NCBI GenBank assembly: GCA_037952775.1
Contig: JBANAY010000003.1
Coordinates: 4,154,001 to 4,218,000, forward strand
DNA: 64,000 nt
Reading direction: 5' to 3'
Source: Clonostachys chloroleuca
Lineage: Eukaryota > Ascomycota > Sordariomycetes > Hypocreales > Bionectriaceae
The translations under genes were made by a program, and so were the position numbers. Numbering within the stretch: position 1 is the stretch's first letter; every line of letters starts with the position of its first letter. Under the pieces are notes generated by a model. It was not told the origin of the DNA. It searched no databases and saw only the letters and a program-made list of their open reading frames with translations. Shown here piece after piece: positions 1-64,000 of this stretch.

Positions 1-3000
1 TTAGAATTAATAGAAATTAAAATTTTATTAGATATTAGAAGAATATAATAATTCCTTAATAACTAGAAGTACTACTATAAAAAACTAAAATAATAACTTA
101 TAATAATAAGTAGATATAGTAGTTATAGCCTTAATAGTATTATAACCTGATATACTAAAAAATCTATTCTACTAAGAATTATAATAAATAAAATAAATTT
201 TAGGCTAAATATAAAAATTAGAATAATCTCTAGAAATAGACTTTATTAATTAGATATATATAATAAATTAATAAAAATATAATTATAATATTAAATTTAA
301 TCTATAGTATAAATAAGCCAGAAAGGAATAACTATAAAAAGATAAGGAAGAATACCTTAAAAGGGGAAGACTAGATTATATCCTAAAGGAATACTGGAAA
401 TATAATAAATTATTTAAGGAAACCTTAGAAACTGGATTATTATAATATAGCTAATAGGATTATAAAATCTCTATTATTAATAGAGGAGAACTAGTCTTTT
501 ATAAACTTTATAACCTTATAGAACCTTAGTTATAAATACTCTATAAATATATTAATAATATATTAGTAAAAGGCTATATATAATTATTAACTTTATCTAT
601 AGGATACCCTGTAATATTTATACCTAAGAAAAATAGTAAACTCTATTTAGTTATTAACTATTACTAGCTAAATAAGATTATATATAAGAATAGGATACCC
701 TTACTACTAATTATAGAACTTAGAGACTGGTTATAGGGTAAATAGTAATTTACTATATTAGATCTGAAGGGAGCTTATAACTTAATATAAATAAAAGAAG
801 GAGATAAATAGAAAATAGTATTTAGAATAAAGTTTAGTTTATATAAGTACCTTATTATACCCTTCAGACTAATAAATATATCTATAATATTCTAATAAAT
901 AATTAATTAAGTATTCTAGGAGTATCTTAATATCTTTATAATTATATATCTTAATAATATTTTAATATTCTTAGATAATCTAGATATATATAAGGAATAT
1001 ATATATAAGGTCCTAAAGAAACTAGAAGATATAAATCTCCTAGTAGAACCTGAGAAAAGTTAGTTTTATATTAAGAAAGTTAACTTCCTAGAATATACTA
1101 TTTAACCTAATAAAATATAAATAGAAAAAAGTAAAATTACTATAGTTTCTAAATAAGAGGAACTAATAAATATTAAGAAAGTATAAGCTTTCCTTAGATT
1201 TACTAATTACTATTAATAATTTATTAGGAATTATAGAAAGATTACTATACTGCTATATAATCTAACTAAAAAAGATAAAGAATTTTAATAGAACTTAAAA
1301 TATTAATAAGTATTTACTAATATTAAACTCTATATAACTAATAAACCTGTACTATAGATATTCAATCTAAATAAGGAAGTAGAACTTAAAACTAATACTT
1401 TAGACTTTGTAATTAGTATATAAATTAGCTAAAGAGATAATAAAGGAAGACTATACCCTATAGTATTCTACTTAAAGAAGCTATATAGTATAGAACTTAA
1501 CTACCCTATCTATAATAAAGAATTTATAGCTATAATATATATATTTAAAGAATTCGAATACTACTACCTGGGAATATAATATAAGGTTAAGGTATATATA
1601 GATTATAAAAATATTTAGTATTTTACTATAACTTAATAACTTAATGGATAATAAATATACTATACTAAATACTTATCTAAGTTTAACTATAAAATTATAT
1701 ATTAAAAAGGATTAGAAAACAGAAGAGCTAATACTCTTAGCTGGAAACCTGAATATAAACAGGTAGTTCCTAAGATAAATAGATAACTATTTACTATAAA
1801 TAATAAAGGATACTTAGTATAGAAAACCTTAAATACTATACTAAGGGAAATAGTATATATTAAAGTCCAGATAGATACTATACTAGATATAAAGATACTA
1901 TAGTAAGATATAAGAATAATACTTATTAAAGAAATTTATAAGTACCTACTCTTAGAATATTAAGAAGTTAAAAAAATATTTAATAGAATAAGATAATATT
2001 ATAATTACCCTGGTCTATAAAAGAATATATAAACTATAGTTTTAGAATATAATACTTATATATAAATTAAATCTATAAGATATAAATTATATAGAGAACT
2101 TAAACTAGTTTTAGTACTAGAATAACTATAGTAATTAATATCCTTTAACTATATTATTAAGCTACTATTATTAATAGAACCTATAATAAGAGTATAGTAT
2201 AATAGTATCTTAGTTATTATTAATAGACTTATAAAGTATAGATATTTTATTCTATATAAGGAAGTAAGTTCTGTAGAAGATCTTATATACTAATTCCTAT
2301 AATATATAGTTAGTTACTATAGACTACCTAAGGAGATAATCTTAGATAGAGGAATAACTTTTACCTCTAAGTTTTAGTAATCCCTTATAGTATAAATAGA
2401 TACTAAGTATAAGCTTATAATAGCTTACTACTCCCAGAGTAATAGATAAACAGAATATTTAAACTAAATACTAGAATAATACTTATAAGTATATATTAAT
2501 TATAAATAAGATAATTAGGTATAACTATTACCTATAGTATAAATTATATATAATAGTTCAGTATAAGAATCTACCTAGCTTATATCTATATATATAAACT
2601 ATAGGTATAAACTGGAATTTTAGAACTAATAAATACTTGATAGACTAGATATACCTACTGTTATACTTATAAAAGAAATACTATACTTATTATATATAGA
2701 AATAAAGATAGAATTAGAATTTATCTAAGAAAGAATAAAGAAATACTATAATAAAATAAGATTAAAGGGACTAATCTTAAAGAAGGGAGATAAAGTCTAC
2801 CTACTTTATAAAAATATTATAATATTATAACTAAGTAATAAATTAGATTATAAAAAACTTAGACTATTTAAAATTAAGAATAAAAAATCAGATACTAACT
2901 ATAAACTTTTACTACCAGATATAATATATATCTACCTAGTTTTTTATATCTTATTACTTAAAAAAGTACTAGAAAATACTCTAGATTAAAACTATCTAAT

Positions 3001-3259
3001 TAAGATCTATAAAGAAGAATATAAGCTAGAAAAAATACTAAAGAAAGAAGTTAGAAATAGATAAATATTCTACTTTATTAAATAGAAAGGGTATACTAAT
3101 AATAATAATATCTAGAAACCTGCTAGATATCTGAAGAACTACTAGGAGCTTATCTAATAGTATTACTAGATCTAGAAATACCTATCCTAATAAACTAAGA
3201 AGGAGAAAGCTCTATACCCTTTTAAAGAAATATCGGATTAATCTCGATCTCTGAAAAAA

Positions 3260-3790
3260 CAGGCTTAGATAAAGAAATAGCCTCTAAAGAAGAAGCTGCC
3301 TTATAAGCTACCTCTTCTACCTCCTTCTTCTTAATATACTTAAGCTCTTTAATACTATTAATACTATAAGATACTACTTATATTATTTTATTAAGCTATA
3401 ATTTCTTTTATTAATAAAGATATTAAATTTTTATATTTATAAGCTAATACTACTCCTCTACTACCTTAAGCTCAGACTTAAGCTTTCTATACTAATTAGT
3501 AATCTGATATAGCTAGCTGGGAGTCAGACCCTAAGTATTATAATAGGCTTAATTATTTTTAATATAATAGAAATACCTTAATAAAGAACCTTTAGATCTA
3601 AAATATTTATAGCTATATACTTTATAGTAGCTATACTCTGTCTTTATTATAAAAGAATTAAGTAAGATAGTATTAATTAAGGAATTATACTGAACGGTCT
3701 TCTTATAAAGAGATTTCTATATATAGTTAGATATTATTCTAAGAAGTATAAAGAAATAATAGGAGGAAGTTAGTATACCTACTAACTAGG
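3260..3790 (-). pseudogene. Decayed antisense Zn2Cys6-like/coiled-coil gene of Ty3-A0
   Basis: Read on the minus strand, this is a RIP-degraded homologue of the intact antisense gene at 35165-35791. Tyr codons (TAT) stand at 3633-3635 (first) through 3543-3545 (last) with spacing x2, x6, x9, x2, x6. That is the Zn(II)2Cys6 spacing if each TAT is a RIPed TGT. Downstream of it come a Gly-Leu-Thr-Pro-Ser segment, a charged coiled-coil stretch with RIP stops, and a tail that matches the intact protein residue for residue around its Glu-Ile-Glu-Ile motif. The Cys-to-Tyr reading is inference. The gene is clearly dead. Confidence 0.68.
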
Positions 3791-3837
3791 CTGCTGAATC
3801 TGGTCTTGAGAATATAACTAATAGAGAGGGGATATTA

Positions 3838-4220
3838 TATTATAAATTTAACTAGTATATACTATTATATATAGACCCTACTTTTTCTCTCTAATTATAC
3901 CTAGATTATTCAGATCTTATAATAATCCTTATAATCCTTAACTTAGGATTATTACTAAGCCTTAATAATCCCCTAGTATATATATATATTTATTCTATTA
4001 GATAGAATACCCTTTCAGATAGTTATTAATATAGTTATAACTCTATTATAATATTATCTATATATCTATTATTACTAGCTCTATAATACTTATATATTAA
4101 TAGTAACTCGTATTATACAGTCTAAGATAACCTGATTGTGCTACTCAGAATAACCCTCTGATTGGTTCAACCTTGACCTACCCTAGACCCCCGTCCAGTG
4201 TAAGTCATCCAACCGTCACA
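3838..4220 (+). repeat. 3' LTR of Ty3-A0
   Basis: This 383-bp LTR starts TATTATAAAT (decayed TGTTACGAAC) just after a purine-rich tract and ends CCGTCACA. From the CCTAGTATATATA box onward it matches the LTR of the intact element. The upstream part (U3) is a different sequence, rich in GGATTAT/ATAATCC repeats. The last 90 bp or so are unusually little mutated. Confidence 0.88.
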
Positions 4221-4453
4221 TAGAAGTAATTAATAAGATTACTTCTTTCTCTAACTATCTAATCTTAAGAGTTTACTCTTATAGAATACTCTTTCTTTCC
4301 TAACTCTAAAAGAAAATAAAATAATTCCTTATACTTCTCCCTTATTACTACTCTATTTCCTATAATCTATTAGAATTCTTCTAAATAGAGATTCTAATCT
4401 CTCTAATAAGAGTAAAACCCTATACTCCCTTATTATAAAAATATATATATACT
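4221..4453. other. AT-rich spacer, possible 5' end of copia-B
   Basis: This is pyrimidine-rich, AT-rich sequence between the Ty3-A0 LTR and the solo LTR, with no open frame. The sequence downstream of the solo LTR leads into copia-B coding remains. This may therefore be the 5' LTR or leader of that element, but no matching 3' LTR could be aligned by eye. Confidence 0.35.
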
Positions 4454-5294
4454 TGTTGAATTGAGAGACTATAGCCACTATAAGTTAGTGACCGTATCGC
4501 TATAAGTTAGCGGTTGCAACCACTAACTATTAGCGATCGCTATCCCCTGTAACAGCTAGCCAATAGCGATTGAGACCGCTATCCGATAGCGACTACGATC
4601 ACTAGCCAATAGCGGTTGCAGCCACTGTGGGTCAGTGGCTACAGGCCGCTATGACCGCTACGGCTTAGCGGGCTCCAGTTCCTCTTTAGGGCTAGGAGCG
4701 TCAGCAGCGTTATTTATAGGTTATTAGGCTATATTAGCCTAAATAAGGGTCTAGAAAATTCAGGAAAAAATCTGAGTAATTTCTAGTAGCCTAACCTATA
4801 CCCAAGCTACCCTATAACCAACCTACCCTAGACTAGACCTTAGATCTTAGATATCTCTTTCAGCTTTAAAGATAAGATATCTAATATCTATACTTAACTA
4901 ATCAGTTTAACTAGCTCTTTCAGATAAAAGTAGGTCTTAAAAAGGTTATATATATCTGTCTTATAGTTTAGTAGTTATAAGTTAATTTTTTAGATTTCCT
5001 ATAGTAATAAATTTTACAGAAAATCAAAAGTAGTTCGGGAAGCTGTTATAGTAGGTTTTAGAGTAGTTTTTAGTTAGTAGACCTATAAGAGAAATTAGTA
5101 TATTTTTCCAGTTCCTCTTACTAAAATAAGATTCTTTTATACTATAAAATATACTATAAATAAACTTTCTAGTATAAAATTTAACTAAGTTATAGAGGAG
5201 TATTTACTATAAGTTAGAAGCTAAATTTTCTACTGCTGCTAGTTATAGCGGTCTTAAGGCCTAATGTACCTTATAGGCTACTGTAATTTCAATA
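4454..5294 (+). mobile_element. Solo LTR, copy 1 (841 bp, TSD ATACT)
   Basis: The sequence starts TGTTGAATTGAGAG and ends GTAATTTCAATA (decayed CAACA). It is flanked by a perfect 5-bp direct repeat ATACT (4449-4453 and 5295-5299). An inverted second copy lies at 40732-41596. There is no coding capacity, primer-binding site or polypurine tract, so it is the product of LTR-LTR recombination. About 4470-4700 is a GC-rich cluster of short palindromic units built on AGCGGTTGCAACCGCT. The parent element is unknown. Confidence 0.85.
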
Positions 5295-5299
5295 ATACT

Positions 5300-8200
5300 T
5301 TAGAATTAACCTTCTGAGTAAATATAATAGTACTACTAGTATAAACTATATTTATACTAATCCCCTTTAATTATAATAAAATAGAAGAGATTTTTAAAAT
5401 AATTAGACTAATAAAAATCTATATAAATAATATTAACTAGATAAACTATCTAATTTTAATAATCTAGATAATTACCTAAGAATTTATTAATATATATATA
5501 ATATATTATATATACTATTATAAATATACTAGGCTATATAATAATAACTTACTAGATAAGTTTATATATAATTTTAGAAACTAATTAATAGAAAAGTTTA
5601 TACTTCTAAATAATAATATTACTAAAGAGTTAAAATATATTCTATAATATAATAATATATATACTAGCCCTATAAATAATATATCTAAAGTAGCTCTTAA
5701 TAATATATAGAAGCTAGAGGATCTATTAGAATAGCTAAATAATTAATAGTTCCTTATAAATATCTTTAATTTAAACTCCTAGATATTTTAATTATAGAAG
5801 TAATATAGAAAGTCTTAAGAATATATAGTACTAATACTATAAATACTCTAAAAAAGAAATATAATCTATATAATTAAGATAAATAAAATAGAAATACTTA
5901 AAAAGAATAAAGAGTTAATCTAATAAGTACTTATACCTCCTAGGAATTTAGTTCTAAGATAAGAACTAGGAGGCTATATATATAAATTATATAATCTATA
6001 CTATAACCTCCTATCTGAATAAAACCTTAGAATAGATATAATAGCTATATAAGAACTTATAGCTTTTTAGAAACTATATAATATAAAAAAGTATTTATTT
6101 AATAGGGAACTATATAATATACTTAATATTAAAATTAGAATAATACTAAATACTTATAAATCCTATAATATATAGCTAAGTAAATTTAAAATTATTCTTT
6201 TCTAAATCCTTAAAAGGAATATATAGGATTTCTAGTTCTAATATATTAAAGAAGAATATACCTTTAGAGAGATATATCTTAAACTAAAGTAATACTTTAA
6301 TAATACTATTAATAAATAGTAGTATTATTATAACTAAACTTAAACTAGTATTATTTTAATATAGATAAATAGAGAATATAAGGACCTTATAGTATACTAG
6401 ATACTATAAAAGATCTTTACTATTCTAATAAAAATATAGAAAGTACTTAAAGATATTTATATAGAGAATAATAATCTATAAGCTATAGTAGTAAGAGTAT
6501 ATAGAGGTTTAAAAGAACTAGAAATAGTACTCTAAGGAAAATATATAAATACTAAAGCCCTAATATAATATCTTATATTAGTATTAGAGATAAATCTATT
6601 AAAATAGTTAGAATAAAGCTTAATAATCTTAGTAGTTTAGAATATAATAAGAAATATATATCTTATTAACTAGTAATATTAATATATCTAGAAACTATTA
6701 AATAGAATATAATAATAGCTCTATTATATCTAAAATATATAGAGTAAACTATTTAATAGAAGTTTTACTAGCTAGAACTAAGAACTATAGAGGAATAATT
6801 AGAGAAAGTACTACTTTATTTATAATAAGTCTAGTTATTAGCTTATAAACTATCTGTAGAAGAGATCTAAAGTATACTACTAATTTATAACTAAGTTCCT
6901 TAAAGTAGAAAAGAAAGTAGAAGAAGATAATATACTAAAAGAATTTAAATAATAGACTTAAAACTAAGAAGGGGTTAATAATTATAATAATTAGTTTAAA
7001 ATAGTAGACTATAAAGATCCTAATAATTATAATAACTCAGATAAAGAAAACTAGTATATAAGTAGTAATAAATAATACCTAATATAATATCTGCTTAATA
7101 AGATATTCTAATACTTACTCTCTAGAGAAAAGATTAAGAGAAAACTATAAGATCTCTTATAATTTATTATTAAGAAAAGATATATAATATAATTCTAGAG
7201 GATTATACTAAATATAGATATCTTATTAATCTTAACTATAGATAAACTATAATTTAAAATACTTAAATAAATTAATCTATTAATTAAACTAGATACTATA
7301 GCTAATATAAAGAGTATTAAGTTTAGAAAGAGGCTTATAGAGTTACTTAGTATAATAAAGCTATAGACTCTATTTAAACCTATTATATTTTATATAATAA
7401 ACTTAGAGATCTCTTTCCTAATATATCTTTAAGATATAAACTATCTGAATATTAAGTTTAGGAATATAACTAATAAAGTAGTTAGAACTATAGATAGTTT
7501 TTCTGCTCTAATTATAAGGAAATAGGACTATATATAGTTCTTTTTTAAATATATACTAATAGCTAATATAGCCTACTTAATAGAACTAGAGCTAAAATAA
7601 CTCTATTACTACTTTAGTTATCTATTAGTAGAAAAGCTATATAAGCTTTTAGAAAGAGCAGATTATAAGAATATAAATAAAGAAGTAATAAAAAAGATTA
7701 AATACTTCTACTACTAATACTAGACCTATAGTCTAGCTCTAAAATACTTTAAATTTAAATTATAAAATAATCTTAACTTTAATTAAAAGATTATAATTAA
7801 TATTATATATCTACTGAATTAAGAACTAGTTTTATATATTATCTATATAATAACTATATTTTAAAATATAATCTTCCTTATAAATATCTTAGTAGATACT
7901 ATATAGAAAGTATTAAAAAGAATCTAGCTAGATATATATCTAGAACTACTAGACTATATTATATATAATATAGGAATCTAATTTATAAGTAACTAATTTT
8001 ATATAAATATAAGAATTATTAGTTCTAAATATAAGTAAATACTAATTAAGGTTTATTAGTTAATTAGTAAGATTAAGAGATATTATAGACTATTATAATA
8101 TATATTTAATATTTTATATAAAGAACTTAAAGAGATAACCTTAAAAAAATTAATATTATAAATAGTAGTTAAAGTAATTAATAATATAGTAGAGCTTAAT

Positions 8201-9875
8201 AGCTTTATACTAATACTCCTTATATTTAGAATATATCTAAGAGTTATTATATTCTCTCCCCTATTATAATCTATAGTTTAAAGAGTATAAGTAGTTAATC
8301 TTATAATAAAAGCCTTAAAAGAACTATATACTAAAGAGAGAACTATACTTATACTAGCTATATATAATAACTCTAATCTAATAGAACTCCTTAAACTCCT
8401 ACTCTTAAATAAGATTATAGTATAAAGAGAGAATAAGGGATAGTTTAAACTATATAGACTTTTATTAAATAACTCCTATAATATTATAATTAAAATATAT
8501 AATAGACTAAAGATCTTTTAATTTATATATATAAAGCTATATTATAGAGATAAATAGACTGAAAACTTAGCCTAAGAGAGTACTAGCTTAGTAATATATC
8601 TAAAAGACCCCTTACTACTTATAATAAGTAAACTATTATAAAGAAAAGAATAACTAATAGGCTTAAAGAATAAACTAAAAGTATATATATAATATATAGT
8701 ATAATTAGTTAGACTATATACTAACTATATAATATATAAGGAGTAAGATACTTTTAAACTAGTTAAGAAACTTTAAAAGGAAGGAGTTATTATAACTCTA
8801 GATACTCTATTTAAGGCCTCTATAATAGTTAAAATTAACTAATTTATTAAAGTAGGTATATTTAAGTTTATATAGTTTAATTATAATATTAAAAGTAGTT
8901 AATTATTTAAAGTATATATTATTAATAAGGTAAAAGAACAGAATATATATCTATATAAGAAATCCTATTTAGTTATATAAAAATATAATAATACTAGTAA
9001 GAAGATAGTTCTTATATAGTTACTAATAATCTAATACTATAGCTAATAGCTTATTCTTATACTAATACTATTACTATTAGTAGTAGGAACTTATATTCTA
9101 ATAGATAGAGATATTATATAAGTCTACTTATAGTCTGAGTTAATACTATAATATATAATTTATATAATACTCCTAAAAAACTTTAAATAAAGCTATTTAT
9201 AAGGAATAGTTATAAAAATTATAAAACTACTATATAGGATTACTAAATCTAATATATATTAGTATACTATATACTATAAGTACTTTATAATATATATAAA
9301 GATAGTAATCTCTAGCTTTAATCTATATCTCCTAATTATAGAAAATAATATATTTAGTTTTAGAATTATTAGAATATAAACTAATAATATACTTAGGTTA
9401 TTTAATAAGATACTTACTATAGAAGAAGAATATTAGTTAAAAGAAACTAAGTTTAAAATAAAAACTAGAGTTAAACTTTCTAAGAAAATAGATCTTAAAT
9501 TTAATAGAGGAAAGATATCTCTTTATAGTATAATAATTAAGTTCCTTTAAAAGAGCTAAGCTAATATACTTTAGAAAGCTATAGATATAGAGAGCTATAA
9601 AGCTTAAAGAGTATATAGTATATAGATTATAAGTATTATATAATTAGAAGCCTTATATAATTTATCTATAGTAATATAATTATAATAGAACCTATTAAAA
9701 GATAATATTAAGAAGTTAAATAAAAAGCTTATATAGTAAATTAAGAACTATAACTATAAACTGAAATTTATATTACTTAATCTGTATAATCTAAAGCTAT
9801 ATATCTTTATAGATAGATCTCTTACTAATAATAAAGATATAAGCTTCTAAATTAGCTTTATAATTATACTTAGAT
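5300..9875 (+). pseudogene. RIP-decayed Ty1/copia gag-pol (copia-B), 5' and central part
   Basis: Every frame carries many RIP stops, but read through them the last 800 bp give Ty1/copia reverse transcriptase and RNase H. Visible are an RT segment around 9090-9260, the thumb/connection region around 9370-9560 that follows the fungal copia TDD motif, and an RNase H block around 9805-9865 (Thr/Ile-Asp-Gly/Arg-Ser, then Asn-Asn-Lys-Asp-Ile). The upstream 3.5 kb should hold gag, protease and integrase but is too degraded for domains to be placed. The frame stops at about 9875 and its continuation is found at about 38826, beyond the Ty3-A insertion. Confidence 0.75.
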
Positions 9876-9939
9876 TGTTACGCTATATAGGCTCTAATAC
9901 TACTGTAGCTCCTAACTAGAGGGCTGTAGCAGGCCTTTT
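9876..9939. other. Short little-decayed insert in copia-B RNase H, left part
   Basis: Between the copia-B RNase H block and the Ty3-A LTR lie 64 bp that keep CpG and CpA and do not fit the copia frame. The continuation is 38761 to about 38825, giving roughly 125 bp once Ty3-A is removed. It starts TTGTTACG and holds TTAC-N7-A at 9878-9889. It could be a footprint of a small element. Not identified. Confidence 0.4.
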
Positions 9940-10013
9940 TATTATGAACAAAGCATATGCCTACTGTATTATATAGTATACCCTACTTTTCTTACTAATA
10001 AGAGATAGATTAC
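9940..10013 (+). repeat. 5' LTR of Ty3-A, left fragment
   Basis: It starts TATTATGAACAAAGC and matches the first part of the LTR at 38362 and the reverse complement of the LTR ending at 47941. It is broken at 10013 by copia-C; the target ATTAC is duplicated at 10009-10013 and 23877-23881. The LTR resumes at 23882. Confidence 0.88.
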
Positions 10014-10231
10014 TGTTGGATCTCATATATTGGATAGGCAGAAATTGTATTGTTTTTATTTATCTCAGTTTTTCTGTTCCGGTGCTTCCGGTAGGAATAA
10101 TTATATAATTTAGTATATACCTCTCCTTTAAGCCTAATACTCTTCCAATCTGGGAAAGGAGGTATATTTAGGGTAAACCGCCTTTAATTATAACTAATTA
10201 TATCAAATTGTACAAAGCCTCGGTTCTAATA
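10014..10231 (-). repeat. 3' LTR of outer copia-C
   Basis: This 218-bp LTR runs on the plus strand from TGTTGGATCT to GGTTCTAATA. It is immediately followed by a CCCCCC run which, on the minus strand, is the polypurine tract that primes plus-strand synthesis at the 3' LTR. Confidence 0.9.
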
Positions 10232-10749
10232 TACCCCCCAGGGCAGAAGCTATTATCTGTACTATAGTATTAAATTGAATACCTACTGGCAGTTTATCTG
10301 TATAGTGGTATTAAATTATTAAAGAGGAATTAAAAGTTAAAATAGAATAATCAAGGTCAGGTTTATATAGGTGAGGTTAGTTTTAATAAAATAATACTTA
10401 TAATTTATTATTATTATTATTAGGATACTTAAATAAGCTGAGCAGTTAGTTCGTATTATAGTATTAAATTTTATCCTGCCTTATTATTTAGGCTTTTTAA
10501 AGTATATTTATAATAAATATATTTATTTTCTCTATTAAATAGTATATTTAATTAAACTTCCTATTATTATATAGTTTAAATAGGTTTATAATTATAAAAG
10601 TAAGCTATAAGGTAAGAACTCCTATTAAATATAACCCTTAATATAAGATATAAAGGGGAAAGTATAAAATAGCCCTCGAATAAATACTTTTATAGTAATC
10701 TCATAGGAAGCTTCTCTTTTTCCTCTTTTCCTCAGCTAATTATATATTT

Positions 10750-11667
10750 ATAAGTATTCCTCCTTAGTATGTTTTTTTATATTATAACTCCTATTGGTTA
10801 GCAGTTTTACTAATATTATTATAGGAATTAATTTTTCAGACTCTCTCTCTCTCTTATAAGTAGTAAGTATATTCCCAGCCTCGTTTGTTTATTTTCCTAG
10901 GTTATTTTAGGTATATACTAACAGTTTAATAGATTAATTTTATTATACCCCCTGCTACCTCCCCCTTATAAGTATTTTGAGTTTGGGATTATAGTTTTTA
11001 AGTACTAATCAGTATTTATAGTACTAGTACTTATACCTCTGCTGCTGCTACTACTGCTAAGAAGTAGCAGCAGGAGGAGGCTAAGAAGAAATATGAGGAG
11101 ACTTATATATACTACCTCTAAGAGGAGGAGGAGTATAAGGCTACCCGCCTCACCCTCCAGAAGTAAGTTTACTCCTTTATCTATTATTTTAAGCTTCGTT
11201 TAACTGTTTTATAGTACCCTGGGACTATAGGTAGTCCCCTGTAAGGGGTATTTAAACTTAGCCCTTATGGGCCTCTCTTACAGGCAGTATTAGGACCGCC
11301 TTAATAAAGATAGGAGCCCCCTTCCTAGCTGCTATAAGCAGTACAGGTTAGATAGCTCCTGTAAGCTAATATAAGTTTCCTTTCGCTTGTTTAATACTTA
11401 TTTTATAGTTAATATTAGTATTTATAGCCCTAAGGGTACTATCCTAATAGTACTCTTTTTCTTAAACTATATTTAAGAGACTAAGAACCTGGCCCTTATA
11501 GCTAATAACCCTATAAGTACTTTTATTCTATAGTTTCGAAGCTTGTATACTAACTTTGAGAATAGTTATAGCTAAAGCGCTGTAAGGAAGAAGAGAAGCA
11601 CTATATTACAGCTAAGGTGGTTTTATGTAGGTACTATACTGGTATATTCCCTTCCTCTGGAGACTCT
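10750..11667 (+). pseudogene. Decayed antisense gene of outer copia-C
   Basis: This is a second copy of the multi-exon plus-strand gene described at 12404-13333. It is more decayed: the start ATG has become ATA, and a TAG interrupts the Lys-Lys-Gln run. It keeps the CTAAC branch points, GTAAGT donors and the coiled-coil exon at about 11040-11164. Near 11351-11361 it keeps a real Cys codon (TCC TGT AAG) where the inner copy has Tyr, which supports the Cys reading of that position. It is cut near its 3' end by the inner element. Confidence 0.6.
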
Positions 11668-11885
11668 TATTAGATCTTACATATTAGATAGGCAGAAATT
11701 ATATTATTTTTATTTATCTTAGTTTTTCTATTCCAGTGCTTCCGGTAGGAATAATTATGCAATTTAGTATATACCTCTCCTTTAAGCCTAATACTCTTCT
11801 AATCTGGGAAAGGAGGTGTATTTAGGGTAAACCGCCCTTGATTATAACTAATCGTATCGAATTGTACGAAGCCTCGGTTCTAATA
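11668..11885 (-). repeat. 3' LTR of inner copia-C
   Basis: This 218-bp LTR, plus-strand ends TATTAGATCT (decayed TGTTGGATCT) and GGTTCTAATA (decayed CCAACA), is nearly colinear with the other three LTR copies of the family. The polypurine tract abuts it on the right. Confidence 0.9.
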
Positions 11886-12403
11886 TACCCCCCAGGGCAG
11901 AAGCTATTATCTGTACTACGGTATTAAATCGAATACCTACCGGCAGTTTATTTGTACGGCGGTATTGAATTATTGAAGAGGAATTAAAAGTTGAAATAGA
12001 ATAATTGAGGTTGGGTTTATATAGGCGAGGTTGGTTTTAATAAAATAATACTTATAATTTATTATTGTTATTATCAGGATGCTTGAACAAGCTGAGCAGT
12101 TAGTTTATATTACAGTATTAAATTTTATCCTGCTTTATTATTTGGGCTTTTTAAAGCGTGTTTATAATAAATATGTTTGTTTTCTCTATTGAATAGTGCG
12201 TTTAATTGAACTTCCTATTATTATATAGTTTGAATAGGTTTGTAATTATAAAAGTAAGCTATAAGGTGAGAACTCCTATTGAATATAACCCTTAATATAA
12301 GATATAAAGGGGAAAGTATAAAATAGCCCTTAAATAAATACTTTTATAGTAATTTCGTAGGAAGCTTCTCTTTTTCCTCTTTTCCTCAGCTGATTGTATA
12401 TTT

Positions 12404-13333
12404 ATGAGTATTCCTCCTTGGTATGTTTTTTCGTATTATAACTCCTGTTAGTTAGTAGTTTTACTAATATTATTATAGGAATTAATTTTTTAGACTCTCT
12501 CTCTCTCTTATAAGTAGTAAGTGTATTCCTAGCCTCGTTTGTTTATTTTCCTGGGTTATTTTGGGTATATACTAATAGTTTGATAGATTAATTTTATTAT
12601 ACCCCCTGCTGCCTCCCCCTTATAAGTATTTCGAGTTTGGGATTATGGTTTTTAAGTACTAATCAGTATTTATAGTACTAGTACTTATACCTCTGCTGCT
12701 GCTGCTGCTGCTAAGAAGTAGTAGCAGGAGGAGGCTAAGAAGAAGTACGAGGAGATTCACGTACGCTACCTCCAAGAGGAGGAGGAGCATAAGGCTACTT
12801 ACCTCGCCCTCCAGAAGTAAGTTCACTCCTTTATCTATTGTTTTAAGCTTTATTTAACTGTTTTGTAGTACCCCGGGACCGCAGGCGGTCCCCTGTGAGG
12901 GGTATTTAAACTCGGCCCTTATAGGCCTCTCTTGCGGGCGGTATTGGGACCGCCTTAACGAGGACGGGAGCCCCCTTCCTGGCCGCTATAAGCGGTATAG
13001 GTTAAGTAGCTCCTATAAGCTAATATGAGTTTCCTTTTGCTTGTTTGATGCTTGTTTTATAGCTAATGTTAGTATTTATAGCTCTAAGGGTACTATCCTA
13101 ATAGTACTCTTTTTCTTGGACTATGTCTAAGAGACTAAGAGCCTGGCCCTCGCGGCTAATAACCCTGTAAGTGCTTTTATTCTATAGTTTCGAAGCTCGT
13201 ATACTAACTTTGAGAACAGTTGCGGCTAAAGTGCCGTAAGGAAGAAGAGAAGCGCTGTATTGCAGCCAAGGTGGTTTTGCGTGGGTGCCATGCTGGTATA
13301 TTCCCTTCCTCTGGAGACTCTCGTCTCCTTTGA
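12404..13333 (+). pseudogene. Antisense multi-exon gene of copia-C: coiled coil plus Cys half-clusters
   Basis: This plus-strand gene is antisense to the copia element, between pol and its 3' LTR. A start ATG at 12404 follows a pyrimidine-rich leader. Several short introns are visible: a GTAAGT donor in about 12838-12890 ending TTTTGTAG; a decayed GTGAGT donor near 13025; and about 13167-13220 with GTAAGT, branch point ACTAAC and ending ACAG. Joined across these, one frame runs through a Lys/Glu-rich coiled coil (about 12700-12835), a segment with Cys or RIP-type Tyr at C-x2-Y-x9-C and Y-x2-Y-x5-Y/C, and a final exon ending at TGA 13331-13333. The in-frame stops seen are TAG/TAA of the kind RIP makes from CAG/CAA. 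No homologue is recognised. It may be a DNA-binding regulator; the exon borders near the start are uncertain. Confidence 0.6.
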
Positions 13334-13599
13334 ACAAGCGTGGTTTAGTTGTTTCGGCAGGCCTTCTGGCCCTTAGAGAGGAATTTTTTTTTTTATTAGT
13401 TTGCATTAGGCCTTCCGGCCCTTAGGTTGAGATCTCTCCCTCCCGCCGTGGCCCTTGTGGCCAAAATTGAAGTTTGTTTTGCTGCTTCTAATGTTCGTTT
13501 GTATAAAATGCCTCTTGTTATTGTAGTTCCATGATGATATCTTCTATTGGGTTCTCTTTAAGTTTATCTCTTCTCCTCTCCTTGATCTTTTCTTCGATC

Positions 13600-16500
13600 T
13601 TAACTAGCCTAAGTTGCCTGCAGCTTTCTTGGAACTAGGCTCCTTAGAGAGGTTTAGTTAGACTATCAGCAATCAATTTCACGCTTTATTCATAGGAAAT
13701 ACGAATCGTTTTATTCTGAACATGCTCTCTTAACTAATAGTTATAGATATCTATATGTTTCAGCTTTGTCTTTAACTTTTCAAGTGGCTGTTAAAGAATG
13801 CCGATCATCTGTTGGTTATTGTATACGAGATGCAAATTAGACTTATCAAGCTCGATTCCTAGCTCTGAGATCAGTCTCTGCTGGAATAACCCTTCCTTAG
13901 CTGCCTGTACTAATAACAGCAACTCGGCTTCCGTTATTAACATTATAACTGTATCTTGCTTATTAGCCCACCAGCTAATTAGGCTGCTAAACAGCTTTAT
14001 TACATAGGCTTACGAACTCTTACAATCGAGTACATTATCGGCAAACAAGGCGTCACTATAAACTTCATACTCATTTCCTCCTCCGAATTGCAGAGCGAGG
14101 TAATAAGTAGCATTTAGGTAATTCAAAACTCAATTCACTGCTTCGCAGTATTATTAGCTAGGGTTGGTCATGAACCTAGCTAGCCGGGAGACTATAAAAG
14201 CTACATCTAGTCTTAAAATTACTGCGGTGTATAGAATTAATCCGACCGCTCGTTTATACTAGTTAGCTACCTTTTATATTACTATTCTATTATTTAGGAG
14301 GAGCTTGGTTTTATCTATAGGAGTTGCATTCTTGCTATCCGAGGTGTGTAACCTATATATCTTTTCCAGATATATAGTCTGCATTATCCACAGGTATAAT
14401 ATATTACGCTCTCAGATAACCTCTATCCCAAGGAACTATTAAAGCTCGTTTCCACCAGTCAGGTTGTATTTTATCTTTAGGGCTTTAACTACAGCTTTTG
14501 CAGCAGCTTTATTGCCCTTCTTATATATAATAATAATATTATCTATATAGAAGAATAATAGAATTCTTGACTTGGTGTAGTAATATGGTTCATAGGGAAT
14601 TAGCATGAAGTCTAGGCTTCGTAGTATTAAACCGAGCTCCATTTGCTACAAAAGAGGCGCGATTCATAGGCCATAGAGTGCCTTCTTAAGCAATAAGATG
14701 CTTGACTCCTTATCGTGCTTCCTGTAACCAGGCGGCATTCGTATGAATATATCGCCTGGCAGATCAGTATTTATAAACGCGTTTACTGCATTATATTACA
14801 GTATTTCGAGATCGAATCTTATAGCTATTACTAGGAGTGTTCTAAATAACTTGCCTACTAATATTACAGTATAGGTTTCTTTACTAGTAGCCTTCTGCTG
14901 CTAGTCTCCTCAAGCAACAAGCCTGGCTTTAAACTTTCAAAGATAACTATACTTATTGAACTTATAAGTATATCTCTATATACAGTCTAAGATTTATAAG
15001 TCTTAGATCCTTGAATTGAACCTCGAAATCTTAATCTAAGTTTTTATTCGCTTATAGCTCTCCAAATAATCAATTTCAGCTTATTTGAATTCTCTCTCGA
15101 ACTTATAGCCTTTGAGGTCTCTGGGCGTATTAGGAGCAGCTAGCAGCTAGCTCTAATAATATACCTGACCTTAAGGTTTAGGTTCAAGAGGTATTTATTT
15201 AGTTTGAGCCTCGATCTTTAGTTTTAGTTATCTATATATATATCTAATATATATAGCTTTAGTTTAGACCCTATTTTAGCTTTTCACCAAGGGGACAGTT
15301 AGTGAGCTAGCGTAAAAGGCTTGGTTGAGAGCAATTAACAGTTTACTAGAGGGTTTAAGAGTTTGTAGTAAACCTCCTAACTCAATTGAATATATTAGAA
15401 GGCTTATTGCCGGGCTCTTAGGCAGCATTAGGAGAGGTACAAAGTAATATATCAGATATTTATTATCTTCTGTATACCCTTCTTCTTCCTGTGCTTTAGT
15501 ACTAGCCTCTAGGTCGTTAATTAGTTATTCAAAGTTTGTTTCTTCTGTCTTAAGCTTGTCTTCTTATTGAGTTAGCTCTATTACTTAATTAATCAGTTCA
15601 GATTGAAGTATTGACTGAAGTCTCTCTTATATTTCCTCTAGGGTTTACTCCCTAATAGTTTTATATATTCAAGCCTCGTTTGGATCGAACAACTCTTTTT
15701 TATTGAAGATTATATCCCTAGTAATATAGACACTATTAGTAATTAGGTTCTAAACTCGGAAGATATTTTAGGAATTATATCTAACTAGATAGCCTATCTA
15801 GGCTTTTAGGTCTAGCTATAACCTAAATTATTATATCTTTAATTAGGCTATCTTATTTATTATAAATACTTTACAGCTAATTATTTTTAAGTAAGAAACC
15901 TTTAATTAAGTCTTGGCCTCCGGGTTTACAGTTGGTATTATTAAAAAGAAGCTCTAATATAGTATTTTCCATCTAAGCTTTACCTTCGGGGTTCTATTCA
16001 GTAAATATACAGCTGTTCTTACTAGTTCAGGCTATAGCTACTTAGGCAAGTTGCTATTAATTACTAATAGCCTTACTTTCTCTTTTACTACCCCCCAGAA
16101 CGCTTACCCGAGCCGTTCTGCTGTTAAGTACGAGGGGCATATTCTTCTATATTAATCGCTTTATTATATAGGAAAATGCGAATAAGAGAGCTCTTTTAAA
16201 GCTTGTTATCTGTTTCTAAGTATCTAACAGTTATTTTATATCTGGTTTTAAGTATCTGAATTAGATATGTTAGTATTTAAAGGATACTTTACTCCTTCCA
16301 GTCTTTAAAATAATAATTCTAGATAAAGTTAGAATTCCTATCTGTTATAATTACATATAAGTTATAGCCTCTAATTCCTTCTTGGAAGTTATAGAAGTCA
16401 ATTAATAAGCGCTCTCCTGGATTCGAGCTTCTTTCTCTTAGTTCGCGGCTCTCTTAGCGTTTTATCTTCGCTAGGCTATATATATTGTATTCAATAGTTA

Positions 16501-17030
16501 TTAGGCCTATTATTCATGCCCTGTTCATTAAGGTTACTAAGTATTCAAGTAATCTTGGCCCCGGGTATCCAAGGCGCTGGTACTAACGAATTGAATTACC
16601 CCTGTTTAGTCCCTTCCTCTAAGTTATAAATCTGTATTAGAACAGGGCGAGTGCGGTTCGTTTCGGTGTTTCTATATTGTATTTGATAATATACTGGTCG
16701 TAGTAATGGTCCAGTTTGTAAAGTGTTAATCCGCTATTATGTTTGATTAAATCCTTATTATTCTTTTGGTCCTACTAGTATCCTTGCTGCTGTAATTTCA
16801 GGAGTAATACCAGGTTAGCCCCTATTTGCAGGCAGTAGGCTACTTGGTTGAGACAGAAGTAATACAGTTTGTTTTGTTCGTTTTATACTTATAGGGTTAC
16901 TTTGCTATATTCTAATATTAGGAGGCTCGCAGAACCTGCGAAAACCTCCTCGCTTTTAGTAACCTATTTAAAATTCCTAAATCTTATTATATTATTAAAT
17001 AAATATAGTGTGGTTCCTGAATCAAGAAGA
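13600..17030 (-). pseudogene. copia-C inner pol (protease, integrase, RT, RNase H), decayed
   Basis: On the minus strand the aspartic-protease motif Asp-Ser-Gly-Thr-Thr is readable at about 17010-17023. Integrase lies in about 15000-16500. An open RT fragment at 14439-14642 contains a Phe-Phe-Tyr-Ile-Asp-Asn box, the decayed Tyr-Val-Asp-Asp catalytic motif of Ty1/copia, followed by the usual Lys-rich segment and Lys-Tyr-x-Leu-Thr. The RNase H C-terminal signature (Ala-Asp-Ser-Leu-Thr-Lys-Pro-Leu) is at about 13630-13670. Stops are scattered, so it is not functional. The outer copy has the same layout at about 18880-22310. Confidence 0.82.
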
Positions 17031-17079
17031 GCTGAGTGTTATAGTAGATAGCTGTTATTCTTAATAAGGAAGGCAACTA

Positions 17080-18361
17080 TACGGCTCGATATATGATTTT
17101 GGTTAGCTAATTATTAATACTGCTCTCCTTTCGCTTGAATGAGCTTGTTATAGAGCCTCCGAGCCTCGGGGACCTCTTCCAAGTGTTTCTTCCACTTGTC
17201 AGACCGTGGTTTCCCTTTATCGAGGTAGGGTAGCAGGTTTTCAGAGAATAGCAGCTAGCAGTCCTTCATATTAGTACCCTTATATTTATTCCTATAAAGG
17301 ATATAGTCAGGTCTATTATTCCTAGCCTTCTTTTACTGTTTATCCTTATATTCAGTTATTTCTTCCTCTGTTTCTTGCTTTCACTTCTTATCTGGTGGAT
17401 TTTCTCCTTAAAAGGTTGGGCTAAAGTTTCCTTTAGTAATATAAGGTTTTAACTCCTTATTTAAGTCTCTTTTAAAGGTCCTGAGCTTATCTCTGAAGGA
17501 TTTAATAAATATCGATAGCTTATATATACTATTATCTATCTTGGATTAGTTCTGGCTTTTTACTGTTTATAAGAGTAATTCGAACCTCAAATCTAAGTAC
17601 TCCTCCAGGTCGCTAAACTATTCAGGAGAGCTCAGTATATCAGGGACCTTTCTGAGCCTGGCTATCCTTATTACCTTCTCCTAACTATTAATCCAGGCCT
17701 GCTAATCTGTTTTAGGCTTCCTGGCCTGGTTTAGAGAGTCAGAATATACTTCTTATATGTATTTTCTCCTATTAGCCTTGTTTATACTATATATATCTTT
17801 TAAATTCTTAAAGAAGAGGTAAATATTATCTTTCTCTTCTATATAAATAATTGCTGGAGTATAAATCTCAGTATAATAAGAGGCTATATATTCAGTTATT
17901 TACTTAAATATATTATATATTCTGTCGGCCTCTCTATTAAATTAAGTAACCAGAGTTCGATAGGAGGTTTATTTAACCTTATAGACCTCCTTATCTTTAT
18001 TAAGAAGCTTAATATATAAGTATATGGGTTGTTCTCCCCGAACAAAGCTTAATATTCTATTTATATCTGTAACCAGGACTTTCGCTTTATATTATAAATA
18101 TTCCGGGATTACTAGCTCCTTAAGCTGATAAGTATAAAATTCACTTACTTCTTTAAGTTGCATAAAGTACAGGACCCTTTTACTAGCTGTATTTATTATA
18201 GCTGTCTGTTTAAAGGTATCCCAGTTATCTGGTTCTTTTAAGGTAGCGGATATATCAAACACTTTTACAATATCTATTTACTGTTTAATTAAGTTGAATA
18301 TACTTAATATTACTGGTTTAGTGCTCGTCTTTATAGTTACAGTTGTCTTTATGAAGTACAG
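17080..18361 (-). pseudogene. copia-C inner gag, decayed
   Basis: A minus-strand reading from about 18361 gives a long frame interrupted only by RIP-type stops. It starts with Thr/Lys-rich sequence and ends in a Lys/Glu-rich region near 17100-17330 just upstream of the protease. The start codon position reads ATA where ATG would be expected. Gag role is inferred from its position 5' of the protease and next to the 5' LTR (18378-18595). No nucleocapsid zinc knuckle could be read with certainty. Confidence 0.6.
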
Positions 18362-18377
18362 CTCTGAGACTCTTAAT

Positions 18378-18595
18378 TATTAGATCTTATATATTGGATA
18401 GGCAGAAATTATATTGTTTTTATTCATCTCAGTTTTTCTATTCTAGTGCTTCCAGTAGGAACAATTATATAATTTAGTATATACCTCTCCTTTGAGCCTA
18501 ATGCTCTTCTAATCTGGGAAAGGAGGCGCATTTAGGGCAAACCGCCCTCGATTATAACTAATTGCATCGAATTGTACGAAGCCTCGGTTCCAACA
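18378..18595 (-). repeat. 5' LTR of inner copia-C
   Basis: This 218-bp LTR keeps an undecayed GGTTCCAACA terminus (plus-strand right end) that fixes the family's true TG...CA ends. The duplicated target ACTCT follows at 18596-18600. A primer-binding site should lie just left of 18378 on the minus strand, but no tRNA match was recognised. Confidence 0.9.
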
Positions 18596-18600
18596 ACTCT

Positions 18601-21600
18601 CGTCTCCTTTGAACGAGTATAGTTTAGTTATTTCAGCGGGCCTTCTGGCCCTTAGAGAGGAATTTTTTTTTTTTATTAGTTTGTATTAAGCCTTCTGGCC
18701 CTTAGGTTAAGATCTCTCCCTCCCGCTGTAGCCCTTGTAGCTAAAATTGAAGTTTATTTTACTGCTTCTAATGTTCATTTGTATAAAATACCTCTTATTA
18801 TTATAGTTCTATAATAATATCTTCTATTAGGTTCTCTTTGAGTTTATCTCTTCTCCTCTCCTTAATCTTTTCTTTAATCTTAACTAGCCTAAGTTATCTG
18901 TAGCTTTCTTAGAACTAGGCTTCTTAGAGAGGTTTAGTTAGACTATTAGTAATTAATTTCACGCTTTATTTGTAGGAAATACGAATTATTTTATTCTGAA
19001 TATACTCTCTTAACTAATAGTTATAGATATCTATATATTTCAGCTTTATCTTTAACTTTTTAAGTAGCTATTAAAGAATACTAATTATCTATTAGTTATT
19101 ATATATAAGATATAAATTAAGCTTATTAAGCTTGATTCCTAGCTCTAAGATTAGTTTCTGCTGGAATAACCCTTCCTTAGCTATCTATACTAATAATAGA
19201 AACTCGGCTTCCGTTATTAATATTATAACTGTATCTTGCTTATTAGCCTGCCAGCTAATTAGGCTGCTAAACAGCTTTATTATATAGGCTTATGAACTCT
19301 TGTAATTAAGTATATTATCAGTAAATAAGGTATTACTATAGACTTTATACTTATTTCCTCCTCCGAATTACAGAGCGAGGTAATAAGTAGTATTTAGGTA
19401 ATTTAAAACTCAATTTACTACTTTATAGTATTATTAGCTAGGGTTAATTATAAACCTAGCTAGCCAGGAGACTACAAAAGCTATATCTAGTCTTGAAATT
19501 ACTACAGTATACAGAATTAATCTGACTGCTTGTTTATATTAGTTAGCTACCTTTTGTATTACTATTCTATTATTTAGGAGGAGCTCGGTTTTATCTATAG
19601 GAGTTGTATTCTTACTATCTGAGGTATATAACCTATATATCTTTTCCAGATATATAGTCTGTATTATCTACAGGTATAATATATTATACTCTCGGATAAC
19701 CTCTATCCTAAGAAACTATTAAAGCTTATTTCTACTAGTTAAGTTATATTTTATCTTTAGGGCTTTAACTATAGCTTTTATAGTAGCTTTATTACCCTTC
19801 TTATATATAATAATAATATTATCTATATAGAAGAATAATAGAATTCTTAACTTAGTATAGTAATATAGTTTATAGGGAATTAGTATAAAGTCTAGGCTTT
19901 ATAGTGTTAAACTGAGCTCTATTTGCTATAAAAGAGGTATAATTCGTAGGCTATAGAGTACCTTCTTAAGTAATAAAATACTTAACTCCTTATTATACTT
20001 CCTATAACCAGGCAGTATTTATATAAATATATTACCTAGTAGATCAGTATTTATAAATACGTTTACTATATTATATTATAGTATTTTAAGATTAAATCTT
20101 ATAGCTATTACTAAGAGTATTCTAAATAACTTATCTGCTAATATTATAGTATAGGTTTCTTTACTAGTAGCCTTCTGCTGCTAGTCTCCTCGAGTAATAA
20201 GCCTGGCTTTAAACTTTTAAAGATAACTATACTTATTGAACTTATAAGTATATCTCTATATACAGTCTAAGATTTATAAGTCTCGGATCCTTGAATTAAA
20301 CCTCGAAATCTTAATCTAAGTTTTTATTCGCTTATAGCTCTCTAAATAATTAATTTCAGCTCGTTTGAATTCTCTCTTAAACTTATAGCCTTTAAGGTCT
20401 CTGGGTGTATTAGGGGCAGCTAGTAGCTAGCTCTGATAATATACCTAATCTTGAGGTTTAGGTTCAAGAGGTATTTATTTAGTTTAAGCCTTAATCTTTA
20501 GTTTTAGTTATCTATATATATATCTAATATATATAGCTTTAGTTTAGACCCTATTTTAGCTTTTTACTAAGGGGACAGTTAGCAAGCTAGTATAAAAGGC
20601 TTAGTTAAGAGTAATTAATAGTTTACTAGAGGGTTTAAGAGTTTATAGTAAACCTCCTGATTTAATTAAATATATTAGAAGGCTTATTACCAGGCTCTTA
20701 GGCAGTATTAGGAGAGGTATAAAGTAATATATTAGATATTTATTATCTTCTGTATACCCTTCTTCTTCCTGTACTTTAGTACCAGCCTCTAGGTTATTAA
20801 TTAGTTATTCGAGGTTTATTTCTTCTATCTCGAGCTTATCTTCTTATTGAGTTAGCTCTATTACTTAATTAATTAGTTCAGATTAAAGTATTAACTAGAG
20901 TCTCTCTTATATTTCCTCTAGGGTTTACTCCCTAATAGTTTTATATATTTAAGCCTTATTTAGATTAAATAACTTTTTTTTATTAAAGATTATATTCCTA
21001 GTAATATAGATACTATTAGTAATTAGGTTCTAAATTCGGAAGATATTTTAGGAATTATATCTAACTAGATAGCCTATCTAGGCTTTTAGGTCTAGTTATA
21101 ACCTAAATTATTATATCTTTAATTAGGCTATCTTATTTATTATAAATACTTTACAGTTAATTATTTTTAAGTAAGAAATCTTTAGTTAAGTCTTAGCCTC
21201 CGGGTTTATAGTTAGTATTATTAAAAAGAAGCTCTGATATAGTATTTTCTATCTAAGCTTTACCTTCAGGGTTCTATTCAGTAAATATATAGCTATTCTT
21301 ACTAGTTCAGGCTATAGCTGCTTAGGTAAGTTACTATTAATTACTAATAGCCTTATTTTCTCTTTTACTACCCCCCTAGAACGCTTACCCGAGCTGTTCT
21401 ACTGTTAAGTACGAGGGGTATATTCTTCTATATTAATTGCTTTATTATATAGGAAAATATAAATAAGAGAGCTCTTTTAAAGCTTATTATCTGTTTCTAA
21501 GTATCTGATAGTTATTTTATATCTAGTTTTAAGTATCTGAATTAGATATATTAGTATTTAAAGAATACTTTACTCCTTCTGGTCTTTAAAATAATAATCC

Positions 21601-23658
21601 CAGATAAAGTTAGAATTCCTATCTATTATAATTATATATAAGTTATAGCCTCTAATTCCTTCTTAGAAGTTATAGAAGTTAATTAATAAGTGCTCTTCTG
21701 GATTTGAGCTTCTTTCTCTTAGTTTATAGCTCTCTTAGTATTTTATCTTTACTAGGCTATATATATTATATTCAATAGTTATTAGGCCTATTATTTATAC
21801 CCTGTTTATTAAGGTTACTAAGTATTTAAGTAATCTTAGCCCCGGGTATCTAAGGCGCTAGTACTAACAAATTAAATTACCCCTATTTAGTCCCTTCCTC
21901 TAAGTTATAAATCTGTATTAGAATAGGGCGAGTGTAGTTTATTTCGGTATTTCTATATTATATTTGATAATATACTGGTTATAGTAATAGTCTAGTTTGT
22001 AAAGTATTAATCTGCTATTATATTTAATTAAATCCTTATTATTCTTTTAGTCCTACTAGTATCCTTACTACTATAATTTTAAGAGTAATACTAAGTTAGC
22101 CCCTATTTGTAGGTAGTAGGCTACTTGGTTAAAATAGAAATAATATAGTTTGTTTTATTTGTTTTATACTTATAGGGTTACTTTGTTATATCCTAATATT
22201 AGGAGGCTTATGGAACCTGTAAAAACCTTCTTACTTTTAGTAACCTATTTAAAATTCCTAAATCTTGTTATATTATTAAATAAATATAGTATAGTTTCTA
22301 AATTAAGAAGAGCTAAGTATTATAGTAGATAGCTATTATTCTTAATAAGGAAGGTAACTATATAGCTCAATATATAATTTTAGTTAGCTAATTATTAATA
22401 CTGCTCTCCTTTTGCTTGAACGAGCTTATTATAGAGCCTCCGAGCCTCAGGGACCTCTTCTAAGTATTTCTTCTACTTATCAGACTGTGGTTTCCCTTTG
22501 TTGAGGTAGGATAGCAGGTTTTCAGGGAATAGTAGCTAGCAGTCCTTTATATTAGTACCCTTATATTTATTCCTATAAAGGATATAGTTAGGTCTGTTAT
22601 TCCTAGCCTTCTTTTACTATTTATCCTTATATTTAGTTATTTCTTCCTCTGTTTCTTGCTTTTGCTTCTTATCTAGTGGATTTTCTCCTTAAAAGGTTAG
22701 GCTAAAGTTTCCTTTAGCGATATAAGGTTTTAACTCCTTATTTAAGCCTTTTTTAAAGGTCCTGAGCTTATCTCTGAAGGATTTGATAAATATTAATAGT
22801 TTATATATACTATTATCTATTTTGGATTAGTTCTGGCTTTTTACTGTTTATAAGAGTAATTCGAACTTTGAATCTAAGTACTCCTCCAGATTACTAAACT
22901 ATTCAGGAGAGCTTAGTATATTAGGGATCTTCCTGAGCCTGGCTATCCTTATTACCTTCTCCTAACTATTAATCTAGGCCTGCTAATCTGTTTTAGGCTT
23001 TCCGGCCTGGTTTAGAGAGTTAGAATATACTTCTTATATATATTTTCTCCTATTAGCCTTATTTATACTATATATATCTTTTAAATTCTTAAAGAAGAGA
23101 TAAATATTATCTTTCTCTTCTGTATAAATAATCGCTAGAGTATAAGTCTTAGTATAATAAGGGGCTATATATTTAGTTATCTACTTAAATATATTATATA
23201 TTCTATCAGCCTCTCTATTAAATTAAGTAACTAGAGTTCGATAGGAGGTTTATTTAATCTTATAGGCCTCCTTATCTTTATTAAGAAGCTTAATATATAA
23301 GTACGCAGGTTGTTCTCCCCGAATAAAGCTTGATATTCTATTTGTATCTATAATCAGGACTTTTGCTTTATATTATAAATATTCTGGGATTACTGGTTCT
23401 TTAAGCTGATAAGTATAAAATTTATTTGCTTCTTTAAGTTATATAAGGTACAGGACCCTTTTACTAGCTGTATTTATTATAGCTGCCTGTTTAAAGGTAT
23501 CCTAGTTATCTGGTTCTTTTAAGGTAGTAGATATATTAAACGCTTTTATAATATCTATTTGCTGTTTAATTAAGTTAAATACGCTTGATATTACCGGTTT
23601 GGTACTTATCTTTATAGTTACAGTTGCCTTTATAAAGTGTAGCTCTGAGACTCTTAAT
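18601..23658 (-). pseudogene. Outer copia-C gag-pol body, heavily decayed
   Basis: This segment is colinear with 13321-18377 of the inner copy. RNase H lies near 18880-18960, RT near 19720-19920, protease near 22280-22300 and gag at about 22350-23640, all on the minus strand. RIP is heavier than in the inner copy: nearly every CpA/TpG that survives there is TpA here. No open frame of useful length remains on the coding strand. Confidence 0.82.
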
Positions 23659-23876
23659 TGTTAGATCTTATATATTAGATAGGTAGAAATTATGTTGTTT
23701 TTATTTATCTCAGTTTTTCTATTCCGGTGCTTCCGGTAGGAATAATTATGTAATTTAGTATATACCTCTCCTTTGAGCCTAATACTCTTCTAATCTGGGA
23801 AAGGAGGTATATTTAGGGTAAACCGCCCTCGATTATAACTAATTGTATCGAATTACATAAAGCCTCGGTTCTAATA
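23659..23876 (-). repeat. 5' LTR of outer copia-C
   Basis: This 218-bp LTR (plus-strand TGTTAGATCT to GGTTCTAATA) is followed by the ATTAC duplication (23877-23881), after which the interrupted Ty3-A LTR resumes. Confidence 0.9.
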
Positions 23877-23881
23877 ATTAC

Positions 23882-24201
23882 TCCGGATCATTAGTAAGCC
23901 TGAATGATCCTCAGCTAAACTTACTCTGGATTACTAGTAAGCTATTATAAGCCCCTAGTATATATATATATTTATTTTACTAGATAGGATACTCTTTCAG
24001 ACAGTTATTAATATAGTTATAACTCTACTGTAATATTATCTATATATCTATTATTACTAGCTTTATAATACTTATATATTAATAGTAACTTATATTATAC
24101 AGTCTAAGATAATCTGATTATACTACTCAGAATAATACTCTGATTAGTTTAACCCCGACCTACCCTAGACCCTATTCAGTATAAGTTATCTAACTGTTAT
24201 A
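23882..24201 (+). repeat. 5' LTR of Ty3-A, right fragment
   Basis: It continues the LTR broken at 10013, through the CCTAGTATATATA box to the decayed end AACTGTTATA. The next bases (24203-24212, ATTAATAACT) are the decayed primer-binding site. They remain complementary to AGTTATTAAT inside this LTR. Confidence 0.88.
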
Positions 24202-24266
24202 TATTAATAACTCTTATTCAGCTGATTATCTTATCTTAATTACTATATAATAATAGAGAAGATATT

Positions 24267-26621
24267 ATAGCTGCTGTAGTACCCTAAGCCCAGTAATAGT
24301 ATACTCCTGCTGCTAATAATAACCTACCTGCTCTAACTGTTAAGGATAATACTATAGATAAAGATAGTAATAATAGTAGTAAGGATAATAATAACTATAC
24401 TAAAGAAATCCAGCTCTTATAAGACTAAATTAACTAGCTTAATATATACCTTACGAATACTTATTAGGAATTAGCTAATACAATAGCCCTTATAGTACAG
24501 TAAGCTGTTATAAATACTAATATCTATATATAAGCTATAACTACTATTTAAGAAAGAGAGCCAGGATAACTGCTTAAGCTACTACTACCTAAGATATTTA
24601 ATAGAACCTAAGATAAACTCTAAGAATTTATAACTTAACTCTAAGTATATTTTAATTATTTTCTTATTATACTTAATACTAATAAAAGGAAGGTTATATA
24701 TACCTACTTATAACTTAAAGGAGTTATACTTAACTAGTTTAAATCTATTATAAGGGAATACTTTAGTAAACAGGGAAGCTAATAAACTATTAATATTATA
24801 ATAAGTTTTAATTACTTTATAGAAGTTTTTAAATAAACCTTTAGTATTTAAGATAAGAAGTATAAAGTAGAATATAAGATTAATATACTTACTTAGAAAG
24901 GATTATATTTAACCTTTAGTACTTACTATCTCTAACTACTAGCTAAGACTAGATAGGATAAGGAATATACTATATCTTACTATTTTAACTAACTTAAAAG
25001 AGAAGTTTAGGATAAACTCTATAAGGAAGACAGACTAGTAAGTATTTATAAGTATATAACTATAGCTATAAGAATTAATAACTAATAATACTAATAATAA
25101 ACTTATAAATAGTAAATAACCTATTTTACTAATACTGGGAAATTATAATAATAGTATACTATAGTCTCTGGGATATATATAGGATCTATAGAGCTAGGAG
25201 CTATAGAGAAATATAAATACTATAATTATAATAAGGTTAGATATATTTTACCTTAATATCTAGAACCTAAGAAGGATAAAAAGAAAGATTAGAAATCTGC
25301 TAAGAATAGTAAGAAGTAATTAAAAGTAATTAGGAAAACTAATACTAAAGTTTTAGGAATAATATATAAGATTAACTAGGAAGAAACCCCTATAACTATT
25401 ATAATTCCTAAGTATCCTCTAAGAGATATATCTATTTTCTAAGAAGTATTAGAACCTGAGGAATATATAAAACTCAGTATAACTAGGAAATAATAAGAAG
25501 AAATCTAATAGATCTTCTAAAAGCTTAAGGAAAAGTTTAAATAAGGAGAACTAGTCCTAGGGTTTAGACTATCTACTAAATATAAATATATATTCTACTA
25601 TACTAATAGAGTTATTCTATAAAACTCTACTAAGAAAGAATAATACTAGTAGATAAGGATAGAAATTAAAGCTGAATATAGTAAACTCTATATATATTAT
25701 TAAAAGAGAATATAGAAACAATATCCAGATATATTAGAAGAATTAGTTATTTTTAGAAATAATACTATTAGTAGTATATAGCTTGGTAATAGTATATATA
25801 AAATACTAATCTGTATAGAGATAATATAGATATATAACTACCCTCTGGAATTATAGATAACCTACTATAATAATTAATACTGAGTATATTAGATAGAGAA
25901 GGCTAAGAATAATTTCTTTCTATACCCTAATAGAAGAATACCTAATAAATATACTATAGAATAGATATAATAATTTATATACTAATAATAGGGTATAAAA
26001 TAATATACTATCTTTAAGGAAGACTTAGAAGAATACCCTGAAGAATATATCTATAAACTACTAGCAGAATTATATACTGAACTAAAGTATAAGGTTTATA
26101 AGAAGACTAAAATTAAATTATAGTATAAGAATAAGAACCTTAAAGATTAAGTAATAGCTAAATATAATAGTTAAATTAAATAATACTATAACTGGAAGTA
26201 TAGGAACTATTTAAAAGCTAAAACAATAGTACTAGAACTAGCTAAGTATAGTAATAATAATATAAACCCTGCTAAGATATACCTCTAATAGTATTAGCAG
26301 TAGGAAGAAGAAATAAGATAATACTATAAATAAGGTGTACTATCCCTAACAGATAGTAAAGAAAGTAGTAATATAGAGGAATAAGAAATTACCTCTACTA
26401 ATAAAAAGGAATAGGATAAAGCCTACTCTGATAATAGGATATCTATAATTATTAGTAAACTAAATAATTAGAAAAAGAAATATAAATAATTTATCCCTAG
26501 TTCTATAGATAAACTAAGAATCTTTATAGATATTCTAAAATAGATACCTAAGAATAAGGAAGAGTAAGAATAGCTCGAATAATAAATTAACTAGGTAAAA
26601 AATAATATAAACTATCTGTAA
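24267..26621 (+). pseudogene. RIP-decayed gag of Ty3-A
   Basis: It aligns codon by codon with the intact gag at 29249-31603. The start ATG has become ATA (24267-24269), the zinc-knuckle Cys codons are mostly Tyr, and Gln and Trp codons have become stops. The terminal TAA (26619-26621) and the slippery run AAAAAAT (26597-26603) are retained. It encodes no protein now. Confidence 0.9.
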
Positions 26622-26629
26622 TAGGGCTA

Positions 26630-28804
26630 TAGTATAGTAAAATAGTATTAAATCAGAAGACCCTAGGAGCTATAGAGGGAGGAAATTTAATTAATATTAT
26701 TATAGATATTAAGATTAAGAGATATTAGCTTATAATATAGATAGACTGTAGAGTATTATATAATTATATCTTACTAGTAGTAATTAACTAACTCTGCTTA
26801 CTATAGAGAATAAAGAAGAAGTCCTATAATATTATAACTCCGGATAGAATATTATTTAAGTATAATAATAGAATTATTAACTCTAAGACTAATTACCTTA
26901 TAACTAAAATCCAAGGGAAAAAATTTAATATTATATATAACTTAGTACTATTAAATTCCTATAATATTATATTAGGATTATTATAGCTATAAGATATAAA
27001 CCTACTAATAGACTGATTTACTAGCTATATAGAGTAGAGGGATACTCTTATAAACCTATATTAGAATTAATAGAAATTAAAATTTTATTAGATATTAGAA
27101 GAATATAATAATTCCTTAATAACTAAAAGTACTACTATAAAAAACTAAAATAATAACTTATAATAATAAGTAGATATAGTAGTTATAGCTTTAATAGTAC
27201 TATAACCTAATATACTAAAAAATCTATCCTGCTAAGAATTATAATAAATAAAATAAATCTTAGGCTAGATATAAAAATTAGAATAACCCCTAGAAATAGA
27301 TTTTATTAATTAGATATATATAATAAATTAATAAAAATATAACTATAATATTAAGTTTAATCTATAGTATAAATAAGTAAGAAAGGAATAACTATAAAAA
27401 GATAAAGAGAAATACCTTAAAAGAGGAAGATTAGATTATATCCCGAAGGAATACTGGAAATATAATAAGCTATTTAAGGAAACCCTAGAAACCGGGTTAT
27501 TATAATATAGCTAATAGGATTATAAAATCTCTATTATTAATAGAGAAGAACTAGCTTTCTATAAACTCTATAACCTTATAGAACCTTAGTTATAAATACT
27601 CTATAAATATATTAATAATATATTAGCGAAAGGCTATATATAGTTATTAACTTTATCTGCAGGATACCCTGTAATATTTATACCTAAGAAAAATAGTAAA
27701 CTCTATTTAGTTATTAACTATTACTAGCTAAATAAGATTATATATAAGGATAGAATACCCTTACTACTAATTATAGAACTCAGAGACCAGTTATAGAGTA
27801 AATAGTAGTTTACTATATTAGATCTGAAGGGAGCTTATAACTTAATATAAATAAAAGAAGGAGATAAATAGAAAATAGTATTTAGAATAAAGTTTAGCTT
27901 ATATAAGTATCTTATTATACCCTTCAGACTAATAAATATATCTATAATATTCTAATAAATAATTAATTAAGTACTCTAAGAGTATCTTAATATCTTTATA
28001 GTTATATATCTTAATAATATTTTAATATTCTTAAATAATCTGGATATATATAAGGAATATATATATAAGGTCCTGAAGAAACTAGAAGATATAAATCTCC
28101 TAGTAGAACCTGAGAAAAGTTAGTTTTATATTAAGGAAGTTAACTTCCTAGGATATACTATTCAATCTAATAAAATATAAATAGAAAAAAGTAAAATTAC
28201 TATAGTTTCTAAATAAGAGGAACTAATAAATATTAAAGAAGTATAAGCCTTCTTCGGATTTACTAATTACTATTAATAATTTATTAAAAACTATAGGAAG
28301 ATTACTATACCCCTATATAATCTAATAAAGAAAGAAAAAGAATTTTAATAGAACTTAAAATACTAGCAAGTATTTACTAATATTAAACTCTATATAACTA
28401 ATAAACCTATACTATAGATATTTAATCTGAATAAGGAAGTAGAACTTAAAACTAATACTTTAGACTTTATAATTAGTATATAAATTAGCTAAAAAGATAA
28501 TAAAGGAAGATTATACCCTATAGTATTCTACTCGAAGAAACTATATAGTATAGAACTTAATTACCCTATCTATAATAAGGAATTTATAGCTATTATATAT
28601 ATATTTAAAGAATTCGAATACTACTATCTAGGAATATAATATAAGGTTAAGGTATATACAGATTATAAAAATATTTAGTATTTTACTATAACTTAATAAC
28701 TTAATAGAAGATAAATATACTATACTGAATATTTATCTAAGTTTAACTATAAAATTATATATTAAAAGGGATTAGAAAACAGAAGAGCTAATACTTTTAG
28801 CTAG
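26630..28804 (+). pseudogene. RIP-decayed pol of Ty3-A, 5' part
   Basis: It is colinear with 31610 to about 33786 of the intact element: protease, RT (the YLDD region at about 28008-28019 reads Tyr-Leu-Asn-Asn) and RNase H. It stops at 28804, where Ty3-H inserted in the sequence GCTAG. It continues at 36273. From 27061 on it is nearly identical to window position 1 onward, the Ty3-A0 copy. Confidence 0.92.
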
Positions 28805-28880
28805 TGTTACGAACAACCCCTGCGTCACCCAACCGGACCACCCTTAGTCATCACGCGTGGTCACGTGCAGCCAAAACGAT

Positions 28881-28943
28881 ATGGTTGATATCCCACATAT
28901 CAACCATAACGCCAGTCGATCATCAACGATATGGACCATATCG
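28881..28943. promoter_or_regulatory. Paired palindromes in the U3
   Basis: ATGGTTGATAT (28881-28891) and ATATCAACCAT (28897-28907) are perfect 11-bp inverted arms with a 5-bp spacer. CGATATGG (28927-28934) and CCATATCG (28936-28943) are 8-bp arms with a 1-bp spacer. Such dyads suit a dimeric DNA-binding protein. The same sites recur in the 3' LTR. Function is inferred only. Confidence 0.5.
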
Positions 28944-28958
28944 TACATATCACCCTAG

Positions 28959-28966
28959 TATATATA
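28959..28966 (+). promoter_or_regulatory. TATA box of Ty3-H LTR
   Basis: TATATATA lies 37-44 bp upstream of the predicted transcript start at about 29003. The surrounding CCTAGTATATATA is conserved in every LTR copy of the family, including those with unrelated U3 sequence. Confidence 0.6.
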
Positions 28967-29184
28967 CACATTCATTTCACTAGATAGAACACTCTTTCAG
29001 ACAGTTATCAATAACATCGTCTACGCATCTATTGTTACTAGCTCCACAATACTCGCACATTGACAGTGACTAGCATTGCACAGCCTAAGACAACCTGATC
29101 GCGCCACTCAGAACAACGCTCTGATTGGTTTAACCCCGACCTACCCTAGACCCCCGTCCAGTGTAAGTCATCCAACCGTCACAC

Positions 29185-29194
29185 ATTGATAACT
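29185..29194 (+). promoter_or_regulatory. Self-complementary primer-binding site
   Basis: ATTGATAACT, starting two bases after the LTR end, is the exact reverse complement of AGTTATCAAT at 29003-29012 inside the LTR, near the expected 5' end of the RNA. No tRNA-like TGG start is present. This is the arrangement known from Tf1-type self-priming elements, where the 5' end of the mRNA folds back as primer. Confidence 0.65.
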
Positions 29195-29248
29195 CTTGTT
29201 CAGCCGATTACCTTGTCTCAATCGCTGTGCAATAACGAAGAAGACATC

Positions 29249-31603
29249 ATGGCCGCCGCAGTACCTCAAACTCAGCAACAGCATGCTCCTGCTGCCAACA
29301 ATAACCCACCTGCTCCAACCGTCGAGGATGACGCTATGGACGAGGACAGCGACGACAGCAGCGACGACGACAACCATGCTGAAGACATACAGCTCTTGCG
29401 AGATCAAGTTAACCAGCTCAACGCGCACCTTGCGGACACTCGCCAAGAGTTGGCCAACGCAACAGCCCTCATGGCGCAGCAAGCCGCCATGCACGCCAAC
29501 CTCCAGGCTCAAGCCGCAACCGCCGTTCAAGGAAGAGAGCCAGGACAACTGCTCAAGCCACCACCACCCGAGATGTTCGATGGAACACAAGACCAACTCC
29601 AAGGATTCGTGACTCAACTTCAAGTATACTTCAACTACTTTCCCGTTACCCTTGGAACAGACGAGAGAAAAGTTACGTACGCCCACTCACGACTCAAGGG
29701 AGGCGCACTTAACTGGTTTGAACCCGTCATGAGGGAATACCTCAGCGGACGAGGGAATCAACGAACCATCAACATCATGACAAGCTTCGATTACTTTGTG
29801 GAAGTTCTTCAGCAAACCTTCGGAATCCAGGACGAGAAGCGCAAGGCAGAACACGAAATCAACCTGCTCTCTCAGAAAGGATCATGCACAACCTTCAGCA
29901 CTAGGTACCTCCAGCTTTTGGCTAAAACTGGATGGGACGAAGGACAGGCCATGTCTCATTACTTCGACAGGCTAAAAGAAGAAGTGCAAAAAGAACTCTA
30001 CAAGGAAGATCGGCCAGCAAGCATTCACGAATACGTGACTATGGCCATAAGGATCGATGACCGGCAGTACCAGTGGCGAACTCGCAACAAAAAGACAAAC
30101 TACTTTGCCAACACTGGGAGACCACGACAACAACGCACCACAGCCTCTGGGACACACGCAGGACCCATGGAGCTAGGAGCTGTGGAGAAACGTAAATGCT
30201 ACAACTGCAACAAGGTTGGACACATTTCACCCCAATGTCCAGAACCTAAGAAAGACAAGAAGAAAGATTGGAAACCTGCCAAGGATGGCAAGAAGCAATT
30301 GGGAGCAATTGGGAAAACCGATACCAAAGTCTTGGGAATGATGCACAAAATCGACCGAGAAGAAACTCCTACGACTATTGTGATTCCTAAGTACCCTCTA
30401 AGAGACGCACCCATTTTTCAAGAAGTACTGGAACCTGAGGAACGCGCAAAACTCAGTGTGGCCAGGAAACGACAAGAAGAAATCCAACAGATCTTCCAAG
30501 AGCTTAAGAAAAAGCTTGAACGAGGGGAACCGGTCCTAGGATTTGGACCACCCACCAAATACGAATATATGTTTTGCTATGCCAACGGAGTCATTCCACG
30601 AAACTCCACTGAAAAAGAACAATACTGGCAGACAAGGATGGAAATCGAAGCCGAACACAACGAACTCCACGCATATCATCAAGAGAAGATGCGGGAACAA
30701 CATCCAGACGTATCAGAGGAACTGGTCATTTTTGGAAACAACACTATCAGTGCCATACGGCTCGGTAACGGCGCATATGAAATACCGACCTGCATGAAGA
30801 CAACATGGACGCACGACCACCCTCTGGAATCATGGATGACCTGCTACAATAATCAGTGCCGAGTACATTGGACAGAAAAGGCCAAAAACGATTTCTTTCC
30901 ATGCCCTAACGGAAGAATACCCGACAAATACACCGCAGAACAGACGCAACGATTCACGTACCGACGACAGGGTACAAAACAATATGCCATCTTTGAGGAA
31001 GACTTGGAAGAATACCCTGAAGAATGCACCTACGGCGAACTACCAGCAGAATTGTGTACTGAACCAAGGTGCAAGGTTCACAAAAAGGCCAAAATCGAAT
31101 TATGGCACAAGAACAAGGACCTCGAAGATCAAGCAACGGCTGAATGCAACAGTCGAATCGAACGATGCCGCAACTGGAAGTGCAGGAACCACCTGGAAGC
31201 CAAAACGATAGCGCTAGAACTGGCTAAGTACGGTGACGATGACACAACCCCTGCCAAGACACACCTCCAACAGCATCAGCAGTGGGAAGAAGAAATAAGA
31301 CAACGCCGCGAACAAGGCGCGCCATCCCCAACGGATAGCGAAGAAAGCAGCGACACGGAGGAACAGGAAATCACCTCCACCGACGAAAAAGAATGGGACA
31401 AAGCTCACTCTGACGATGGAATACCCACAATCATCAACGAACTAAATGATTGGAAGAGGAAATACAAACAATTTATCCCTGGCCACGCAGACGAGCCAAG
31501 AACCCTTGCGGATATCCTGAAATGGGTACCCAAGAACGAAGAAGAGCGAGAACAGCTCGAACAACGAGTCAACCAGGCAAAAAACGACACGAACCGTCTG
31601 TAA
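29249..31603 (+). CDS. gag: Gag polyprotein, 784 aa
   Basis: This is the structural protein of the retrotransposon particle. Start: the first ATG (29249) in a frame that is open from 29186 without an earlier ATG. Seen in order: an acidic low-complexity stretch (residues about 20-48); a coiled coil (about 48-90); a retrotransposon-Gag capsid-like domain (about 105-260, with Leu-Lys-Gly-Gly-Ala-Leu-Asn-Trp); a CCHC zinc knuckle C317-x2-C320-x4-H325-x4-C330 that binds RNA; then an unusually long 450-aa extension. The extension holds three C-x4-C-x2-H motifs at residues 532, 603 and 640, and a Glu-rich tail. The stop is TAA at 31601-31603, 16 nt after the slippery site. Gag of most Ty3 elements is much shorter, so the extension is notable. 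Confidence 0.93.
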   Translation: MAAAVPQTQQQHAPAANNNPPAPTVEDDAMDEDSDDSSDDDNHAEDIQLLRDQVNQLNAHLADTRQELANATALMAQQAAMHANLQAQAATAVQGREPGQLLKPPPPEMFDGTQDQLQGFVTQLQVYFNYFPVTLGTDERKVTYAHSRLKGGALNWFEPVMREYLSGRGNQRTINIMTSFDYFVEVLQQTFGIQDEKRKAEHEINLLSQKGSCTTFSTRYLQLLAKTGWDEGQAMSHYFDRLKEEVQKELYKEDRPASIHEYVTMAIRIDDRQYQWRTRNKKTNYFANTGRPRQQRTTASGTHAGPMELGAVEKRKCYNCNKVGHISPQCPEPKKDKKKDWKPAKDGKKQLGAIGKTDTKVLGMMHKIDREETPTTIVIPKYPLRDAPIFQEVLEPEERAKLSVARKRQEEIQQIFQELKKKLERGEPVLGFGPPTKYEYMFCYANGVIPRNSTEKEQYWQTRMEIEAEHNELHAYHQEKMREQHPDVSEELVIFGNNTISAIRLGNGAYEIPTCMKTTWTHDHPLESWMTCYNNQCRVHWTEKAKNDFFPCPNGRIPDKYTAEQTQRFTYRRQGTKQYAIFEEDLEEYPEECTYGELPAELCTEPRCKVHKKAKIELWHKNKDLEDQATAECNSRIERCRNWKCRNHLEAKTIALELAKYGDDDTTPAKTHLQQHQQWEEEIRQRREQGAPSPTDSEESSDTEEQEITSTDEKEWDKAHSDDGIPTIINELNDWKRKYKQFIPGHADEPRTLADILKWVPKNEEEREQLEQRVNQAKNDTNRL

Positions 31604-31614
31604 CGGGGCTACAG
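31579..31614 (+). promoter_or_regulatory. Minus-1 frameshift site, A-AAA-AAC plus downstream fold
   Basis: AAAAAAC (31579-31585) is in the correct phase with gag (GCA AAA AAC), a canonical X-XXY-YYZ heptamer. Slipping one base back joins gag to the pol frame, which is minus 1 relative to gag. Eight bases downstream, CCGT (31594-31597) can pair with ACGG (31603-31606) and the loop CTGTA (31598-31602) with TACAG (31610-31614), a possible small pseudoknot. The zero-length first loop makes the knot doubtful; the heptamer itself is strong. Confidence 0.7.
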
Positions 31615-34600
31615 CGCGGTAAAATGATATTGAATCAGAAGACCCTAGGAGCTATAGAGGGAGGAAATTCAATCAATATCGTCACAGACATTGAGATCGA
31701 GGGACACCAGCTCACAGCATGGATAGACTGTGGAGCATCATGCAATTATATCTCACCAGCGGTGATTAACCGACTCCGCTTACCATGGAGGACAAAGAAG
31801 AAGTCCTATGATATTATAACTCCGGATGGAACGTCATTTGAGTACAACAACGGAATCATCGACTCTGAGACCGATCACCTCATAACCGAAATCCAAGGGA
31901 AAAAATTCGACGTCACATACGACTTAGTACCATTAAATTCCTATGACGTTATATTAGGATTACCATGGCTACGAGATGCGAACCCACTGATAGACTGGTT
32001 CACCGGCCGCATAGAGTGGAGGGACACTCTTACGAACCTATATCAGGATCAACGGAAATCGAAATTTCGTCAGACGTTAGAAGGACACGACGATTCCTCA
32101 ACGACTGAAAGCACCACTATAAAAAACCAAAACAACGACTCGCAACAACAAGTGGATGCAGTGGTTACAGCCTTGACGGCACCACAACCTGGTACACCAA
32201 AAAATCTATCCCGCCAAGAATTACGACGAACAAAACGAATCTTGGGCCAGATACAAAAATTAGAACGACCCCCAGAAATAGATTTCATCGATTGGACACG
32301 CATGACGAATCAACAAAAACACGACTACGACGTCAAGTTCAATCTATGGCACAAGCAAGCAAGAAAAGAACAACTACAAAAAGATGAAGAGGAACGCCTC
32401 AAAAGGGGAAGACTGGATCACATCCCGAAGGAATACCGGAAATACGACAAGCTATTTAAGGAAACCCTAGAAACCGGATTACCACAGCACAGCCAATGGG
32501 ATCACGAAATCTCCATCATCGACGGAGGAGAACCAGCCTTCCACAAACTCTACAACCTCACGGAACCTCAGTTGCAAACGCTCCGCGAATACATTGACGA
32601 TATGTTAGCAAAAGGCTACATACGGTTGTCAACTTCATCCGCAGGATATCCTGTGATGTTTGTACCAAAAAAGAATGGTAAACTCCGTTTAGTTGTCGAC
32701 TATCGCCAGCTAAATAAGATCACGCGCAAAGACAGGACACCCTTACCGCTGATTACAGAACTCAGAGACCGGTTACAGGGCAAACAGTGGTTCACCGCAC
32801 TAGATCTGAAGGGAGCTTACAACTTGATACGAATAAAAGAAGGAGACGAATGGAAAACGGCATTTAGAACGAAGTTTGGCTTATACGAGTACCTTGTTAT
32901 GCCCTTCGGACTAACAAATGCACCTGCAACATTCCAACGAATGATCAATCAAGTACTCCGGGAGTATCTTGACATCTTCGTGGTTGTATATCTCGACGAC
33001 ATTTTAATATTCTCAGACGACCTAGATACACACAAGGAACATGTGCACAAGGTCCTGAAGAAACTAGAAGATGCAAATCTCCTAGTAGAACCTGAAAAAA
33101 GTCAGTTTCATGTTAAGGAAGTCAACTTCTTAGGACACACCATTCGACCCAACGAAATACGAATGGAAAAAAGTAAAATCGCCGCAGTTTCCGAATGGGA
33201 GGAACCAACAAACGTCAAAGAAGTACAAGCCTTCCTCGGATTTGCCAATTACTACCGACGATTTATCAAAGACTACGGAAAGATCGCCGCGCCACTGCAC
33301 GATCTAACGAAGAAAGAAAAAGAATTTCGATGGAATTCAAAACATCAAGACGCATTCGACGACATCAAGAATTGTATAACCCATGAACCTGTACTACGGA
33401 TGTTCGACCCAAACAAAGAAGTAGAACTCGAAACCGACGCTTCAGATTTTGCGATCGGCGCACAAGTCAGCCAAAGGGACGACGAAGGGAGACTACACCC
33501 TGTAGCGTTCTACTCGAAGAAACTACACGGTGCAGAACTCAACTACCCCATCTATGACAAGGAATTTATGGCTATCATGCGCGCATTCGAAGAATTCGAA
33601 CACTACTGCCTGGGAACACAACATAAGGTTAAGGTATACACGGACCATAAGAATATTCAGTATTTCGCCACAACTCAACAACTCAATGGACGACAAATAC
33701 GCTACGCTGAATACTTATCCAAGTTCGACTACGAAATCATACATCGAAAAGGATCGGAAAACGGACGAGCCGATGCTCTCAGCCGGAAACCCGAGTATGA
33801 ACAAATAATCCCGAAAACCAACGGACAACTGTTCTCGACAAACGACAAAGGACATTTAGTACAACAAACTTTAGGCGCCATGCTAAAAGAAACAGCACAC
33901 GCTAAAATACAGATGGAAGCCATGCCAGACATGAAAACACTGCAGCAAGACGCAAGAATGGCACTCATCAAAGAAATTCACGAGCACCCGCTCTCAGGAC
34001 ATCAAGGAGTCAAGAAAACATTCGACAGGATAAGACAACATCATGATTACCCTGGTCTACGAAAGGACGTACAAACTGTGGTTTCAGAATGTGACACTTG
34101 CGCACGAATTAAATCCGCAAGACACAAACCATACGGAGAACTTAAACCAGTCTCAGTACCAAAACGACCATGGCAATCAATATCCTTCGACCATATTGTC
34201 AAGCTACCATTATCAACAGAACCTATGACAGGAGTACAATACGACAGTATCTTAGTCGTTATCGACAGACTCACGAAGTATGGACATTTCATTCCATACA
34301 AAGAAGCAAGTTCCGCAGAAGATCTTGCATATCAATTCCTACGACATGTGGTTAGTCACCACGGATTACCTGAAGAAATAATCTCAGACAGAGGAACGAC
34401 TTTTGCCTCTAAATTTTGGCAATCCCTTATGGCACAAATGGGTACCAAGCATAAGCTTTCGACAGCTTACCACCCCCAGAGCAATGGACAAACGGAACGT
34501 TTGAACCAAACATTGGAACAATACTTACGAGCATACGTCAATTATGAACAAGACAATTGGGTACAACTGTTGCCTACGGCTCAGATCGCGTACAACAGTT

Positions 34601-35322
34601 CAGTACAAGAATCTACTCAGCTTACGCCTATGTATGCAAACTACGGTTATGAACCGGAATTCCAGAACCGACAAACGCTCGATGGACCAGATGCACCCGC
34701 CGCCATACTCACAAAAGAAACATTACACTCGTTACACGCAGAAATGAAAACAGAATTGGAGTTCATCCAAGAAAGAATGAAAAAATACTACGATAAAACA
34801 AGATTGAAGGGACCAATCTTGAAGGAGGGAGACAAAGTCTACCTACTCCGCAAAAACATCACGACAACACGACCAAGTGATAAATTGGACTACAAAAAAC
34901 TTGGACCATTCAAAATCAAGGACAAAAAATCAGACACCAACTACGAACTATCACTACCGGATACAATGCACATCCACCCAGTTTTTCATATCTCATTACT
35001 CGAAAAAGCACCAGAAAACGCTCCAGATCAAGACCATCCCATTGAGGTCTATGAAGAAGAATACGAGCCAGAAAAAATACTAAAGAAAGAAGTCAGAAAT
35101 GGACAAACATTTTACTTCATCAAATGGAAGGGGTATACCGACAATGACAATACCTGGGAACCTGCTAGGCACCTGAAGAACTGCCAGAAGCTTGTCCGAC
35201 AGTATCACCAGGCCCAGAAACGCCCATCCCAACAAACCAAGAAGGGGAAAGCTCCACGCCCTCTTGAAGAAACACCGGATCAATCTCGATCTCCGAGAAA
35301 ACGGGCTCGGAAGAAGGAGTAA
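31585..35322 (+). CDS. pol: Pol polyprotein: protease, RT, RNase H, integrase, chromodomain
   Basis: Pol is reached by the minus-1 shift; it could otherwise start at ATG 31624, used here as residue 1 (1232 aa). Protease: Asp35-Cys-Gly-Ala, with Cys in place of the common Ser/Thr. RT: about 340-520, with catalytic Tyr-Leu-Asp-Asp at 456-459 (32989-33000). RNase H: from about 600, with Asp605 in Thr-Asp-Ala-Ser. Integrase: zinc-binding His/Cys from His786 to C823-x2-C826; catalytic Asp856, Asp922 and Glu958 with the canonical 35-residue D-E spacing. Chromodomain: about 1143-1195 (Trp-Lys-Gly-Tyr and Thr-Trp-Glu-Pro), which steers integration to modified histones in chromoviruses. All catalytic residues are present. 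The last 158 bp overlap the antisense gene tail to tail. Confidence 0.96.
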   Translation, partial: RHEPSVTGLQRGKMILNQKTLGAIEGGNSINIVTDIEIEGHQLTAWIDCGASCNYISPAVINRLRLPWRTKKKSYDIITPDGTSFEYNNGIIDSETDHLITEIQGKKFDVTYDLVPLNSYDVILGLPWLRDANPLIDWFTGRIEWRDTLTNLYQDQRKSKFRQTLEGHDDSSTTESTTIKNQNNDSQQQVDAVVTALTAPQPGTPKNLSRQELRRTKRILGQIQKLERPPEIDFIDWTRMTNQQKHDYDVKFNLWHKQARKEQLQKDEEERLKRGRLDHIPKEYRKYDKLFKETLETGLPQHSQWDHEISIIDGGEPAFHKLYNLTEPQLQTLREYIDDMLAKGYIRLSTSSAGYPVMFVPKKNGKLRLVVDYRQLNKITRKDRTPLPLITELRDRLQGKQWFTALDLKGAYNLIRIKEGDEWKTAFRTKFGLYEYLVMPFGLTNAPATFQRMINQVLREYLDIFVVVYLDDILIFSDDLDTHKEHVHKVLKKLEDANLLVEPEKSQFHVKEVNFLGHTIRPNEIRMEKSKIAAVSEWEEPTNVKEVQAFLGFANYYRRFIKDYGKIAAPLHDLTKKEKEFRWNSKHQDAFDDIKNCITHEPVLRMFDPNKEVELETDASDFAIGAQVSQRDDEGRLHPVAFYSKKLHGAELNYPIYDKEFMAIMRAFEEFEHYCLGTQHKVKVYTDHKNIQYFATTQQLNGRQIRYAEYLSKFDYEIIHRKGSENGRADALSRKPEYEQIIPKTNGQLFSTNDKGHLVQQTLGAMLKETAHAKIQMEAMPDMKTLQQDARMALIKEIHEHPLSGHQGVKKTFDRIRQHHDYPGLRKDVQTVVSECDTCARIKSARHKPYGELKPVSVPKRPWQSISFDHIVKLPLSTEPMTGVQYDSILVVIDRLTKYGHFIPYKEASSAEDLAYQFLRHVVSHHGLPEEIISDRGTTFASKFWQSLMAQMGTKHKLSTAYHPQSNGQTERLNQTLEQYLRAYVNYEQDNWVQLLPTAQIAYNSSVQESTQLTPMYANYGYEPEFQNRQTLDGPDAPAAILTKETLHSLHAEMKTELEFIQERMKKYYDKTRLKGPILKEGDKVYLLRKNITTTRPSDKLDYKKLGPFKIKDKKSDTNYELSLPDTMHIHPVFHISLLEKAPENAPDQDHPIEVYEEEYEPEKILKKEVRNGQTFYFIKWKGYTDNDNTWEPARHLKNCQKLVRQYHQAQKRPSQQTKKGKAPRPLEETPDQSRSPRKRARKKE

Positions 35323-35791
35323 TCACCGAAGAAGAAGCCGCCTTGCGGGCTGCCTCCTCTGCCTCCTCACGTTCCACCCGCTCCAATTCCTCGACACTGT
35401 CGATACCACGAGACACCGCTCGCATCATCTTATCGAGCCACATTTTCTTTTGTTTACGCAAACGCCGCACTTTGGCACTTGCGCGCTCCAATTCTTCCTC
35501 TGCCGCGTCCAGCTCCTCTTCGGCCCGCTGATGATGAACCCCAATACGGCGAATCTGCTGCGCAGATAACCCCTGAATGTCACAGCGCGATTGACCGTGC
35601 GACACGCATTCCACACAACGAGAAGAATCCGAAGGAGACGCCTGACAAGAGCGCTTGCCACGGCCCTCGCAGTAGGAACACACTGGCATGACGGAAGGAT
35701 TGTTCAGAATGGTAAAAAGAAGAGCGTTCCTACGAATTGTGGACGACTCAGTTCTTGACGCTTTCGATTTTGAAATACGACTAGACGACAT
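35165..35791 (-). CDS. Antisense Zn(II)2Cys6-like, coiled-coil protein, 208 aa
   Basis: This open frame lies on the strand opposite to the retrotransposon, between pol and the 3' LTR. It starts at ATG 35789-35791 in a good context (CACC before the ATG), 97 bp inside the LTR. Residues 38-70 form C38-x2-C41-x7-C49-x9-C59-x2-C62-x7-C70, two equal half-sites very close to the fungal Zn(II)2Cys6 cluster (C-x2-C-x6-C). Residues about 85-150 are a charged coiled coil (Glu/Arg/Lys/Leu-rich, Arg-Leu-Arg-Lys-Gln). The tail is Ser/Pro-rich. The layout matches fungal zinc-cluster transcription factors: DNA-binding cluster then dimerisation coil. The 3' LTR could drive it. The last 158 bp overlap pol antiparallel. 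Homologues in the other Ty3 copies argue it is real. A DNA-binding or regulatory role is inference. Confidence 0.72.
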   Translation of the reverse strand: MSSSRISKSKASRTESSTIRRNALLFTILNNPSVMPVCSYCEGRGKRSCQASPSDSSRCVECVSHGQSRCDIQGLSAQQIRRIGVHHQRAEEELDAAEEELERASAKVRRLRKQKKMWLDKMMRAVSRGIDSVEELERVEREEAEEAARKAASSSVITPSSEPVFSEIEIDPVFLQEGVELSPSWFVGMGVSGPGDTVGQASGSSSGA

Positions 35792-35874
35792 GGTGTTAGC
35801 ATGAATGATGAAGGAAGGAAGTTGGGCAACGCACCAACTAGGCCGCTGAATATGGTCTTGGGGACAAAACCAAC

Positions 35875-35883
35875 GAGAGGGGG
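35875..35883 (+). promoter_or_regulatory. Polypurine tract of Ty3-H
   Basis: GAGAGGGGG ends 5 bp before the 3' LTR. A purine run at this position primes plus-strand DNA synthesis. The equivalent tract is kept in the decayed copies (about 38348-38356 in Ty3-A). Confidence 0.8.
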
Positions 35884-35888
35884 CATCA

Positions 35889-36267
35889 TGTTACGAACAA
35901 CCCCTGCGTCACCCAACCGGACCACCCTTAGTCATCACGCGTGGTCACGTGCAGCCAAAACGATATGGTTGATATCCCACATATCAACCATAACGCCAGT
36001 CGATCATCAACGATATGGACCATATCGTACATATCACCCTAGTATATATACACATTCATTTCACTAGATAGAACACTCTTTCAGACAGTTATCAATAACA
36101 TCGTCTACGCATCTATTGTTACTAGCTCCACAATACTCGCACATTGACAGTGACTAGCATTGCACAGCCTAAGACAACCTGATCGCGCCACTCAGAACAA
36201 CGCTCTGATTGGTTTAACCCCGACCTACCCTAGACCCCCGTCCAGTGTAAGTCATCCAACCGTCACA
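35889..36267 (+). repeat. 3' LTR of Ty3-H
   Basis: This 379-bp LTR is identical by eye to 28805-29183. Its left (U3) side faces the antisense gene and could supply that gene's promoter. Confidence 0.96.
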
Positions 36268-36272
36268 GCTAG

Positions 36273-37690
36273 AAACCTGAATATAAATAAATAATTCCGA
36301 AAACTAATAGATAACTGTTTTTAATAAATAATAAAGGATATTTAATATAATAAACTTTAGGTACTATACTAAAAGAAGCAGTATATACTAAAGTCCAGAT
36401 AGAAGCTATACTAGATATAAAGATACTATAGTAAGATATAAGAATAGTACTTATTAAAGAAATTTATAAATACTTACTCTCAGAATATTAAGGAGTTAAG
36501 AAAATATTTAATAGAATAAGATAATATTATAATTACCCTGGTCTATAAAAGGATATATAAACTATAGTTTCAGAATATAATACTTATATATAAATTAAAT
36601 CCGTAAGATATAAACTATATAGAGAACTTAAACTAGTTTTAGTATCAGAATAACTATAGTAATTAATATCCTTTAACTATATTATTAAGCTATTATTATT
36701 AATAGAACCTATAATAGGAGTATAGTATAATAGTATCTTAATTATTATTAATAGACTTATAAAGTATAGATATTTTATTCTATATAAGGAAACAAGCTCT
36801 ACAGAAGACTTTATATACTAATTCCTATAATATATAATTAGTTACTACAGACTATCTCTGAAGAGATAATCTTAGATAGAGAAATAACTTTTACCTCTAA
36901 ATTTTAGTAATTACTTATAGTATAAATAGGTACTAAGTATAAGCTTTTAATAGCTTACTACCCCCAGAGTAATAGATAAATAGAATATTTAAATTAAATA
37001 TTAGAATAATACTTATAAGTATATATTAATTATAAATAAGATAATTAGGTATAACTACTACCTATAGCTCAGATTATATATAATAGTTCAGTATAAGAAT
37101 CTACCCAGCTTATATCTATATATATAAACTATAGCTATAAACTAGAATTCCAGAACTAATAAATACTTAATAGACTAAATATACCTACTGCTATACTTAT
37201 AAAGGAAATATTATACTTATTATATATAGAAATAAAGATAGAATTAGAATTTATCTAAGAAAGAATAAAGAAATACTATAATAAAATAAGATTAAAGGAA
37301 CTAATCTTAAAGGAGGGAGATAAAGTCTATTTACTCTATAAAAATATTATAATATTATAACTAAGTAATAAATTAGACTATAAAAAACTTAGACTATTTA
37401 AAATTAAAGATAAAAAATCAGATACTAACTATAAACTCTTACTACTAGATATAATATATATCTACCCAGTTTTTTATATCTTATTACTTAAAAAAGTACT
37501 AGAAAATACTCTAGATTAAGACTATCTAATTAAGATCTATAAAGAAGAATATAAACTAGAAAAAATACTAAAGAAAGAAGTTAGAAATAAATAAATATTC
37601 TACTTTATTAAATAGAAGGGATATACTAATAAAGATAATATCTAGGAACCTGCTAAGTACCTAAAGAACTACTAGAAGCTTATCTAATAG
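36273..37690 (+). pseudogene. RIP-decayed pol of Ty3-A, 3' part
   Basis: It resumes exactly where 28804 stops, after the GCTAG duplication. It contains the end of RNase H, the integrase and the chromodomain, all full of RIP stops. It aligns with about 33787-35205 of the intact element. Past the chromodomain it diverges from Ty3-H. Confidence 0.92.
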
Positions 37691-37699
37691 TTCTACTAG

Positions 37700-38340
37700 T
37701 AATATCAGGGAAAAAGGAAGGATTAGAAAAGTCAGGAAGAATTAAAGTCTAATTAATAATCCCTATAGTACTAAGGGACTATACTATACTAATAGCCTAT
37801 TACTCCTTCAAAATCACCTCCTCCTGAGTATAAATACTATCCTGTTTATCTAAATTATATACCCTATAATAAAATAAATACTAGGATTTCTCCTGAGCTA
37901 TCTAATACTAATAATAAAGGTAAGAAACTTTTACTAAAGCCTCCTAGAGAGCTAGCTTAGATAAAGCTAATTTATTCTCTAAATACTGCTCTTCAGTAAC
38001 TGAATATTTTACTATATATAAATCAGTAGGAATTAGAAATATAAGGAATAAAATTATATATACTGAGATACTATCTTAATACTATTATAAGATTAACCTA
38101 GCTTTATATACTCCCTACAGCGAGAAAAAGCTTTAATTATATAATATACCTTCTTATACTTAAAATAATTTAAGTAAGATATAGTTTTAATACCTATCTC
38201 TTTAATTAGAGATATAAGATACTTATACTACTATAATTTCTTAGATAAAGACTGTAATATAGTTAGTAATATATAGAATAATTAAGAATAAAGAAATTAT
38301 ATACTAAGTATTAGCTGTAAAAACTAGTCTTAAGAATAAA
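37700..38340 (-). pseudogene. Decayed antisense Zn2Cys6-like gene of Ty3-A
   Basis: The minus strand shows a homologous Cys cluster in about 38085-38195. Spacing is x2, x6, x8, x2, x6 between Cys or Tyr codons, the canonical Zn2Cys6 pattern, with a Phe-Lys-x-Lys-Lys basic segment between the second and third. At 38117-38119 a genuine Cys codon (TGT, preceded by Arg CGC) survives where the Ty3-F copy has TAT, which supports reading Tyr as decayed Cys. The rest of the gene does not align with that of Ty3-H at DNA level. Stops make it dead. Confidence 0.68.
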
Positions 38341-38361
38341 ACTAATAGGGAGGGAGTAATA

Positions 38362-38755
38362 TATTATAAATAAAGTATATACCTACTATATTATATAGTA
38401 TACCCTACTTTTCTTACTAATAAGAGATAGATTACTCCGGATTATTAGTAAGTCTAAATAATCCTTAGCTAAACTTACTCTGGATTACTAGTAAGCTATT
38501 ATAAGCCCCTAGTATATATATATATTTATTTTACTAGATAGGATACTCTTTCAGATAGTTATTAATATAGTTATAACTTTACTATAATATTATCTATATA
38601 TCTATTGTTACTAGCTTTATAATACTTATATATTAATAGTAATTCGTATTATACAGCCTAAGATAACCTGATTGTGCTACTCAGAATAATACTCTGATTA
38701 GTTTAACCCCGACCTACCCTAGACCCTGTCCAGTGTAAGTTATCCAACCGTCACA
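38362..38755 (+). repeat. 3' LTR of Ty3-A
   Basis: This 394-bp LTR runs from TATTATAAAT (decayed TGTTACGAAC) to CCGTCACA. Its U3 contains TTACT-rich dyads around GGATTACTAGTAAG and is unrelated to the U3 of Ty3-H. R-U5 is the same. The CTTTT duplication follows. Confidence 0.92.
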
Positions 38756-38760
38756 CTTTT

Positions 38761-38825
38761 GCCATAGGTGGTTAGAGCATCTTTTGAGCATAACATAGAA
38801 TAGAAATAAGAATTAAAAGCTAGAA
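38761..38825. other. Short little-decayed insert in copia-B, right part
   Basis: This continues 9876-9939 once Ty3-A is removed. GCC, GGTGG and GAGC motifs survive unmutated next to heavily RIPed copia sequence. The right border is approximate. Confidence 0.4.
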
Positions 38826-39590
38826 GTCTATATTCTAACTAACTAGGAATATTATATACTAGTTATTAATAAAGTATAAATATATTATAAGAAGTAGTTT
38901 TATATTAGAAGTTTATAGTATAATAGCTAGATTTAATATAGGTATTATAATTATAAATACCCTTTAAATAATTACTTTAAAAATAATACTACTAGAAATA
39001 CTATTAGTAATTTATATAAATTCTCTCTTATTATATAAATACCTTATTAAGCTTAGTATAACTATAGAGAAAAAACTAATAATTAATATAATAGTTTTAT
39101 AGTAATTATATAAATACTATAAAATTACTAAGATAAGATAAATTAATAGAGAGAATAATCTAGTAGATACTTTAATAAAAGGGAAATCTAATTTAGTACT
39201 TTTAAAACTTATAGAAATAAATAAATTAAGAATTTAAATTAAGAGAGATATTAAGAGGCTATTTAAACTAGATATAGCTTAGTAAATATAAATAGACTAA
39301 ACCTATATAATAAGCTACTTTAAACTAAGAATTTAAATATATTATAAGTAATTAGAATATATAGAGAGGGAGGCCTTCTATAAGAGATTATTCTATTCCC
39401 CTATCTATTTAAACTATCTACTAATAATTAGATCTATCTACCTATTTAAACTAACTAAGCTATTTAATTTTTTTTTTATTTTTATTTTTTTTATTTTCCT
39501 CTTTTACTTAGGTTTAGAATATATAGGAAAATAATATCTAGAAGGTTAGAATTAGATATTAAAGAAATTACCCTTAAGTTTATTATTACT
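38826..39590 (+). pseudogene. RIP-decayed Ty1/copia RNase H end and 3' tail (copia-B)
   Basis: A plus-strand reading gives the C-terminal half of copia RNase H: a decayed Glu-Leu-Tyr segment and Phe-Asn-Ile-Gly near 38920-38945, then a segment with Arg-Glu-Asn-Asn-Leu-Val-Asp and Leu-Thr-Lys near 39150-39180. These match the usual copia end and continue the frame lost at 9875. A purine tract GAGAGGGAGG at about 39364-39373 may be the polypurine tract. After it come a T-rich run (about 39469-39494) and AT-rich sequence up to the Ty3-F insertion. No LTR end is clear. Confidence 0.72.
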
Positions 39591-39984
39591 TGTAACGGTT
39601 GGATAACTTATACTGGACGGGGTCTAGGGTAGGTCGGGGTTGAACCAATCAGAGTATTATTCTGAGTAGTACAATTAGGTTGTCTTAGGCTGTATAATAC
39701 AAGTTACTATTAATATACGAGTATTATAAAGCTAGTAATAATAGATATATAGATAATATTATAGTAGAGTTATAACTGTATTAATAACTGTCTGAAAGAG
39801 TATCCTATCTAGTAAAATAAATATATATATATACTAGGGGCTTATAATAGCTTACTAGTAATCTAGAGTAAGTTTAGCTGAGGATTATTTAGACTTACTA
39901 ATAATCCGGAGTAATCTATCTCTTATTAGTAAGAAAAGTAGAGTATACTATATAATATAGTAGATATATACTTTATTTATAATA
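39591..39984 (-). repeat. 3' LTR of Ty3-F
   Basis: The plus strand starts TGTAACGGTTGGAT, the complement of the LTR end, and finishes CTTTATTTATAATA, the complement of the decayed start. The adjoining CTCCCTCCCT is the polypurine tract of the minus strand. Confidence 0.92.
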
Positions 39985-39989
39985 TATTA

Positions 39990-40640
39990 CTCCCTCCCTA
40001 TTAGTTTTATTCTTAAGATTAGTTTTTATAGCTAATACTTAGTATATAATTTCTTTATCCTTAATTATTCTATATATTACTAACTATATTATAGTCTTTA
40101 TCTAAGAAATTATAGTAGTATAAGTATCTTATATCCCTAATCGAAGAGATAGGAATTAAAACTATATCTTACTTAAATTATTTTAAGTATAAGAAGGTAT
40201 ATTATATAATTAAAGCTTCTTCTTACTATAGGGAGTATATAAAGCTAGATTAATCTTATAATAGTATTAAGGTAGTATCTCAGTATATATAATTTTATTC
40301 CTTATATTTCTAATTCCTACTAATTTATATATAGTAAAATATTTAATTACTAAAGAGTAGTATTTAGAGAATAAATTAGCTTTATCTAAGCTAGCTCTCC
40401 AGGAGGCTTTAGTAAAAGTTTCTCGCCTTTATTATCAGTATCAGGTAGCTTGGGAGAAATCCCAGTATTTATTTTATTATAGGGTATATAATTTAAATAA
40501 ACAGAATAGTATTTATACTCAGGAGAAGGTGATTTTAGAGGAGTAACAGGCTGTTAGTACAGTGCAGTCCCTTAGTACTATAGGAATTATTAATTAGACT
40601 TTAATTCTTCCTAACTTTTCTAATCCTTTCTTTTTCCCTG
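39990..40640 (+). pseudogene. Decayed antisense Zn2Cys6-like gene of Ty3-F
   Basis: The plus strand reads as a homologue of the Ty3-A antisense gene. Cys or Tyr codons stand at 40170, 40179, 40200, 40227, 40236 and 40257, giving spacing x2, x6, x8, x2, x6. A Leu/Glu/Lys-rich stretch follows at about 40330-40550, little decayed near 40385-40450. RIP stops prevent translation. The segment is near-identical in reverse complement to 37700-38340. Confidence 0.68.
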
Positions 40641-40731
40641 ATATTACTAGTAGAACTATTAGATAAGCTTCTAGTAGTTCTTTAGGTACTTAGCAGGTTC
40701 CCAGGTATTATCTTTATTAGTATATCCCTTC

Positions 40732-41596
40732 TGTTGAAATTACAGTGGCCTACAAGGTGTATTAGGCCTTGAGACCGCTATAACTAGCAGCAGTGGAAAT
40801 TTTAGCTTCTAACTTATAGCGAACACTCCTCTATAACTTAGTCAAACTTCACACTAGAAAGTCGGTTTATAGTGCATTTTATAGCGCAAAAGGATCTTAT
40901 TTTGGTGAGAGGAACCGGAAAAATATACCAATTTCTCTCATAGGTCTACCGACTAAAAACTACTCTAAAACCCGCTACAGCAGCTTCCCGGGCCACTTTT
41001 GATTTTCCGCAAAATTCATTACTATAGGAAATCTAAAAAATCGACTCACAACTACCAAACCATAAGATAGATATATATAACCTTTTTAAGACCCACTTTT
41101 ATCTGAAAGAGCTAGTTAAGCTGATCAGTTAAGTATAGATATTAGATATCTTATCTTTAAAGCTGAAAGAGATATCTAAGATCTAAGGTCTAGTCTAGGG
41201 TAGGTTGGTTATAGGGTAGCTTGGGTATAGGTTAGGCTACTAGAAGTTACTCAGATTTTTTTCCTGAATTTTCTAGACCCTTATTTAGGCTAATATAGCC
41301 TAATAACCTATAAATAACGCTGCTGACGCTCCTAGCCCTAAAGAGGAACTGGAGCCTGCTAAGCCGTAGCGGTCATAGCGGCCTGTAGCCACTGACCCAC
41401 AGTGGCTGCAACCGCTATTGGCTCGTGATCGTAGTCGCTATCGGATAGCGGTCTCAATCGCTATTGGCTAGCTGTTACAGGGGATAGCGATCGCTAACAG
41501 TTAGTGGTTGCGACCGCTAGAGGTTAGTGGTTGCAACCGCTAACTTATAGCGATACGGTCACTAACTTATAGTGGCTATAGTCTCTCAATTCAACA
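40732..41596 (-). mobile_element. Solo LTR, copy 2 (865 bp, TSD CCTTC)
   Basis: It runs from TGTTGAAATTACAG to CAATTCAACA, the reverse complement of 4454-5294, and is flanked by the perfect duplication CCTTC (40727-40731 and 41597-41601). It lies inside the chromodomain codons of Ty3-F. It is less decayed than copy 1. The 24-bp length excess over copy 1 is an extra unit in the GC-rich palindromic array at about 41360-41580. Confidence 0.88.
41360..41580. repeat. GC-rich palindromic mini-array inside the solo LTR
   Basis: Short units based on TAGCGGTTGCAACCGCTA and TAGCGATCGCTA recur in both orientations, so the single strand could form many hairpins. Copy 1 has the same array at about 4470-4700 with one 24-bp unit fewer. 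The array keeps CpG and CpA although its surroundings are decayed. Confidence 0.7.
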
Positions 41597-41601
41597 CCTT
41601 C

Positions 41602-44600
41602 TATTTAATAAAGTAGAATATTTATCTATTTCTAACTTCTTTCTTTAATATTTTTTCTAGCTTATATTCTTCTTTATAGACCTTAATCAGATAGTCTTAA
41701 TCTAGAGTATTTTCTAGTGCTTTTTTAAGTAATAAGATATAAAAAACTAGGTAGATATATATTATATCTAGTAGTAAGAGTTTATAGTTAGTATCTAATT
41801 TTTTATTCTTAATTTTAAATAGTCTAAGTTTTTTATAGTCTAATTTATTACTTAGTTATAATATTATAATATTTTTACAGAGTAAGTAGACCTTATCTCC
41901 CTCCTTTAAGATTAGTTCCTTTAATCTTATTTTATTATAGTATTTCTTTATTCTTTCTTAGATAAATTCTAATTCTATCTTTATTTCTATATATAATAAG
42001 TATAATATTTCCTTTATAAGTATAGCAGTAGGTATATTTAGTCTATTAAGTATTTATTAGTTCTGGAATTCTGATTTATAGCTATAGTTTATATATATAA
42101 GTATAAGCTGAGTAGATTCTTATACTGAACTATTATATATAATCTGAGCTATAGGTAGTAGTTATACCTAATTATCTTATTTATAATTAATATATACTTA
42201 TAAGTATTATTCTAATATTTAGTTTAAATATTCTATTTATCTATTACTCTAGGGGTAGTAAGCTATTAAAAGCTTATACTTAGTACCTATTTATACTATA
42301 AGTAATTACTAAAATTTAGAGGTAAAAGTTATTCCTCTATCTGAGATTATCTCTTCAGGTAGTCTATAGTAACTAACTATATATTATAGGAATTAGTATA
42401 TAAGGTCTTCTATAGAGCTTACTTCCTTATATAGAATAAAATATTTATACTTTATAAGTCTGTTAATAATAACTAAGATACTATTATACTATACTCCTAT
42501 TATAGGTTCTATTAATAATAGTAGTTTAATAATATAGTTAAAGGATATTAATTACTATAGTTATTCTAGTACTAAAACTGGTTTAAGTTCTCTATATAGT
42601 TTATATCTTATAGATTTAATTTATATATAAGTATTATATTCTAAAACTACAGTTTATATATCCTTTTATAGACCAGGGTAATTATAATATTATCTTATCC
42701 TATTGAATACTTTCTTAACTCCTTAATATCCTGAGAGTAGGTACTTATAAATTTCTTTAATAAGTACTATTCTTATATCTTACTACAGTATCTTTATATC
42801 TAGTATAGCTTCTATCTAGACTTTAGTATATACTGCTTCTTTTAGTATAGTACCTAAAGCTTACTATACTAAATATCCTTTATTATTTATTAAAAATAGT
42901 TATCTATTAGTTTTTAGAATTATTTATTTATATTCGGATTTCCAGCTGAGAGTATTAGCTCTTCTGTTTTCTGATCCCTTTTAATATATAATTTTATAGT
43001 TAAACTTAGATAAATATTCAGTATAGTATATTTATCTTCTATTAAGTTATTAAGTTATAGTAAAATACTGAATATTTTTATAATCTGTATATACCTTAAC
43101 CTTATATTATATTCCTAGGCAGTAGTATTTAAATTCTTTAAATATATATATAATAGCTATAAATTCCTTATTATAGATAGGGTAGTTGAGTTCTATACTA
43201 TATAGTTTCTTTAAGTAGAATACTACAGGGTATAGTCTTCCTTTATTATCTCTTTAGCTGATTTATATACTAATTACAAAGTCTGAAGTATTAGTTTTAA
43301 GTTCTACTTCCTTATTCGGATTAAATATCTATAGTATAGGTTTATTAGTTATATAGAGTTTAATATTAGTAAATACTTACTAGTATTTTAAGTTCTATTA
43401 AAATTCTTTTTCTTTCTTTATTAGATTATATAGGGGTACAGTAATCTTCCTATAGTTTTTAATAAATTATTAATAGTAATTAGTAAATCCGAGGAAGGCT
43501 TATACTTCTTTAATATTTATTAGTTCCTCTTATTTAGAAACTATAGTAATTTTACTTTTTTCTATTTATATTTTATTAGATTGAATAGTATATCCTAGGA
43601 AGTTAACTTCCTTAATATAAAACTAACTTTTCTCAGGTTCTACTAGGAGATTTATATCTTCTAGTTTCTTCAGGACCTTATATATATATTCCTTATATAT
43701 ATCCAGATTATTTAAGAATATTAAAATATTATTAAGATATATAACTATAAAGATATTAAGATACTCTTAGAGTACTTAATTAATTATTTATTAGAATATT
43801 ATAGATATATTTATTAGTCTGAAGGGTATAATAAGATACTTATATAAGCTAAACTTTATTCTAAATACTATTTTCTATTTATCTCCTTCTTTTATTCGTA
43901 TTAAGTTATAAGCTCTCTTCAGATCTAATATAATAAACTACTATTTACCCTATAACCAGTCTCTAAGTTCTGTAATTAGTAGTAAGGGTATCCTGTTCTT
44001 ATATATAATCTTATTTAGCTAGTAATAGTTAATAACTAAATAGAGTTTATTATTTTTCTTAGATATAAATATTACAGGGTATCCTACAGATAAAGTTAAT
44101 AACTATATATAGCCTTTTACTAATATATTATTAATATATTTATAGAGTATTTATAATTAAGGTTCTATAAGGTTATAGAGTTTATAGAAGGCTGGTTCTT
44201 CTCTATTAATAATAGAGATTTTATAATCCTATTAGCTATATTATAGTAACCCGGTTTCTAGGGTTTCTTTAAATAGCTTATTATATTTCCAGTATTCCTT
44301 CGGGATATAATCCAGTCTTTCTCTTTTAAGGTATTCCTCTTTATCTTTTTATAGTTATTCCTTTCTTACTTATTTATACTATAGATTAAACTTAATATTA
44401 TAATTATATTTTTATTAATTTATTATATATATCTAATTAATAAAATCTATTTCTAGGGGTTATTCTAATTTTTATATCTAGCCTAAGATTTATTTTATTT
44501 ATTATAATTCTTAGCAGGATAGATTTTTTAGTATACTAGGTTATAGTACTATTAAGGCTATAACTACTATATCCACTTATTATTATAAGTTATTATTTTA

Positions 44601-45125
44601 GTTTTTTATAATAGTACTTTTAGTTATTAAGGAATTATTATATTCTTCTAATATCTAATAAAATTTTAATTTCTATTAATTCTAATATAGGTTTATAAGA
44701 GTATCCTTCTACTTTATATAGCTAGTAAACTAATCTATTAGTAGGTTTATATCTTATAACTATAGTAATTCTAATATAATATTATAGGAATTTAATAATA
44801 CTAAGTTATATATAATATTAAATTTTTTTCCTTAGATTTCAGTTATAAGGTAATTAGTCTTAGAGTTAATAATTCTATTATTATACTTAAATAATATTCT
44901 ATTCAGAGTTATAATATTATAGGACTTCTTCTTTATTCTCTATAGTAAGTAGAGTTAGTTAATTACTACTAGTAAGATATAATTATATAATACTCTATAG
45001 TCTATCTATACTATAAGCTAGTATCCCTTAATCTTAATATCTATAATAATATTAATTGAATTTCCTCCCTCTATAGCTCCTAGGGTCTTCTGATTTAATA
45101 CTATTTTACTATACTATAGCCCTAT
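41602..45125 (-). pseudogene. RIP-decayed pol of Ty3-F
   Basis: The reverse complement aligns with the pol of the intact element from the chromodomain (left) through integrase, RNase H and RT to the protease (right, near 45000). The remaining chromodomain codons lie left of the solo LTR at 40640-40731. Stops are dense. Confidence 0.9.
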
Positions 45126-47490
45126 TATAGATAGTTTATATTATTTTTTACCTAGTTAACTTATTATTCAAGCTATTCTTACTCTTCCTTATTCTTAGGT
45201 ACTTATTTTAGGATATCTATAAGGGTTCTTAGTTTATCTATAGAACTAGGGATAAATTATTTATATTTCTTTTTCTAATTATTTAGTTTACTAATAATTA
45301 TAGGTATCCTATTATTAGAGTAGGCTTTATCCTATTCCTTTTTATTAGTAGAGATAATTTCTTATTCCTCTGTATTACTACTTTCTTTACTATCTATTAG
45401 GGATAGTATATCTTATTTATAGTATTATCTTATTTCTTCTTCCTACTACTAATACTATTAGAGGTATATCTTAGTAGGGTTTATATTATTATTACTATAT
45501 TTAGCTAGTTCTAGTACTATTGTTTTAGCTTCTAGATAGTTTTTATACTTCTAGTTATAGTATTATTCAATTTAACTATTATATTCAGCTATTACTTAAT
45601 CTTTAAGGTCCTTATTCTTATACTATAATTCAATTTTAGCCTTCTTATAAATCTTATATCTTAGTTCAGTATATAATTCTGCTGATAGTTTACTATAGAT
45701 ATATTCTTCAGGGTATTCTTCTAAGTCTTCCTTAAAGATAGTATATTATTTTATATCCTATTATTAGTATATAAATTATTATATCTATTCTGCAGTATAT
45801 TTATCAGGTATTCTTCTATTAGGGTATAGAAAGAAATTATTCTTAGCTTTCTCTATCTAATATACTCAGTATTAATTATTATAATAGGTTATCTATAATT
45901 CCAGAGGGTAATTATATATCTATATTATCTCTATATAGGTTAGTATTTTATATATACTATTACTGAGCTATATAGTACTAATAGTATTATTTCTAAAAAT
46001 AACTAATTCTTCTAATATATCTGGATATTATTCCTGTATTCTCTCTTAATAATATATATAGAGTTCGCTATATTTAGTTTTAATTTCTATCCTTATCTGC
46101 TAGTATTATTCTTTCTTAGTAGAGTTTTATAGAATAACTCTATTAGTATAGTAGAATATATATTTATATTTAGTAGATAGTTTAAACCCTAGAACTAGTT
46201 CTTCTTATTTAAGCTTTTCCTTAAGCTCTTAGAAGATCTATTAGATTTCTTCTTATTATTTCCTGGTTATACTAAGTTTTATATATTCCTCAGGTTCTAA
46301 TACTTCTTAGAAAATAGGTATATCTCTTAGAGGATACTTAGGAATTATAATAGTTATAGGGGTTTCTTCCTAGTTAATCTTATATATTATTTCTAAAACT
46401 TTAGTATTAGTTTTCCTAATTATTCCTAATTACTTTTTACTATCCTTAGTAGATTTCTAATCTTTCTTCTTATCCTTCTTAGGTTCTGAATATTAGGATA
46501 AAATATATCTAATCTTATTATAATTATAGTATTTATATTTCTCTACAGCTTCTAGCTCTATAGGTCCTATATATATCCCAGAGACTATAGTATACTATTA
46601 TTATAGTTTCCCAGTATTAGTAAAATAGATTATTTACTATTTATAAGTTCGCTATTAGTACTATTAGTTATTAATTCTTATAGCTATAGTTATATACTTA
46701 TAAATACTTACTAGCCTGTCTTCCTTATAGAGTTTATCCTGAACTTCTCTTTTAAATTAGTTAAAGTAGTAAGATATAGTATATTCCTTATTCTATTCAG
46801 TTTTAGCTAGTAGCTAGAGGTAGTAAGTACTAAAGGTCGAATATAATCCTTTCTGAGTAAGTATATTAATTTTATATTCTGCCTTATACTTCTTATCTTA
46901 AATACTAAAAGTTTATTTAAGAACTTCTATAAAGTAATTAAAACTTATTATAATATTAATAGTTTATTAGCTTCCCTATCTACTAAGATATTCCCTTATA
47001 ATAGGTTTAAACTAGTTAAATATAACTCCTTTAAGTTATAAGTAGGTATATATAATCTTCCTTTTACTAGTATTAAGTATAATAGGAAAATAATTAAAAT
47101 ATACTTAGAGTTAAGTTATAAATCCTTAGAGTTTATCTTAGGTTCTATTAAATATCTCAGGTAGTAGTAGCTTAAGCAGTTATCCTAGCTCTCTTCCTTA
47201 AATAGCAGTTATAGCTTATATATAGATATTAGTATTTATAGCAGCTTGCTGTACTATAAGGGCTATTATATTAGCTAATTCCTAATAAGTATCTGTAAGG
47301 TATATATTAAGCTAGTTAACTTAGTCTTATAAGAACTAGATTTCTTCAGTATAGTTATTATTATCCTCGCTACTATTATTACTATCTTTATCTATAGTAT
47401 TATCCTCGATAGTTAGAGCAGGTAGGTTGTTATTAGTAGTAGGAGTATGCTGTTACTGGGCTTAGGGTACTGTAGCGGCTATAATATCTT
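45126..47490 (-). pseudogene. RIP-decayed gag of Ty3-F
   Basis: The reverse complement aligns with intact gag, including the acidic N-terminus near 47340-47490, the zinc knuckle near 46490-46540 with Cys codons turned to Tyr, and the long C-terminal extension. It is dead. Confidence 0.9.
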
Positions 47491-47536
47491 CTCTGTTATT
47501 ATATAGCGATTAAGATAAGGTAATCAGCTAAATAAG

Positions 47537-47546
47537 AGTTATTAAT
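47537..47546 (-). promoter_or_regulatory. Primer-binding site of Ty3-F, decayed
   Basis: AGTTATTAAT here is the complement of ATTAATAACT. It matches the decayed LTR site, so the self-priming complementarity survived RIP on both sides. Confidence 0.55.
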
Positions 47547-47547
47547 A

Positions 47548-47941
47548 TATAACAGTTAAATAACTTATACTGAACGGGGTCTAGGGTAGATCGGGGTTAA
47601 ACTAATTAGAGTATTATTCTGAGTAGTATAATTAGGTTATCTTAGGCTGTATAATATAAGTTACTGTTAATATATAAGTATTATAAAGCTAGTAATAATA
47701 GATATATAGATAATATTACGGTAGAGTTATAACTGTATTAATAACTATCTGAAAGAGTGTTCTATCTAGTAAAATAAATATATATATATACTAGGGGCTT
47801 ATAATAGCTTACTAGTAATCCAGAGTAAGTTTGGCTGAGGATTGTTCAGGCTTACTAATAATCCGGAGTAATCTATCTCTTATTAGTAAGAAAAGTAGGG
47901 TATACTATATAATACGGTAGGTATATGCTTTGTTCGTAATA
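47548..47941 (-). repeat. 5' LTR of Ty3-F
   Basis: This 394-bp LTR keeps an almost undecayed terminus CTTTGTTCGTAATA at its right edge, which fixes the element start as TGTTACGAACAAAG on the minus strand. Confidence 0.92.
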
Positions 47942-47946
47942 TTACT

Positions 47947-49935
47947 ATATATTAGAATTAGATATTAGAAGAACTACTCTCAGATTTATTATTATTATTA
48001 GATCTATTAGTACTTCTATAGATAGTACTATTATTATTATCAGGCTTTATAAACTAATAATAAATAGTATAGTACTTTAAAAGAAGTTTAATCTCTTTAA
48101 AGATAGTATTCTTAAAAATATAGCTAGAACTAGATTCTAATCTATATTACTAATAGATAGTTAAATTATTAAAAGTACTATCTATAATAAGATTATAAAC
48201 TATTTTCTAGATAGTACTAGTATATATAATTAGAAGATATACTTTAGTATACTTATAAGAAGATTTTCTAGTAGGTTTACTAAGCTTAGTAAGAGCTTTA
48301 TAAGTAGTAACTAAATTATATATAAAAAGTATTAGAACTTTAGATATAATAATATAAATATTACTACTCTTATTATAATATATATATTATATTCTATTAC
48401 TATTATAATTAAAGTAATAACTATTACTTTTCCCTAAAGTAAGTAATTTAATATATATTATATATTTATTAGAATATTTATTACTAATAAATATATTAGC
48501 TAAGGAAGTAAAAAAAAAAAAAAAAAGACTACTAATACTTATACCTAGTTAAAGTACTTCTTAACTATATAATATTCCTATCTCTTAAGCTTCCTAAACT
48601 CCTTCTATATCCTTCTAATCTTAGCTTACTACTAGGCTAGTATATTTAATATTCTTTAGATTACTCTATAAACCTATTAGTAAGAGTTTCTAAAACTAAG
48701 TATCTAAGTATATATAATTAATAGCTATTTCCCTAATTATACTATAGTAGAATAATATTATAGGCTTAGAGGAGGAGCTCTAAGGAGTAAATAAAAAAAG
48801 GGAAGAGGAAGATATTATATCTCTATATTTAGTTAGCTCTAAAATATATAAGAAGGGAGTAATTACTTATAGAGAAGAAAATAATAAGTTAAAAGTTTAA
48901 TTATATACTACTAAGATTAGCTATAAAACTATATCCTAGAGTATATATATCTCTATATATAAAAAGAGGATTAGGATATAATTATCCTATAAAATAATTA
49001 GTTATAAAACTCTAATTAAAAGTAGTAAGAATTATTATAGAGAGTATATATATAATACTAGAGTAGCTATATAGAAAAAGAAAAGAGAGATATTATAATA
49101 GTATAGAATAGGGTTTAATATAGATAGAGTATATATCTATAATTATTTATTACTAGGGGTAATTATATTAATAAGCAGAGAAACCTAATAATAAAATATA
49201 TATATATCCAGACTAATATATATAGTATATCTTTTTAATAAAGATATAAAGAATTAGAATTATATATATTTATTTCTTATATTTATAGAGATTATAAAGG
49301 GTCTATAATTATAAGAGCTATTTATATAGAATAAGAAAATAAAAAACTATCTATATTAGTATATTAAATACTACTAACTAGCAGTTACTAGCTGGAAGCT
49401 AGAAGTAGAATAGTTTGCTTAATTAGAATTACTCTAGAACTATATTTATAACTAGTTTACTTTTATAGCTAGAATAGTATCTTAATTAATTACTTTTAAT
49501 CTATCTACTCTATAGAATATACTTTAGAAAAGCCTTCTAATAAAATTAGAAATTAATTAATATTTTAAATTATTTTAAATATTAATTATAATAAATTTTT
49601 ATATTATATTTATATTAAAAATATAATTTAATTTTATTATTAAAATATATAATAACTTTATACTTATTATAAATAAAAACTTAATATTTTTTATAAACTA
49701 TAACTTAATTTTATATTATAATTTTTTATATAAATAATATAAGTTTATTTAAAAAAACTTTTTTTATAAATAATAATATTATTTATTATTTATATATAAT
49801 AACTCTTTAATTTTAAAATCTAAATTTTAAATAAAAAAATAGCTATTAACTTTAAAGAAAAGTTAAATTAATCTTGTTATTAATAAACGTATTTTAATAA
49901 AGTTTACTTTAAATAGTATCTACTTTTATCTATTC
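47947..49935. other. AT-rich decayed sequence, unidentified
   Basis: No coding frame is recognised in these 2 kb. A 45-bp sequence at about 47950-47996 repeats the sequence left of Ty3-F (about 39543-39590), so Ty3-F inserted at the border of a direct repeat. There is an A17 run at 48510-48526. About 48770-49520 may be a decayed transposase, but no motif is secure. 49580-49910 is almost pure A/T with runs of A and T. Confidence 0.5.
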
Positions 49936-50073
49936 CTACTAAGGAGTAGAGTAGAATTGCCGCTAGATAGAGGCTAGGGTAGGGGCAGCAATTTGCCCTA
50001 TTACCTCGGCAAGATACACTGCCCCAGCACATGCAAGTCCGACCTTAGTAATTACGTTGTATTTCCACTGCGC

Positions 50074-51204
50074 ATGTCACGTAAATGTAAAGTGACACTC
50101 CTTGTTTCCGCAACTATGAGCGAAGTTGGCGGTAGATTGTTGCAAATGAAACCGACTATTGAAGCAAACGGCTTTGTCGCACGGTATGAGGCCCTCGCGT
50201 CTGGGTTCTACGGTACTGGCTCAATAGCATGCTGGTATCTCTTGGCCATATCGTGGGTGCTCTCCTGGTCTTACAAGGCCTCGCATCGCTACCGGGTCGT
50301 CTATGAACTCATAGCGGTGGTGGCCTACGCTGTAATTGCTGGCGGTCATCTCCTCTTTCAGACCATTCACTTTCCATCACCCAAGACCCAGTATCTCTCC
50401 AACAATCTAGCCAACATTTTGTTCCCAAATGTTAAGGGTCCCGTTTCAGCAGAAATCGGCTCCCCGGTTTATCTTCCAGATAACTCGACAGACCGACAGA
50501 AACTATTTCCTCAGGTTGCCTCCATCAACGCAGCACTGCGTATCGTGGACAGTTATACTCATCAATGTATAATTGCCCTGATCTTCGTACTCATCGCTCA
50601 ATACAGTTCTGCCAAGCAAGGTGCCAAGAAGGCATCATTACGCAACCGCCCTGCCATTGTCGTTCTTTGTGCCAGTCTGGTATGGACCTGGACCGTGGAG
50701 CTAGTTCTCTACGTGAAACTCTGTACTTTTGGCCGATACGGCTTACTGCCCTTTTTATACTCGTTGATCCACTATAGTATCTTCCCCATTTATATCGGTC
50801 TGGCCTTTCCAGCTTTAGTATTAACGGTGGTGCCTACTATGTCGGGGATAATGTGTCTTATACAAGCCGCCAGGTACTCATCCCCGTGGATGTATTTCGA
50901 AGAGCTGCGCTCAAATGCCATTAGGCAATACAGGATAGCGAGAGGGGAGGGGCGGGACACTATGCTTCGGCTAGCCTGCGATATGTTCGGATACGTCTTT
51001 ATGTGGGCATTTCTCTACACCTTCATGGGAGCATTGCTCTACGTGGTGTACCTCATCTTTCCTACCCGGCTCCTGTTTCCGGACGTTGGCGTGTCGATAA
51101 CAAGGCTGGACCAGGCTACCGCTCTCGTCGCAGGCGTATTCTTACTGTCGATGAATATCCGCGGAATATTGATTGCGAAAGTGAGGGCTTCCAGTCAGAA
51201 ATAA
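50074..51204 (+). CDS. Hypothetical fungal multi-pass membrane protein, 376 aa
   Basis: This is the only intact ordinary gene in the window. The frame is open from 49993, but the first ATG is 50074; a second at 50116 gives 362 aa and is an equally good start. From 50116 the sequence has about seven or eight hydrophobic segments: roughly residues 36-52, 61-81, 148-162, 178-201, two within 207-247, 290-315 and 338-356. A hydrophilic, possibly lumenal or extracellular loop (about 85-145) includes an Asn-Ser-Thr glycosylation site. The C-terminus is short and basic. No intron is needed. Base composition is normal with CpG present, unlike its RIPed surroundings. I do not recognise the family; a fungus-specific integral membrane protein is as far as the sequence allows. 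Confidence 0.75.
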   Translation: MSRKCKVTLLVSATMSEVGGRLLQMKPTIEANGFVARYEALASGFYGTGSIACWYLLAISWVLSWSYKASHRYRVVYELIAVVAYAVIAGGHLLFQTIHFPSPKTQYLSNNLANILFPNVKGPVSAEIGSPVYLPDNSTDRQKLFPQVASINAALRIVDSYTHQCIIALIFVLIAQYSSAKQGAKKASLRNRPAIVVLCASLVWTWTVELVLYVKLCTFGRYGLLPFLYSLIHYSIFPIYIGLAFPALVLTVVPTMSGIMCLIQAARYSSPWMYFEELRSNAIRQYRIARGEGRDTMLRLACDMFGYVFMWAFLYTFMGALLYVVYLIFPTRLLFPDVGVSITRLDQATALVAGVFLLSMNIRGILIAKVRASSQK

Positions 51205-52367
51205 TTTATTCTATCGTTTTGCTAGGGGAGCAGCATTCTTTCATATATAACCTAGAGTCGTTCTTCTTGGTTATATTCTGGATATATATCTACTACAACG
51301 GACCAGATCAGAGCAGGGTGGTCTAAGAATTCGATAAATGGAATACTATAAAGATGAAGGAGTTAGTAAAGCTGAAACTGGGTACTATAGCTAAAGAGGT
51401 GATTTTTATAGAGATAATTGCGGATAATTTTACTGCTTACTATGCGCCTATGGTCCTACTATTAAGCAAGCTTTGGAAGACTGTCTTCCCTTAGGGCTAG
51501 CCCTGGGAATGGGAAGATGAGAGACTCTACTCTTAATTTAGAGAGATTCTCCGCAGTACGTAGGAAGACTTTAAATAATTTACTTTAGCAGTAGGAATAA
51601 AATATTTCAAAATATATACAGTAGAGTAGGGATAATCACGGTTATATTATTCGTATATCACCATCAATAAGATAGATTAAGTCGTTACAGAAGACGGAAT
51701 CTGTAGAATGGGGCGGTAGCCCCTCGGCTGGTCGATAGAATACCTGTACCTTGTGTTCCTTGAATCAACCTCTTACAGGCAGGAAATACAAACGATTCCA
51801 ATATGACCGACAACGGTGGCTTCGTGAACGTTCCTACTGATGAAGAACATAAGCGTATGGATGGAGCAGCGCGCGGGGAGAAGCGCGAAACAGCGAGAAA
51901 GGAGCTTAAAGCACGCGAGCAACTAAAGATGCTACGATGCGCTCGAAGAAGGCATAGCGCGTGCTTAGGAAGGTAACGCGAAGAACTTGGGTGATAAGCA
52001 GCGGCGCTTTCGCAAAATTAAAGACGATCGATGAATTTTGAAAGTGTACAGATAAAGGCAGTCCAAAGTAATTTTCAAGGGATCTTTTAATCCTTCATTT
52101 CCATGCTGTGATTAGCTAGCGCGCCTCTATACAGATGCCCATATAGATGCAAAAGGGGATCCATAAGCATGCTCGGTCCGACTACTAATCCGGCTGTTTA
52201 TTGTAGACCAATTATATATAGCCTATATATCTAAAATATTAAGATATTTATTACTTATTTTATTATAAAGAAAGTATATTATAATAGTTATATTTAATAT
52301 ATATTGGAAGGCTTTTCCAAAGCGTACGTTATAGAGTAGATAGGTTGAAAAGTGATTGATTGAGTTA
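51205..52367. other. Non-repetitive, RIP-free flank, then AT-rich border
   Basis: 51205-52200 has normal composition and is the 3' flank of the membrane-protein gene. It holds one small possible frame (51803-51976). 52200-52367 is AT-rich and leads to the copia-C LTR. No RNA gene was recognised. Confidence 0.5.
51803..51976 (+). CDS. Possible small basic protein, 57 aa
   Basis: An ATG at 51803 opens a 57-codon frame ending at TAA 51974-51976. The product is rich in Arg, Lys, Glu and Ala and probably helical. It starts with an Asp-Asn-Gly-Gly-Phe-Val segment. It lies in RIP-free sequence, and its last codons abut a GGTAACG that could be an intron donor. No family is recognised, and it may be chance. 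Confidence 0.25.
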   Translation: MTDNGGFVNVPTDEEHKRMDGAARGEKRETARKELKAREQLKMLRCARRRHSACLGR

Positions 52368-52584
52368 TATTGGAACTGAGGCTTTATGTAATTCGATATG
52401 ATTAGTTATAATCGAGGGCGGTTTACTCTAAATATACCTCCTTTCCTAGATTAGAAGAGTATTAGGCTTAAAGGAGAGATATATACTAAATTATATAATT
52501 ATTCCTACTGGAAGTACTAGAATAGTATAACTTAAATAAATATAATAATATAATTTCTACCTATCTAATATATAAGATTAAATA
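52368..52584 (+). repeat. 5' LTR of copia-E
   Basis: This 217-bp LTR runs from TATTGGAACT (decayed TGTTGGAACC) to AGATTAAATA (decayed AGATCCAACA). The first 70 bp are little mutated. It is the reverse complement of the copia-C LTRs. Confidence 0.88.
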
Positions 52585-55500
52585 ATTAAGAGTTTTAGAG
52601 CTATACTTTATAAAGGTAATTATAATTATAAAGATAAGTATTAAACTAGTAATATTAAGTATATTTAACTTAATTAAATAGTAAATAGATATTATAAAAG
52701 TATTTAATATATTTACTATCTTAAAAGAACTAGATAACTAGAATACCTTTAAATAGATAGCTATAATAAATATAGCTAGTAAAAGGGTCCTATACTTTAT
52801 ATAACTTAAAGAAGTAAGTAAATTTTATACTTATTAGTTTAAGGAGCTAGTAATCCTAGAATATTTATAATATAAAGTAAAAGTCCTAGTTATAGATATA
52901 AATAGAATATTAAGCTTTATTTAGGGAGAATAATCTATATACTTATATATTAAGCTTTTTAATAAAAATAAGAAAGTCTATAAGATTAAATAAACCTTCT
53001 ATTAAACTCTGGTTACTTAATTTAATAAAGAGGCTGATAGAATATATAATATATTTAAATAGATAACTAAATATATAGCCCCTTATTATACTAAAACTTA
53101 TATTCTAGTAATTATTTATATAGAAGAGAAAGATAATATTTATCTCTTCTTTAAGAATTTAAAAGATATATATAGTATAAATAAGGCTAATAGGAGAAAA
53201 TATATATAAGAAGTATATTCTAACTCTTTAAATTAGACTAGAAAGCCTAAAATAGATTAATAAGCCTAGATTAATAATTAGGAGAAGGTAATAAGAATAG
53301 CTAGGCTTAGAAAGGTTCCTAATATACTAAGCTCTCCTAAATAGTTTAATAATCTAGAGGAGTACTTAGATTTAAGGTTTAAATTACTCTTATAAATAGT
53401 AAAAAGCTAGAACTAATCTAAGATAGATAATAGTATATATAAGCTATTAGTATTTATTAAATCCTTTAGAGATAAGCTTAGAACTTTTAAAAGAGGTTTA
53501 AATAAGGAGTTAAAACCTTATATTATTAAAGGAAACTTTAGTTTAATCTTTTAAGGAGAAAATCTACTAGATAAGAAGTAAAAATAAGAAATAGAGAAAG
53601 AAATAACTAAATATAAAAATAAATAGTAAAAGAAAGCTAGGAATAATAAACCTAATTATATCCTTTATAGGAATAAATATAAGGATACTAATATAAAGAA
53701 CTACTAGCTGCTATTCTCTGAAAACCTACTACCCTATCTTAATAAAGGGAAACTATAGTCTAATAAGTAGAAGAAATACTTAGAAGAGATCTCTAAAGCT
53801 TAGAGGCTTTATAATAAGCTTATTTAAATAAAAAGAGAGTAGTATTAATAATTAGCTAATTAAAATTATATATTAAGCTATATAGTTATCTTTCTTATTA
53901 AGAATAATAGCTATTTATTATAATATTTAGCTCTTCTTAATTTAGGAACTATATTATATTTATTTAATAATATAATAAGATTTAGGAATTTTAAATAGGT
54001 TATTAAAAGTAAGAAGGTTTTTATAGATTCTATAAGCCTCCTAATATTAAGATATAGTAAAGTAACTCTATAAGTATAAAATAAATAAAATAAACTATAT
54101 TACTTTTATCTTAACTAAGTAGCCTACTATCTATAAATAGGGGCTAATTTAGTATTACTTCTAAAATTATAATAATAAGAATATTAATAGGACTAAAAGA
54201 ATAATAAGGATTTAATTAAATATAATAGCAGATTAATACTTTATAAACTAGATAATTACTATAACTAGTATATTATTAAATATAATATAGAAATACTAAA
54301 ATAAACTATACTTATCCTGTTCTAATATAGATTTATAACTTAGAGAAAGGAACTAAATAGGGATAATTTAATTTATTAGTACTAGTATTTTAGATATTTA
54401 GAGCTAAGATTATTTAAATACTTAGTAATCTTAATAAATAGGGTATAAATAATAGGCCTAATAACTGTTAAATATAATATATATAGCTTAGTAAAGATAA
54501 AATACTAAGAGAGCTATAAACTAAGAGAAAAAAGCTTAAATCTAGAAGAGTATTTATTAATTAACTTTTATAACTTCTAAGAAGGAATTAGAGGCTATAA
54601 CTTATATATAATTATAATAGATAGGAATTCTAACTTTATCTGGAATTATTATTTTAAAAACTAGAAGGAGTAAAGTATTCTTTAAATATTAATATATCTA
54701 ATTCAGATATTTAAAACTAGATATAAAATAACTATTAGATACTTAGAAACAGATAATAAGCTTTAAAAGAGCTCTCTTATTTATATTTTCCTATATAATA
54801 AAGTAATTAATATAGAAGAATATACCTCTTATACTTAATAGCAGAATAGCTCGGGTAAGTATTCTGGGGGGTAGTAAAAGAGAAAGTAAAGCTATTAGTA
54901 ATTAATAGTAACTTATCTAAGCAGCTATAGCCCGAACTAGTAAGAATAGCTATATATTTACTAAATAGAACTCTGAAGGTAAAGCTTAGATAGAAAATAT
55001 TATATTAGAGCTTCTTTTTAATAATACTAACTATAAATCTAGAGGTTAAAACTTAACTAAAAGTTTCTTACTTAAAAATAATTAGCTATAAAGTATTTAT
55101 AATAAATAAAATAGCTTAATTAAAAATATAATAACTTAGATTATAGCTAGATCTAAAAGCCTGGATAAGCTATCTAATTAGATATAATTTTTAAAATATC
55201 TTCTGAATTTAGAACCTAATTACTAATAGTATCTATATTATTAGGAATATAATCTTTAATAAAAAAGAATTATTTAATCTAAATAAAGCTTAAATATATA
55301 AAACTATTAGGGAGTAAACTCTAGAGAAAATATAAAAGAGACTCTAGTTAATACTTTAATCTAAATAGATTAATTAAATAATAGAGCTAATTTAATAAGA
55401 AGATAAGCTTAAGATAGAAGAAATAAACCTTAAATAACTAATTAATAATCTAGAGACTAGTATTAAAGTATAGGAAAAAGAAGGGTATATAGAAGATAAT

Positions 55501-56398
55501 AAATATCTAATATATTACTTTATACCTCTCCTAATACTACCTAAGAGCCTAATAATAAGCCTTCTAATATATTTAATTAAATCAGGAGGTTTATTATAAA
55601 CTCTTAAACCCTTTAGTAAACTATTAATTACTCTTAACTAAGCTTTTTATACTGGTTTACTAACTATTCTCTTAGTAAAAAGCTAAAATAGAGTCTAAAC
55701 TAAAGCTATATATATTAAATATATATATAAATAACTAAAACTAAAGATTAAAGCTTAAACTAAATAAATATCTTTTAAATCTAAACCTTAAGGTTAGATA
55801 TATTATTAGAGCTAGCTATTAGCTGCTCCTAATATACCTAGAGACCTTTAAGGCTATAAGTTTAAGAGAGAATTTAAATAAGCTGAAATTAATTATTTAG
55901 AGAGCTATAAGTAAATAAAAACTTAGATTAAGATTTTAAAGTTTAATTTAAGGATCTAAGACTTATAAATCTTAGACTATATATAGAGATATACTTATAA
56001 GTTTAATAAGTATAGTTATCTTTAAAAGTTTAAAGCTAGGCTTATTACTTAAGGAGATTAGTAGTAGAAGGTTACTACTAAAGAAATCTATACTATAATA
56101 TTAATAAGTAAGTTATTTAGAATACTCCTAGTAATAGCTATAAGATTTAATTTTAAAATACTATAATATAATATAGTAAATATATTTATAAATACTAATC
56201 TGCTAGATAATATATTTATATAAATACTATCTAGTTATAGGAAGTATAATAAGGAGTTAAGTATCTTATTACTTAAGAAAGTACTCTATAGCTTATAAAT
56301 TATATCTCTTTTATAGTAAATAGAGCTTAGTTTAATACTATAAAGCCTAGACTTTATACTAATTCCCTATAAACTATATTACTATACTAAATATAAAG
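52368..56398 (+). mobile_element. RIP-decayed copia-C copy, 5' part (copia-E)
   Basis: This is the plus-strand copy of the family at 11668-18595. A 5' LTR (52368-52584) is followed by gag (about 52620-53850), protease (Asp-Ser-Gly-Thr decayed to Asn-Leu-Gly-Thr near 53940-53951), integrase, and RT up to about 56398. There it is cut just upstream of the catalytic Tyr-Val-Asp-Asp region by the next element. All frames are broken by RIP stops. The 3' part is not in the window. Confidence 0.85.
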
Positions 56399-56879
56399 TT
56401 GTTACAGCGAAATTGCCTATATTTTTACTGGATTCAGCTACTATTCTTTATAGTAAATTTACTTAAAATCTCTTACTGCTTTAAGCTGTATACTGTTAAT
56501 AGACCCCTGCCAGAACCTCGATAAGTACTACTATAGTACTGCTCCCTAGTTCTACTATAGCAGTTAAGTAAGCTGTTTACTCAGTTACTAAGAAGTTAGT
56601 TCCTGAGCTTTTAGTTAAAATACTAAAATAGACTATTTTATATTATAATTAGTACTTAGTAGCCTATTTTATAAGTCTATAAATACTATACCTACTCGCT
56701 ACTATATTTATTTTCCCCTATTCTTTTTTCCTTCTTATCCTTACTTCTCTATTTCTAACTAACCCCTTATCTCCCCTATAACCCTTTACTTTCCCTTATT
56801 TTATAAATTATTCCTGTTTCTTATATCTGTATTTTTACCTATATAGACTATAGTTAGATTATAGTATAGCTCCTACTGT

Positions 56880-59345
56880 ACTATTATCTCCTAATTCAGA
56901 CTCAGAATACTCCGATCCAGGCCCAGAATACTCAGATAAGTCTGATATTAATAGTATTTTTAATAATAATAATTATAAGCGCTCTAAGTATAAGAGTAAT
57001 ATAACTATCTTTAGAGAGTCTTCTGATAAAGATAAAGTAGACTTTAAAGATACTATTAACCTATTTAGTAGAAATATATACCTATCAGAATACTATTAAA
57101 AAGTAGTAAAAGACTTTAAGGAGAGCTATTATAATAGTTAAGATTATAGCCCGGGCAGTAGTATTCTCTTAGATATAATAGAAGATATATAGAAAGAGTT
57201 AGTAACTAGTTCTACCCTTAATAGTTAATACTAATATTTTTATTTATAGATTCTATAAAGTTATTAACTGTAACCCTATAGAAAGTTATATATCCTTATC
57301 TATAGGGATTTTATATAATTTCTTTAACTAGTACTTAAATTAATAAGTTAATAAAGATAGCAGAAAGCTCTATAGAATAAAGAAGAAAAGTTCCTTAAGT
57401 ATATACTAGAAAGTATTCTAGCTATATATTAAAAGGGCTACTAGAGATAAGATTAATCTAAAATTAAACTAGAAGATATATAGAGTAGGAATCTTTACTA
57501 CCCCCTCCCCTCCCCTTCCCCTATAGAATACTTTCTAATATAAGCTTCTAAGCTCTTAGAGATCTAGCTAAGAAGTATAGACTTAGCGATAAGAAGCGTA
57601 TAAACTACTATATAATAATTAAAGATCTATTAGAGCAGATTAAAATAATACTAGATATAACTGAAAAATATTTTCAGCTGGGAGAGATTTGAATTCTTAT
57701 AGTATTATTTCTCCTTTTGCTTGCTCCTGCTAGTGCTCACCCTGTATCTATTTTATACCTTTAATTCGGTAATATTCATACAGTATTAGTATAAGATCCT
57801 GAAGGTAGTCCGTATAATATCCTTACTTGATTCACCCTAGCTTTTATAAAGATATACCTTGGAGTTAAAGATGCATATATATAACTCGGGTTAGATAATA
57901 GACCTATTATTATATTAAAAGGCTGACTATATTACAGCAAGACCTTTATAGTTCCTGAGAATTTCTTTGATCCTTTACTATTCCTCAGCCCTTATATCTA
58001 CCTTTTAGGTATCCTATTTTACTATTAGGTATTTAAGGCTCTAAGCCTTACCTCTCCCGATAAGCTAGATATACTTAATATCTATATAGGAGAAAAGGAG
58101 CTACTACTACCTTTAAAGAAAGAATTTAATAACTGCTTAGTATTCCGCTGTACTATAAAGATCCTTATAGAATATACTATTTCTATAGATATACCTATTA
58201 TATATGGAATAATAGTAAGATAGATTAGATAAATTAGTGAGATACTTAGCTTTAAGTATACTACTATACTATACAGTCTGTGCTATACTATAGCTAATAG
58301 GCTTAACTAAAGCAGTTTATTTCCTACTAACTTCTAGATAGCTCTGAAATCTTTTTATTACTAATGAGTATAATAGATAGTTAATATTAGCAAAGTATTA
58401 TAAAACCTAGCTTTAGACTATACTAACTCTGTTCTATTTTAGAGATACTATCTCAGCTGAGAAATTAATACAGATATATAGGTTATTCTCTGAGGTTAAA
58501 GGCTATAGTAGGTACTAATAAGATAGGCCTGTAGTATTGGCTACTTAATTAGTAAGTACTAACTAATAGACCTTACTATTAAGTAAGCTGTCTCTATAAA
58601 TATATACCCTCTTATTAGGAAACTTAAACTATAACTCTGATAAATAAAGTAAGGGTCTAATAAATATATAAAGGCCCTTTATATACTAAGAAAGGAGAAA
58701 CTAAGACTTAAAAGATTGCTTTAGGAAACTATATAATATAAGTGAACGGATAACCAGGCTGTTAATAATATTAAGTATTAACTTAGAGGTAAATAGAACC
58801 CTAACTAAATTATTAAGAAGGGCTGCTATTCTTAAGGATTAGCTTAGAAATATCTGGTATAAGCCCTAGCTGCTAAATATAATAATATAATTAAGGGCTA
58901 TTATTAAAGGCGGAATAATATAATTAATACTATTATTCTATACTGTATAGTTAAAGAAGGACTGATAATATAGTGTAAAAATATATTATCTACTAAGCCT
59001 TAGTATATATATAGTAAGGATATACAGGAGGAGGGCCCTCTATAAGAAGTACTAAAAACTATACTTAAGGCTATTAGGGTGAAAACAGAGAAGGAGAGAT
59101 CTAGATACTATTTTTTATATATTAGTAAAGCTCTTACTTTATAACTAGATAATCCTTTAATAAAAGATCTAGCCTGAGAGTTCTATATATCTAGTAATAT
59201 AGTAAAGTATTTTTATTATAGATACCTTTCTATTTTAGAGGATTATTATATAATCTATTATCGGGTTTATAATAAAATACTAGAAAATAAGAAATATTTA
59301 TAAAACTATAGTTTAAAGTACTACAGTCTTAAAACTTAGTATTAA
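56880..59345 (+). pseudogene. RIP-decayed DUF3435 tyrosine recombinase
   Basis: Read through RIP stops, the plus strand follows a fungal DUF3435 protein end to end. It has an acidic Ser/Glu N-terminus (56890-57060) and a Tyr-Ser-Pro-Gly-Ser segment (57140-57160). A probable short intron with a C-rich tract ends CTATAG near 57530. Then come a Lys-Lys-Tyr-x-Leu-Ser-Asp-Lys-Lys segment (57565-57600), a core Leu-Leu-Leu-Leu-Ala-Pro (57710-57745), and Leu-Thr-Ser-Pro (58046-58058). A Ser-Leu-Arg/Cys-Tyr box (58270-58300) holds a candidate catalytic Arg. A C-terminal part with zinc-finger His/Cys positions (59165-59330, Val-Lys-His and Leu-Gln-Asn intact) closes it. Cys codons are mostly Tyr. It is dead. 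YR enzymes cut and join DNA through a covalent tyrosine link. Confidence 0.72.
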
Positions 59346-60509
59346 TATACTTATCTTATAAGATTATTACTATTTTAAGTTATTATAATATTTAGCTATT
59401 ATTATTTTAGGTTATTTTAATATCTAGCTATAATATATAGTAGCTAGCTATCTGAGAACTCTAGTAATAATTATATATAGGTATATTTATTATATATTAT
59501 ATATATATATACTAAGGATGAATTACCTACTATTCAAATTTATATATAGAGATTGTACTGGAAATATAAACTTAGAAGTTTGTAAATACAGGTGAATCCT
59601 ATATCTGTTATTATATACTTATCTAGCTTATATAATTAGAGGAATAAAGAAATTCCAGCTATTCTACTTAGCTAATAAGTAATCTCTTAGGTATATAATT
59701 TTAATATATAGTAGTAATCCCTCTACTTATTTAATAAGGAGCACTTATTATAATAATCTGTTTTTACCCCTAAATACTAATTGAAGCTAATACTAGCAGC
59801 CTGTTAGATATAGTATAGCCTTACTCAGGTAATAGCTTTAGTACTTTCTGGAAATTAAAATAGTTAACGCTAGAGGGATAATTCTGCAGTATTATACAGT
59901 TATTCTATATTAGGAAGATAAAGGGTGATTTACAAGATAGCTTTATTACTAAAGGGCGATAGTAATTAATTATAGAGCTATTAGGCTAAGAAAGCTAATA
60001 ACTTTTACTATAAAAGTTAGATATCCTATAATATATCTCTAATATTGCCTCTGCCTTCTCTGTTCTTACTAGTAGCTAGTATAGCTAAAGGCTAGGACCT
60101 AGAGTTAGTTAGGGGTACTGCAGAACTAGTATTACTCTGGGGATAATTAATTCTTCCTAGAAAGCAGGAAGAGAATATTCTATACTAGTAAATAGCTTTG
60201 CCTTATAGACCTTAAGTAAATTAATAGAAAATAATTATAATAATATAATAACTACTTAAATCGGGTTACTAGTATTATTAGTCTCTTTATTACTTAGGGC
60301 TACTACTATATTCTCCTCTATAATAGAGCTAAATATTATAAACTTACCCTTCCGGATTATTTTATTACTTATAGAGAGAGATAAATAGCTTTATACTTAA
60401 TCTGAACTAAAAGATATATACTGGGGCTACTTTTCCTCTATATAATAACTATCCAAAAGCAGTAGTATTTACTGAATTAAATAGTATCGCTTTAGGGGAT
60501 ATTAATATT
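59346..60509. other. Decayed sequence, unidentified
   Basis: AT-rich sequence with moderate RIP and surviving GGG/CCC motifs. Frames are short and no domain is recognised. It may include 5' parts of the gene remnant at 60510. Confidence 0.4.
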
Positions 60510-60788
60510 ATGGATTTCTTTACTGCTAACTATTCCCTTGGATATACTGAACTTATTAATATTATACTCCTTAGACTGAGATATATAATACCCCCTTATT
60601 TAAGTAGCTATAATTATATATTAGCTGAGATTATATTCAACTTTATAGTGCTAATAAATAGTATAAAGGTAGTTTTAATAATAAGGGAGACTAACTATTA
60701 TAGTAAAAGAGAGGGTAATAGAAACCTTGACCTAGTTGCCTGCTATATACTGAATAAAACTATAGATAGGAGCTATATTAAGGAATAG
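60510..60788 (+). pseudogene. Open fragment of an unidentified cargo gene
   Basis: A 92-codon ATG frame ends at a RIP-type TAG at 60786-60788. The reading continues in the same frame with only TAG/TAA interruptions to about 61050, so it is the open part of a longer decayed gene. The composition (Ile, Leu, Tyr and Asn-rich) is what RIP produces from Thr, Ala, Val and Cys codons. No family is recognised. It may belong with the ankyrin-repeat remnant downstream, although that is in another frame. Confidence 0.35.
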
Positions 60789-61572
60789 TATATACTCTTT
60801 GGTAGAGTATATTAAATAAAAATACTGGGTTATACTATATTATTAAGGCTTTTAGGAATTCTTTACTATACTAGAATTATAGTATTTAATATTTCGGGAG
60901 GCTAGAGTTTACTTCTGATATATTACCTGTATAAGTAGTAATCAGTTATATCGAAGTATGAAATCTATATAGTAGTTATAGTAAAGGTATTCTTATCTGC
61001 TCTTTTATATCTATTATATACTTATTATTATCCAAAGCTATAAACTAATATCGGGTAAGTAAATAGGAGAGCTAATTCTTATTTCTATACTAGGGTATAT
61101 AATTAGGGACTCTTACTCCTCCCTGGCTGTATTAGAGGTATAGTAGTATTATAGGAGGCTCGGATTTGAATTTTTAGTAATTTAGTATATTATTTATACT
61201 CCTTACTACCTTTTTATACTAGTATTAGTGGGTTTCTTTTGGAGCTATATTAATTTCAGATGTAAATATACTGTTAAGCTGTACTATATAAATAGAGCTA
61301 ATAAAGAGTATAGTTAGAATAGTATAGTAAACTTAAGATCCCTGTCTAGTACCCTATAATAAAGCCTTTAAAGATTAGAAGAACTTTGGATCTTACTATA
61401 TATTAAAATAATTATAGAGTATATTAAGCTAGTATTTAGACTTTACTATAGGGTAAGTATAGAAGGTAGGCTATATAACTGTACCTTTAGTTAACTAGTA
61501 TATATATAAGGTATAATACTGTATTAGTTCCAGCCCGGACTTACTAAGGCTAAAAACTACTACTGTAGCTTA

Positions 61573-62720
61573 TTGTCTTTTAATCCTTTATATAGCTATA
61601 GGAATATATTACTCTCTAATCTACTTAGTAAGATTCTGGCCTTAATTAGCTACTATCTTCTGGCTGAATCCCTATATACTTTAACTCTTATATACTGCTA
61701 TTTTTTTCTAGTCTACCAGCCTGTGCTTATATATTTTAATACTGAGGTGTATATATAGGGTTAGACCCTGCTCTCCTTAGTAGCAAGGTATAGATATAAT
61801 ACTATTATAGAACTACTCCTCTCTAACCCTAGAGAAGATCCTAATAAATATAATTAAGAGGGTAAGATAGTACTCTTTTAGGTAGTAAGATATAGTTAAG
61901 TATCTATAGTAAGGCGGCTTCTTACTATAAACTGTATTAATCTATCCGGAAAGAATTATTAATACTAGACTCCGCTCTACAGTATAGTATTAAGAGGACA
62001 GACTGGGACAGTAGGATTATTACTTAATATACTAGGTATTAAGTTAAACTGCAGTAATAAATAGGGTTGAACTCTATTTTGGATTATAGCGGTACAGGGA
62101 TATATTTTAACTATTAAGTTCCTTCTAGTAGCTCTAATAATTGATATTAACTGTTCTAATAATACTGGAAAAACTCTATTTATAGTAGTAGTAATATATA
62201 GATATAAAGAAGTAGTAGCTATCCTAGTAAAAGAGATACAGGTAGATCTATATACTAGAGATAAGTATAGCAGGATAGTATTATTATAGGCTATAGTAAA
62301 GGGTTATTAAGGTATAGTATATCTGCTTCTTAATATAGCTTAGTTAGATCCAGGATCTAGAGATCTAGAAGGTAGGATACTACTTACCTATACTGCTTAG
62401 TATAGGTATACTGCTACTATATCTCTTCTTACTAATCTGGAAGGTATAGATATTAATAGCTAAGATTACTTAGGGCAGATACTATTATTCCTAGTTATTA
62501 TTAATAGGTAGTATAATATAGTTTATTATCTTTATAACCGAGCAGATATAGAACAGGGTATTATTAATTCTACTGAACAGACTTTACGAATAGCTACCCA
62601 GGATAATAAGGATTGGATAATACTTATATTACTAGGATCTTTTAACTTATATACAGAGGAGCTACTACTACTTGTGGCCAGGGACTTTTTATATATTACT
62701 AGCTTTATTATTATATTAAT
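61573..62720 (+). pseudogene. RIP-decayed ankyrin-repeat protein gene
   Basis: An open 61-codon piece (61573-61758) runs, through RIP stops in the same frame, into a tandem of about eight 33-residue ankyrin-like repeats (61759 to about 62720). Signatures are Gly-x-Thr-Leu-Leu or Gly-Lys-Thr-Leu-Phe starts, Ile-Val-x-Leu-Leu-Leu helices and Asp-x-Asn loops; the clearest lie at 62143-62560. The repeats probably formed the C-terminal part of a larger protein. Ankyrin-repeat and NLR-type genes are common cargo of large fungal YR elements. The N-terminal domain is not identifiable. Confidence 0.6.
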
Positions 62721-64000
62721 AGCTCTCTACTAGTAGATAAGTTTACTGATCTAGGTATTAGGAGCAGTTGCTCCTATCTAGAAGGATGGTAATAATTATA
62801 TACTATACTAACTGTACTTTAAGCCTAAAGCTTAAGTATTAGAAGTAGTTCTATCTCTTTACTTAAGTAGAATATATTAATAGAATTCCTATACTCTTTA
62901 GCTTTAGATTATTATATATCTGCCTTAGCAGTTATAGCTATTCTTTAATAGATTCAGCCACTGGTATTAAATATTATTATTTTAAATTAGCTCTGCCTAG
63001 TCTGCTTTAATATTATTAATAATAAATTTAATATTTAGTAGGATCTATTATAGTTAGATAGGCCCTAGGTTGATTTCTAGGATATAGTTATTATACTAAT
63101 TCTAGTATTGGTTGTCTAATTACTAGTAGTAATATTAAGGATATTAAGCTTATTAAGATTAGTTAGTACTTATATAAGCTGGTTATTAAGTAGGGGATAA
63201 ATTATATAGTATAGTATATCTAGGCGTTCTGGTTCTATTATATTATTAAGGAAAGCTATACTACCCTGCTTAGTAGCTAGGATATTATTACTTATACTTC
63301 TATTTGTAATAAATAATACTACTAGTAAGTAAGGTACTTATAGATAACTAGTCTTCTAGAAAGCTATTAGCCCTAGCGGTATAGGTATCTACTTCTACGG
63401 GGGGTAAGGATATTTAGGAGCGGATAGTAAGATTATATAACTATATACAGGCCTACCAGAGAAACTAGTACAGATTACTTTACAGATTATAATAAATCCC
63501 GGTTTCTAATTACTTCAAATTAGGTTATATATAGCTACTATCTACCTATAATAGACTAACTTTTAGAGTTAGAGAGTAGCTGAAAATAAGTAAGATTAAA
63601 TTATTTAATTAATTAATCTAATTCTAGCTAGTCTTAGCTAAAATCCTATCCCTAGAGCTTATCTGATTAGTAGTTAGGTTAGAATAAGAGGATAAGGATA
63701 TAGTATTCTGGGTATACTGGAAGCTTGCTGGAGATCTCCTTATAGTAAGTAGATAGGCTTGTTCCTATATATAATAAAATTAGCTTATAAAGCGCTAAGT
63801 AGATCTAGATTAAGATCGCTTATAATTATTACCAGAGAAGGGGGAATAATAAGCTACTAGAAGAGTTATAGTCCTAATATTAGTTATTTTATTATACTAT
63901 AATATAGATATTAGTATTAAAATAACTACTTATCTTATTACCTCTTTATATAAGACCTTTAATAGCTTTTATAATATTCTTATTTGTTCTGTTATGCTTT
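62721..64000. other. Decayed sequence at window end, unidentified
   Basis: AT-rich, moderately RIPed sequence with no frame or motif I can name. It probably lies inside the same element as the DUF3435 and ankyrin remnants, which runs off the window. Confidence 0.4.

Follow-up and report, generated by a model that had tools for sequence, protein, structure and literature searches.

We report that an intact chromovirus of Clonostachys chloroleuca carries, antisense between pol and the 3' LTR, a gene (aORF) whose protein is predicted to join a Zn2Cys6-like DNA-binding domain to a coiled coil. Three subfamilies of the element occur in one genome, M (that of the window), S2 and S3, and as judged from their sequences they are near-identical in pol and R-U5 and differ jointly in aORF and U3, which is what is new here. 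The window is the whole stretch of 64,000 nucleotides that was analysed (contig JBANAY010000003.1, positions 4,154,001 to 4,218,000, forward strand). The conserved protein may well bind the repeats of its own U3 and would then activate LTR transcription, a reading to which we give an even chance. An antisense extra gene thereby gets a likely job, its likely target lying a few hundred bases off, and the three natural cassettes make the regulator idea testable; if it is true, this is a retrotransposon with a transcription factor of its own, whose specificity it alters by recombination.

The features of the element are given below by window coordinates and strand.

28800-28804, no strand: 5' target-site duplication GCTAG
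28805-29183, plus: 5' LTR, 379 nt, with the same sequence as the 3' LTR
28877-28911, no strand: U3 inverted repeat CGATATGGTTGATAT-5-ATATCAACCATAACG, 14/15 pairs (3' LTR copy 35961-35995)
28926-28944, no strand: U3 palindrome ACGATATGG-A-CCATATCGT (3' LTR copy 36010-36028)
28958-28966, plus: TATA-like box of the sense promoter, assigned from sequence (3' LTR copy 36042-36050)
29003-29012, plus: AGTTATCAAT, candidate self-primer, complementary to 29185-29194 just past the LTR
29249-31603, plus: gag, with Ty3 capsid and CCHC knuckle
31612-35322, plus: pol, encoding PR, RT, RNase H, IN and chromodomain, not in the gag frame
35165-35791, minus: aORF, 208 aa and stop, ATG start
35168-35320, minus: acidic C-terminal tail of aORF, residues 158-208, on the strand opposite the pol tail
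35323-36036, no strand: putative exchangeable cassette of aORF cysteine domain and coil, leader, polypurine tract and U3 (borders as in S2; S3 left border near 35211)
35411-35563, minus: long helix or coiled coil of aORF, residues 77-127
35582-35680, minus: six-cysteine, Zn2Cys6-like domain of aORF, residues 38-70
35875-35883, plus: polypurine tract GAGAGGGGG, assigned from sequence
35889-36267, plus: 3' LTR, 379 nt, its U3 being also the upstream region of aORF
36268-36272, no strand: 3' target-site duplication GCTAG

The chromovirus is complete and is nested inside the pol of a RIP-damaged relative. An earlier note on this DNA had called it intact, and this is borne out by the identical 379-nt LTRs, GCTAG on both sides, gag, and a pol with chromodomain. 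The order is that of chromoviruses, PR-RT-RH-IN followed by the chromodomain after rve (Chromo E 1.4e-16, residues 1151-1200); the pol start at 31612 is uncertain, the frame being open from 31450.

The 208-aa antisense frame between pol and the 3' LTR was likewise found as that note had it, at 35165-35791 on the minus strand with an ATG start. Between this ATG and the 3' LTR are 97 bp, and the frame overlaps the 3' end of pol by 158 bp (35165-35322); the earlier note mentions neither this overlap nor that aORF and U3 change together. The identical protein is encoded at 7 places in the same genome, window copy included, and 80 more matches are decayed (79/80 with stops), some of them being pieces of one copy. 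The 3' flanks of the seven intact copies (L001-L007) are AT-rich, with a GC of 13-33% over 1024 bases, and resemble RIP-damaged DNA. Pairing with RT was surveyed for the best 40 of 87 RT matches against 85 of 87 aORF matches: in 25/40 the opposite strand has an aORF of M or S2 type 1208-1464 bp past the RT segment, in 14 of the remaining 15 one of S3 type lies within 2.2 kb (25 of 50 S3 matches used), and some type is present beside RT in 39/40.

RIP converts C to T and G to A and nothing else; any further differences between damaged copies therefore predate the damage or arose apart from it. Such differences were taken from 20 RIP-damaged copies of the same subfamily, out of 41 loci (L008-L048), and were compared with 5000 null draws. 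In the aORF frame 53 of 77 distinct differences are synonymous (null 24.3, sd 4.0; 0/5000 draws), and among those common to at least 3 copies the count is 22/27 (null 8.5, sd 2.4; 0/5000); in the remaining five frames 1, 1, 4, 14 and 2 of the 27 are synonymous. Within S3 the same comparison holds 1 transversion site, too few to judge. The synonymous excess amounts to purifying selection on the antisense protein, and by these comparisons aORF is a selected protein gene. The earlier note had weighed a frame without homologues outside this copy, or one drifting neutrally among copies; neither fits 138 homologous proteins (E<=0.01) and the mostly synonymous shared changes. An open frame arising by chance antisense to the end of pol would suit the 158 bp overlap, and long antisense frames do arise; it was rejected as hardly credible, because the protein is encoded identically at 7 places, has 138 matching proteins with conserved cysteines and changes mostly at synonymous sites.

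The motif C-x2-C-x7-C-x9-C-x2-C-x7-C at residues 38-70 and the helix behind it, with a hydrophobic period of 3.5 residues, agree with the earlier description of six cysteines and a coiled coil. The reading of this architecture as that of a zinc-cluster factor held in part. The Zn2Cys6 spacing pattern is C-x2-C-x6-C-x5-12-C-x2-C-x6-8-C, and the window protein departs from it with a first loop of x7, not x6. All ten VIA matches listed for the predicted core are Zn2Cys6 factors, at low Z, and in hhalign all six cysteines fall in register with five Zn2Cys6 domains, weakly (prob 11.5). Pfam Zn_clus (PF00172), to which the earlier note had pointed, gave no match to the window protein at E<=10, and among 57 family members it gave 6/57 at E<=1 (best 0.12), the gathering score not being reached; Foldseek returned no significant match, and none of any kind for the full model. 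The PDB search by sequence reached E 0.017 at best. The conserved cysteines, the coil and the VIA matches thus speak for a Zn2Cys6-like protein with a predicted DNA-binding domain and coiled coil, which differs from fungal Zn2Cys6 factors such as Gal4, Hap1 and Leu3 in its x7 loop and in falling below the Pfam cut-off. Other Pfam identities were rejected: the window protein has a weak TPR match (E 0.0087) and some members have weak CENP-Q, HAUS1 or DUF465 matches, all of which we read as coiled-coil composition.

One protein search found the 138 proteins, and profile searches found 217 and 254 at E<=0.001. Among the matches listed (the best 120 per search), all relatives with an organism name are filamentous ascomycetes, including members of Colletotrichum, Cordyceps, Pyricularia, Hirsutella, Cryphonectria, Fusarium, Metarhizium, Apiospora, Gaeumannomyces and Cytospora. 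Of the proteins found, 57 were taken into the alignment, where C38, C41, R112, W118, R128, L136 and E140 never vary, while at least 90% of the members keep C49, C59, C62 and C70. The six-cysteine motif occurs in 120 of 145 proteins fetched, with the spacing of the window in 85 and Zn_clus-like spacing in 30; the first loop is x7 in 86/120 motif-bearing relatives as in the window protein, x6 in 30/120, and the full PROSITE-type pattern is present in 1/145. The C-terminal tail, surveyed in the 126 of 158 proteins that could be parsed, is net negative in 122/126 and holds Trp in 115/126. Across these sequences most family members are thus shown to keep six cysteines, coil and acidic tail. In viral_contigs the 94 pattern matches included no relative.

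The subfamilies were compared with the intact element on transversions alone, a class of change that RIP does not produce. The pooled comparison covers 44 of the 60 loci L001-L060, namely 24 M (6 identical to the window copy), 14 S2 and 6 S3, leaving out L003 (the window copy), L027, L040-L047 and L049-L054. Against M, the IN-chromo stretch differs by 0.3% in S2, whose loci cover only about 490 of its 1165 nt, and by 0.4% in S3; R-U5 differs by 0.7% and 0.9%, and RT by 0.2-0.9% in the three elements tested. The coil and cysteine regions of aORF, in contrast, differ by 11-16% (S2 and S3, each pooled over its copies), the leader by 13% in S2 and 9% in S3, and U3 by 16% and 14%, with 2.4-2.5% in the polypurine tract and LTR tip between leader and U3. 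In S2 the pol tail follows pol (0.7%), in S3 it follows the cassette (11%). The borders are the pol stop (S2) or a place just within the pol tail (S3), and at the other end the TATA box. The 24 M copies differ from the intact element by 0.4-0.7% in aORF, 3.0% in U3 and 3.2% in R-U5, the LTR values being partly misalignment, with L017, L026 and L029 included whose R-U5 alignments (77/203, 35/207, 25/199) run into other sequence, and with L010 at 21/483 in IN. On the 5' side, two S3 elements and one S2 element show 10-22% in U3, 0.9-1.3% in R-U5, 0/65 in the PBS-leader, 0.1-0.2% in PR and 0-0.6% in gag, the first half of S2 gag excepted. In L062 the S2 gag differs by 1.7-2.9% in its N-terminal and capsid parts and by 0.4% beyond, possibly a second exchange patch.

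Third positions of pol carry just 0.4-1.1% transversions (4, 5 and 10 of 901), which makes divergence of the aORF-U3 block on the spot unlikely; exchange with distant relatives is the simplest account. That aORF and U3 change together is the most telling evidence for regulation: since the gene adjoins U3 and its cysteine domain changes with U3, a regulator of its own U3 is the simplest reading. Given this adjacency, aORF and U3 could also just hitchhike, one template switch in the RNA moving both. The protein would then have its task in another place, such as the import of the pre-integration complex into the nucleus or, next to the chromodomain, the targeting of integration. Products of certain other antisense aORFs have been termed nuclear (PMC7264820), but the M U3 palindromes and the end of the block at the TATA box would be left unexplained, and we hold this account to be quite improbable.

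The S3 protein is a distant homologue of the window protein (27% identity, hhalign E 1.2e-10), and its cysteine piece holds more basic residues. This piece had no Pfam match; in the PDB it matched leucine-rich repeat proteins, with an E of 1.9e-5 that adds up weak stretches, and this was judged to be chance. The cysteine and coil pieces of the S3 gene lie in different frames in 7/7 loci shown (L051, L055-L060; six places, L051 and L055 being one), with no indel between copies, and the antisense strand holds four candidate introns with one common acceptor and CTGAT branch sites. A real intron here, if true, would mean that the gene is transcribed and spliced. Among 253 pairs from 23 named proteins of Pyricularia oryzae, 68 combine a likeness of at least 90% in the tail with less than 70% in the cysteine and coil parts, and the reverse pattern, alike cysteine and coil parts with different tails, occurs in none; this suggests the same exchange in another genus. 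P0055, P0060, P0071 and P0091 of this species have near-identical tails and differing cysteine and coil parts, and P0055 has an internal duplication. L052 (G000:C3:24643500-24650500) is a different, lightly damaged chromovirus-like copy; in this stretch the antisense gene had no match.

The M U3 has two palindromes with a common arm CGATATGG in the roughly 80 bp 5' of the TATA box, equalled by 0/2000 shuffles, and CATATC occurs in it five times with both strands counted (0/1000 shuffles). In the S3 U3 there is a tandem 20-mer (17/20; maximum 15 in 60 shuffles), each copy with TCACT/AGTGA arms, and no significant palindrome (P 0.27). The S2 U3 has ATAATCCT/AGGATTAT arms (P 0.03; top two P 0.08) and ATGATCC three times (P 0.049), with direct repeats not above shuffles. 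The palindromes of S2 and S3 are weaker than those of M.

In the mechanism that we propose, aORF would be expressed, its product would fold into a Zn2Cys6-like domain and a coil, probably as a zinc-binding dimer, and would bind repeated sites in the U3 of its own LTRs. The same U3 precedes gag-pol in the 5' LTR and aORF in the 3' LTR, so that both promoters could be under the control of one protein. Activation rather than repression is favoured by the acidic, Trp-bearing tail and by sites 5' of the TATA box; regulator and U3 sites would travel together as an exchangeable cassette. Each element thus likely carries its own matched switch. It is possible, at somewhat less than even chance, that a common gag-pol core with interchangeable regulator-U3 cassettes forms separate regulatory groups within a genome, comparable to the immunity regions of lambdoid phages.

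The same protein and sites could also serve repression, copies restraining each other and a new cassette escaping, as in phage immunity or Ty1 copy number control. The diversity sits in regulator and U3 with pol and R-U5 near-identical, as would be expected if a newcomer profits when the residents' regulator misses it; repression with cassette escape would explain this diversity at least as well as activation. In yeast, a Ty1 tester with canonical gag is freely mobile where strains hold only divergent-gag elements (PMC7055915). The tail and the placing of the sites 5' of the TATA box rather than over the start look more activator-like, however, and we regard a repressor as unlikely.

The VANDAL elements of Arabidopsis are DNA transposons. 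Their VANC proteins bind the non-coding repeats of their own elements and remove silencing, and the aORF protein could be a sequence-specific anti-silencing protein of this sort, which we consider improbable. From one related element to another the VANC proteins differ, and so do the repeats that they target (PMC5735166), and the AT-rich 3' flanks of the seven intact copies would also suit. The nearest analogues in logic are VANC and Ty1 copy number control. VANC is likewise encoded by the element, with repeat targets that vary as it does; the plant elements are of another kind, with another protein, acting on silencing. The Ty1 system (p22, divergent Gag) shares self-encoded control and a specificity that moves by recombination (PMC7055915), but its factor is capsid-derived and no antisense DNA-binding protein is involved.

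The brtn gene of the Boty-like chromoviruses of Botrytis cinerea was reportedly described by Zhao in 2011. It resembles aORF by position, as an antisense gene between pol and the 3' LTR of a chromodomain element, so the existence of such a gene is not new. Among the matches listed for the aORF protein (best 120 per search) none is named Botrytis. HBZ of HTLV-1, also an antisense gene, is read from the side of the 3' LTR and encodes a coiled-coil nuclear regulator, but it is a bZIP protein of an unrelated virus. For HTLV, PMC7264820 mentions an antisense promoter in the 3' LTR; according to it, LTR retrotransposons with an additional antisense gene have been on record since 1997 from plants and since 2011 from Boty, with no function known for these genes. 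A zinc cluster or cassette exchange is not described for brtn in the available portions of PMC7264820, PMC8365987, PMC4227169 and PMC5987419, and a limited literature search found no zinc cluster in such an antisense gene.

Two smaller observations concern the sense strand. The C-terminal part of gag (30401-31603) has Trp/Cys/His patterns and a weak WCCH match below the cut-off (E 0.0086). Positions 29003-29012, in the likely region of the RNA start, and 29185-29194, just past the 5' LTR, are complementary over 10/10 bp, which suggests possible Tf1-like self-priming in place of a tRNA primer.
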